From an uncultured Pelagibacteraceae bacterium (GTDB lineage Bacteria; Pseudomonadota; Alphaproteobacteria; Pelagibacterales; Pelagibacteraceae): 44,156 bases of DNA. Both the position numbers and the translations under genes were made by a program. The notes under the pieces are model-generated. The model ran no database searches, was not told the origin of the DNA, and saw only the letters and a list, made by a program, of their open reading frames with translations. Where the stretch lies: assembly GCA_902596045.1 (NCBI GenBank), contig CACJSJ010000008.1:1-44156 (forward strand), given 5' to 3'. Shown here piece by piece: positions 1-44,156 of the stretch (position 1 is its first letter; every line of letters begins with the position of its first letter).

Positions 1-852
1 TATAATTTTATTTTGTCTTTATTTATATTATTAATATTTATTGTAGGTTTTATTTCAGATACTAACTTATTATCATCGCCAAAACTAAGATTTGTAATTC
101 AATCAACTATAATTATTTTTTTTGTTTTATTATTGGATATTAAGATTAATCAAACAAACTTTATTTTTTTAGATTCTTTATTAGGAAATACTTTCTTTAA
201 ATATTTCTTTCCAGTATTTTGTTTATTGATTCTAATTAATGGATCAAATTTTATTGATGGTTTGAATGGTTTAATGCTAGGTTATTTTTCCTCAATAGTA
301 TTTTTAATTTTTTACTTTGATTTTTATTTGTATCTTGAAATAGATAAAACGTTTTTAATGAACTTCATCATTATTTTATTTTATCTGTTCATTTTGAATA
401 TTAATAATAAACTATTTATGGGTGATAGTGGATCATATGTTTTAGGATTAATTTGCGGTTATCTTTTAATTAATATTCATCAGTCAAATCCTTCAATTTC
501 ATCATTCTTTATAGTGTTACTTCTTTGGTATCCTTGTTTTGAAAATTTATTTTCTATTTTGAGAAAATTTATTTTAAAAAAATCACCTATTAAAGCTGAT
601 AATAATCACTTCCATCAACTGGTTTTTTTTTATATTCGAAAAAAAATAAGATTTAAAAATCTAAATCCTAATAATTTTTCAGCTTATCTAATTATTTTGT
701 ATAATTTTTTTGTTTTCTTAATTGGCTCAAGTGATCCAGGTAATACACAGTTACAAATTATATTAATTATATTTAATATTTTGGTTTATTTAATTATTTA
801 CCTCAGGTTGTTTATTTTTAAGTACAGTAATAGTTTTAAAAGTTTGAGATAA
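1..852 (+). CDS. WecA/MraY-like polyprenyl-phosphate sugar-phosphate transferase (5' truncated)
   Basis: The frame is open from the first base of the window, so the true start lies to the left and this is a C-terminal fragment of about 283 residues. It is strongly hydrophobic with many membrane segments. It carries family motifs of glycosyltransferase family 4 (MraY/WecA/TagO): NFIDGLNGL, corresponding to the conserved N..N..DG.DGL loop; FMGDSGSYVLG; and a histidine motif DNNHFHQL near residue 200. The family transfers a sugar-1-phosphate from a UDP-sugar to undecaprenyl phosphate on the inner membrane, starting O-antigen or capsule synthesis. I infer a surface-polysaccharide role because MraY itself normally lies in the cell-wall cluster, which is not seen here. 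The exact sugar substrate cannot be told. The next feature is a 5S rRNA gene. Confidence 0.85.
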   Translation, partial: YNFILSLFILLIFIVGFISDTNLLSSPKLRFVIQSTIIIFFVLLLDIKINQTNFIFLDSLLGNTFFKYFFPVFCLLILINGSNFIDGLNGLMLGYFSSIVFLIFYFDFYLYLEIDKTFLMNFIIILFYLFILNINNKLFMGDSGSYVLGLICGYLLINIHQSNPSISSFFIVLLLWYPCFENLFSILRKFILKKSPIKADNNHFHQLVFFYIRKKIRFKNLNPNNFSAYLIILYNFFVFLIGSSDPGNTQLQIILIIFNILVYLIIYLRLFIFKYSNSFKSLR

Positions 853-922
853 TTTAAAGAGAGACAATTAAATTTTTATTATAATTTGCAGAAAATAAAG
901 GTATTTTGATGATAAATCTTTA

Positions 923-950
923 TTTACATATTACTCATTATTAGTATAAA
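923..950 (+). promoter_or_regulatory. Candidate sigma-70-type promoter for 5S rRNA
   Basis: TTTACA (923-928) and TATAAA (945-950) are separated by 16 bases. They lie just upstream of the inferred 5S 5' end at 955, which fits a start point about 5-7 bases after the -10 box. The surroundings are AT-rich, so chance matches are common; the support is mainly the position. If real, it would also drive rpmJ and the genes after it, because no terminator is visible after the 5S gene. Confidence 0.45.
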
Positions 951-954
951 GCTC

Positions 955-1072
955 ATGCCGGTAATTATTGCGAAAGTGTTATACCCGATCCCATACCGAA
1001 CTCGGAAGTCAAGCCTTTCAGCGCTGATGGTACTTTGTCTTAAGGCATGGGAGAGTAAGTCGTTGCCGGCAT
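955..1072 (+). rRNA. rrf: 5S ribosomal RNA
   Basis: The sequence shows the conserved 5S core: CCCGATCCCATACCGAACTC, then GGAAGTCAAGCC, and a 3' region GGGAGAGTAAGTCG. The ends pair as the terminal helix I (ATGCCGG at 955-961 with CCGGCAT at 1066-1072), giving a gene of about 118 bases, normal for bacterial 5S rRNA. No 23S rRNA lies upstream within the window; a glycosyltransferase gene occupies that place. The 5S gene is therefore detached from at least the adjacent part of an rRNA operon. rpmJ starts 10 bases downstream. The exact mature ends are inferred from pairing. Confidence 0.95.
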
Positions 1073-1082
1073 AATAAAATAT

Positions 1083-1208
1083 ATGAAAATAAAAAGTTCA
1101 CTCAAATCTATAAAAAAAAGAGATCTTAACTCTAAGCTAGTTCGTAGAAGAGGTAGAATATATATTATCAATAAAACAAATCCTAAATTTAAAGCAAGAC
1201 AGAAGTAG
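1083..1208 (+). CDS. rpmJ: 50S ribosomal protein L36 (Cys-free form)
   Basis: A 41-residue, highly basic protein beginning [14 protein letters not shown] and ending in [10 protein letters not shown], with the central [12 protein letters not shown]. This is the signature of bacterial L36, which sits in the large subunit near the 23S 2500 region. The classical zinc ligands (three Cys and one His) are all missing, so this is the zinc-independent form. The ATG lies 10 bases after the 3' end of the 5S rRNA gene and has no visible Shine-Dalgarno sequence. The position suggests co-transcription with 5S rRNA. Identity is secure despite the short length. Confidence 0.93.
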
Positions 1209-1213
1209 TTTTT

Positions 1214-1324
1214 ATGGATAACGAGAACCATAAAAATACTTGGAATAATTTTACTAAGTTTGTTCTGTGGGGAACTGTCGCTATTATATTAGTTTTAGTA
1301 TTAATGGCAATTTTCTTATTGTAA
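1214..1324 (+). CDS. Small aa3-type cytochrome c oxidase subunit IV-like membrane protein
   Basis: A 36-residue protein starting MDNENHKNTWNNFTKF, followed by one membrane helix (about residues 16-36) ending in LMAIFLL. The pattern H..TW..FTK...WG followed by a single transmembrane segment matches the bacterial aa3 oxidase subunit IV family (CoxIV_bact). Members of this family are commonly found just upstream of transhydrogenase alpha in alphaproteobacteria, as here (pntAA begins 10 bases after the stop). In Paracoccus-type oxidases this subunit is an accessory single helix whose loss has little effect. Whether this copy binds the oxidase or the transhydrogenase is unknown. It lies 5 bases after the rpmJ stop. 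Confidence 0.75.
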   Translation: MDNENHKNTWNNFTKFVLWGTVAIILVLVLMAIFLL

Positions 1325-1334
1325 GGTTTTTTTT

Positions 1335-2423
1335 ATGATAATTGCATCAATTTTAGAAAACCAAAATCTTGAAAAAAGAATAGCAATTACACCAGAGATT
1401 TCAAAAAAGTATTCATCATTAGGTTTTAAAGTATTGCTGCCAACAGGATATGGAAAACATTTAGGCATCAAAGATGAAGAATATGAAAAATCAGGAACTC
1501 AAATTTCAAAGGATGAAAAAGATATTTTAAATAGTGCAAATGTTATTGTTCAACTAGGTTTTCCTTCTGATGAAAAAATTTCTTCCTTAAAAGAAAATCA
1601 AACTTTAGTTGGTGTTTTAGACCCTTATAACAATGAAGAAAAAATAAAAGGCTTAGTCAAAAAAAAAATTAATGTTTTTTCTCTGGAATTACTTCCGAGA
1701 ATAACAAGAGCACAATCAATGGATATACTTTCTTCCCAAGCAAATCTTGCTGGATATAAGGCAGTTATAGAGTCGTTTGCTTATTTTGAAAAAGCTATTC
1801 CAATGATGATGACTGCTGCAGGAACAATTTCAGCTGCTAAGGTTTTGGTTGTAGGTGCAGGTGTAGCTGGATTACAAGCTATTGCAACTGCAAAAAGAAT
1901 GGGTGCTATTGTTTTTGCCACTGATGTAAGAATGGCATCAAAAGAGCAAGTTGAGAGTTTAGGGGGAAAGTTTCTAACAGTTGAAGGAGTGGAAAACCTT
2001 GAGACTGAAGGAGGTTATGCCAAAGAGGCATCAGATGATTTTAAAAAAAAACAAGAGGAATTATTGAGCGACACACTTAAAAAAATTGATATTGTAATTT
2101 GTACTGCTTTAATTCCTGGAAAAAAAGCTCCTGTAATAATTAAAGATACAATGATTCAAAATATGCAACCTGGATCAATAATTTATGATTTAGCAGCTAT
2201 ACAAGGTGGAAATACTGCCTTTACTGAAGTTGATAAAATAATTGACAAAAATGGAGTAAAAATTATGGGTGACAGCAACATCTTAAATAAACTTCCAACT
2301 TCTGCTTCAAATTTATATGCGAAAAACGTATTTAATTTTGTTTCAAATCTACATGATAAAGAAAAAAATAAAATAAACATTAATTTAGAGGATGAAATAA
2401 TTGAGAAAACCTTAATAAAATAA
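1335..2423 (+). CDS. pntAA: NAD(P) transhydrogenase subunit alpha 1 (NAD(H)-binding domain I)
   Basis: A 362-residue soluble subunit of the proton-translocating transhydrogenase, which transfers hydride between NADH and NADP+ using the proton gradient and so supplies NADPH. The N-terminus MIIASILENQNLEKRIAITPE is the alanine dehydrogenase/PNT N-terminal signature. A Rossmann motif VVGAGVAGLQA lies near residue 175, and the RMASKEQVESLGGKF stretch is typical of domain I. It is the first of three genes (alpha 1, alpha 2, beta), the split form usual in alphaproteobacteria rather than the two-gene form of E. coli. Four bases separate it from pntAB. ATG start at 1335. Confidence 0.96.
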   Translation: MIIASILENQNLEKRIAITPEISKKYSSLGFKVLLPTGYGKHLGIKDEEYEKSGTQISKDEKDILNSANVIVQLGFPSDEKISSLKENQTLVGVLDPYNNEEKIKGLVKKKINVFSLELLPRITRAQSMDILSSQANLAGYKAVIESFAYFEKAIPMMMTAAGTISAAKVLVVGAGVAGLQAIATAKRMGAIVFATDVRMASKEQVESLGGKFLTVEGVENLETEGGYAKEASDDFKKKQEELLSDTLKKIDIVICTALIPGKKAPVIIKDTMIQNMQPGSIIYDLAAIQGGNTAFTEVDKIIDKNGVKIMGDSNILNKLPTSASNLYAKNVFNFVSNLHDKEKNKININLEDEIIEKTLIK

Positions 2424-2427
2424 GATT

Positions 2428-2739
2428 ATGGAAATAGATCCTTTTATATTTAGACTTAGTATATTTATCCTTTCAATTTTTATTGGATATTATGTAGTTT
2501 GGAGCGTAACACCTTCCTTGCATACTCCCCTGATGTCAGTAACAAATGCAATTTCATCTGTAATAATTGTAGGTGCAATTATTGCTGGATTAGCTGGCAG
2601 TTCCGATAGTGTTTTTAACGTCTCAAGTATTTTTGGATTTTTAGCAATATCACTTGCTGCTATAAATATTTTTGGTGGTTTTTTGGTAACCCAAAGAATG
2701 CTTGCAATGTATAAAAAGAAGAAAAAGGACAAAAAATGA
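2428..2739 (+). CDS. pntAB: NAD(P) transhydrogenase subunit alpha 2 (membrane)
   Basis: A 103-residue protein with about three to four membrane helices, containing the conserved stretch WSVTPSLHTPLMSVTNAISS that marks the membrane part of transhydrogenase alpha. It contributes to the proton channel (domain II) together with the N-terminal half of the beta subunit. The C-terminus is lysine-rich (KKKKKDKK). Its stop overlaps the pntB start by 4 bases (ATGA), indicating translational coupling. Confidence 0.96.
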   Translation: MEIDPFIFRLSIFILSIFIGYYVVWSVTPSLHTPLMSVTNAISSVIIVGAIIAGLAGSSDSVFNVSSIFGFLAISLAAINIFGGFLVTQRMLAMYKKKKKDKK

Positions 2740-4133
2740 TTTCTGCAAATTTATCCGCAGTTTTTTATCTTATCTCAGGAGTTTTATTTATTTTGGCTTT
2801 AAGGGGATTATCTTCTCCAGAAACGTCTAGACAAGGAAATTTTTTTGGAATTTTAGGAATGGTGATTGCTATAACAGTCACATTCTTAACAATAGGGAAT
2901 TTTTCAAGTGGATTTTTATATGTAATAGTATTTCTATTAATTGGTGGTTTATTAGGTGCTTTCATTGCATATAAAATTCCCATGACAGCTATGCCCGAAC
3001 TTGTAGCTGGCTTTCATAGTCTTGTTGGGCTAGCGGCTGTCTTTGTAGCTATTTCAGCATATTTAAACCCTGAAGCTTTTAACCTTGGTTCGCCTGGAAA
3101 TATTAAGCTTTTAAGCTTGATTGAAATGTCAATAGGTGCCGCAATAGGTGCAATAACTTTTTCTGGATCAATAATCGCTTTTTTAAAACTCCAAGGAATA
3201 ATGTCAGGATCGCCAATTACTTTTAAAGGTCAACACCCTTTAAATGCTTTAATATTAATTTCTATAATCGTTTTAATTTATTTGCTTTGTAGCACACAGT
3301 CTTCAAATTTATTTTGGATTTTATTGGCTGTATCTTTTTTAATTGGTTTTTTATTGATAATTCCAATTGGTGGAGCAGACATGCCAGTTGTGATTTCTAT
3401 GTTAAATTCTTATTCAGGTTGGGCTGCGGCTGGGATTGGGTTTACTCTAGAAAATACTGCTTTAATAATAACAGGTGCATTAGTTGGTTCTTCTGGAGCA
3501 ATTCTTTCATACATAATGTGTAAAGGAATGAATAGATCATTCTTTAATGTCATACTAGGTGGTTTTGGTGCTACTGATCAATCTACTGTTAGTCAGAACA
3601 AAGAGCAAAAACCTGTTAAAAGTGGAAACGCTGAAGATGCAGCCTTCCTGATGAAAAATGCTTCATCAGTTATAATTGTCCCAGGATATGGTATGGCAGT
3701 TGCACAAGCTCAACATGCTTTAAGAGAAATGGTTGATACCTTGAAAAAAAATGACATTAAAGTTTCTTATGCTATACATCCAGTTGCTGGACGTATGCCT
3801 GGCCATATGAATGTCTTATTAGCAGAAGCAAATGTTCCTTATGACGAAGTTTTTGAACTTGAAGAAATAAATAATGATTTTGCCAATGCAGATGTGGCAT
3901 TTGTAATAGGTGCGAATGATGTGACTAATCCAGTAGCTAAAACAGATCCTCAAAGCCCAATTTATGGTATGCCGGTACTTGATGTAGAAAAATGCAAGTC
4001 GGTTTTATTTGTTAAAAGAAGTCTATCACCAGGTTATGCTGGAATTGACAATGATTTGTTTTATAAAGAAAACACTTTAATGTTATTTGCTGACGCAAAA
4101 AAAATGACTGAAGATATTACCAAAAATTTATAG
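2736..4133 (+). CDS. pntB: NAD(P) transhydrogenase subunit beta
   Basis: A 465-residue protein, the usual length. The N-terminal two thirds are membrane helices forming the proton path (domain II). The C-terminal third is the soluble NADP(H)-binding domain III, with VIIVPGYGMAVAQAQHA and HPVAGRMPGHMNVLLAEA, both strongly conserved in the family, followed by GANDVTNPVA. It completes the transhydrogenase begun by pntAA and pntAB. Translation is probably coupled to pntAB through the ATGA overlap. The transaldolase gene starts 7 bases after the stop. Confidence 0.97.
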   Translation: MISANLSAVFYLISGVLFILALRGLSSPETSRQGNFFGILGMVIAITVTFLTIGNFSSGFLYVIVFLLIGGLLGAFIAYKIPMTAMPELVAGFHSLVGLAAVFVAISAYLNPEAFNLGSPGNIKLLSLIEMSIGAAIGAITFSGSIIAFLKLQGIMSGSPITFKGQHPLNALILISIIVLIYLLCSTQSSNLFWILLAVSFLIGFLLIIPIGGADMPVVISMLNSYSGWAAAGIGFTLENTALIITGALVGSSGAILSYIMCKGMNRSFFNVILGGFGATDQSTVSQNKEQKPVKSGNAEDAAFLMKNASSVIIVPGYGMAVAQAQHALREMVDTLKKNDIKVSYAIHPVAGRMPGHMNVLLAEANVPYDEVFELEEINNDFANADVAFVIGANDVTNPVAKTDPQSPIYGMPVLDVEKCKSVLFVKRSLSPGYAGIDNDLFYKENTLMLFADAKKMTEDITKNL

Positions 4134-4140
4134 CTAATTG

Positions 4141-4839
4141 ATGATAACAAAAATCTTTTGTGATATTGCAGATTTACCCTCAATAAAAAGGTTTAATAAA
4201 AAAATTATAGTAAAAGGTTTTACAACTAACCCTAGCTTGATGAGAAAAGCAGGTGCAAAAGGCTATGAGTCATATTCAAAAAAAATTTTAAAAGTCTGTA
4301 AAAAAAAACCTATTTCTTTCGAAGTCTTTGCTGATGAAGAAAAATCTATGATAAAACAGGGTGAGCAAATTAGTACTTGGGCAAAAAATGTTTACGTTAA
4401 AGTTCCAGTTATAAATTCAAAAAATAAATTTACAGGAGAAGTCATTAAAAAATTAAACAATAAAGGAATTAAATTAAACATAACTGCTGTATATACATCT
4501 AAACAAACAGAAAAAATCTTAAAGGTAATTAATTACAAAACTAAAGTAATAATATCAATATTTGCAGGTAGAGCAGGAGACACAGGAAAAGACCCAATCC
4601 CCGAGTTTACTAGAAGTATTAAGTTAGCAAAAAAATTTAGAAATGTAGAAATATTATGGGCAAGTGTCAGAGAACCATATAATTATTTACAAGCCAAACA
4701 AATAGGATGTCATATAATCACAATACCTCCGTCAATAATAGAAAAGATTGAAAAATTTGGAAAATCTTATGATCAGCTTTCGATAGAAACAGTGAAAGCA
4801 TTTTTAGCTGATGCTAAAAAATCTAAATTTAATATTTAG
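4141..4839 (+). CDS. Transaldolase family protein (small TalC/FSA-like type)
   Basis: A 232-residue TIM-barrel aldolase of the transaldolase family. The motifs are GFTTNPSLMRKAG near the N-terminus, KVPVINS with the likely Schiff-base lysine at about residue 87, LNITAVYTSKQ, and IFAGRAGDTGKDP. The length fits the short transaldolase/fructose-6-phosphate aldolase group rather than the roughly 315-residue TalB. With tkt further along the window it would complete non-oxidative pentose phosphate interconversion; transaldolase versus F6P aldolase activity cannot be settled from sequence. I chose ATG at 4141 over TTG at 4138, which is in frame one codon earlier. The 3' end overlaps the convergent gene by 11 bases. 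Confidence 0.85.
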   Translation: MITKIFCDIADLPSIKRFNKKIIVKGFTTNPSLMRKAGAKGYESYSKKILKVCKKKPISFEVFADEEKSMIKQGEQISTWAKNVYVKVPVINSKNKFTGEVIKKLNNKGIKLNITAVYTSKQTEKILKVINYKTKVIISIFAGRAGDTGKDPIPEFTRSIKLAKKFRNVEILWASVREPYNYLQAKQIGCHIITIPPSIIEKIEKFGKSYDQLSIETVKAFLADAKKSKFNI

Positions 4840-4846
4840 TTTTTTT
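4816..4846. terminator. Putative bidirectional terminator hairpin between convergent genes
   Basis: CTAAAT (4823-4828) pairs with ATTTAG (4834-4839) around a 5-base loop. It is flanked by A6 (4816-4821) on the left and T7 (4840-4846) on the right, so each strand reads a hairpin followed by a U-run. It lies over the overlapping 3' ends of the transaldolase and ligase-like genes. The stem has only one G-C pair, so it would be weak; the placement at a convergent junction supports it. Confidence 0.4.
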
Positions 4847-6064
4847 ATAATAATTATATCCCATCATAATTGCATAGTTAATCCAAAATATTGATGAATT
4901 ATAAGTAGCAAAAAAACTACCTGTAGGTATTACAGGAAGTATTGAAATTATTACAACAATTATCCCAGACAACTGATAAATATTTTTTTTTTTTAAATAA
5001 TTTTTAATAGAAAAAATAATAGAAGATAAAATAAATATTAAAAAACAAGAAAAGCCAAATATTCCAGTTTCAGATAGAAATTCATAGTAAAGTTCATGAG
5101 GGTGATTAGAGCCAAGCATGTGCTTTTCTTCGTCATTGTATTTTTTATTTCTACTCTCAATTCTAAAGTTTTTAATACCTACACCAAATAAAGGGTTGTC
5201 TAAGAAAACTTCTTTAGCAGTATTTCTATGAGCCCCGTATTCTGAGTTATCTAGATATTTAGTTAATCCATTTGAGCTAAAAACCCATTTCATTTGCCAA
5301 ATGTATCTAGCTTTATAAGACTGATCTGCATTTAAATGAATTATTAAATAACTTGAAAAAACAATTAGAATTATTGAAAGAATTTTAAATTTGTAATCAA
5401 TTTCATAAATAAAAAATATAAATAGTGAGATTGCCAAAAAAGTTTTAACAAAATTAGCCCTTTCACCAATTATAAAAGAAATTATTATTAAAGAAGATGC
5501 TAATATTAAACTAAAACTATCTTTTTTAAGACGAGAGTATAAAAATGATAAAAAAATCAGACAAAATCCAAAAAAGAAATGACCTATTACACTTTCTTGC
5601 CCAGTAAAACTTCCCAATCTACCTGGCATCATAGTACTTTGACCAAGCATATTTTTGCCAACAAAAAATTCAATCAACAAATCTACTATTATAATTAAAA
5701 AAAATATACTCCACAATTTATATATAACTTCTAAATTTTTAGAAAAATTTATAATCAAATATTTAAACGAAATAATAAAAAATATTACAAAAAAAAATTT
5801 AGTTACTCTTTGATATGATAGGTGAATATCATTTGAAAATACAAGATTTATTAATAATGATATAAAAAAAAACAAAAGTAAAAAAAAGGAATTTTTATAT
5901 TCAAAAAAAAAAGTTTCTTTTTTTACTAGTTTATAAAAAAAAATAGATCCAATAATAAGAAAACATATATTAATTGCAAAGTTTCCAGAGAGAATTGCCA
6001 AAGGATAAATTGAAAAAAAAGTAAGTAAAATGAAATCTAATTTATTTTTTTTATATTCAAACAT
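4829..6064 (-). CDS. O-antigen ligase/polymerase-like membrane protein
   Basis: A 411-residue protein with about ten to twelve predicted membrane helices. In its C-terminal half there is a large non-membrane loop containing NPLFGVGIKNFR and GSNHPHELYYEFLSETGIFG, the signature of the Wzy_C/WaaL O-antigen ligase family (periplasmic loop with the functional His). Such proteins join or polymerise polysaccharide on the periplasmic face of the inner membrane. Whether it is a ligase or a polymerase is not decidable. With the sugar-phosphate transferase at the left edge it points to surface glycan genes on both sides of the 5S-pnt block. The ATG at 6064 is only 15 bases downstream of the tRNA-Met 3' end. 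Confidence 0.8.
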   Translation of the reverse strand: MFEYKKNKLDFILLTFFSIYPLAILSGNFAINICFLIIGSIFFYKLVKKETFFFEYKNSFFLLLFFFISLLINLVFSNDIHLSYQRVTKFFFVIFFIISFKYLIINFSKNLEVIYKLWSIFFLIIIVDLLIEFFVGKNMLGQSTMMPGRLGSFTGQESVIGHFFFGFCLIFLSFLYSRLKKDSFSLILASSLIIISFIIGERANFVKTFLAISLFIFFIYEIDYKFKILSIILIVFSSYLIIHLNADQSYKARYIWQMKWVFSSNGLTKYLDNSEYGAHRNTAKEVFLDNPLFGVGIKNFRIESRNKKYNDEEKHMLGSNHPHELYYEFLSETGIFGFSCFLIFILSSIIFSIKNYLKKKNIYQLSGIIVVIISILPVIPTGSFFATYNSSIFWINYAIMMGYNYYKKTKY

Positions 6065-6079
6065 AGTTAAGTTATTAAT

Positions 6080-6156
<77 letters not shown>

Positions 6157-6162
6157 GTATAC

Positions 6163-6369
6163 TTAAATTCTGTTTTTAAGTTTATTTAATTTTTTAACTC
6201 TTTTTATGTTTTCTTGAAGAATTCTTTTCTTTTTCTCTGAGGGTTTTTCATAAGTATTCTTTAATTTTATTACTTTAAAAAAACCATCCCTTTGAAGTTT
6301 TCTTTTTAAAACTCTCAAAGCTTGTTCAACATTGTTATCTTTAACTTCTATTTTAATAAATACCTCCAA
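6163..6369 (-). CDS. rpsU: 30S ribosomal protein S21
   Basis: A basic protein with VKDNNVEQALRVLKRKLQRDG and YEKPSEKKKR, the S21 signature. S21 sits on the 30S platform near the 3' end of 16S rRNA and helps initiation. The boundary given uses the only standard start codon, TTG at 6369 (68 residues). That TTG overlaps a perfect GGAGG (6367-6363), which would instead serve an ATT codon at 6357-6355, 5 bases downstream. Starting there gives 64 residues and places DNN six residues after the start residue's position, as in other S21 proteins. I therefore think the real start is probably ATT 6357. No ATG or GTG is available in frame. Confidence 0.9.
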   Translation of the reverse strand: MEVFIKIEVKDNNVEQALRVLKRKLQRDGFFKVIKLKNTYEKPSEKKKRILQENIKRVKKLNKLKNRI

Positions 6370-6392
6370 AAAAGTGAGTAAATAACACTTTT
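6368..6392 (-). terminator. Hairpin with U-run between trcR and rpsU (terminator or leader element)
   Basis: On the minus strand AAAAGTG pairs with CACTTTT (plus coordinates 6386-6392 and 6370-6376) around a 9-base loop. The run of six T that ends it is followed directly by the GGAGG in front of rpsU. It has terminator form for the upstream trcR transcript. Because it touches the rpsU ribosome-binding site it could instead be a control element in the S21 leader. The stem is AT-rich and only 7 base pairs. Confidence 0.35.
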
Positions 6393-6420
6393 AATTTTTT
6401 ATGTCTATTCATTTTATCCA

Positions 6421-7002
6421 TTAATTATTTAATTGTTGCGAAAGTCTTTCTTTTTCTTTTTGTTTTTTTTCTCTTTTAATTCTTCTTTCTGCTTTTTCAA
6501 TTGCTTCAATTAGATTTTTCTGAGTAAATAAGTTTAAAGCTACTGGATCTTTGGGATTCAAATTATTATAATTCCAATGGCTTTTGTTTCTAATTGATGT
6601 CACAGAATTTTTTGTAATACCAACTAATTTTGCAATTTGAGAGTCCTTAAGAATATTGTGTTGTCTAATCAACCATAAAGCTGAATCTGGTTTATCTTGT
6701 CTTTTTGAAAGAGGGATATATTTCTTAATTTTTTTTTCAGCATTTGAAATTTCAATATCTGAACTTTTGATTTGTAAAGGTCGATTTTCATCACTTGAAG
6801 AAAGTTCAATTTCTTCTCTAGTCAACTGACCTGATATGATTGGATTATACGCCTTGATACCCTTTGCTACTTCTCCATCTGCAATACCTTGTATTTCTAC
6901 TTCATGTAATTTACAAAACTCAGCAATTTGTTTAAATGTGAGAGTTGTATTTTCAACAAGCCAAACAGCAGTTGCCATTGGCATTAAAGGTGAATTTGAC
7001 AT
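6421..7002 (-). CDS. trcR: DUF1013 family cell-cycle transcriptional regulator (TrcR-like)
   Basis: A 193-residue soluble protein starting MSNSPLMPMATAVWLVENTTLTF, the conserved opening of the alphaproteobacterial DUF1013 family. A second conserved block, PDSALWLIRQHNILKDSQIAKLVGITKNSVTSIRNKSHWN (about residues 100-145), resembles a helix-turn-helix. The C-terminus is charged and likely coiled (EKAERRIKREKKQKEKE). The family is named TrcR in annotation databases, as a cell-cycle transcriptional regulator. Its role in this organism is inference. The ATG follows the rpmE stop directly, so the two are translationally linked. Confidence 0.85.
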   Translation of the reverse strand: MSNSPLMPMATAVWLVENTTLTFKQIAEFCKLHEVEIQGIADGEVAKGIKAYNPIISGQLTREEIELSSSDENRPLQIKSSDIEISNAEKKIKKYIPLSKRQDKPDSALWLIRQHNILKDSQIAKLVGITKNSVTSIRNKSHWNYNNLNPKDPVALNLFTQKNLIEAIEKAERRIKREKKQKEKERLSQQLNN

Positions 7003-7233
7003 TTAATTTTTTTTTTCTGTTTTGAAATTTTGAAATTTTTTATTAAATTTGCTTATTCTACCTTTATCCATAAGTTTTTGTTTGCCGCCTGTCCAAGCAG
7101 AATGAGATTTTGGATCAATTTCCAACTTTAGAACTTCACCTTCTTTTCCCCAGGTAGACTTAGTTTCAAACTGAGTACCATCAGTCATTTCAACTTTTAT
7201 TTTGTGATAGTTTGGATGAATATCTTTTTTCAT
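7003..7233 (-). CDS. rpmE: 50S ribosomal protein L31 (Cys-free alphaproteobacterial type)
   Basis: A 76-residue protein beginning [19 protein letters not shown], with [16 protein letters not shown] and [14 protein letters not shown], the long L31 form typical of alphaproteobacteria. No cysteine is present, so the zinc-binding CxxC of type A L31 is absent. L31 bridges the central protuberance to the small subunit. It lies upstream of trcR with no spacer and 35 bases downstream of suhB on the same strand. Confidence 0.95.
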
Positions 7234-7268
7234 GACGAGACTTATAACAAAAGAATTTTCTAAAACAA

Positions 7269-8009
7269 TTAAAAGTTGGCTAATTTTTCAAGTAATTTTG
7301 TATTAATATCAGCACTCGAGGCAATAATTTTGATATTTTTATTAACTGACAGATCAATATGATTAAGCATTCCGCCTGCTTCTTTAACTAAAATAATTCC
7401 AGCCGCAATATCCCAAATATTTAAATTATGTTGAAAATAACCATCATATCTTCCTGCAGCCACATAGGCCATATCAAGAGCTGCAGACCCAGATTTTCTA
7501 TATAATAAATCTGGCTCTTGTTTTATTTTTCCTCCTGTTACAAATAAACAATTATTCAATTTATTTTTTTTTGAGACTCTGACTCTATGATTATTAAAAA
7601 AAGCTCCACTCTCTTTTTCTGCAAAAAACATTTCATCTTTAATAGGATCAAAAATTAGACCTGATATAATTTCATCATTAGATTTTAATGCAATTGAAAT
7701 AGCAAAATGAGGTATACCATGTAAAAAATTTATAGTTCCATCGATTGGATCTATTATCCAAGTGTTATTAGAGTCTTTGTTTTTTTCAATTCCATTTTCC
7801 TCACTTATTATAGAATAGTCAGGTCTTGCTTTTTTTAATTCTTCAATTATTATTTTTTCTGCCTTTAAGTCAGAGTTTGTGACAAAATCTAACGGGCCCT
7901 TTCTAGATACTTGTAGTTTTTCAATTTCTCCAAAATCTCTTATAAGAATTTTTGAGGCTTTTTCACTAGCCTTAATCATAACATTTAAATTTGCAGAAAT
8001 CGAATTCAC
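7269..8009 (-). CDS. suhB: Inositol monophosphatase family protein
   Basis: A 246-residue Mg-dependent phosphatase. Metal-site motifs are present: EENG (about residue 70), [19 protein letters not shown] (about 85-103) and [15 protein letters not shown] near residue 200. The family hydrolyses inositol-1-phosphate and related sugar phosphates; SuhB also has a role in rRNA transcription in E. coli. The natural substrate here is uncertain. The start is GTG at 8009 (MNSISANLN), the standard family N-terminus. It follows efp by 4 bases. Confidence 0.9.
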
Positions 8010-8013
8010 TATA

Positions 8014-8574
8014 TTAAATCTTTTTGATATATTCTAAGTTTCTGGTATCAATAATAATATTATCTCCATCTTCAATAAATGGTGGAACTTGAATACTTAA
8101 ACCATTGTCTAATAAAGCTGGTTTATATGATGATGATACAGTTTGACCTTTTAATGCAACATCTGTTGAATTAATTTTACATTGTACCTGATTAGGTAAA
8201 TCAACTGAAATTGGAGACTCATTGTAAAAACTTACCAATACTTCTAAGTTTTCAGTAAGTAACTTCCCTTTATCTCCAATAATATCTTTTTTTATCTCAA
8301 TTTGTTCAAAAGATTTTGGATTCATGAAAAAATAATTAATATCATCTTTATAAAGAAAATTGAAATTAGTTTCTTCTAAAGATGCTTTTTCAACAGTCTC
8401 ACTAGATCTAAATCTTTCATTGAGTTTAGTATTTCTGTTTACACTTTTCATTTCAACTTGAGCAAAGGCACCACCTTTACCAGGTTTTACATGTTGGGTT
8501 TTGAGAACTTGCCACAAGTCATTTTTAAATTCTAAAAGCATACCAACTCTTATTTCACCAGCATTAATTTTCAT
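8014..8574 (-). CDS. efp: Translation elongation factor P
   Basis: A 186-residue protein with the three-domain layout of EF-P. The N-terminal KOW-like domain has the loop HVKPGKGGAF. Its lysine at residue 33 corresponds to the E. coli modification site. The C-terminal signature PPFIEDGDNIIIDTRNLEYI is intact. EF-P relieves ribosome stalling at proline runs. A modification enzyme is not seen in the window, so the state of Lys33 is unknown. Its ATG overlaps the thiE stop (ATGA), so translation is likely coupled. Confidence 0.97.
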   Translation of the reverse strand: MKINAGEIRVGMLLEFKNDLWQVLKTQHVKPGKGGAFAQVEMKSVNRNTKLNERFRSSETVEKASLEETNFNFLYKDDINYFFMNPKSFEQIEIKKDIIGDKGKLLTENLEVLVSFYNESPISVDLPNQVQCKINSTDVALKGQTVSSSYKPALLDNGLSIQVPPFIEDGDNIIIDTRNLEYIKKI

Positions 8575-9185
8575 TTTATTTTTTTTATAGCCTCAAGGGG
8601 TTTATATTTTTTATTATTCCAAATGTAGCCTGAAATAGCTAAAAAATTAGCTTTGTTCAATAACAGTTTTTTATAATTGGAGCAATTAATTCCACCTATT
8701 GCAACAATTATAGTTTTTGTAATTTTTCTTGCTTTTTTAAGCAAATTAATTGAAGCCTTATATTTTACTTTTTTAGTTTCAGAAGAATTAAAAGCACCAA
8801 AAGCTAAGTAGTCAGCTTTATTGTTAATGGCAATTCTTGCTAATTTAATTGAGTTATGGCAGGTAATTCCTATTATCTTATTTCCAATTATTTTTCTAGC
8901 TTCAAAGATATTCATATCCTTTTGACCCAGATGACAACCATCGGCATCTAATTTTTTTGCAAGAGAAACATCATCATTAATTAAAAACTTAACATTAAAC
9001 TTTTTACATATTTTTTTAATTTTTTTTCCAATTATTAATTTTTTTTTTAAACTTTCTTTTTTAAGTCTTAATTGAAAAAAACTAACTTTTCTTTGTTTAA
9101 GAACATCAATCAAATCACCATAAAAAGATTTATCTATTTTTAATGGTGAAATAAGATAAACAAATCTTTTACTGCTAAATTTCAA
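8571..9185 (-). CDS. thiE: Thiamine-phosphate synthase
   Basis: A 204-residue TIM-barrel protein with ThiE motifs: FFQLRLKK, NVKFLINDDVSLAKKLDADGCHLGQKD (about residues 64-90), IGITCHN and VAIGGIN. It joins HMP pyrophosphate and thiazole phosphate to make thiamine phosphate. The start is TTG at 9185, overlapping the end of the aldolase gene by 11 bases. thiD, which makes HMP-PP, is at 27996-28808. No thiC, the maker of HMP, is in the window. Some divergence and shortness at the C-terminus are typical of AT-rich genomes; function is fairly secure. Confidence 0.85.
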   Translation of the reverse strand: MKFSSKRFVYLISPLKIDKSFYGDLIDVLKQRKVSFFQLRLKKESLKKKLIIGKKIKKICKKFNVKFLINDDVSLAKKLDADGCHLGQKDMNIFEARKIIGNKIIGITCHNSIKLARIAINNKADYLAFGAFNSSETKKVKYKASINLLKKARKITKTIIVAIGGINCSNYKKLLLNKANFLAISGYIWNNKKYKPLEAIKKIK

Positions 9186-10182
9186 GATTTTTAGACCATT
9201 TTCCTTGAGCTGCTAATGTATTCATTTTCGCTCGGTGGTTAAAAATCTTTTGAGTACCCTCAATGTTCTTTATATCTTTTGACCAAAATTTTAATGCACT
9301 TTGTTGAAGGGCTCTTCCATAAGAATAACTCATTATAAAATTAGTATCATTATACTTATTTATTAAATTTAAATTTTCTGTTGCCTCTATTTCTGATTGA
9401 CCACCAGATAAAAAAGCAATCCCTGGTACTTCGGAAGGCACTGAATTTTTTAAGCATTCCAAAGTTAATTTAGCAACTTCTTCATTTGAAATTTTATCTT
9501 TAGATTTATTACCAGCTAAAATCATATTTGGTTTCAGTATAATTCCTTTTAAGTCAACTTTATGTAAAATTAATTCTTCAAAGCATTTTTTGATTACTTC
9601 AGAAGTTTTTTCATAGCAGTCTTTAGACGAATGATCACCGTCCATTAATACTTCTGGCTCTACTATAGGAACCATATTACATTCTTGAACTAGTGCTGAA
9701 TATCTTGCTAATGCATGAGCATTAACTTGTATCGAAAGCTTGCTTGGGTAATTTTTAGATATATTATAAACACCTCTCCATTTTGTAAATTTTGCACCAA
9801 GTTTATAATATTCTTTTAATCTTTCTCTTAATCCATCTAAACCTTCTGTAATTTTTTCATCCGTTGAACCAGCCAGAACCTTTGCACCTGTATCAACTTT
9901 TATACCTGGCGCAGAACCCATTTTGGAAATTAATTCTGGGATCTTAATTTTTTTTGATGAGTCTTGTTTTATTGTTTCATCGTATAAAATTACACCTCCA
10001 ATACACTCAGTCATACTTGAAGCACTGAAAAGAGTTTCTCTAAACAACAATCTATTTTCTGGAGTTGAAGGAACATTCACATCATCTAATCTTTTGGTCA
10101 TCGTTCCATTGCTTTCATCAGCTGCTAAAATTCCTTTACCTTTTTCTAGGATTTTAAGTGCAATGATATTTAACTCTGACAT
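9175..10182 (-). CDS. Class I fructose-bisphosphate aldolase
   Basis: A 335-residue protein closely resembling the eukaryote-type class I aldolase. It has GKGILAADESNGTMTKRL near the N-terminus, LYDETI, and the Schiff-base lysine motif LKGIILKPNMILAGNKS (about residues 208-225), followed by GIAFLSGGQSE. It cleaves or condenses fructose 1,6-bisphosphate without a metal ion. It sits in a co-oriented block tkt-gap-pgk-fba, so it serves lower glycolysis or gluconeogenesis. The stop overlaps thiE. ATG at 10182, one base before the pgk stop. Confidence 0.95.
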   Translation of the reverse strand: MSELNIIALKILEKGKGILAADESNGTMTKRLDDVNVPSTPENRLLFRETLFSASSMTECIGGVILYDETIKQDSSKKIKIPELISKMGSAPGIKVDTGAKVLAGSTDEKITEGLDGLRERLKEYYKLGAKFTKWRGVYNISKNYPSKLSIQVNAHALARYSALVQECNMVPIVEPEVLMDGDHSSKDCYEKTSEVIKKCFEELILHKVDLKGIILKPNMILAGNKSKDKISNEEVAKLTLECLKNSVPSEVPGIAFLSGGQSEIEATENLNLINKYNDTNFIMSYSYGRALQQSALKFWSKDIKNIEGTQKIFNHRAKMNTLAAQGKWSKNLEI

Positions 10183-10183
10183 A

Positions 10184-11362
10184 TTATTTTAGAGCTTTTA
10201 TACCAGGAAGTTCTTTTCCTTCAAGGTATTCTAAAAATGCACCACCAGCAGTTGAAACAAAGTTGAAATCTTTAATTGCATTAATTTGATTTATTAAAGC
10301 TATGGTGTCACCACCTCCTGCAACAGAATAAATTGATTTGTCTTTATTTTTTTTGACAATCGCTTTTGCAATTTCGTAACTACCATTCGCAAAATTTGGA
10401 TTCTCAAAATAGCCAGCTGGACCATTCCATAAAACAGTTTCACTAGTCTTAATAATATTTTTTATTTTATTTATTGTCTTTGGCCCTATATCTAAGATTA
10501 ATTCATTATTTTTAATATTATTTATTTCTTTAACTTGAGAAGAATCATTCATATTTTTTCCAACCAAAACATCTTCCGGATAAGTAATTACGCAAGAATA
10601 ATTTTTAGAAGTTTCAAAAATTTCATCAATTATCATTTCACAGTCTTTTTCTTTAACTGATTTACCTATTTGGTTTCCTTTATAGCTAAGGATATTATTA
10701 GCCATCCCTCCAACGATAATTATATTATCAAATTTAGGTATTAAATTCTTAATTATTCCAATTTTTGTTGAGATTTTAGATCCTCCAACAATACAAGTAA
10801 TTGGTTTTTTAATTTCAGTAGTAACTTTTTTTAGTGCATTTATTTCTGTTTCTAATTGTATGCCAGCAAAAGATGGTAAAAATTCTGTTATTTTACACAC
10901 AGATGTGTGAGCTCGATGAGAACAAGAAAATGAGTCATTAACAAATAAATCAGCAAGCCCTGCCAAATGTTTTGCAAAAGAAATGTCATTATTCTCTTCC
11001 TCTTTATAAAATCTAATATTCTCTAAACAAACAATTTGGTCGTTAGGATCTTTAAGTAAATCTTCCTTTTTTAATTTAAAAATATCATCATCTATTAATT
11101 TTATTTTTCTATTAATTTTTTTCTCCAAATTTTCACAAATAGGTTTCAGAGATAGATCATTATTTATTTTTCCTTTTGGACGACCTACATGAGAGATTAT
11201 TATTATTTTAGAATTTTTATTAAGTAAAAATTCAATTACTGGTATGATTTTATTAATTCTTGTTTGATCTGTTATTACGCCATCTTTTAATGGCACATTT
11301 AAATCTAATCTTAACAAAATTTTTTTTTGATTAAGATTTTCAAAATCTTTAATATTATTCAT
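10184..11362 (-). CDS. pgk: Phosphoglycerate kinase
   Basis: A 392-residue, full-length enzyme interconverting 1,3-bisphosphoglycerate and 3-phosphoglycerate with ADP/ATP. Visible motifs are the N-terminal substrate loop LLRLDLNVPLKDG, SHVGRPKG, the FSCSHRAHTSV arginine/histidine region, VGGSKISTKI, and the C-terminal nucleotide site VAGGGDTIALI with STAGGAFLEYLEGKELPG. It overlaps gap by one base (TAATG), so it is part of a tight operon. Confidence 0.97.
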   Translation of the reverse strand: MNNIKDFENLNQKKILLRLDLNVPLKDGVITDQTRINKIIPVIEFLLNKNSKIIIISHVGRPKGKINNDLSLKPICENLEKKINRKIKLIDDDIFKLKKEDLLKDPNDQIVCLENIRFYKEEENNDISFAKHLAGLADLFVNDSFSCSHRAHTSVCKITEFLPSFAGIQLETEINALKKVTTEIKKPITCIVGGSKISTKIGIIKNLIPKFDNIIIVGGMANNILSYKGNQIGKSVKEKDCEMIIDEIFETSKNYSCVITYPEDVLVGKNMNDSSQVKEINNIKNNELILDIGPKTINKIKNIIKTSETVLWNGPAGYFENPNFANGSYEIAKAIVKKNKDKSIYSVAGGGDTIALINQINAIKDFNFVSTAGGAFLEYLEGKELPGIKALK

Positions 11363-12363
11363 TAGGAAATCTTATGAAGATACTCTGCGATGTCACACAT
11401 TCTATTTGAGAAACCCCATTCATTATCATACCAAGCTGAAATTTTGCCCATATTTTTACCTACTACATTTGTTAAACTTGAATCAATAATGGATGAAGCA
11501 GGGTTATGATTAAAATCAATTGAGACAAGTTTTTCATCTGTTACTTCAAGAACTTTATTTTTTTTACTAAAATTTCGAAATGCTGAATTAATTTTTTCAA
11601 TACTTAAATCTTTTTTTGTGCAAAAGACTAATTCAATTAAAGAAACATTTGGGGTAGGCACCCTCATTGCCACACCTTCTAATTTTCCTTTAAGGGAAGG
11701 AATAATTTCACCAATTGCTTTTGAAGCTCCTGTCGAAGTTGGTACAATAGATTGGCTAGCAGATCTAGCTCTTCTAGCATCTTTGTGAGAATTATCTAAA
11801 ATTCTTTGATCACTTGTAAAAGCATGAATTGTTGTCATAAACCCTTTTTCAATTTCAAAATTTTCATTTAAAATATGTGCTACTGGTGCAAGACAATTTG
11901 TTGTACATGATGCAGCAGAAATAATGGTGTCATTTTTTTTTAATTCAGATTCATTCACTCCAAATACAATTGTTTTGTCAGCTTTTTTGCATGGAGCAGA
12001 AACTATAACTTTTTTTGCTCCATTATTTAAATGAGGTAATAATTTATCTTTAGAATTAAATTTGCCAGTACATTCAAAAACATAGTCAACATCATGCTTC
12101 TTCCATTTGATATTATCTAAATCAGTTTCCTGGCTAAAAGTAATTTTATTTTTGTTGATAATTAGATGCTTTTCATCAAAACCTAGTTCAGCATTGAATT
12201 TTCCATGAATAGAATCATATTTTAAAAGAGTTGAGCAAGCCTCAGAGTTGGTTTTATTATTTATATGCTTTATTTCTATGTTTTTATTATTATTTTCAAT
12301 AATTGACCTAACAATCATTCTTCCAATTCTACCCATTCCATTAATTCCAACTTTTATTTTCAT
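11362..12363 (-). CDS. gap: Glyceraldehyde-3-phosphate dehydrogenase (type I)
   Basis: A 333-residue enzyme with Rossmann motif GINGMGRIGRM at the N-terminus, catalytic SAASCTTNCLAP (Cys153 by my count), PTSTGASKAIG, the phosphate loop GVAMRVPTPNVS and the C-terminal WYDNEWGFSNRM. The residue that usually gives NAD preference (Asp in the IND motif after the second beta strand) is Asn36 here (HINNKTN), suggesting relaxed or NADP-type cofactor use. Its neighbours tkt, pgk and aldolase are in the same operon. ATG at 12363. Confidence 0.96.
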   Translation of the reverse strand: MKIKVGINGMGRIGRMIVRSIIENNNKNIEIKHINNKTNSEACSTLLKYDSIHGKFNAELGFDEKHLIINKNKITFSQETDLDNIKWKKHDVDYVFECTGKFNSKDKLLPHLNNGAKKVIVSAPCKKADKTIVFGVNESELKKNDTIISAASCTTNCLAPVAHILNENFEIEKGFMTTIHAFTSDQRILDNSHKDARRARSASQSIVPTSTGASKAIGEIIPSLKGKLEGVAMRVPTPNVSLIELVFCTKKDLSIEKINSAFRNFSKKNKVLEVTDEKLVSIDFNHNPASSIIDSSLTNVVGKNMGKISAWYDNEWGFSNRMCDIAEYLHKIS

Positions 12364-12364
12364 T

Positions 12365-14323
12365 TTAATTTCTCATCAATTTTTTTGACTTATTAGCAAT
12401 GTTTGAGACAGTTAATCCAAAATGTCTATAAATATCTCTATATGGTGCACTCTTACCAAAATCATCAATACCAAAAGCCAAACCATCAGTACCGATATAC
12501 TTTTTCCAACAATCAGTTGATCCAGCCTCAATAGATATTTTAATTTTTGACTCATCAAGAATTTTGCCTCTATAAGACTTTGACTGTTGGTCAAAAAGAT
12601 CTTGGCACGGCATTGATATGACCTTTGAGTATATTTTATCTTTGGCCAATTTAAGGCTAACTTCTATTGCTAAATTAACCTCAGAACCACTTGCAAGTAT
12701 AGTTAAATTGATCTTTTTTTTAGTTCTTAAAATTTCGTAAGCGCCAAAAGAACATTTATTAATATTTGAATATTTTTTTCTGACAGGGTTTAGATTTTGT
12801 CTAGTTAAAGATAAAACACTTGGAGTATTAGAATTTTTCAGCGCCTGTTCCCAACACTCAATAGTTTCCATTCTATCCGCAGGCCTAAAAACATTTAAAT
12901 TTGGAATTGATCTTAAACCGGATAATTGTTCAATTGGTTGATGTGTAGGTCCGTCTTCCCCTAATCCGATAGAGTCATGAGTCATTACATAAATTACTCT
13001 TTGCTTCATCAGGGCCGATAATCTTATTGAAGGTTTGCAATAATCTGAAAAAATTAAAAATGTACCACCGTACGGAATAAAATTACTATGAAGAGAAAGG
13101 CCATTCATTATTCCACACATTGCGTGTTCTCTTACACCATAGTGGATATAATTGCCATTAAACTCACCAGGTTTAAAAATTTTGTGGTATTTTGTTTTAG
13201 TATTATTCGATCCTGCTAGATCTGCAGAACCACCAATTAAAGTATTATTTTCTTTTGTTAGTGCATTAAGTGTAAGTTCAGAGGATTTCCTTGTAGCCAA
13301 GTTATTAATTTCCTTTATTGAAATTTGTTTTTGTTTTTTTAGAATTTTTGTAAAATTATTTTTTAAAAACTTATTTATTTGCACTTTCTTTTTTTTCGAA
13401 GCCTTATTCCACTTATTCTCAAGTAACTCACCTTTTTTTCCAATTGTTCTCCATTCTTTTAAAATTTTTTTCGGAATTTCAAATGGTTTATAGTTCCAAT
13501 TTAAATTTTTTCTAACAAGCTCTATTTCATCTAAACCAAGAGGACTACCGTGAGATGAAGATTTTCCTGATTTATTAGGCGAACCATAGCCAATTTTAGT
13601 TTTGCAAGAAATTATAGTCGGTTTTTTTGCTTTTTGAACTTTTTTAAGAGCTTTAAAAATTTCGTTTTTATTATGGCCATTAATAAGAATGTAATCCCAA
13701 CCATAACTTTCAAATCTTTTTTTAAAGTTATCTGATACCGCTAAACTAGTTGGCCCATCTATAGATATTGAATTGTTATCAAAAAGCATTACTAAATTTT
13801 TAAGTTTTAAATGCCCAGCTAAACTCATCGCTTCATGACTTATTCCTTCCATCAAACAACCATCTCCAGCTAAAACATATGTTTTATGATTTATAATTTC
13901 TTTCCCAATCTTTTTTTTTAAAATTTCTTCTGCAATTGCAAACCCGACCGCATTTGCTATTCCTTGGCCAAGTGGACCCGTAGTAGTTTCTATACCAGTC
14001 TTCGGATGATATTCGGGATGTCCTGCACAAATGGAGTCTAGCTGTCTAAACTTTTTTATACTGTTAAGTGAAATACTTTTATATCCAGTTAGGTATAACA
14101 AAGAATAAAGGAGCATTGAACCATGCCCTGCTGATAAAATAAATCTGTCTCTATTTAACCAGCCTGGGTTTTTAGGATTAAATCTTAAAAAATTTTTGAA
14201 TAAAACCGTTGCAACATCAGCCATTCCCATGGGCATACCAGGATGGCCAGAATTAGCTTTTTGAACAGCATCAATAGATAAAAATCTGATGCAATTAGCT
14301 AAATCATTATATTGTTTATTCAA
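12365..14323 (-). CDS. tkt: Transketolase
   Basis: A 652-residue, full-length thiamine-diphosphate enzyme. N-terminal substrate region: [23 protein letters not shown]/Mg motif: [22 protein letters not shown] through DNNSISIDG (about residues 155-195). Pyrimidine domain: [23 protein letters not shown] and [16 protein letters not shown]. It moves two-carbon units between sugar phosphates, linking the pentose phosphate pathway with the aldolase-gap-pgk genes that follow it in the operon. The start is TTG at 14323 ([13 protein letters not shown]), consistent with the family N-terminus. It heads the minus-strand operon and is divergent from the coiled-coil gene across 54 bases. Confidence 0.97.
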
Positions 14324-14377
14324 AAATTATCCTGTGTAGACTTAGAAGAATCTATTTAATATTATAAATATATATAT

Positions 14378-14701
14378 ATGAATTCTATTATCGAAAAAGA
14401 AAAAAAATTAAGTTTAGCATTAACAGAATTAAAAAAATTAAATCTAAAAAACCCTGGGTTACAAAGTAGTATTGAAAACTTAAATCAAAAAAAAAATCAA
14501 TTAGAAATTGAAAAAAAAGGTTTAGAGGACAATTATCGATTATTAAAAGAAGATTATGACACTTTATCTAAAAAATTAGAGGAGATGAAAAGCAAAGAAA
14601 AACTAGAGGAGAGAAAACAGATTGAGTTTTCAGAAAAAATTGATGAATTAAATCAAGAAACAGATACTCTTATGGACGAGATTGATAAATGGCAAACGTA
14701 A
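14378..14701 (+). CDS. Coiled-coil protein upstream of zapA (DUF4164/ZapB-like), function unknown
   Basis: A 107-residue, almost wholly charged alpha-helical protein with heptad-like leucine/isoleucine spacing (LEIEKKGLEDNYRLLKEDYD, LSKKLEEMKSKEKLEE). It has no signal peptide or membrane segment. I do not recognise a catalytic domain. Its 3' end overlaps zapA by 13 bases, so the two are translationally coupled. A small coiled-coil gene in this place is common in alphaproteobacteria (DUF4164-type), and ZapB of E. coli is a coiled-coil partner of ZapA. A division-ring accessory role is therefore inferred, not shown. Confidence 0.75.
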   Translation: MNSIIEKEKKLSLALTELKKLNLKNPGLQSSIENLNQKKNQLEIEKKGLEDNYRLLKEDYDTLSKKLEEMKSKEKLEERKQIEFSEKIDELNQETDTLMDEIDKWQT

Positions 14702-15132
14702 GTATTAAATTTAACGGAAAAGAATTTTTGTTATCCTGCGATGATGGGCAGGAAGAACATTTAGAAGAACTTTTAATACAACTTAATCAAAAATTTAATG
14801 AACTTAAAAATGACCTAGGAAATTTAGGTGAAAATAAGTTGCTTTTGATTACCGCGGTTAAAGTAATGGATGAATATTATGAAACAAAAAAAAAAGTTGA
14901 ACAAAAAAAAAACGAATTAAAGGATCTTTCAAATAAATTTAGAGAATTAAAAAACCTAATCTACGATTATAGAGATAAAAAAGAAGATGAAATAAAAGAA
15001 CTCAACAAAAGACATGATAACCTTAAATTAGAAATTGAAAATAATCAAAAAAATTATGAAAAATTGATTGATCAAACGGCTAATGAGATTTCAAATTTTA
15101 TTGAAAAAGCAAATTTAAAAGAATTATCTTAA
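14689..15132 (+). CDS. zapA: Cell division protein ZapA
   Basis: A 147-residue protein. The N-terminal ZapA domain (about 1-65) shows VSIKFNGKEFLLSCDDGQEEHLEELL and LLLITAVKVMDEY, and the rest (about 65-147) is a long coiled coil. ZapA binds FtsZ and bundles protofilaments at mid-cell. It is somewhat longer than the roughly 110-residue E. coli protein because of the extended coil. The next gene, 5-formyl-THF cyclo-ligase, starts 8 bases later, the classic zapA-ygfA order but without room for a 6S RNA gene between them. Confidence 0.88.
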   Translation: MANVSIKFNGKEFLLSCDDGQEEHLEELLIQLNQKFNELKNDLGNLGENKLLLITAVKVMDEYYETKKKVEQKKNELKDLSNKFRELKNLIYDYRDKKEDEIKELNKRHDNLKLEIENNQKNYEKLIDQTANEISNFIEKANLKELS

Positions 15133-15140
15133 ATATTTTA

Positions 15141-15686
15141 GTGAAAAAATCATATATTAGAAAAAAAATTCTTAATTTAAGAAAAAGAAACTATTCAAAA
15201 AATTTATCAATTAACTTTAAAAAATTTTTAAAATTTTTAAAAAAAAAAAATATTAGAACTAAGATTATTGGTGGTTATTATCCATTTAATTATGAATTAG
15301 ATTCTTTGAATATTTTAGAAGGTCTTGAAAAGAAGAATTATGTCATTTCTCTCCCTAAAGTTGGCAAGAACAATATAATGAATTTTTTTCAATGGTCACT
15401 TAAAGATCCGCTAAAAATTAACAAGTATGGTATTCCTGAAACAATATCTAAAAAAAAAGTTAACCCAGGGGTATTATTAGTTCCACTAGTAGCCTTTGAT
15501 AAAGAATTAAATAGACTTGGTTATGGAGGAGGCTATTACGATAGATATATATCAAAGTTACAAGACAACCATAAGATAATTAAAATAGGTGTAGGTTTTT
15601 CCTTTCAAAAAGTTAAAAGTTTACCAATAAATAAATATGATAAAAAATTAGATTTTGTGATTACAGAAAAATATTTTATTACATGA
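15141..15686 (+). CDS. 5-formyltetrahydrofolate cyclo-ligase
   Basis: A 181-residue protein of the YgfA/MTHFS family. The motifs are KIIGGYYPFNYELD near the N-terminus, LVPLVAFDKELNRLGYGGGYYDRYI (about residues 112-138, the conserved substrate and nucleotide loop) and GVGFSFQ. It converts 5-formyl-THF to methenyl-THF with ATP, recycling a folate by-product of SHMT. The start is GTG at 15141. The stop overlaps the next gene (ATGA). Confidence 0.92.
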   Translation: MKKSYIRKKILNLRKRNYSKNLSINFKKFLKFLKKKNIRTKIIGGYYPFNYELDSLNILEGLEKKNYVISLPKVGKNNIMNFFQWSLKDPLKINKYGIPETISKKKVNPGVLLVPLVAFDKELNRLGYGGGYYDRYISKLQDNHKIIKIGVGFSFQKVKSLPINKYDKKLDFVITEKYFIT

Positions 15687-16489
15687 AAATTTTATTTTTA
15701 GGAGATGTGGTTGGTGTTTCTGGATGCTCTAAAATTTTAAATTATTTAAAATCAGAAGTAGAAAAAAAAAAAATTGATTTTGTAATAGTTAATGGTGAAA
15801 ATTCAGCAGAACCAGGTGTGGGACTAACTGAAAAAACCTGTAAAGATTTTTTTAATTGTGGAGTAAATGTAATTACATCTGGCAATCATGTTTGGGATCA
15901 GAAAGAAATAATGAGTTATATTGATAAGGAAAATAGACTTTTAAGACCCTATAATCTTTTTGAACCTTCTCCTGGAAAAGGTTTTGAAATTTACAAAACA
16001 TCAAATGACATAAAAGTTGGCGTCTTAAATTTAATGGGGAATGTATTTATGAAAAAGTGTGAAGATGTATTTGAAATTGCAAAAAGATTTTTAAAAGATC
16101 ATAGTCTTAAAGAAGATTATGATTTGTTGATTGTGGATTTTCATGGGGAGATTACAAGTGAAAAAAATGCTATAGGTCATTTTTTTGATGGATGTGCAAC
16201 ATTAGTTGTAGGAACACATACTCACATACCAACAAATGATGCTCGTATTTTAAAAAATGGAACCGCTTACCAAACTGATGCAGGCATGTGTGGAGATTAT
16301 GATTCTGTAATTGGAATGAATAAAGAAAATTCGATCAACAGATTTTTTAAAGAAAATTCTAAAAAACATTTCCCAGCAATAGGAGAGGCTACCTTAAGTG
16401 GAGTAATAGTCGATTGTGATATAAAAACTGGAATGGCCAATCATGTAGAAAGTTATATTTTTGGTGGTCAATTAAAAAATACATTGTAG
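15683..16489 (+). CDS. TIGR00282/YmdB family metallophosphoesterase
   Basis: A 268-residue protein with the YmdB metal-binding motifs: MKILFLGDVVGVSG at the N-terminus, FVIVNGENSAEPGVGLTEKT, ITSGNHVWDQKEI, LIVDFHGEITSEKNAIG and VVGTHTHIPTNDARIL. The family has a di-metal centre and, in Bacillus, hydrolyses cyclic nucleotides such as 2',3'-cAMP. Its role in alphaproteobacteria is not well defined. It is conserved next to the cyclo-ligase and yebC, so it is probably co-transcribed with both. Confidence 0.93.
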   Translation: MKILFLGDVVGVSGCSKILNYLKSEVEKKKIDFVIVNGENSAEPGVGLTEKTCKDFFNCGVNVITSGNHVWDQKEIMSYIDKENRLLRPYNLFEPSPGKGFEIYKTSNDIKVGVLNLMGNVFMKKCEDVFEIAKRFLKDHSLKEDYDLLIVDFHGEITSEKNAIGHFFDGCATLVVGTHTHIPTNDARILKNGTAYQTDAGMCGDYDSVIGMNKENSINRFFKENSKKHFPAIGEATLSGVIVDCDIKTGMANHVESYIFGGQLKNTL

Positions 16490-16492
16490 ATT

Positions 16493-17218
16493 ATGGCAGG
16501 ACATTCTCACTGGGCAGGTATAAAACATAAAAAAGGTAAAGCAGATAAACAAAGATCAAAGATATTTTCGAAACTCTCAAAAGAAATTACTGTTGCTGCA
16601 AAATTAGGTGACAAAGATCCCGCAATGAATGCCAGATTGAGATCTGCAATACAAACTGCGAGGTCAGCTAACATGCCAAAAGACAACATCGAAAGAGCAA
16701 TTGATAAATCATCAGTAAATACTGGAACAAATTTTGAAAATTTAAGATATGAGGGTTTTGGCCCAGAAAATGTTGCGGTAATTGTTGAAACATTAACTGA
16801 TAACAAAAATAGAACAGCTTCGAATATTAGAACAATATTTCAAAAAGCTGGAGGCAGTCTTGGCACCCAAGGCTCAGCATCTCATAATTTTAACCAAATG
16901 GGAGTTATTAAAATTAGTAAATACGAGATCTCTGATGAGGAGATACTTGAATTAGCAATAGAGTCTGGTGCAGATGAATGTGTTTCTAAAGATGAATTTC
17001 ATGAAATACAATGTTCAGTTAATGAAATATATAATGTTAAAAAAAATCTTGAAAAGAAAATAAATAATTTTATTTCTACCGAGATTGAGTGGATATCTTT
17101 GAATAGCGTTCAAGTTTCCAAAGAACAAGAGGAAAATTTAATAGAATTTTTTGAAACATTAGAAGATAATGATGATGTGCAAAATATTTTTTCTAATGTA
17201 GAACTGAATACTAATTAA
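16493..17218 (+). CDS. yebC: YebC/PmpR family protein
   Basis: A 241-residue protein opening MAGHSHWAGIKHKKGKADKQR, the unmistakable YebC/TACO1 start, with MPKDNIERAIDK and YEGFGPENVAVIVE. Members were described as DNA-binding regulators and more recently as ribosome-associated factors that ease translation of proline runs. The second view would pair functionally with efp in this window. It overlaps the RuvC-like gene by one base (TAATG), the classical yebC-ruvC arrangement. Confidence 0.95.
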   Translation: MAGHSHWAGIKHKKGKADKQRSKIFSKLSKEITVAAKLGDKDPAMNARLRSAIQTARSANMPKDNIERAIDKSSVNTGTNFENLRYEGFGPENVAVIVETLTDNKNRTASNIRTIFQKAGGSLGTQGSASHNFNQMGVIKISKYEISDEEILELAIESGADECVSKDEFHEIQCSVNEIYNVKKNLEKKINNFISTEIEWISLNSVQVSKEQEENLIEFFETLEDNDDVQNIFSNVELNTN

Positions 17219-17712
17219 TGCTTATAATTGGAATAGACCCTGGAATATCAGGCTCAATATGTTTTTTTGAAGATGGAAAAATTTTAGATGTAGTTGAAAT
17301 GCCAACTATGACCGAAGGAAAAAAGAATAAGAGACAGGTCAATGGGGCTCAAATTTTTAATGAAATTTCAAAAAGAATTGAACGCTGTAATAAAACAGAC
17401 ATTAAAGTAATTATAGAGCAGGTTTCAGCTATGCCAGGACAAGGTGTTACTAGTATGTTCAATTTTGGTCAATCTTTTGGAATTTTAAAAGGAATGTGTT
17501 CAGCAATGCAATTACCAATGTATTTCGTGAGACCAGCTAAGTGGAAGAAATATTTTAATTTAATTAACTCAGAAAAAGACGCAAGTAGAACAAAAGCAAT
17601 AGAAATATTTCCATATTTTTCATCTAATTTAGCAAAAAAAAAGGATTCTAATAAAGCTGATGCGATTTTAATTGCTAGTTATTATTACGAAACGTTCAGA
17701 CAAGAGGAATAA
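17218..17712 (+). CDS. ruvC: RuvC-like Holliday junction resolvase (phage-type branch)
   Basis: A 164-residue RNase-H-fold endonuclease. Acidic residues fit the RuvC centre: Asp7 in IIGIDPGISGSI, Glu67 in VIIEQVSAMPGQG, and Asp148 in KADAILIASY. The residue three before Asp148 is Asn, where E. coli RuvC has a second Asp. The stretch PGQGVTSMFNFGQSFGILKG and the short length are closer to phage-type RuvC-like resolvases than to canonical cellular RuvC. It sits directly after yebC, the usual ruvC position. However, ruvA and ruvB do not follow; tolQ starts 51 bases later. It probably resolves recombination junctions. The gene symbol reflects position and fold, not proven orthology. Confidence 0.8.
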   Translation: MLIIGIDPGISGSICFFEDGKILDVVEMPTMTEGKKNKRQVNGAQIFNEISKRIERCNKTDIKVIIEQVSAMPGQGVTSMFNFGQSFGILKGMCSAMQLPMYFVRPAKWKKYFNLINSEKDASRTKAIEIFPYFSSNLAKKKDSNKADAILIASYYYETFRQEE

Positions 17713-17763
17713 CTTAAGTGAATAAGACAAATTGATGACACAATTGAGTGTAGAAGATTAATT

Positions 17764-18438
17764 ATGGAAGCAGATATATCATCTCAAGCAGTAGGTTTAG
17801 CATCTAGTGCAGATTTTTCATTAATTAATTTATTTATTCGAGCAGATATTATAGTTAAATCTGTAATAATAATATTAATTGCTTGTTCTATTTACTCGTG
17901 GGCAATTATAATTGATAAAATTAAGCAATTCAAAAAAATAAATATTTTATCTGAAGAATTTGAGGAAAAGTTCTGGAGATCAAAATCTGCTGAAACTTTT
18001 TATAATAGTTTACCTTCAAACGTTGATGATCCAATGACATCTTTATTTAAAGAGTCTATGCAAGGGTTGTTAAAATCAAAATCAAAAACTAATTTAGTTG
18101 AGAAAATGGGTGGTGTTCTTGAAGTGGGTATAGAAAAACAAATGTCTAAAATTGAAAAAGGTTTTACTTTTTTAGCAACAGTAGGATCTACCGCACCATT
18201 TATAGGATTGTTTGGAACAGTTTGGGGAATCATGAATTCATTCCAATCAATAGCTATCTCAAGAAATACAAGTTTGGCAATCGTTGCTCCTGGAATTGCT
18301 GAAGCACTGTTTGCAACTGCTCTTGGACTATTAGCAGCAATTCCTGCTGTTGTTGCATATAATAGATTTAATAATGACTCTAGAAAATATTCTCAAAAGT
18401 TAGAAAGTTTTTCGAAAAGATTTTTATCAATTATTTAG
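17764..18438 (+). CDS. tolQ: Tol-Pal motor protein TolQ
   Basis: A 224-residue inner-membrane protein with three membrane segments: one near residues 32-50 and a pair in the C-terminal half containing LATVGSTAPFIGLFGTVWGIMNSF and IAEALFATALGLLAAIPAVVAYN. These are the TolQ/ExbB signatures. With TolR it forms the proton-driven motor that powers TolA and outer-membrane constriction during division. It heads tolQ-tolR-tolA-tolB, with 7 bases to tolR. ybgC, common before tolQ, is absent. Confidence 0.95.
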   Translation: MEADISSQAVGLASSADFSLINLFIRADIIVKSVIIILIACSIYSWAIIIDKIKQFKKINILSEEFEEKFWRSKSAETFYNSLPSNVDDPMTSLFKESMQGLLKSKSKTNLVEKMGGVLEVGIEKQMSKIEKGFTFLATVGSTAPFIGLFGTVWGIMNSFQSIAISRNTSLAIVAPGIAEALFATALGLLAAIPAVVAYNRFNNDSRKYSQKLESFSKRFLSII

Positions 18439-18445
18439 TTAATAA

Positions 18446-18862
18446 ATGGCATTTAAATTAAATCGTTCAGGAAAAGAACCAATGAGCGAGATTAATGTGA
18501 CACCATTTGTAGATGTGATGTTAGTGTTGTTAATTATTTTTATGGTAACTGCTCCTTTATTAACAGTAGGAGTACAAGTCGATCTACCAGAAAGTTCAGC
18601 TGATTCACTTCCTGAAGAACAAGAGCCATTAACTTTATCGATAAATTCAAAAGGAGAAATTTTTATACAAGAGTCTAAAGTTGAATATGATAAAATTATT
18701 GCAAAAGTTTTGGCAGTCTCAAAAAACAGAACTGATACTCGAATATATGTTAGAGGAGATAAAACAATTAATTATGGAAGAGTTCTAGAAATTATGGGTC
18801 TTCTTTCAGGTTCAGGTTTTACAAAAGTAGCATTAATTTCAGAGCCATATAAAGAAAGGTAG
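18446..18862 (+). CDS. tolR: Tol-Pal motor protein TolR
   Basis: A 138-residue ExbD/TolR family protein. A short cytoplasmic N-terminus leads to MSEINVTPFVDVMLVLLIIFMVTAPL, one membrane helix carrying the conserved Asp that takes part in proton use, followed by a periplasmic domain ending GFTKVALISEP. It partners TolQ. The gene lies 7 bases after tolQ and 7 before tolA. Confidence 0.95.
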   Translation: MAFKLNRSGKEPMSEINVTPFVDVMLVLLIIFMVTAPLLTVGVQVDLPESSADSLPEEQEPLTLSINSKGEIFIQESKVEYDKIIAKVLAVSKNRTDTRIYVRGDKTINYGRVLEIMGLLSGSGFTKVALISEPYKER

Positions 18863-18869
18863 TTAATAA

Positions 18870-19679
18870 GTGAATAGAAGTATTATTTTATCTTCTGTTT
18901 TACATGTATTTGTAATAATTTTGACAGCAATGAGTCTTCCTTTTCTAGCAAAAAAACCAATTGATCTACCTCCTATTGTTTCTGTAGAATTAATTCAAAT
19001 TACTGAAAAAACTAATATTCCTTTTGCGCCTAAAGCTAAAAAGATTATTGAAGAAGTAAAAGAAAAAGAAAAAAAGTTAGTTTCTGAACAAGCACCACCT
19101 AAAAAGGTTAAAAAGAAAAAACCAGACGCAGTCCCAATGCCTGAAGACAATGTCAAAAAAGTTGAAAAAGTTAAAGATGACACTCAAAATCCAGAAAAAA
19201 TTGATAACGAAGTCAAACAGGTTTCAGAGTTTGAAAAAGAAGAATTATTTGATCCAAATAATATAGCTGCATTAATTGATAAATCTAAAGAGGAAACGGC
19301 AACTGTGGTTAATAAAACTGATCAAGTTACTCAAGATCAAGTTAAAAATTTTGAAAATAAAGGCTTATCTTTAAGTGAAGAAGATGCTTTAAAAGCACAA
19401 ATCTTTGGCTGTTGGAGTATTCCATTAGGCCTACCTTACAATGAAAATCTATTAGTAAGAATTAAACTTGAATTAAAACCAGATGGTTCAGTAATAAAAT
19501 CAGAAATTTTAGATCATGCAAGAATGAACAGACCAGGACAGGGATTTTACAAAGTTTTAGCAGAAAGTGCGCTTAGAGCGGTTAAGTTATGTCAGCCTTT
19601 AAGAGTACCAAGTACTGGATATGAAAGATGGAAAGAGTTACAATTAAATTTTGATGCTAGAGAAATGTTAGAAGGTTAA
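18870..19679 (+). CDS. tolA: TolA-like energy-transducing protein
   Basis: A 269-residue protein: one N-terminal membrane anchor (about residues 5-27), a long Lys/Glu/Pro-rich periplasmic stretch (KKVKKKKPDAVPMPEDN and similar, about 50-170), and a globular C-terminal TolA/TonB-like domain beginning AQIFGCWSIPLGLPYNENLLV. TolA reaches from the TolQR motor to Pal in the outer membrane. Sequence divergence is normal for this family; the identification rests on domain order and the position between tolR and tolB. GTG start at 18870. Confidence 0.9.
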   Translation: MNRSIILSSVLHVFVIILTAMSLPFLAKKPIDLPPIVSVELIQITEKTNIPFAPKAKKIIEEVKEKEKKLVSEQAPPKKVKKKKPDAVPMPEDNVKKVEKVKDDTQNPEKIDNEVKQVSEFEKEELFDPNNIAALIDKSKEETATVVNKTDQVTQDQVKNFENKGLSLSEEDALKAQIFGCWSIPLGLPYNENLLVRIKLELKPDGSVIKSEILDHARMNRPGQGFYKVLAESALRAVKLCQPLRVPSTGYERWKELQLNFDAREMLEG

Positions 19680-19682
19680 AAA

Positions 19683-21038
19683 ATGAAAAATTATATAAAT
19701 AAATTTTTAATATTAGTATTAATGGTTTTTATTTATCCCATAAAATCATTTGGGTTAATTGAAGTTGATATTACAAGAGGTAATCTGAACCCCCTACCAG
19801 TTGCTGTTTCACCTTTGTCAATAGATGAAAAATCTAGAAAAAGTTTTGAAAATTTAATAAATAAGAAAAATATTGGAGAAGAAATATCCTCTATTGTCGA
19901 AAATAATTTAAAAACTTCAGGATTGTTTAATCCCTTAAGTAAAGATGCTTTTCTTCAAGCGCCAGATATTGCAAATTTAAAACCTAGATTTGAAGACTGG
20001 AATCTAATAAAAGCTCAAGCATTAATAACTGGCAAAGTTACTAATATCGATAATAAATTGAGAGTAGAGTTTAGGTTGTGGGATGTTTTGGCAGGTAAAG
20101 AAATGATGGCCCTTGCATTTACTACTGTTCCTACAAATTGGAGAAGAGTTGGACATATAATCTCAGATAAGGTTTATGAAAGATTAACTGGGGAGAAAGG
20201 TTATTTTGATACCAGAATCATTTATGTTGCAGAAGAGGGTCCCAAAACTAAAAGAATTAAAAAATTAGCTATAATGGATCAAGATGGTGCTAATAATAAA
20301 TTTTTAACTCTTGGTAACGAACTAGTTTTAACTCCAAGATTTAACCCAACTAGTCAGATGGTAACATATCTTTCTTACTTTAGAAATTTACCAAGGGTAT
20401 ATTTGCTTGATATAGAAACAGGCATGCAAGAAGTAGTTGGTGACTTTCCTGGAATGACATTTGCACCAAGGTTTTCTCCTGATGGGAAAAAGATAATTAT
20501 GAGTTTTGCTAAGGACGGAAAATCAGATATTTATACAATGGACTTAGAAAATAGAATTGTAGAAAAAATAACTAATCATCCATCAATTGATACATCTCCA
20601 TCATATTCTCCTGACGGAAAATATATTTGCTTTAATTCTGATAGAAGCGGTTATCAACAAATCTATGTAATGAAAAGTGATGGAAGTAAGGTTAAAAGAA
20701 TTTCTTTTGGTAATGGGATATATGGAACACCGGTTTGGTCCCCTAGAGGTGATTTAATTGCTTTTACTAAATTACATAAAGGTAAATTTTATATTGGTGT
20801 TATGAGAACAGATGGAAGTGGTGAAAGATTGTTAACTGAGAATTTTTATCAAGAGGCTCCTTCCTGGTCACCAAATGGAAGAGTTTTAATTTTTTACAGA
20901 GAAACAAAGACAGATGAAAAAGGCAAAGGTTTTTCTGCCAAACTATGGTCTATTGACCTTACAGGTTATAATGAAAGAATGGTTAAAACCCCAACGGATG
21001 GCTCGGACCCATCATGGTCATCATTATTAAGTAATTAG
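19683..21038 (+). CDS. tolB: Tol-Pal system beta-propeller protein TolB
   Basis: A 451-residue periplasmic protein. It has an N-terminal signal peptide (about residues 1-24, [18 protein letters not shown]), an alpha/beta TolB N-domain, and a C-terminal beta-propeller with repeats of the form F.PDGKKI..S....S.IY.MD ([58 protein letters not shown]). TolB binds Pal and releases it from peptidoglycan. It starts 3 bases after tolA. An 85-base spacer then separates it from pal. Confidence 0.95.
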
Positions 21039-21062
21039 AGCTAAATCACTTGATTTTTTAAC

Positions 21063-21092
21063 TTGAAACCTCTAATTAGGTGTGAATATACT
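21063..21092 (+). promoter_or_regulatory. Candidate promoter for pal
   Basis: TTGAAA (21063-21068) and TATACT (21087-21092), spaced by 18 bases, lie in the only sizeable gap of the tol cluster and 31 bases ahead of the pal ATG. Both boxes are near consensus. Together with the terminator after pal they would give pal its own transcript. Confidence 0.5.
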
Positions 21093-21123
21093 AAGTATTA
21101 GAAATATTGATCAAGGAGCAATA

Positions 21124-21603
21124 ATGAAAATAAACAAAATTTTAAAAAATACACTTTTAGTTGTTATAGCATGTTTTGCATTAAGCGCATGTGCAACAAA
21201 AAAAGTTTCAACAAGTCAAATGCAAAGTGATGTTTACACTGGAACAGATACCGTAGAGTATTTAGCTTCAGGTGTTCCAGATAGAGTTTTCTTTGCAACA
21301 AACGAATCAGTACTTACAACAGCTTCTAGGGAGACATTAAGAAAACAAGCTGCTTGGTTGAGAAAAAATTCAGATATAACAATTGTGTTAGAAGGACATG
21401 CCGACGAGAGAGGTACTAGAGAATATAACTTAGCTTTAGGTGAGCGAAGAGCAAATGCAGCTAAAGATTATCTAATGACTTATGGTATTTCTTCAGACAG
21501 AATTTCTGTTTTGAGTTATGGTAAAGAAAGACCAGTAGATTCTGGATCTAATCCATTAGCTTGGTCAAAAAACAGAAGATCAGTTACAGTTAAAGCAAAT
21601 TAA
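21124..21603 (+). CDS. pal: Peptidoglycan-associated lipoprotein Pal
   Basis: A 159-residue lipoprotein. The signal peptide ends in the lipobox LSAC (residues 20-23), so mature Pal starts at lipidated Cys23. An OmpA-like domain follows, with the peptidoglycan-binding motif GHADERGTREYNLALGERRA. It tethers the outer membrane to peptidoglycan and is the outer-membrane target of TolA and TolB. I place the start at ATG 21124 with AAGGAG 7 bases upstream. An in-frame GTG at 21082 would add 14 residues ahead of the signal peptide, lacks a ribosome-binding site and overlaps the -10 box neighbourhood, so I reject it. Confidence 0.96.
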   Translation: MKINKILKNTLLVVIACFALSACATKKVSTSQMQSDVYTGTDTVEYLASGVPDRVFFATNESVLTTASRETLRKQAAWLRKNSDITIVLEGHADERGTREYNLALGERRANAAKDYLMTYGISSDRISVLSYGKERPVDSGSNPLAWSKNRRSVTVKAN

Positions 21604-21620
21604 TTAATATTTCTAAATTT

Positions 21621-21660
21621 AAAGACCCCTTAATTCATAAAATTAAGGGGTCTTTTTTTT
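21621..21660 (+). terminator. Strong rho-independent terminator after pal
   Basis: A perfect 15-base-pair inverted repeat, AAAGACCCCTTAATT (21621-21635) with AATTAAGGGGTCTTT (21641-21655), has a 5-base loop and continues into a run of eight T (21653-21660). The four-G/C core is remarkable for such an AT-rich sequence. It is the clearest terminator in the window. Confidence 0.95.
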
Positions 21661-21689
21661 GCCATTATTATAAACATAACTAATTCTAA

Positions 21690-22673
21690 ATGAGTTTTAA
21701 AAAACTATTTACAGTTAAGTTATTTATAATATTTAATTTTATAATTAATCAATGTGCCTTTGCAGACAATCATAATATTTATGAAACTCTTGAGTTGATA
21801 CAAAAAAATATCAAAACTCTTGAAAAAGCTGTTTATTCAGGATCAATTGAAATAAATAATGAAAGTGGTAGCTCGTCAATTTTAAATGACAATTCTGAGG
21901 ATGTTTTAACAAAACATTTATTAAAGTTGTCAGAAATTGAAAATCAATTTCAAGAACTTACAAATAGATTTGAGGAAATAAATTTTAAGTTAGACAAATT
22001 ATCTAATAGGTTATCCAAGGTACAAGCTGATAATCAAATAAGGTTTCAAGATATAGAAGGATCAATAACATCAGGTGATTTTAGTAATAAAATCTCTAAA
22101 AATAAATTAAATGAAAATGATAATATTTTACCAGGTTCATCGGAACCACAAGATTTAGGTTCGGTATCATATAAAGATACCCAAACAAATGAGACCTCAC
22201 AAAAAATTCAATCTGTTGAAACAACTGCTTCTATAGTTACAGAAACTTTTCAGGCAGAGGAAAAAATTTTACCAAATGAAGCTCCAACCAAACAGTACGA
22301 ATTTGCTACTAGTTTTTTAAAAGTAGGAGATTATCCTACCGCAGAAAGAGCATTTAGAGAATTTGTTTTATCAAATCCTGATCATGAATTGGCTGGAAAT
22401 GCTCAATACTGGTATGCTGAAACATTTAGAATTAGACAATTATATACTGATGCTGCATCAGCATATTTAGAAGGATATCAAAAGTATCCAAAAGGAGAAA
22501 AGGCTCCAATAAATTTATTGAAACTAGGTATTTCAATGGTTCAGATTGGAGAAAAGGATCAAGGATGCAAAATGATAAATGGAGTTGAAAAACAATATCC
22601 AAAAGCCAATCAATCTGTTATCCAAAAAGCCAAATATGAGTCTAAAAAATTTGAATGTAATCAAAACTCCTAA
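21690..22673 (+). CDS. ybgF: Tol-Pal system protein YbgF/CpoB
   Basis: A 327-residue periplasmic protein with an N-terminal signal peptide (about residues 1-25), a coiled-coil region (ENQFQELTNRFEEINFKLDKL, about 90-125), a low-complexity linker, and a C-terminal TPR domain (YEFATSFLKVGDYPTAERAF, AQYWYAETFRIRQLYTDAASAYLEGYQKYPKG). This is the standard YbgF/CpoB plan, a protein that coordinates Tol function with peptidoglycan synthesis at septation. It lies after the pal terminator, so it probably has its own promoter. Its 3' end overlaps tilS by 38 bases. Confidence 0.92.
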   Translation: MSFKKLFTVKLFIIFNFIINQCAFADNHNIYETLELIQKNIKTLEKAVYSGSIEINNESGSSSILNDNSEDVLTKHLLKLSEIENQFQELTNRFEEINFKLDKLSNRLSKVQADNQIRFQDIEGSITSGDFSNKISKNKLNENDNILPGSSEPQDLGSVSYKDTQTNETSQKIQSVETTASIVTETFQAEEKILPNEAPTKQYEFATSFLKVGDYPTAERAFREFVLSNPDHELAGNAQYWYAETFRIRQLYTDAASAYLEGYQKYPKGEKAPINLLKLGISMVQIGEKDQGCKMINGVEKQYPKANQSVIQKAKYESKKFECNQNS

Positions 22674-23661
22674 AAATTTAAGATTAAAATTATCTAATAA
22701 AAAAATTCAAAGATTGTTCAAAAATTTTGAAAAAAATTTCAATATTCAAGAGGCATTTATAGTTGCTGTATCTGGTGGACCAGATAGTCTTGCTCTGGCT
22801 TTTTTAACTAAAATTTATTCAATTCAATATAATTTGAAATCTAGATATTTTATTGTAGATCATAAGCTCAGAAAAGAGTCGACGGAAGAGGCCAAAAAAG
22901 TAAAAAAAATTCTTAATAACTTTGATATTAAAGCTGAAATATTAACTTGGAGAGGAAAAAAACCATCTAGAAATATTCAATCATTGTCTAGAAAAAAAAG
23001 ATACGATTTATTATTTTCAAAATGTAAACAATTAAAAATTTCAAATTTAATAGTTGGACATCATTTAGATGATTTATTTGAAAATTTTTTTATTAGAATG
23101 ATAAGAGGAAGCGGATTAAAAGGTTTAGTCTCCTTAGAAAAAAAAACAGAGTTTGCATCAATTAATTTAATTAGACCATTATTAGATTTTGAAAAAAAAG
23201 ATTTAAGATTTATTTCCAACTATGTTTTTAACTTTTTTGTAAATGATCCTTCAAATGTAAACACTAAATTTCAAAGAATTAAATTAAGAAATATAATTAG
23301 TGAATTTAAGAATAATGGCTTAGACAAAAATAAACTATTTTTGACATTAAAAAATCTAAAAAGATCCAATCAAGCTTTAATATTTTATATTGAACAGAAT
23401 AAAAAGCAGAATTCATTTTTATATAAAGATAACAATGAAGCAGTATTAAATGAAAATTTTTTTATTCATCCTTATGAGGTTGTTTTTAGGTCTTTATCCG
23501 ATATTCTTAAAATAATTGGGGATAAGTATAATTTTACTAGAGGAAAAAAAATTGACTTGATATTAGATAAAATTAATAAAAATACTTTAAAGAAAGAAAC
23601 ATTAGCCGGATGTGTGATAAAAAAGGTAAATCATACTGTAATTATTACAAAAGAGTACTAA
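22636..23661 (+). CDS. tilS: tRNA(Ile)-lysidine synthase
   Basis: A 341-residue PP-loop ATPase with the SGGPDS motif at residues 46-51, VDHKLRKES, and HHLDDLFENFFIRMIRGSGLKGL. TilS puts lysidine on the CAU anticodon of a tRNA-Ile so that it reads AUA, an important codon in an AT-rich genome. The chosen ATG at 22636 overlaps ybgF by 38 bases. An earlier in-frame ATG at 22579 would overlap by 95 bases and add residues without family support. The C-terminal part is shorter than in E. coli. Confidence 0.93.
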   Translation: MSLKNLNVIKTPKNLRLKLSNKKIQRLFKNFEKNFNIQEAFIVAVSGGPDSLALAFLTKIYSIQYNLKSRYFIVDHKLRKESTEEAKKVKKILNNFDIKAEILTWRGKKPSRNIQSLSRKKRYDLLFSKCKQLKISNLIVGHHLDDLFENFFIRMIRGSGLKGLVSLEKKTEFASINLIRPLLDFEKKDLRFISNYVFNFFVNDPSNVNTKFQRIKLRNIISEFKNNGLDKNKLFLTLKNLKRSNQALIFYIEQNKKQNSFLYKDNNEAVLNENFFIHPYEVVFRSLSDILKIIGDKYNFTRGKKIDLILDKINKNTLKKETLAGCVIKKVNHTVIITKEY

Positions 23662-23705
23662 TTTTCACACTTGTTTAATCCATAATAATTCTTATCTTAA
23701 ACCGT

Positions 23706-25607
23706 ATGAATTTAAAAAATTTAGCAATGTGGGCAATCATAGTGTTCTTGACGATTGGACTTTACAATATGTTCAAGAATCCACAGTCTAATGTAAGAGC
23801 TAATAATCAAATAATATTCTCAGACTTTTTAACTTCAGTGGATAATGGAGAGGTTTTAAAAGTAGATATTCAAGGCAATAATATTAATGGAGTTTATTCT
23901 AATGGCGATAAATTTTCTACATATGCGCCGAATGATCCAAATTTGATTGAAAAACTTTCTGATAAAGGAGTAAGCATATCTGCAGCACCGTTAGAAGAAA
24001 AAATGCCATCGTTGTTTGGAGTGTTGTTATCTTGGTTCCCAATGTTATTACTAATTGCAGTATGGATTTTCTTCATGCGTCAAATGCAAGGTGGAAAAGG
24101 TGGTGCAATGGGTTTTGGTAAATCCAAAGCAAAGATGATGAATGAATTAAAGGGTAAAGTTACATTTAATGATGTTGCTGGAGTTGAAGAAGCAAAAGAA
24201 GAAGTAGAAGAAATTGTAGAATTTTTAAAGGACCCAAAAAAATTTAGTAGACTTGGAGGAAAAATTCCAAGAGGTGCACTTTTAGTTGGACCACCAGGTA
24301 CAGGAAAAACTTTACTTGCAAGAGCTATTGCAGGAGAAGCTGGAGTGCCTTTTTTCACTATCTCAGGATCAGATTTTGTTGAAATGTTTGTAGGGGTTGG
24401 TGCTTCAAGAGTTAGAGATATGTTTGAACAAGGTAAAAAAAACTCTCCTTGCATAATTTTTATAGATGAAATTGATGCTGTAGGAAGAAGTAGAGGAGCA
24501 GGTTTAGGTGGAGGAAATGATGAAAGAGAACAAACTCTTAACCAACTTCTTGTTGAGATGGATGGCTTTGATACCAATGAAGGTGTAATAATCATTGCAG
24601 CAACTAATAGACCTGATGTTTTGGATCCAGCTTTATTAAGACCAGGGAGATTTGATAGACAAGTTGTAGTTTCAAATCCTGATATCATTGGAAGAGAAAA
24701 AATTTTAAAAGTTCATGTAAAAAAGATTAAAATGGCTCCGGATGTTAATTTGAGAACTGTTGCAAGAGGGACACCAGGATTCTCTGGAGCTGACCTTGCA
24801 AATTTAGTTAATGAGTCGGCTCTTTTAGCTGCAAGAAAAAATAAAAGGATTGTTACTTTAAATGAATTTGAGGAAGCTAAAGATAAAGTGATGATGGGTG
24901 CAGAAAGACGCTCAATGGTAATGACCGAAGATGAAAAAAAATTAACAGCATATCACGAAGGTGGACATGCGCTAGTTTCTTTTAATATGCCTAGTTATGA
25001 TCCAATTCATAAAGCCACAATTATCCCAAGAGGTAGAGCATTAGGTATGGTGATGAACTTGCCAGAAAGAGATAAACATGGACATTCAATCAAATATTTA
25101 AAAGCCAGATTAGCCGTGTGTTTTGGTGGAAGAGTTGCCGAAGAAGTGATTTTTGGAAAAGATAATATATCCACAGGAGCCGGTGGAGGATCTGGGTCTG
25201 ACATAAATCAGGCTACTCAATTAGCTAGAGCTATGGTGACAAAATATGGAATGAGTGAGGAAATGGGCCCAGTTGAATATGGAGAAAACCAGGAAGAAGT
25301 GTTTTTAGGAAGATCTGTTACACAAACACAATCGGTTTCTGAGGAAGTTGCTCAAAAAATAGATAAAGAAATACGAAAATTGGTAGATGAGGGTTATAAT
25401 AAAGCTAAACAAATTTTAACAGACAAAATCGATGATTTACATAAAATTGCCAAAGCTCTTATTACTTATGAAACTTTAACTGGTGAAGAAATAGAAAATA
25501 TAATTAATAAAAATATATATCCTGCTGATAAACAAGATCTAAAAGTAGAAGACGAAAAAGGCTCCGCTATGGGAGTAATGGGTTTAAAACCAAAAATTGT
25601 TCATTAA
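23706..25607 (+). CDS. ftsH: ATP-dependent zinc metalloprotease FtsH
   Basis: A 633-residue membrane AAA+ protease. Two membrane helices lie at about 5-22 and 108-128, flanking a periplasmic domain. Then come Walker A GPPGTGKT at 195-202, Walker [13 protein letters not shown] near 250, second region of homology [21 protein letters not shown], and the zinc site HEGGH at 417-421. The usual motif is HEAGH, so one non-ligand position differs. FtsH degrades membrane proteins and, in E. coli, sigma-32 (an rpoH gene is in this window). It lies 44 bases after tilS and 5 before folP. Confidence 0.98.
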
Positions 25608-25612
25608 AATTT

Positions 25613-26665
25613 ATGCATAGATATTACACTAGGGCGTGTAATTTCTATTACGGCAATAAATCAAAGTTTTTAGTTAATAAAAAAAGAACACTTCCTCTTA
25701 GTGGAAGCCAAGTAATATCTTTTGATCACATCGAAATAATATCAAGAAATTCAAAAAAAAAAATTTCATTAAAAAAAATAAACAGTATACCTAAAAAATT
25801 TAAAAAACAAATATTATTAGATTTGAAGAAAATAACTTCAAAAAAAAAAAATTTTGGTAAATTAAATTTCCAAAAAATACCAAATATCATGGGAGTATTA
25901 AATCTTACTCCTGATAGTTTTTCAGACGGAGGAAAATTTAATAATAAAAGTAAGGGAGTAAAACATGCTATTCAAATGTTTGAAGCTGGTGCAAACATTA
26001 TTGATGTTGGAGGTGAGTCAACAAGACCAGGGTCTAAAGCGGTAAGTGTAAAACTAGAATGGAAAAGATTAAATAAAATATTGAAATATATCTGCAAGAG
26101 AGTTTCTGTATCTTTAGATACACGAAAAGCAGAAATTATGGAAAAAGGTATCAAGCAGGGAGTCAAAATCATTAATGATGTATCTGGGTTAACTTATGAT
26201 AAAGAGTCTATAAAGATTTTAAAAAAATATAAAATTCCTTTTGTTATTCAACATTCCAAGGGAATTCCTGAAAATATGCAAAATAAACCAACTTATAAAA
26301 ATGAACTATTGGATATTTATGATTTTTTTGAAGATAAGATAAAATTATTAAGATCTATTGGAATAAAACATAACAATATAATTATTGATCCGGGTATAGG
26401 ATTTGGAAAAAATTTGAAACATAATATGAATTTAATCAGCAATATTTCTATTTTCCATACACTTGGTTTACCTGTACTTGTAGGGAACTCACGAAAAAGA
26501 TTTATAAAGGAATTATCTGGAAAAAATGACTCAAAAAAAAGAATTGGAGGAACTGTCGCTTCATCAATATATTTAATGATGCAAGGAGTTCAAATTTTAA
26601 GAATTCATGATGTTAATGAGTTACAACAAGCAATTAAAGTTTTTAAAAAATTATTAGAAAATTAA
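25613..26665 (+). CDS. folP: Dihydropteroate synthase with N-terminal extension
   Basis: A 350-residue protein. The catalytic TIM barrel begins near residue 90 with NIMGVLNLTPDSFSDGGKF, followed by IIDVGGESTRPGSK, SLDTRKA, INDVSGL, IIDPGIGFGKN and VGNSRKRF, all DHPS motifs. It condenses p-aminobenzoate with dihydropterin pyrophosphate, making folate. About 85 extra N-terminal residues, Lys-rich and without a recognised domain, precede the barrel; bacterial DHPS is usually near 280 residues. An internal start cannot be ruled out, but the extension is in frame with an ATG 5 bases after ftsH. It overlaps glmM by one base. Confidence 0.94.
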   Translation: MHRYYTRACNFYYGNKSKFLVNKKRTLPLSGSQVISFDHIEIISRNSKKKISLKKINSIPKKFKKQILLDLKKITSKKKNFGKLNFQKIPNIMGVLNLTPDSFSDGGKFNNKSKGVKHAIQMFEAGANIIDVGGESTRPGSKAVSVKLEWKRLNKILKYICKRVSVSLDTRKAEIMEKGIKQGVKIINDVSGLTYDKESIKILKKYKIPFVIQHSKGIPENMQNKPTYKNELLDIYDFFEDKIKLLRSIGIKHNNIIIDPGIGFGKNLKHNMNLISNISIFHTLGLPVLVGNSRKRFIKELSGKNDSKKRIGGTVASSIYLMMQGVQILRIHDVNELQQAIKVFKKLLEN

Positions 26666-27999
26666 TGGCAAAAAAGTATTTTGGTACTGATGGAATAAGA
26701 GGAGCAATTAATAGCAAAAATATTAATGGTGATATGTTCTTTAAATTTGGGTTAGCATCAGGCACATATTTTAAATCGCAAAAAAAAAGAAAACAAATAG
26801 CAATAATAGCTAAAGATACAAGATTGTCTGGATACACATTAGAACCTGCATTAGTTTCAGGGCTTACATCCGCTGGAATGCATGTTTATACTTTGGGACC
26901 TTTACCAACTAATGGCTTAGCCATGCTTACAAAAAAAATGAGAGCAAATATGGGTATTATGATTACCGCTTCTCATAATCCACATTATGATAATGGATTA
27001 AAACTATTTGGTCCAGATGGAATGAAACTATCTGACAAGATCGAAAAAAAAATTGAAAAATTAATTGATAAAAATATTACAAATAATTTATCAAATCCTG
27101 AAAAACTGGGCAGAGTAAAAAGATTAGAAACTGGAACAAAAAATTATTTGAAGATTTTAAAAAAAAATTTTACCAAAGAATTTAATCTCAGGGGCTTGAA
27201 AATTGTAATAGATTGTGCGAACGGAGCTGGATATAAAGCTGGACCAGAATTACTAAAATCACTAGGAGCAAAAGTAATTGCAATTGGAGTAAACCCCAAT
27301 GGTCTTAATATCAATAATAACTGTGGTTCAACCTATCCGAATAGAATTAAGCTAGCTGTAAAAAAACACAAAGCACACCTAGGGATCTCACTTGATGGAG
27401 ATGCCGACAGAATTATTATGTGTGATGAAAATGGAAATATAATTAATGGTGATCAAATAATTGCTGCTTTAGCCACAAGATGGAAGAGTAAAAAAATGTT
27501 AAAAGGAGGTGTCGTTGGAACTTTAATGTCTAATTATGGTTTAGAAAAATTTTTTAAATCTAAAAAAATAAAATTTCTTCGAGCAAATGTAGGTGATAGA
27601 TATGTAAAGGAAAAAATGCAAAAAAATAATTTTAACTTAGGTGGTGAGCAATCTGGTCATATTATTTTAGGAAAATTTGCAACAACAGGAGATGGTTTAC
27701 TTGTTGCTTTAGAAGTATTATTTGCAATTAGAAAAGGAAATAAAGCTAGTATATTTTTTAATAAATTTAAAAAAATACCTCAAATTTTAAAGAATATAGA
27801 GGTAAAAGATAAAGCTATAATTAAAAATGCAAAAGTAAAAAAATCTATTAAGACTGCAGAAAAATTAATGATCGGACAAGGAAGAATATTGGTAAGAATG
27901 TCTGGAACAGAATCAAAAATAAGAGTGATGGGTGAGAGTGAAAATAAAAAACTCTTAAAAAAATGTATTAATATTATTTCAAAAAAGATTATAAACTGA
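26665..27999 (+). CDS. glmM: Phosphoglucosamine mutase
   Basis: A 444-residue, full-length enzyme converting glucosamine-6-phosphate to glucosamine-1-phosphate for UDP-GlcNAc and cell-wall synthesis. N-terminus KYFGTDGIRG; phosphoserine loop MITASHNPHYDNGLK with Ser103; metal loop SLDGDADRI near residue 240; sugar-binding GGEQSGHI; phosphate-binding RMSGTESKIRVMGE at the C-terminus. It is translationally linked to folP (TAATG). Its stop is inside the inferred CTGA start of thiD. Confidence 0.97.
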   Translation: MAKKYFGTDGIRGAINSKNINGDMFFKFGLASGTYFKSQKKRKQIAIIAKDTRLSGYTLEPALVSGLTSAGMHVYTLGPLPTNGLAMLTKKMRANMGIMITASHNPHYDNGLKLFGPDGMKLSDKIEKKIEKLIDKNITNNLSNPEKLGRVKRLETGTKNYLKILKKNFTKEFNLRGLKIVIDCANGAGYKAGPELLKSLGAKVIAIGVNPNGLNINNNCGSTYPNRIKLAVKKHKAHLGISLDGDADRIIMCDENGNIINGDQIIAALATRWKSKKMLKGGVVGTLMSNYGLEKFFKSKKIKFLRANVGDRYVKEKMQKNNFNLGGEQSGHIILGKFATTGDGLLVALEVLFAIRKGNKASIFFNKFKKIPQILKNIEVKDKAIIKNAKVKKSIKTAEKLMIGQGRILVRMSGTESKIRVMGESENKKLLKKCINIISKKIIN

Positions 28000-28808
28000 A
28001 ACCGAAATCAAAAATACTAATCATTGCGGGCTCTGACTCTTCAGGTGGAGCGGGTATTCAAGCAGATATTAAAACTATTACAGCGTTAGGATCATTTGCG
28101 ATGACAGCAATTACAGCTGTAACGTCACAAAATACTAATGGTGTTAAGTCAATAGTACCTATTCCTCCTAAGGAAATTTTAAATCAAATCATGTTTACTT
28201 CAAAAGATATTAAACCTGATGCAATTAAAATTGGTATGTTACATTCTACTAAAGTTATAGAATATGTTATTAAATCACTAAATAGGATTAAGATTAAAAA
28301 AATAGTACTTGATCCTGTAATGGTTGCAAAGGGTGGTGCTAAGTTAATAGACAATAAGGCAATTAAGTTACTTAAATTAAAATTGATTAATAGAGCAACT
28401 CTAATTACTCCAAATATTCCTGAGGCCGAAATTTTAACAAAAGTTAAAATAAAAAATATCGAAGATATGATTTTGGCTGCTAACAAATTATTGGAGTTTG
28501 GTGCAAAAAATGTTTTAATTAAAGGAGGGCACTTAAATTCTAAATTTGTTCAAGATGTATTTGTTAACAAATTTGATATAAAAATATTTAAAAGTCATAG
28601 ACATAAAACAAAAAATACGCATGGAACAGGATGCACTTTATCTAGTGCAATAACCACTTTTTTATCATGTGGAAAAACTATAAAGAAATCTTGTGAGCTT
28701 GGAATTAAGTATGTAAATTTTGCAATTAAAACAAACCCAAACTATGGTAAAGGTCATGGCCCGATAAATCACCTTAATACAATGAGTATAAGTAGAAAAT
28801 TTAGATAA
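27996..28808 (+). CDS. thiD: Hydroxymethylpyrimidine/phosphomethylpyrimidine kinase (apparent CTG start)
   Basis: A 270-residue PfkB/ribokinase-family kinase making HMP-phosphate and HMP-pyrophosphate for thiamine synthesis. The conserved N-terminus [22 protein letters not shown] lies upstream of the first ATG (28101), so a start there would delete the substrate loop. The upstream frame has no ATG, GTG or TTG before the stop at 27969. CTG at 27996 gives a normal N-terminus and overlaps the glmM stop as CTGA, the same geometry as a classic ATGA overlap. The C-terminus has [11 protein letters not shown], the anion-hole motif. It is paired functionally with thiE at 8571-9185. Confidence 0.9.
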
Positions 28809-30100
28809 TGAAAAATATAGTTGTAGTTGGATCTCAATGGGGTGATGAAGGAAAAGGAAAAATTGTTGACTGGCTTTCAGAACAAGCAGATGTTGTAATT
28901 AGATTTCAAGGCGGTCATAACGCTGGCCATACCTTAGTTATAGATGGTATTACCTATAAATTAAGACTATTGCCATCAGGAATTGTAAGAAAAAATAAAA
29001 TTTCAATTATTGGAAATGGTGTAGTAGTCGACCCTTGGGCTCTACTAGAGGAAATTGAAGAAATTAAATCAAAAGGGGTGGAGGTAAATATTGAAAATTT
29101 TATTATTTCTGAAGCTGCAAATTTAATTTTACCATTCCATAGAGAAATGGATGAAATTAGAGAGGATGCGGCTGGTAAAAGTAAAATTGGAACAACAAGA
29201 AGAGGAATTGGACCTGCTTATGAGGATAAAGTTGGCAGAAGGTCAATTAGAATAATGGATTTAAGGTCTGAAAAAAACTTAGATCAAAGATTAGACTCTG
29301 TTCTCCTTCATCATAATGCAATTAGAAAAGGTTTAGGAAAAAAAGTTTTTGAAAAAGAAAAATTAAAATCAGACCTATTAAAAATTGCACCTAAAATATT
29401 GAAGTTTTCACAACCTGTATGGTTAAAAATTAATGAATTTAAAAAACAAAAAAAGAAAATTTTATTTGAAGGTGCTCAGGGAATTTTACTTGATGTAGAT
29501 CATGGTACTTATCCATATGTTACATCATCTAATACTGTTGCCTCAAGTGCCGCAACAGGAACAGGCTGTGGACCTAATTCAATTAATTATGTTTTAGGTA
29601 TTACCAAGGCATATACCACAAGAGTTGGCGAGGGGCCTTTTCCAACAGAATTAACAGATAGTGTTGGTGATCTATTAGGTACTCGTGGAAAAGAATTTGG
29701 AACTGTTACTAGTCGAAAAAGAAGATGTGGTTGGTTCGACGGAGTTCTTGTAAGACAGACTATTAAAATTTCAGGAATTGATGGAATTGCTTTGACAAAA
29801 TTAGACGTTTTAGATGAGCTAAACGAAATTAAGATGTGTATTGAATATGAACTAGATGGTAAAAAAATCAATTATCTTCCTGCTGCTGTTGAGGATCAAT
29901 TAAAAATTAAACCTATTTATAAAACTTTTGCTGGATGGAAAACTTCAACTAATGGAATTAAAAACATAAATGACTTACCTGAAAATGCTAAGAAGTATAT
30001 ATTTGCAATTGAAGACTTCATTGAAGCAAAGATATCTAGTATCTCTACTAGTCCTGAGCGAGATGATACGATTCTAGTTGAAAATCCTTTTGAAATTTAG
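28808..30100 (+). CDS. purA: Adenylosuccinate synthetase
   Basis: A 430-residue, full-length enzyme of AMP synthesis (IMP + Asp + GTP). Motifs: [21 protein letters not shown] at the N-terminus, [48 protein letters not shown] and [11 protein letters not shown]-like [18 protein letters not shown]. Its ATG overlaps the thiD stop by one base. Its 3' end overlaps the convergent rpoH by 4 bases. Confidence 0.98.
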
Positions 30101-30987
30101 TTAGCAGATAAAAGATTTTTAGATTTTGCTAATAATAGCATATGTTTTTGAAGTTTTTCAAAAGCTTTATTTTCAATTTGTCTTACTCTTTCTCTGCTAA
30201 TTTTATATTTTTTACTTAGATCTTCTAAAGTAGTAGGTTCATCGTTTAATCTTCTAGAATAAAGTATTTCTTTTTCTCTCTGATTTAAAACTTTAATAGA
30301 ATTTTTTAATAAATCTTTTCTTTGTTCCATTTCCTCTTGATGAGCAAATTTAAGGTCATGATCTAATTCTTTATCAACCAACCAATCTTGCCATTCATCC
30401 CCATCTTCACCTACTTGAGCATTTAATGAAAATTCTTTTCCTGAAAGTCTTCTATTCATTGAAACAACTTCGTCTTTACTAACATCAAGTTTATTAGCAA
30501 TCTCATTTACATGTTCATCTCGTAAATCACCTTCAGACTGAGGAGCAATTTGATTTTTAATTTTCTTCAAATTAAAAAATAATTTTTTTTGGGCTGTAGT
30601 AGTTCCAATTTTTACTAAACTCCAAGATCTTAAAATATATTCTTGTATAGAGGCTTTAATCCACCACATAGCATACGTAGCTAGTCTAAAACCTTTTTCA
30701 GGTTCAAATTTTTTAACTGCTTGCATGAGACCTACATTTCCTTCTGAAATCATTTCATTAACTGGCAAACCATAACCTTTGTATCCCATAGCTATTTTAG
30801 CAACTAATCTTAAATGGCTTGTTACCAATTTCTCAGCTGCTTTTATATTCCCTGTTGTTTTCCAATTTTTTGCCAACATATATTCTTCTTCAGCTGCCAA
30901 CATTGGAAATTTTTTAATTTGATCGAGATAAACAGACAGACCTCCTTCATTAGAAAGAGCAGGTAAATTATTCATTGTAGAACTCAT
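30097..30987 (-). CDS. rpoH: RNA polymerase heat-shock sigma factor RpoH (sigma-32)
   Basis: A 296-residue sigma-70 family protein. The first conserved region is [23 protein letters not shown]. Region 2 has [43 protein letters not shown], followed by the RpoH box [10 protein letters not shown], which separates sigma-32 from the housekeeping sigma. Region 4 has [27 protein letters not shown]. It directs transcription of chaperones and proteases. FtsH, encoded in the same window, degrades sigma-32 in E. coli. The start is ATG at 30987. Confidence 0.97.
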
Positions 30988-31028
30988 GGTTGTATTTATT
31001 TAATTCACTATAATAAATTTTCAATGAC

Positions 31029-32009
31029 TTATTTCTTAGTATTTCTAAGCATTTTTAATAAATCATTTAGATCATTTGGCAAAATTGAGGAAAAAATCAT
31101 TTCTTCATTAGTTTTAGGATGAACAAAACCTAAAGTTTTTGCATGCAAAAACTGTCTATTTAATTTTGAAATTACATCCATCAGCAATAAATTAATATTT
31201 TTAATTTTTTTGTATTTTTTTTTATATTTATCATCTCCAACAATGTTGTTTCCCAGATGTGTCATGTGAACACGTATTTGATGAGTTCTTCCAGTTTCTA
31301 ATTTACATTCAACTAGACTGAATGTCGGTGTCTTATCATTTTCAAAAACTTCTATAGTTTTATAATTCGTTATAGCTCGTTTACCTTTTGATCTACTAAC
31401 TTCCATCAATTGTCTATTTTTTGAGCTACGAGATATTAAAGTTTCGATCTTACCAGATGAGGGTCTAAGTTTTCCCCATATTAATAACTGATAAACTCTT
31501 ATTATTGTATGATCACTAAACTGTTTTGATAAATTTTCATGGGTTTCATTATTTTTTGCAATAACAACTAAGCCAGATGTATTTTTATCAATTCTGTGAA
31601 CTATTCCTGGCCTAAGCTCGTCACCGATGGTTGAAAGAGAGTCTTTATCATGATGAATTAATGCATTGACTATCGTTTTGTCATAATTACCAGCACCTGG
31701 GTGCATAACTATTCCTGCTGGCTTATTTATTACCAATAAATCTTTATCTTCATAAATTATTTCTAATTTATAAGCATAAGGTTTTAGAGAAGCCTTCTCA
31801 GGCGCAGGAATTTGAAGATTTAATTTATCACCAGTATTAACTTTTTTTGAGGGATCTTTTATAATTTCATTATTTAACGTTAGTTTTTCTTTTAATATTA
31901 AATTTTTGATTCTGGTTCTGCTAATCAACTCCTCTCTTTTGTTGATTAAAACATCTACTCGTAGATTGCTTTCATTTTCAAGAACTATTAAACTAATGTT
32001 TTTTTCCAT
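31029..32009 (-). CDS. rluD: RluA family 23S rRNA pseudouridine synthase (RluD-like)
   Basis: A 326-residue protein with an N-terminal S4 domain (VDVLINKREELISRTRIKNLI, about residues 18-60) and a catalytic domain with ILYEDKDLLVINKPAGIVMHPG-type motif IIYEDKDLLVINKPAGIVMH. The catalytic Asp is in GIVHRIDKNTSGLVV (about residues 134-148). RluD modifies helix 69 of 23S rRNA and is the best guess within RluA/C/D, given the S4 domain and length. It lies on the minus strand downstream of the divergent tRNA-Arg and upstream of rpoH (41 bases). Confidence 0.9.
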   Translation of the reverse strand: MEKNISLIVLENESNLRVDVLINKREELISRTRIKNLILKEKLTLNNEIIKDPSKKVNTGDKLNLQIPAPEKASLKPYAYKLEIIYEDKDLLVINKPAGIVMHPGAGNYDKTIVNALIHHDKDSLSTIGDELRPGIVHRIDKNTSGLVVIAKNNETHENLSKQFSDHTIIRVYQLLIWGKLRPSSGKIETLISRSSKNRQLMEVSRSKGKRAITNYKTIEVFENDKTPTFSLVECKLETGRTHQIRVHMTHLGNNIVGDDKYKKKYKKIKNINLLLMDVISKLNRQFLHAKTLGFVHPKTNEEMIFSSILPNDLNDLLKMLRNTKK

Positions 32010-32032
32010 AAAATGTAATATTAATACTATAT

Positions 32033-32109
32033 GCGCTTGTAGCTCAACTGGATAGAGCGCCTGACTTCGGATCAGGAGGTTCTGGGTTCGACTCCTAGCA
32101 GGCGCACCA
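32033..32109 (+). tRNA. tRNA-Arg (UCG)
   Basis: A 77-base cloverleaf. Acceptor GCGCTTG/CAGGCGC, D arm GCTC-AACTGGATA-GAGC, anticodon arm CCTGA-CTTCGGA-TCAGG with anticodon TCG, T arm CTGGG-TTCGACT-CCTAG, discriminator A and encoded CCA. It reads CGA and, by wobble, CGG/CGU arginine codons. It is divergent from rluD across 23 bases and convergent with the ABC permease, whose stop is 3 bases away. Confidence 0.97.
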
Positions 32110-32111
32110 CT

Positions 32112-32903
32112 TTACTCACCCATATTAATTAAAGACCCTTTTTTTCTAGCTTTCGAGAAAGAAAAGTAAAACAAACTAATGCCAATTGAAAGGTAAATAG
32201 CATTTAAATAAAAAGCGTATAAAATATTTTCAAAATTAACAAAATTGTTAACCAATATATTTCTAGTTTCATCAAAAATGTAAACTAAAGGTAATCCTTT
32301 TGCTAAAATCTGAAAAAATTCTGGTAATATTTCAATAGGATAATATATGCATCCTAGCGGCGCTAACAAAAATAATGAAGACCAGGCAATATTTTCAAAT
32401 GATGGTCCAAATCTTATCAAGCCTGAACTTACAAATAGTCCAAGTGTAATTCCAAAAATATATAAACTTAGGAATAAAAAAAATAATGGAACTCCCAAAT
32501 TTAGAATTGAAATTCCAAATAAAGGAGATGTTAATAAAATTGCTGGCACTAATCCTATCAAGGTTCTTATTAAAGCAGTAAAAACTAATGAAATAATAAT
32601 TTCACTAATTTTCATTGGTGCGATGAATAAATTGGTAAAGTTTCTGCTCCAAATTTCTTCTAAAAATAACATGTTAAAACTGATACTTGATCTAAATAAA
32701 AAATCATAGAGAATGGCACAAGTAAGTATTATTCCAACTGTATTATTATAGTAATCACTATAAGTTGAAAAAAATTTTGAAATAAAACCCCATAATATTA
32801 TTTGAATAGATGGCCAATATATTAAATCTAAAATTCTTGGAAATGAGCTTTTAATTAAAAAAAAATGTCTTAAAAAAAGACCATACATTCTATTAAAATT
32901 CAT
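32112..32903 (-). CDS. ABC-2 type transporter permease
   Basis: A 263-residue protein with about six membrane helices and the ABC2_membrane pattern, including the LIYWPSIQIILWGFISKFF N-terminal segment and LAPLGCIYYPIEILPEFFQ between helices 5 and 6. That layout is typical of exporters of drugs, polysaccharides or lipids. It must act with the ATP-binding protein encoded just upstream. Substrate unknown. I chose ATG at 32903 (MNFNRMYGLF); an in-frame TTG at 32918 would add five residues. It overlaps the ATPase gene by 11 bases. Confidence 0.87.
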   Translation of the reverse strand: MNFNRMYGLFLRHFFLIKSSFPRILDLIYWPSIQIILWGFISKFFSTYSDYYNNTVGIILTCAILYDFLFRSSISFNMLFLEEIWSRNFTNLFIAPMKISEIIISLVFTALIRTLIGLVPAILLTSPLFGISILNLGVPLFFLFLSLYIFGITLGLFVSSGLIRFGPSFENIAWSSLFLLAPLGCIYYPIEILPEFFQILAKGLPLVYIFDETRNILVNNFVNFENILYAFYLNAIYLSIGISLFYFSFSKARKKGSLINMGE

Positions 32904-33618
32904 GTTCTGCCCTTGCAAGTTTTAAAAAAACTTCTTCTAAGTTTTTCCTACCATGTTTTTTAATTAATTCACTAGGAGCTCCTCGGTCTATTATTTTTCC
33001 GTTTTTCATCATCATTACTGAGGTGCATAATCTCTTAACTTCTTCCATATTGTGAGATGCAAGTAGTATGGATATTTTTTTTTGTTTTATATAGTCCTCT
33101 AAAAAAGACCTAATAAAATTTCCTGTTTCAGGATCTAAAGAAGCAGTTGGTTCGTCTAGTAACAAAACTGAAGGATTATTAATTAATGATTTTGCTAAGC
33201 TTACTCTATTTTTTTGACCAGACGAAAGTTCTCCAGTTAATCTATTGATAAACTTATCTAATCTTAAAGCTGATGATAAATATTCAATTTGTTGATCAAT
33301 ATTTTTAACATTATAAAGTTTAGCATAAACAATTAGGTTTTGTTTTACTGTTAGTTTTTTTGGTAACTCAATATAAGGGGAAATAAAATTCATTTTATGT
33401 AAAAGTTCAATTCTATGATTTTCAATATTTTTCTTATTGATTAAAATTTTTCCTTTGGTTGGTTTAAGAAGACCAAGTATCATTGCAATAGTTGTCGTTT
33501 TTCCACATCCATTAGGACCAAGCAATCCAATAATTTCATTCTCACCAATATCAAAGTTAATATTGTTTACCGCTTTGTTATTTTGAAAAGATTTTGATAA
33601 ATTAATTACTTCTATCAT
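32893..33618 (-). CDS. ABC transporter ATP-binding protein (ABC-2 exporter)
   Basis: A 241-residue ABC ATPase. Walker A GLLGPNGCGKTTT (about residues 31-43), signature LSSGQKNRVSLAKSL (about 135-149), Walker B VLLLDEPTASLDPETG (about 156-171) and switch SHNMEEV. The CcmA/NatA-like sequence suits an exporter ATPase paired with the ABC-2 permease that follows. Nothing in the neighbourhood (Sua5-like gene, tRNA-Arg) indicates the substrate. The signature has LSSGQ where LSGGQ is usual, a common variation. Confidence 0.93.
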   Translation of the reverse strand: MIEVINLSKSFQNNKAVNNINFDIGENEIIGLLGPNGCGKTTTIAMILGLLKPTKGKILINKKNIENHRIELLHKMNFISPYIELPKKLTVKQNLIVYAKLYNVKNIDQQIEYLSSALRLDKFINRLTGELSSGQKNRVSLAKSLINNPSVLLLDEPTASLDPETGNFIRSFLEDYIKQKKISILLASHNMEEVKRLCTSVMMMKNGKIIDRGAPSELIKKHGRKNLEEVFLKLARAEHEF

Positions 33619-33627
33619 ATTATATAT

Positions 33628-34560
33628 TTAATATTTTGAAGCTTTATTTAATCTATCATTAATTGTTCTGCCAATTCCTTTATTTGAAATTTTTTCAACT
33701 GCGACCATTTTATAGCCATCATTTTTAATTTTTCTTAGTAATGAATATAAATTTTTTGCAGATTGCTTGAGGTCATTTTTTTTACTTAAATAGTAATAAT
33801 TGTCAAAACTAACCTTTCTTTTTTTCGTAAGCACAAAAGCCTCTTTTTTTTTCGGTTTTTTAGCATTCATTCTTAATGGAATTCCAGGAGAATAATGCAA
33901 AGGGAATTGACCAGGTGCAATTTTCTTTTTTAGATTTTTTTTTATCAAAATTTTTTTTTGAAGTGTTTTTTTAATTTTAGAAATGTCTATTCCTCCCAAT
34001 CTAAGTATTACCGGTTTATTTAAAAGATTAATAATTGTAGACTCAACACCGATTATGCACCTTCCTCCATCAAGAACATATTTAACTTTCGAGCCAAATT
34101 CTTCTGTAACATCAGATGCTTGAACAGAACTTAATCTAGTTGATATATTTGCACTTGGTGCCGCAAGTGGATAATCTAAACTTTTTAACAAGTTTCTAAG
34201 TAAAACATGTTTTGGAAAACGTACAGCGAGACTATTTTGTTTATTAGTTACAAATCTAGATATTTTTGAGTTTTTTTTTAATTTTAGTATAAATGTAATA
34301 GGGCCAGGAGAAAACTTATTATAGAGTTTAATGAAATCATTATTAATATGACAATCTTTTTTTAGCTTATTAATATTAAAATAATGAACAATTAAAGGGT
34401 TGTTCAAAGGTCTTCTTTTGAGTTTAAATATTTTTTTAACAGAAATATTAGAATAGGCATTTCCAGCTAAACCGTACACAGTTTCAGTGGGGACAGCTAC
34501 ACAATGGTTTTTATCCAGATACTTTTTAGCTTTTTTGATATTTGATTGAATAGATTTCAT
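33628..34560 (-). CDS. Sua5/YciO/YrdC family L-threonylcarbamoyladenylate synthase
   Basis: A 310-residue protein. The N-terminal YrdC domain (about 1-200) has AVPTETVYGLAGNA, the KxxRP..NPL nucleotide site as KRRPLNNPLIVH, GPITFILK, LAVRFPKH, PLAAPSANIS and GVESTIINL. A C-terminal Sua5 domain follows, introduced by APGQFPLHYSPGIPL. It makes threonylcarbamoyl-AMP from threonine, bicarbonate and ATP for the t6A37 tRNA modification, needed for ANN codons, which are very frequent in this genome. It is divergent from xseB across 20 bases. Confidence 0.94.
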   Translation of the reverse strand: MKSIQSNIKKAKKYLDKNHCVAVPTETVYGLAGNAYSNISVKKIFKLKRRPLNNPLIVHYFNINKLKKDCHINNDFIKLYNKFSPGPITFILKLKKNSKISRFVTNKQNSLAVRFPKHVLLRNLLKSLDYPLAAPSANISTRLSSVQASDVTEEFGSKVKYVLDGGRCIIGVESTIINLLNKPVILRLGGIDISKIKKTLQKKILIKKNLKKKIAPGQFPLHYSPGIPLRMNAKKPKKKEAFVLTKKRKVSFDNYYYLSKKNDLKQSAKNLYSLLRKIKNDGYKMVAVEKISNKGIGRTINDRLNKASKY

Positions 34561-34580
34561 GTATTAATAATTATTATTAT

Positions 34581-34829
34581 ATGAAAGATAAAGATTTACC
34601 AATTGATAATAATTCTCATACTCTTGAGGAGTTAACAGAGAAGGCAAATAAAATAATTGAGTCGCTTGAAAATGAGAAAGATCTTGATAATTCGATAGAG
34701 AGATATCAGGAATTATTAAGATTAAATAAAGCTATTGAGAAGAAATTTCATAAAAATTTCAAAAACATAAGTGAAGAAACAAGCAATAAGGTTAAAAAAA
34801 TTATTAAAAAAAATGAAAAAAAAACTTAA
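34581..34829 (+). CDS. xseB: Exodeoxyribonuclease VII small subunit
   Basis: An 82-residue helical protein with the XseB pattern: TLEELTEKANKIIESLENEKDLDNSIERYQELLRL. It forms the regulatory coat of ExoVII with XseA, which is not in the window. It starts the xseB-ispA-dxs order found in many proteobacteria, which strengthens the call. Its 3' end overlaps ispA by 17 bases. Confidence 0.88.
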   Translation: MKDKDLPIDNNSHTLEELTEKANKIIESLENEKDLDNSIERYQELLRLNKAIEKKFHKNFKNISEETSNKVKKIIKKNEKKT

Positions 34830-35685
34830 CAAAATTGCACGAGATACTAATTTTTACTTAAAAAATTTTCTTAATAAGCAAGATAACTCTAAATTAGTTC
34901 CAGCCATGAAATACGGATTGTTTCCTGGTGGAAAAAAAATTAGATCTAAAATTTTATTAGATATTGGATCATTATTTTCAATTGATTATAAAACATTGAT
35001 AACAATTGGTGCCGCTGTTGAATGTATTCATGCCTATTCTTTAATACATGATGATTTACCCTGTATGGATGATGACGAAATAAGGAGAGGAAAACCTTCT
35101 ACCCATATTAAGTTTGGTGAGTCAACTGCTGTCTTAGCTGGAAACTCTTTACAAACAATGGCATGTGAAATTTTAGCAAGTTCTAGCTTAAAAATTAAAG
35201 AAAAAACTAAAATTAATTTAATTAAAAATTTATCTAAATCATCTGGTCATCTTGGAATTGCTGGCGGTCAGTATTTAGACCTTAGTTATGAAAAAAAGAA
35301 AATTTCAAAAAATAAGATTATCGAAATGGAAAAAAAAAAGACAGGTAAATTATTTAGTTTCTGTTGTGCAGCCCCTGTAATTATTAAAAATAAGAGCAAT
35401 AGGGAAATAAAATTTTTCGAGAATATAGGTTTAAATATTGGTCTTCTGTTTCAAATAGCAGACGATTTAATAGATTTTAAAGGGGATCCAAAAAAAGCAG
35501 GAAAAAAAACAGGTAAAGATCAAAAAAAAGGAAAAGCGACACTTATACGTTTACTTGGACACAAGAATGCGATTAAATATTGTGGTAAAATTATTATTGA
35601 TATTAATAAAAATTTGAAAAAATATGGTTCAAATTCAAAAAATATTAAAGAAACGTTAGATTACATTTTAAATAGAGATAAATGA
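34813..35685 (+). CDS. ispA: Short-chain prenyl diphosphate synthase (farnesyl diphosphate synthase type)
   Basis: A 290-residue trans-prenyl transferase. [10 protein letters not shown] near the N-terminus, first Asp-rich motif [22 protein letters not shown], and second Asp-rich motif [12 protein letters not shown] with [14 protein letters not shown]. The six-residue first motif DDxxxxD and the [12 protein letters not shown] context match bacterial IspA, which makes C15 farnesyl diphosphate. The start ATG 34813 gives a normal N-terminus; an earlier in-frame ATG at 34771 lies deeper in xseB and is less likely. It overlaps dxs by 4 bases. Confidence 0.92.
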
Positions 35686-37598
35686 AGCAGAATTATAAAT
35701 TTTTAGACAAAATAAATTTTCCATCTGATATACGAAAACTTCCAGAAAAAGATCTTCAAAATGTTTCTGATGAAGTTAGAAAAGAAATGATCAGTGCTGT
35801 ATCAGAAACAGGAGGACACTTGGGAGCAGGTTTAGGTGTTGTTGAATTAACTGTTGCGCTTCATTATGTTTTTGACACACCAAATGATAAATTGATTTGG
35901 GATGTTGGTCACCAATCATATCCTCACAAAATTTTGACTGGAAGAAAAAATAAAATTAGAACTTTAAGACAAGGAAATGGATTATCAGGATTTACAAAAA
36001 GATCAGAGAGTGAATACGATCCTTTTGGAGCTGCTCATAGTTCTACATCTATATCCTCAGCACTAGGTATCGCTGAAGCAAATAAATTAGCTAACAGATC
36101 ATCCAACGTAATAGCTGTAATTGGAGATGGAGCAATAAGTGCAGGTATGGCTTATGAAGCAATGAATAATGCTGGGGCTTCAAAAACTAAAATGATTGTT
36201 ATTTTGAATGATAACGATATGTCTATTGCAAAACCAGTAGGTGCTATGAGATCTTATTTAGCTAAATTATTTACTGGAAAAATATATTTTAGTTTAAGGG
36301 AGACATTTAAATTAATAACTTCTGCTTTTTCAAAAAGATTTAGTGCAAAAGCTGGTAAAGCTGAGGATTTTTTAAGATCTGCATTTACTGGCGGTACTTT
36401 ATTTAATTCGTTAGGTTTTTACTATGCAGGCCCGATTGATGGTCATGATTTAACAACTCTTGTTCCAATTTTAAAAAATGCAAGAGACTCTAAGCACGAG
36501 GGTCCAATTATGATACATATCAAAACTCAAAAGGGAAATGGATATTCATATGCAGAAAAAGCTACAGATCATTATCACGGTGTGTCAAAATTCAATGTTG
36601 AGACGGGTGAACAAATTAAAAGTAGTAGTAATCTTCCAGCCTATACTAATGTATTTGCCAATACATTAGTTAAACATGCCCATAGAGATAGTAAAATAGT
36701 TGGTATTACAGCTGCGATGCCAGATGGCACAGGAATGAATATTTTTGGAAAAGAATTTCCCAAAAGAATGTTTGATGTCGGTATAGCCGAACAACATGCA
36801 GTAACTTTTTCAGCAGGTTTAGCCACAGAGGGATATAAACCATATGCAGCAATTTATTCTACTTTTTTACAAAGAGCTTATGACCAAGTTGTTCATGATG
36901 TAGCTATTCAAAGCCTACCAGTTAGATTCGCAATAGATAGAGCTGGTTTAGTAGGTGCAGACGGATCAACTCACGCTGGTTCTTTTGATATTACTTATTT
37001 ATCAACTTTACCCAATTTCATTGTCATGGCAGCAAGCGATGAAGCTGAATTGGTAAGAATGATAAATACTTCAGTTGATATAAACGATAAACCAAGTGCG
37101 ATAAGATACCCGAGAGGCACAGGTATAGGAATTGAACTTCCTTCAATAGATGAAAAAATTGAAATTGGTAAAGGAAGAGTAATTCAAGAAGGAAAACAAG
37201 CTTGTATTTTAAGTTTAGGTACGAGACTTGAAGAATGCAAGTTAGCAGCAGAGGAATTAAAAAATAAAGGTATTTCAACTACAATTGTTGATGCAAGATT
37301 TGCTAAACCTTTAGATCAAGAACTTATCTTGAAATGCGCAAGAGAGCACGAGGTAATGATCACTATAGAAGAAGGGTCAATAGGGGGTTTTGGATCACAT
37401 GTTAAAAATTTACTTGCTGATAGCGGAATATTCGATAAAGGCCTAAAATTTAGATCAATGACACTACCTGACTCTTTTTTAGAACAAGATGCTCCTAAAA
37501 AAATGTATGAGCTTGCAGGTTTAAATTCTTCTCAAATTTCAAAAAAAATCTTAGATATTTTGTTTACAAAAGACACAATAAAAGTTGTTAAAAATTAA
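35682..37598 (+). CDS. dxs: 1-deoxy-D-xylulose-5-phosphate synthase
   Basis: A 638-residue, full-length TPP enzyme. [33 protein letters not shown] near the N-terminus, [18 protein letters not shown], the TPP motif [18 protein letters not shown] with NDNDMSI, and the transketolase-like [17 protein letters not shown]. It makes DXP from pyruvate and glyceraldehyde-3-phosphate for isoprenoids (MEP pathway), and also for thiamine and pyridoxine in some bacteria. It follows ispA in the same operon, so the first pathway enzyme and the prenyl synthase are co-expressed. Confidence 0.98.
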
Positions 37599-37606
37599 TA
37601 TAAGAC

Positions 37607-38689
37607 TTAACTACATTGAGCTTTGTTCATTAGATAGTGATCTAATAAAACACAATTTATCATTGCCTCACCTATTGGAACTGCTCTAATTCCAACACAA
37701 GGATCGTGCCTACCTTTAACTGATATGGTAGTATTTTTTCCAAATTTATTAATTGTTTTTCTTGTTGTTAAAATCGAAGATGTAGGTTTTACAGCAAAAG
37801 ATGCAATAATTTCCTGACCACTTGATATACCACCTAAAATTCCACCAGCATTATTAGTATCAAACTTTAATTTCTTTCCTTTTTGAGAAATTTCATCTGA
37901 ATTTTGTTCACCACTTAATTGAGCTGAATTCATACCAGAACCAATATTAACACCTTTAACTGCATTTATACTCATTAAGGCAGAGGCAATATCAGCGTCT
38001 AACTTTGAATAAATTGGAGCACCAAGACCAACAGGAATTCCTCTTGCCCTTATTTCTATTACAGCACCACATGAAGATCCAGATTTTCTTACACTTAATA
38101 AATATTTTTCCCAAAGTTTTACGATGGATTTATCAGGACAAAAAAATGGATTTTTAGATATTGTTTTATCATTCCATTGATTTGTATCGCATCCTAATAT
38201 ACCTAACTGAGTGACAGCGCCCACAACCCTAAATTTTTTACCTAATTTTTTTTGTAAAACTAATTTAGCTATTGCACCTGCAGCAACTCTAGCTGCTGTC
38301 TCTCTTGCTGAAGATCTTCCTCCACCTTTATAGTCTCTTATTCCATACTTTTTAAAATATGTATAATCTGCATGTCCTGGTCTAAATTTATCTTTAATAT
38401 TTTCATAATCTTTTGATTTCATATCCTTATTGTAAATAATAAGAGAAATTGGTGTTCCTGTAGTTTTACCCTCAAATACACCAGATAATATTTGTACTTT
38501 ATCATCTTCTTTTCTTTGAGTTGTAAATTTTGACTGCCCTGGTTTTCTCTTATTCAATTCTATTTGAATATCTTGTTCTTTTAGTTTTATATTAGGTGGA
38601 CAACCATCAATGACGCACCCAATAGCAGGTCCATGAGACTCCCCCCAAGTAGTGAAACGAAATAGCTTTCCAAAAGTATTAAATGACAT
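37607..38689 (-). CDS. aroC: Chorismate synthase
   Basis: A 360-residue FMN-dependent enzyme at the end of the shikimate pathway. Opening [78 protein letters not shown] and, near the C-terminus, [17 protein letters not shown] are all diagnostic. Convergent with dxs (8-base gap) and divergent from pdxH (33 bases). Confidence 0.98.
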
Positions 38690-38722
38690 TATTTATATTG
38701 TATAGATTATTTTGTTTAAATT

Positions 38723-39349
38723 ATGAATCAAAAAAACTCACTTGGCCTCAATAATTGTTTTTTGGATTTAGAGGATCCTATTCACTTATTTAAAGTATGG
38801 ATGGATGAGGCAAAAAAATCAGAACCTAACGACCCTAACGCGGTAGCGTTAGCCACGTCTAATAAGAATAATTTACCATCAGTAAGAATGGTTTTGTTGA
38901 AAGATTTTAATGAGAATGGATTTGTTTTTTATACTAATTTAGACAGCCAAAAAGGAAATGAATTAAAATCAAATCCTAAAGCTGCAATGTGTTTTCACTG
39001 GAAAAGTCTTTTAAGACAAATAAGAATTTCTGGCTCGGTATCAATGGTAGCAGATGAGATAGCTGATGCATATTATAATTCTAGAAGTTATAAAAGTAGA
39101 ATTGGAGCTTGGGCCTCAAAGCAAAGTAAAGAATTAAATAATAGAGATGAATTAATGGTTTCAATAGAAAAATATAAAAAAAAATATAGTGACGAAAATA
39201 AAGTTCCTAGACCAACTCATTGGTCTGGATGGAATTTATCCCCTTCAACTATTGAGTTTTGGTTGGATGGAGACAGCAGAATACATGAAAGATTAAAGTA
39301 TACAAAGGATAGCAGTGGTAATTGGATAAAATCTTTATTAAGTCCTTAA
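38723..39349 (+). CDS. pdxH: Pyridoxamine 5'-phosphate oxidase
   Basis: A 208-residue flavin enzyme oxidising pyridoxamine/pyridoxine phosphate to pyridoxal phosphate. RMVLLKDFNENGFVFYTNLDSQKGNEL, FHWKSLLRQIRISG, SRIGAWASKQS and the C-terminal RPTHWSGWNLSPSTIEFW are the family motifs. The window has the salvage oxidase but no pdxA/pdxJ. It overlaps the convergent prenyl synthase by 4 bases. Confidence 0.97.
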   Translation: MNQKNSLGLNNCFLDLEDPIHLFKVWMDEAKKSEPNDPNAVALATSNKNNLPSVRMVLLKDFNENGFVFYTNLDSQKGNELKSNPKAAMCFHWKSLLRQIRISGSVSMVADEIADAYYNSRSYKSRIGAWASKQSKELNNRDELMVSIEKYKKKYSDENKVPRPTHWSGWNLSPSTIEFWLDGDSRIHERLKYTKDSSGNWIKSLLSP

Positions 39350-40359
39350 AAATTTCTAGTCAAACTAAATGAAGTAAGATTTTTAAAAATTTCTTTTTCT
39401 TTTGAATCTTTAAATACAGTTAAGGAATTAGATGCAAGATTAATATAATGTTGAGCTTTTTGGTAACACTCTTCTATAACTTTATATTTCTTTATTAAAG
39501 AAATAACTTTATAAAAATCTTCTTCAATTCTTAATTCTTTGTTAAATATTTCTTTTAACAATTTTTTTTCTATCAGATTTAATTTTTGGAAAAGTAAAAT
39601 TATAGGAAGAGTTATTTTTCCTTCAAAAAAATCTTGACCGATTTTTTTTCCAAATAATTTCAGCTCAGAGTTATAGTCTAGAGTATCATCTGCAATTTGA
39701 AAAGTAAGGCCAAGATTTCTACCATAAAATTCAAGAGCCTTTTTTTCTTTGAGATCGACGTTTGATAAAATAGCCCCAACTTTTGTTGCAGCTGCAAATA
39801 GCTCAGCAGTTTTTGCTGAAATTATTTTTAAATATGTTTCTTCTAACATGTCAACTTCACCTTTATGTTGAAGTTGAAGAACTTCTCCTTGAGCTATTTT
39901 TGAGGATGTTGACGATAATAATTTTAATACTTCTAAATTACCATCTTCAACCATCATCTCAAAACATCTGCTTAACAAATAATCACCAATTAAAATAGAA
40001 GATTGATTATCCCAAACTTTATTTAAAGTTGCTTTTCCCCTTCTCATGACACCTTCGTCAATTACATCGTCATGCATTAATGTGGCACTATGGATTAGCT
40101 CAACGCAAGCAGCTAAATTTATGTCTCTAGACCCTTTTGAGTATCCACATAATTTTGCAGCACCTAATGTCAATAAGGCTCTCAATCTTTTTCCTCCAGT
40201 TTCAATATGGTACTCAGACATTTTTTGGACCAACTCTACGTCACTAGCTAATTTTGATTTTATTTTTTCTTCAGTTAGAACAAGCTTTTCCTCAACAGAA
40301 TCTCTAAGTTGAAAATAAGAGTCGTTTATTTGATTTTTAAGCTGTACTACAGTTCCCAT
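39346..40359 (-). CDS. Long-chain polyprenyl diphosphate synthase (octaprenyl/decaprenyl type)
   Basis: A 337-residue trans-prenyl transferase. GGKRLRALLTL, the first Asp-rich motif TLMHDDVIDEGVMRRGKAT (DDxxD form), GEVLQL, and the second motif FQIADDTLDYNSE. The DDxxD form and length match IspB/DdsA, which build the ubiquinone side chain; ubiquinone-10 is usual in alphaproteobacteria, but the chain length is not readable here. Divergent from the S49 peptidase across 116 bases. Confidence 0.93.
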   Translation of the reverse strand: MGTVVQLKNQINDSYFQLRDSVEEKLVLTEEKIKSKLASDVELVQKMSEYHIETGGKRLRALLTLGAAKLCGYSKGSRDINLAACVELIHSATLMHDDVIDEGVMRRGKATLNKVWDNQSSILIGDYLLSRCFEMMVEDGNLEVLKLLSSTSSKIAQGEVLQLQHKGEVDMLEETYLKIISAKTAELFAAATKVGAILSNVDLKEKKALEFYGRNLGLTFQIADDTLDYNSELKLFGKKIGQDFFEGKITLPIILLFQKLNLIEKKLLKEIFNKELRIEEDFYKVISLIKKYKVIEECYQKAQHYINLASNSLTVFKDSKEKEIFKNLTSFSLTRNF

Positions 40360-40405
40360 TATTTAATTAAGTTAATATAATTAAGTTTTATATATTACTT
40401 ATCAA

Positions 40406-40433
40406 TTGACGCACCCATTTCTTCAATTATAAG
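40406..40433 (+). promoter_or_regulatory. Candidate promoter for the S49 peptidase-glyQS transcript
   Basis: TTGACG (40406-40411) and TATAAG (40428-40433) with 16-base spacing lie in the 116-base divergent gap (40360-40475), 42 bases before the peptidase ATG, which has AAGGA upstream. The TTGACG box stands out in the AT-rich gap. The rest of the gap has no other structure I could identify. Confidence 0.5.
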
Positions 40434-40475
40434 TGGTCTATATATTCAATTAAAAATTCTATAAGGATAAATATA

Positions 40476-41282
40476 ATGTTCTCTTTTTTTAAAAAGAAAA
40501 AGATAGTAGCCCATTTAAAATTAAGTGGAGTTATAGGAAATGCTGGAAAATTTAGACAGGGCATTGATTTTGCAGGGCAAGAAGAGCTAATAAAAAAAGC
40601 TTTTTCACTAAAAAAAGCTACTTGTATAGCTATTAGTATTAATTCACCAGGTGGATCTCCTGTACAGTCTCACCTAATTTATAATTTTATAAGACAAGAG
40701 GCCGAAAAAAATAAAAAAAAAGTCATTGTGTTCGCAGAGGATGTGGCTGCATCTGGTGGTTATCTCATTTCTTGTGCTGGAGATGAAATTTATGCAAATT
40801 CCAGTTCGATAATAGGATCAATTGGAGTAATTTATTCTTCATTTGGATTCACAGAATTAATTAAAAAAATAGGTGTTGAGAGAAGAGTACATACTGCAGG
40901 TAAAAACAAAAGTACATTAGATCCTTTTCTTGAAGAAAAAAATGAAGACATAGAAAGACTAAAAAAAATACAATTAGATTTTCATCAAGACTTTATAGAT
41001 GTAGTGGAAAAAAGCAGAGGAACAAAACTTAATAAGTCTGGGGTAGAACTTTTTTCAGGAGAATTTTGGTCAGGTAGTAAAGCAAAAAATTTAGGCCTAA
41101 TTGATGGAATAGGTAATGCTCATGAAATTTTAAAAGAAAAATTTGGAAACGACGTGGTAATTAAAAAATTTGAAAAATCTAAAGGTTGGTTAAGTCAAAA
41201 ATTATCATCTTCTAATAATCAAGTCGAGCAATTAGCTAATATTTTAGATGAAAGGTCGATCTGGCAAAGATATGGTCTCTAA
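40476..41282 (+). CDS. S49 family serine peptidase (SppA/SohB-like)
   Basis: A 268-residue ClpP/crotonase-fold protease. The nucleophile region is [30 protein letters not shown] (about residues 88-118), with [12 protein letters not shown] earlier and [19 protein letters not shown] later. It has no obvious N-terminal membrane helix, so it is a short soluble or peripherally bound form compared with E. coli SppA (over 600 residues). Signal-peptide or membrane-protein degradation is the family role; the substrate here is unknown. Its 3' end overlaps glyQ by 11 bases. Confidence 0.92.
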
Positions 41283-42153
41283 AATAAAAAAACAAAAAAA
41301 AAAAATACAAACATTTCAAGAAACAATTATTAATCTTCAAAAGTTCTGGAGTAAAAAAGGTTGTGTAGTTTTGCAGCCATATGATATAGAAGTTGGGGCA
41401 GGCACATTTCATCCAGCTACCACACTCAGGTCACTTGGCCCTAAGCCATGGAGAGCTGCTTATGTACAACCATCAAGAAGACCCACAGACGGAAGATATG
41501 GAGATAATCCAAATAGGTTACAGCATTATTATCAGTTCCAAGTTTTGATAAAACCTTCACCAGAAAATATAAAAAAATTATATCTCAACAGTTTATCAGT
41601 AATTGGCATTGATCATAATGAACATGATATTAGATTTGTTGAAGATGATTGGGAAAGTCCAACTCTTGGGGCAGCTGGTTTAGGTTGGGAAGTTTGGTGT
41701 GATGGTATGGAAATAACACAATTTACTTATTTTCAACAAATGGCAGGTTATGAATGTAAACCTGTTTCTGTAGAAATCACTTATGGTTTAGAAAGAATAT
41801 GCATGTTTACGCAACAACAAAAAAATGTTTATGATCTATTATGGAATGATGAAGGAGTACAATATAAAGAAGTATTTCATCAAGCAGAAAAAGAATTTTC
41901 AGCATATAATTTTGAATATGCAAATATAGACAACTTATTAAAGATGTTTGACATGCATGAGTCAGAGGCGAAATCTCTTGTTGAAAAAAAGATATCATTA
42001 CCTGCATATGATCAATGTTTAAAAGCAAGTCATGTATTTAATATTTTAGATGCTAGAGGAGCAATAAGTGTAGCTGAAAGAGCTGGATACATTGGTAGAA
42101 TTCGTGACATTACCAGAGCGGTTGCAGGAATTTGGTTAGATAGTCAAAGCTAG
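41272..42153 (+). CDS. glyQ: Glycine-tRNA ligase alpha subunit
   Basis: A 293-residue catalytic subunit of the alpha2-beta2 bacterial Gly[46 protein letters not shown] at the N-terminus, [29 protein letters not shown], and [21 protein letters not shown] are diagnostic class II motifs. I chose ATG 41272; an in-frame ATG at 41248 would add eight residues inside the peptidase gene. It is followed directly by glyS (TAG then ATG). Confidence 0.97.
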
Positions 42154-44156
42154 ATGTCAGAATTTTTTTTAGAATTATTTAGTGAAGAAATACCTTCATC
42201 TCTCCAAAAGAATTTACGTGTAGATTTATTAAATAATTTTGAAAAATTATTTAGTGAAAAAACTATTTCTTTTAAAAAAAGCTCATCGTACTCAACACCA
42301 AATAGAGCAACAGTTGTATTTAAAGGTCTTCAAAAACAAGTAGTTATAAAATCTGAGGAAATAAAAGGACCCAATATAAATGCCCCTGAAGTAGCCTTAG
42401 AGGGGTTTATGAGATCAAATAATATTAATAAAAAAGTTCTATATAAAAAAGATATAGATAAAGGTGAGTTCTACTTTTTTAAAACTAAAACAAAAAGACT
42501 TAATACCCACGATTTATTGGAAGAATCCATACCATTAATACTTCAAAAAATTCAATGGAAAAAATCAATGAAATGGGGGGAATTTGATTTAAATTGGGGT
42601 AGGCCATTAAAATCAGTATTAGCTGTATTTGATAAAAAAAAACTAATTTTCGATTTTCATCATATTTCTTCTTCAAACTCAACTTTTATCGATAAAGAAT
42701 TTGAAGAAAAGAAAAAGATATTTCATGACTTTAAATCTTATGAAAAATTTTTTCAAAAAGAAGGAGTCATAATTAACCAGGATAAAAGAAAAATAATCAT
42801 TGAAAAAGAATTTAAAAAGATTTTAAACAAGAAAAATTTGAAGATTAAAGATAATGATAAACTAATTGACGAAGTTGTGAATCTTACAGATAAACCTCAT
42901 ATATTGGAGTGTTCGTTTGATAAAAAGTTTTTATCAATTCCTAAAGAAATTTTAATTTTAACAATGCAATCTCATCAGAAATATTTTCCATTATTTTCAA
43001 AAAAAGATGAAATTACAAATGAATTCTTAGTAGTTGCAAATAATAAAGATAAAAAGGGATTAATAAAAACTGGTAACGAAAGAGTTGTGGAAGCAAGGTT
43101 AAGTGATGCAGAATTTTTTTGGAATAAAGATAAATCTCAAAATTTAGTTAAAAAAATCTCTGAATTAAAATTAATGAATTTTTTTAAAGGTTTGGGTACA
43201 TATTTTGACAAAGTTCAAAGAATGAGAAAATTAGGAGCTTTAATTTCAGATGAGTTATTAATTAGTAAGGAGAAAGTTGAACTATCAGCTTCAATTTGTA
43301 AAACAGATTTAATGTCAGAGAGTGTTGGAGAATTTCCTGAACTTCAAGGAGTTATGGGTGGTTACTTATCCCAAGCACAAGGTTTTGATAAAGATATTGT
43401 CGAAGCAATCAAAGAGCAATATTTACCTATTGGTTTAGATTCTGCTATTCCAAAAAAACCTTATAATATTACTTTGTCAATAACAGATAAAATTGACACT
43501 TTAGTTGGATTTTTTGGCGTGAATGAAAAACCTTCAAGTTCAAAAGATCCCTATGCGCTAAGAAGAACTGCGCTTGGTATAATTAGAATAATTATTGAAA
43601 ATAAAATAGATCTAAAGATAAGTGATTTAATATCTTATTCATATAATATTTATTTAGATCAAGGGTTTAATTTTTCAAATAATACATTACAGAAAGATAT
43701 TTTAAATTTTTTAAAAGATAGATTTAAATACTATCTAAAAGAAAAAAATATAAGACATGACATTATTGAAGCAACTTCAAATGTATTTAATTTAAATACA
43801 ATTTCCACAGTTTTTGAAAAAGCTAAGAGTTTGAATAAAGTTATAAATAAAACAACGGGTGAAGATATTGTGTCATCTTATAAAAGGGCATCAAATATTT
43901 TACATTCAGAGGTAAAGGATGTTACCAAAGATCTAACAAATTTGACTGACCCTGGTATTTTTAAAAATGATTTTGAAAAAGATTTATACAAAAAGATTGA
44001 TGAATTGAGAAAATATTTTTCTGGTATTTCAAAAACCCAAAATTTTGATGATACACTTGTTTTATTGTCTACTGCAAAAAAAGAGATTTTTGCCTTCTTT
44101 GATAATGTGAAAGTTAATGATGATAATGAAATTGTAAAAAAAAATAGATTGGAACT
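42154..44156 (+). CDS. glyS: Glycine-tRNA ligase beta subunit (3' truncated by window edge)
   Basis: An open frame of 667 codons runs from ATG 42154 to the right edge without a stop. It starts MSEFFLELFSEEIPSSLQ, and has FDLNWGRPLKS, MQSHQKYFPLF, EARLSDAEFFWNKD, KTDLMSESVGEFPELQGVMGGYL and DPYALRRTALGIIRI, all hallmarks of GlyS. The C-terminal anticodon-binding region is present up to NEIVKKNRLE, so only a few tens of residues should be missing. It forms the tRNA-binding half of GlyRS with GlyQ and is translated straight after it. It is easily missed because no stop codon is in the window. Confidence 0.97.
   Translation, partial: MSEFFLELFSEEIPSSLQKNLRVDLLNNFEKLFSEKTISFKKSSSYSTPNRATVVFKGLQKQVVIKSEEIKGPNINAPEVALEGFMRSNNINKKVLYKKDIDKGEFYFFKTKTKRLNTHDLLEESIPLILQKIQWKKSMKWGEFDLNWGRPLKSVLAVFDKKKLIFDFHHISSSNSTFIDKEFEEKKKIFHDFKSYEKFFQKEGVIINQDKRKIIIEKEFKKILNKKNLKIKDNDKLIDEVVNLTDKPHILECSFDKKFLSIPKEILILTMQSHQKYFPLFSKKDEITNEFLVVANNKDKKGLIKTGNERVVEARLSDAEFFWNKDKSQNLVKKISELKLMNFFKGLGTYFDKVQRMRKLGALISDELLISKEKVELSASICKTDLMSESVGEFPELQGVMGGYLSQAQGFDKDIVEAIKEQYLPIGLDSAIPKKPYNITLSITDKIDTLVGFFGVNEKPSSSKDPYALRRTALGIIRIIIENKIDLKISDLISYSYNIYLDQGFNFSNNTLQKDILNFLKDRFKYYLKEKNIRHDIIEATSNVFNLNTISTVFEKAKSLNKVINKTTGEDIVSSYKRASNILHSEVKDVTKDLTNLTDPGIFKNDFEKDLYKKIDELRKYFSGISKTQNFDDTLVLLSTAKKEIFAFFDNVKVNDDNEIVKKNRLE

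Follow-up and report, generated by a model that had tools for sequence, protein, structure and literature searches.

Resolvase families are reportedly the subject of a paper by Aravind, Makarova and Koonin from 2000. RuvAB together with RuvC or RecU is described as nearly ubiquitous in bacteria and as little subject to horizontal transfer, according to an excerpt of one survey (PMC1193525). The same excerpt gives the Firmicutes as a case in which a non-homologous resolvase, RecU, takes the role of RuvC; these bacteria retain RuvAB, and in only two of the genomes does RecU lie with it. Phage RuvC-like resolvases have no RuvB-like motor coupled to them, as an extract on jumbo phages describes (PMC7824862), and purified MOC1, a chloroplast resolvase, cuts junctions as a dimer (excerpt of PMC7078210). 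Given motor-free phage enzymes and a dimeric MOC1, a phage resolvase would suit a cell that is losing, or has already lost, RuvAB. Compared with Firmicutes RecU, the SAR11 case differs in that RuvAB is gone, the replacement lies in the ruvC slot itself, and the exchange is repeated. To judge from its genome sequences, SAR11 appears to have lost the standard RuvABC machine and to carry a predicted virus-type cutting enzyme in the old ruvC position. In the open-licence literature searched, we found no description of RuvABC loss or resolvase replacement in SAR11, nor of a recurring in-place exchange of the whole resolvasome, and the paper on HIMB59 (PMC10308909) contains no word beginning with "ruv."

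The window, meaning the whole stretch of DNA analysed, comprises 44,156 nucleotides from an uncultured Pelagibacteraceae bacterium (assembly GCA_902596045.1, contig CACJSJ010000008.1). An earlier note made from these letters reported a 164-residue RuvC-like gene that overlaps yebC, with tolQ 51 bases on. This gene is real and sits in the canonical ruvC slot (Table 1). Its start at 17218 stands, but its end had been set at 17763, which took in the 51-base gap; the open reading frame stops at 17712. The yebC stop and the resolvase ATG overlap by one base (TAATG). We verified the neighbors YmdB, YebC, TolQ, and TolR with Pfam, and YebC and TolQ with NCBIfam as well. Neither ruvA, ruvB, nor ybgC lies between the resolvase gene and tolQ (17713–17763). 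The ancestral order is assumed to be ymdB-yebC-ruvC-ruvA-ruvB-ybgC-tolQRAB-pal. The order cited for alphaproteobacteria in the note, yebC-ruvC-ruvA-ruvB-ybgC-tolQ, was complete in 12 of 20 fetched RuvB-bearing alphaproteobacterial loci, with genes named by BLAST to reference proteins; one of the remaining eight has yebC-ruvC-ruvA-ruvB, and seven are without at least one of these genes in range.

Table 1. Features of the resolvase slot and its surroundings in the window.
Feature	Position	Strand	Basis or remark
ymdB, in conserved neighborhood	15683..16489	+	Pfam PF13277, E 1.8e-94
yebC, upstream border of the slot	16493..17218	+	NCBIfam NF001030 above cut-off
MOC1/phage-type RuvC-fold Holliday junction resolvase gene (predicted)	17218..17712	+	164 aa, ATG start; canonical ruvC slot
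Codon of Asp7 (NtMOC1 Asp116/ZmMOC1 Asp115)	17236..17238	+	PDB alignment; 37/37 family, 27/27 A5
Codon of Glu67 (NtMOC1 Glu175)	17416..17418	+	PDB alignment; A5 and 37 family sequences compared
Codons 72–75 (M-P-G-Q), loop equivalent to the MOC1 base-recognition loop	17431..17442	+	Alignment; loop residues from an excerpt of PMC7078210
Codon of Asp143 (NtMOC1 Asp253/ZmMOC1 His253)	17644..17646	+	Alignment; 37/37 family
Codon of Asp148 (NtMOC1 Glu258)	17659..17661	+	Alignment; 37/37 family
51-base gap, ancestral place of ruvA, ruvB, ybgC	17713..17763	+	ORF coordinates, reference-locus order
tolQ, downstream border of the slot	17764..18438	+	NCBIfam TIGR02796 above cut-off
tolR	18446..18862	+	Pfam PF02472, E 3e-30

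The window protein is a phage-type, MOC1-like resolvase and not a diverged RuvC. Its residues 1–161 align with positions 4–152 of the 158-position profile phrog_1770 (Holliday junction resolvase; E 2.4e-36), a profile that is not exclusive: of 14 control genomes, 6 have a match at E≤0.001 and none at 1e-12. In the Pfam search, the protein had no match to RuvC (PF02075) at E≤1, the RuvX family was likewise absent at that threshold, and the NCBIfam RuvC model NF000711 gave 15.1 bits versus a cut-off of 163. The motifs quoted in the earlier note, GIDPGISGSI among them, are found in the protein. The closest PDB entry by sequence is chloroplast MOC1 (NtMOC1, E 2.4e-13); bacterial RuvC (7w8d) reaches only E 0.6. 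We generated an AlphaFold2 model (pLDDT 95, pTM 0.90) from an alignment, A5, of the window protein and 26 viral proteins (n = 27). The best 12 Foldseek matches of this model are all MOC1, with TM scores by query length of 0.79–0.86, followed by RuvC at 0.58–0.69, and the VIA Z scores are 21.6–23.3 for MOC1 and at most 17.0 for RuvC. Individual MOC1 structures superpose closely (6jrf, TM 0.86; 6kvo, Z 23.3, rmsd 1.8 over 159 residues). Among phages, the epsilon15 protein is 38% identical over 84% of the protein and that of PaV-LD 48% over 58%, within a range of 28–48% among the matches listed (40 of 97).

A tree of 67 proteins separates ten canonical RuvC from 57 phage/MOC1-type sequences with support of 100/100. 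The 13 SAR11 proteins form a single clade (99/98) on the phage side of this split, beyond a separating branch of 2.2 changes per site; this tree ties them firmly to no particular phage group. The enzyme shares with canonical RuvC (PF02075) its genomic slot, its RNase H-like fold, and probably its reaction. It differs in having no PF02075 match, in belonging to a separate clade, and in that RuvA and RuvB were not found. The earlier suggestion of a phage-like RuvC-type resolvase is thus upheld by profile, structure, and tree, and the tree of cellular and phage members does not cluster the protein with canonical alphaproteobacterial RuvC. Of the two fates that had been proposed, replacement or divergence, replacement is supported because the protein is of phage type by all three comparisons and because ruvA and ruvB were not found relocated; divergence is not. 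In the same tree, plant MOC1 also falls somewhere on the phage-type side of the RuvC split. This placement hints that the chloroplast resolvase may itself derive from the phage-type pool.

The active site resembles that of MOC1, with positions Asp116, Glu175, Asp/His253, Glu258 (Asp here), and Lys229 kept in the window protein; Lys120 is the residue aligned with ZmMOC1 Lys229. Three of the four MOC1 catalytic acids (D116, D118, E175, and E258) are acidic here (Asp7, Glu67, and Asp148). The presence of all four is ruled out, since MOC1's second acid, NtMOC1 Asp118 (ZmMOC1 Asp117), is replaced by Gly9 (catalytic set from excerpts of PMC7078210 and PMC11183143). The acid analogous to MOC1 Asp118 is missing in RuvC too, as an excerpt of PMC11183143 states. 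All 37 family sequences have identical active-site residues; two genomes are represented twice in this set, and the window's own copy is included. The earlier note had seen an Asn in place of one catalytic Asp. This reading fails: the Asn is residue 145, two residues past Asp143, and it is Asp143, also invariant, that occupies the site matching MOC1 Asp/His253, so no catalytic loss need be assumed and a lost catalytic Asp is ruled out. In the excerpted mutant data, changing D253 of NtMOC1 had no effect, and in ZmMOC1 H253A reduced cleavage and H253D kept significant activity (PMC7078210, PMC11183143). Asn145 is invariant in 37 of 37 family sequences, and this sets the SAR11 gene apart from the phrog_1770 phage genes, as does its fixation, throughout a bacterial family, at a core locus of the cell's own genome.

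The loop equivalent to the MOC1 base-recognition loop departs from MOC1. Met72 stands at the position of Tyr180 and Gln75 at that of Asp183, so that neither MOC1 base-recognition residue is kept. Both replacements are invariant in the family (37/37) and in A5 (27/27, including the 26 viral proteins), and the loop reads MPGQG in 19 of the 26 viral proteins. With these residues in place of Tyr180 and Asp183, the cutting preference is predicted to be unlike the cytosine rule of MOC1. A further difference from MOC1 is the setting, a bacterial chromosome and its ruvC slot.

Profile searches across the order found no genome of 97 with RuvB, RuvA, or canonical RuvC (PF02075) above cut-off; among 14 named genomes used as controls, 10, 10, and 8, respectively, were above cut-off. 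At E≤0.001, the RuvB model does match in 96 of the 97 genomes, with at most 34.5 bits versus a cut-off of 299, and we read these weak matches as other AAA proteins. At the same threshold, the RuvA model matches in 8 of 97 genomes, over only some 30 residues. The window's own genome, 87% complete, has two narrow passes of the Pfam RuvB_N cut-off (30.6 and 27.5 bits versus 27); both are partial matches in ORFs of 556 and 424 aa, for which the full RuvB model, with its cut-off of 299, gives 27.3 and 24.3 bits. Relocation of ruvAB elsewhere, the outcome that the earlier note had asked about, is therefore ruled out for the order at cut-off. The recG gene, also named there, was found at E≤1e-50 in 84 of 97 order genomes: in 48 of 48 of the own family, including the window's genome, and in 36 of the 49 second-family genomes, a set with many incomplete assemblies. 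The curated RecG cut-off of 659.4 is reached by none of the order genomes, the best score being 656.

Of the 48 own-family genomes, 47 have a phrog_1770 match, all at E 2e-32 or lower; of the 49 second-family genomes, none has. The single miss, G040, is also without tolQ, so an assembly gap is likely. When the junction was compared across other SAR11 genomes, the resolvase gene lay between yebC and tolQ in all 37 own-family loci examined (35 genomes). Four of these, from three other genera, retain yebC-resolvase-ybgC-tolQ. The earlier proposal that the locus lost ruvAB-ybgC thus holds for ruvAB; ybgC is indeed absent at this locus, but its loss is a separate event from the replacement, because ybgC is still there in 4 of 37 resolvase loci. 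Over the order, slot synteny is kept in 50 of 50 loci, 37 with the MOC1-type gene and 13 with a PDDEXK gene. The median dN/dS over 72 pairs is 0.07, which corresponds to purifying selection. These pairs remain from 84 eligible ones (>80% identical, equal length, dS >0.05) after 12 with dS ≥2 or undefined were dropped, and dS among them is often near saturation.

The sister family, which is the second family of the order (f2), fills the slot differently. A tolQ locus was obtained from 13 of 14 f2 genomes searched, and in each of these the slot is occupied by a gene of about 125 aa. Three of the encoded proteins were scanned: they pass the PDDEXK_15 cut-off of 27 (PF24608; 32.7, 31.2, and 30.6 bits), match phrog_244, "RusA-like Holliday junction resolvase," at 2e-20 to 8e-20, and score 14.5, 12.8, and 16.9 bits with archaeal Hjc (PF01870), below the cut-off of 21.1. 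By these profile matches, the f2 occupant is a predicted PD-(D/E)XK phage-type nuclease of a family unrelated to the SAR11 resolvase.

We then surveyed the class. RuvB (E≤1e-50) is present in 257 of 289 alphaproteobacterial genomes. The 32 RuvB-less genomes include that of the window and two kin known beforehand. Directly after yebC, 12 of them have a phage-type nuclease, 7 canonical RuvC, and 8 an unrecognized gene; yebC was not found in the other 5. Loss of RuvB does not always bring a phage enzyme, then, given the 7 with canonical RuvC, some of them at contig ends where RuvB may be cut off, and the 8 with no recognized nuclease. The 12 phage-type cases comprise three SAR11 genomes; G213, a single genome (80% complete, 3% contamination) with another MOC1-type gene followed by ybgC and tolQ; six genomes with a nuclease of about 100 aa (G256, G126, G353, G119, G250, and G347); and two of family f51 (G145 and G269) with a nuclease of 168 aa. 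Two of the 100-aa proteins were scanned and match phrog_2002, "Holliday junction resolvase" (E 2.5e-10 and 2e-6). The one 168-aa protein scanned scores 76.6 bits with PDDEXK_15 (cut-off 27) and matches phrog_244, so that f2 and f51 both resemble phage PDDEXK_15 resolvases. Archaeal Hjc is the best structural match of the f142-type model, at a modest level (Foldseek E 0.039; Z 7.8, in the tool's middling range); the f2 proteins, unlike Hjc, fall below its Pfam cut-off.

Whole-genome searches of the 289 give a picture with less bias: all matches in RuvB-less genomes lie in the slot (phrog_1770, 4/4 at the survey threshold of E≤1e-12; phrog_2002, 3/3; phrog_244, 2/2). In RuvB-bearing genomes, phrog_1770 matches at two places outside the slot and cross-matches one canonical ruvC, and phrog_244 matches at seven places in six genomes, none with a slot-neighbor gene within 1.5 kb. 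One of the two non-slot phrog_1770 matches (G289) lies beside a serine-recombinase-like ORF; the other, in G340, has unclear surroundings. A phage-type slot nuclease thus occurs in 12 of 32 RuvB-less versus 0 of 257 RuvB-bearing genomes (Fisher test, p 4e-13, kinship ignored), where the 0 is a lower bound obtained with three profiles, one of which, phrog_2002, failed at E≤0.001 to pick up the slot genes in G119, G126, and G353.

Among named genomes scanned with the 100-aa type, 80 of 144 relatives were kept, MarineAlpha5_Bin5 and many single-cell genomes among them. All 80 have yebC immediately upstream, and 79 have tolQ downstream. The sole exception is at L486:2118–3023, where the nuclease runs into a 301-aa ORF without tolQ after it, a fusion or a rearranged contig. 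The f142-type slot gene also appears, at 98–99% identity and beside yebC and tolQ, in L480, titled Gammaproteobacteria TMED225, and L451, titled Pelagibacteraceae AG-337-I02; both record titles look wrong. In f51 (L135, which is G145, and L136, which is G269), what comes after the slot nuclease is not tolQ but a TilS-like gene and a large AAA gene (FtsH by eye), so the slot is defined there by ymdB-yebC only. Three genomes, G203 (L510), G214 (L511), and G315 (L071), have canonical RuvC directly after yebC and no RuvB at E≤1e-50; they are possible intermediates with the motor lost and the native resolvase kept, or else incomplete assemblies. In the RuvB-less genome G306 (L147; 1.5 Mb, 99% complete), about 2.2 kb, a length matching that of ruvCAB, separates yebC from ybgC, and tblastn with RuvC, RuvA, and RuvB references found no ruvCAB remnants in this interval.

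These occupants do not share one history. In the 67-protein tree, the G213 protein groups with 11 viral sequences (98/91), and a single origin of the SAR11 and G213 enzymes is ruled out (lnL difference 76.5, p-AU 1.5e-8). The viral rows of this tree were chosen by likeness to the SAR11 or G213 query, for which reason nesting alone would be weak evidence; the AU test compares trees directly. A second tree, built from the flanking genes YmdB, YebC, TolQ, TolR, and TolB (36 rows), needs at least six changes of slot state and places f51 with RuvABC-bearing genomes, away from SAR11; it has several weak branches and uneven base composition, and the f51 rows fill 39% of its columns. The f2 and f51 slot proteins are 16–23% identical. 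A single origin of the f142, f32, and f25 slot genes is weakly disfavored (p 0.016), and one of f142 together with f32 is compatible with the data (p 0.47), so we count one capture for the 100-aa group. From these comparisons, we estimate at least five putative captures at one locus: SAR11, G213, f2, f51, and the 100-aa group.

Each occupant has viral relatives, which number at least 585 for the SAR11 gene (best identity 46%), 109 for f2 (58%), 48 for the 100-aa gene (81%), 17 for f51 (67%), and 48 for G213 (53%). Slot-neighbor genes were found at 0 of 273 kept viral loci, which rules out that the viral contigs are bacterial contamination. Genes beside some of the viral relatives encode terminase subunits, exonucleases, Sak4, an SbcC-like protein, and a baseplate hub, as judged from a profile scan of ten proteins from seven loci, one of the proteins being without a match. 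Named phages with relatives of the SAR11 gene include epsilon15 and PaV-LD (97 records), with hosts such as Salmonella, cyanobacteria, and Caulobacter. For f51 there are 95 named-phage records, Pseudomonas jumbo phages first, whereas a single one matches f2 at E≤0.001, from Roseobacter phage CRP-810: its Holliday junction resolvase is 53% identical.

We think it likely that ruvCAB was lost in an ancestor of the Pelagibacteraceae/SAR11, that a phage MOC1-type resolvase working free of RuvAB and aided by RecG fills the slot, and that the same exchange took place at least five times. The ruvC-ruvA-ruvB block would have been lost in that ancestor, and a phage MOC1-type enzyme would have taken the place of ruvC, with yebC on one side and ybgC/tolQ on the other, where the operon may supply suitable expression. 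Most likely a homodimer would bind the Holliday junction and open it with the base-recognition loop. The two strands would then be cut symmetrically, with Asp7, Glu67, Asp148, and Asp143 holding metal ions and RuvAB not needed, and branch migration, where required, would be left to RecG. Alphaproteobacteria, mostly ones with small genomes, would have made an equal exchange at this locus five times or more, with two unrelated folds. Junction cleavage, independence of RuvAB, the part played by RecG, whether loss or gain came first, and capture by the host from phage are the parts that we infer. If the genomes are not incomplete, G203 and G214, with canonical RuvC and no RuvB, suggest that motor loss can come first.

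It is unlikely, in our estimate, that the slot nuclease is phage-derived but does another job, such as acting on the branched DNA of incoming phages or in fork processing, with junctions left to RecG together with RuvX/YqgF or to a topoisomerase plus a helicase. RecG is present, YqgF-like ORFs occur in four of four family genomes looked at by eye, and the slot genes are of phage type, all as this account would have it. Yet every occupant family, across two unrelated folds, is named a Holliday junction resolvase in PHROGs (an annotation, not an assay), and the occupants stand where the RuvABC resolvase was. The near-universal presence in the family (47/48 genomes) and the purifying selection are also unlike typical variable defense genes. 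The breadth of MOC1-type genes in phages of Salmonella, cyanobacteria, Caulobacter, and other hosts (97 records), with at least 585 viral relatives, makes it very improbable that bacteria held the resolvases first and phages took them; the 289 alphaproteobacteria have only four slot cases, two non-slot places, and one RuvC cross-match (E≤1e-12). Direction cannot be read from trees alone, though, and the f142 Hjc-like gene is up to 79–81% identical to viral copies, so that this particular exchange may be recent and could have run either way. Least probable of all is a native alphaproteobacterial ruvC that diverged after ruvAB loss, for despite the exact ruvC slot, the retained RNase H-like fold, and a nonexclusive phrog_1770 (6 of 14 control genomes at E≤0.001) that matches even the canonical RuvC of a small-genome lineage (E 4.5e-13), the 100/100 split puts the SAR11 proteins with the phage and MOC1 sequences, across a branch of 2.2 changes per site, the window protein passes the cut-off of neither PF02075 nor NCBIfam RuvC where a PF02075 score of 139 bits is reached by RuvC of the 1.4 Mb genome G104, and the sister-family slot holds a nuclease whose family is unrelated and which divergence of ruvC cannot give.

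Replacement by a phage MOC1-type resolvase, the reading that we prefer, involves parts of known kinds; what reaches wider than the window is that a core recombination slot is refilled repeatedly with phage-type enzymes. Somewhat more guardedly, we favor the view that the yebC-tol junction is a seat of resolvase exchange, where at least five lineages traded RuvABC for one small, motor-free phage resolvase of either of two folds, with RecG left, and that MOC1 is the eukaryotic parallel drawn from the same phage-type pool. SAR11 bacteria recombine much and have a small gene set. If the preferred reading is true, a very abundant group of ocean bacteria completes recombination without RuvABC, which bears on its high recombination, and the lineages constitute a natural replicated experiment on the need of a resolvase for the RuvAB motor. 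They would also show clearly that a core operon can take up phage genes repeatedly and, in SAR11, would provide relatives of chloroplast MOC1 in free-living bacteria, with a base-recognition loop of another kind.

A YqgF/RuvX-like ORF, named by eye, lies beside a pyrB-like ORF in the four family genomes looked at (L505–L508), with a gatA-like ORF also adjacent in L505. It explains the second, weak phrog_1770 matches in four family genomes and is a possible second resolvase. Among the SAR11 core genes, an excerpt of PMC3686209 names a "Putative Holliday junction resolvase," which may be the slot gene or RuvX.
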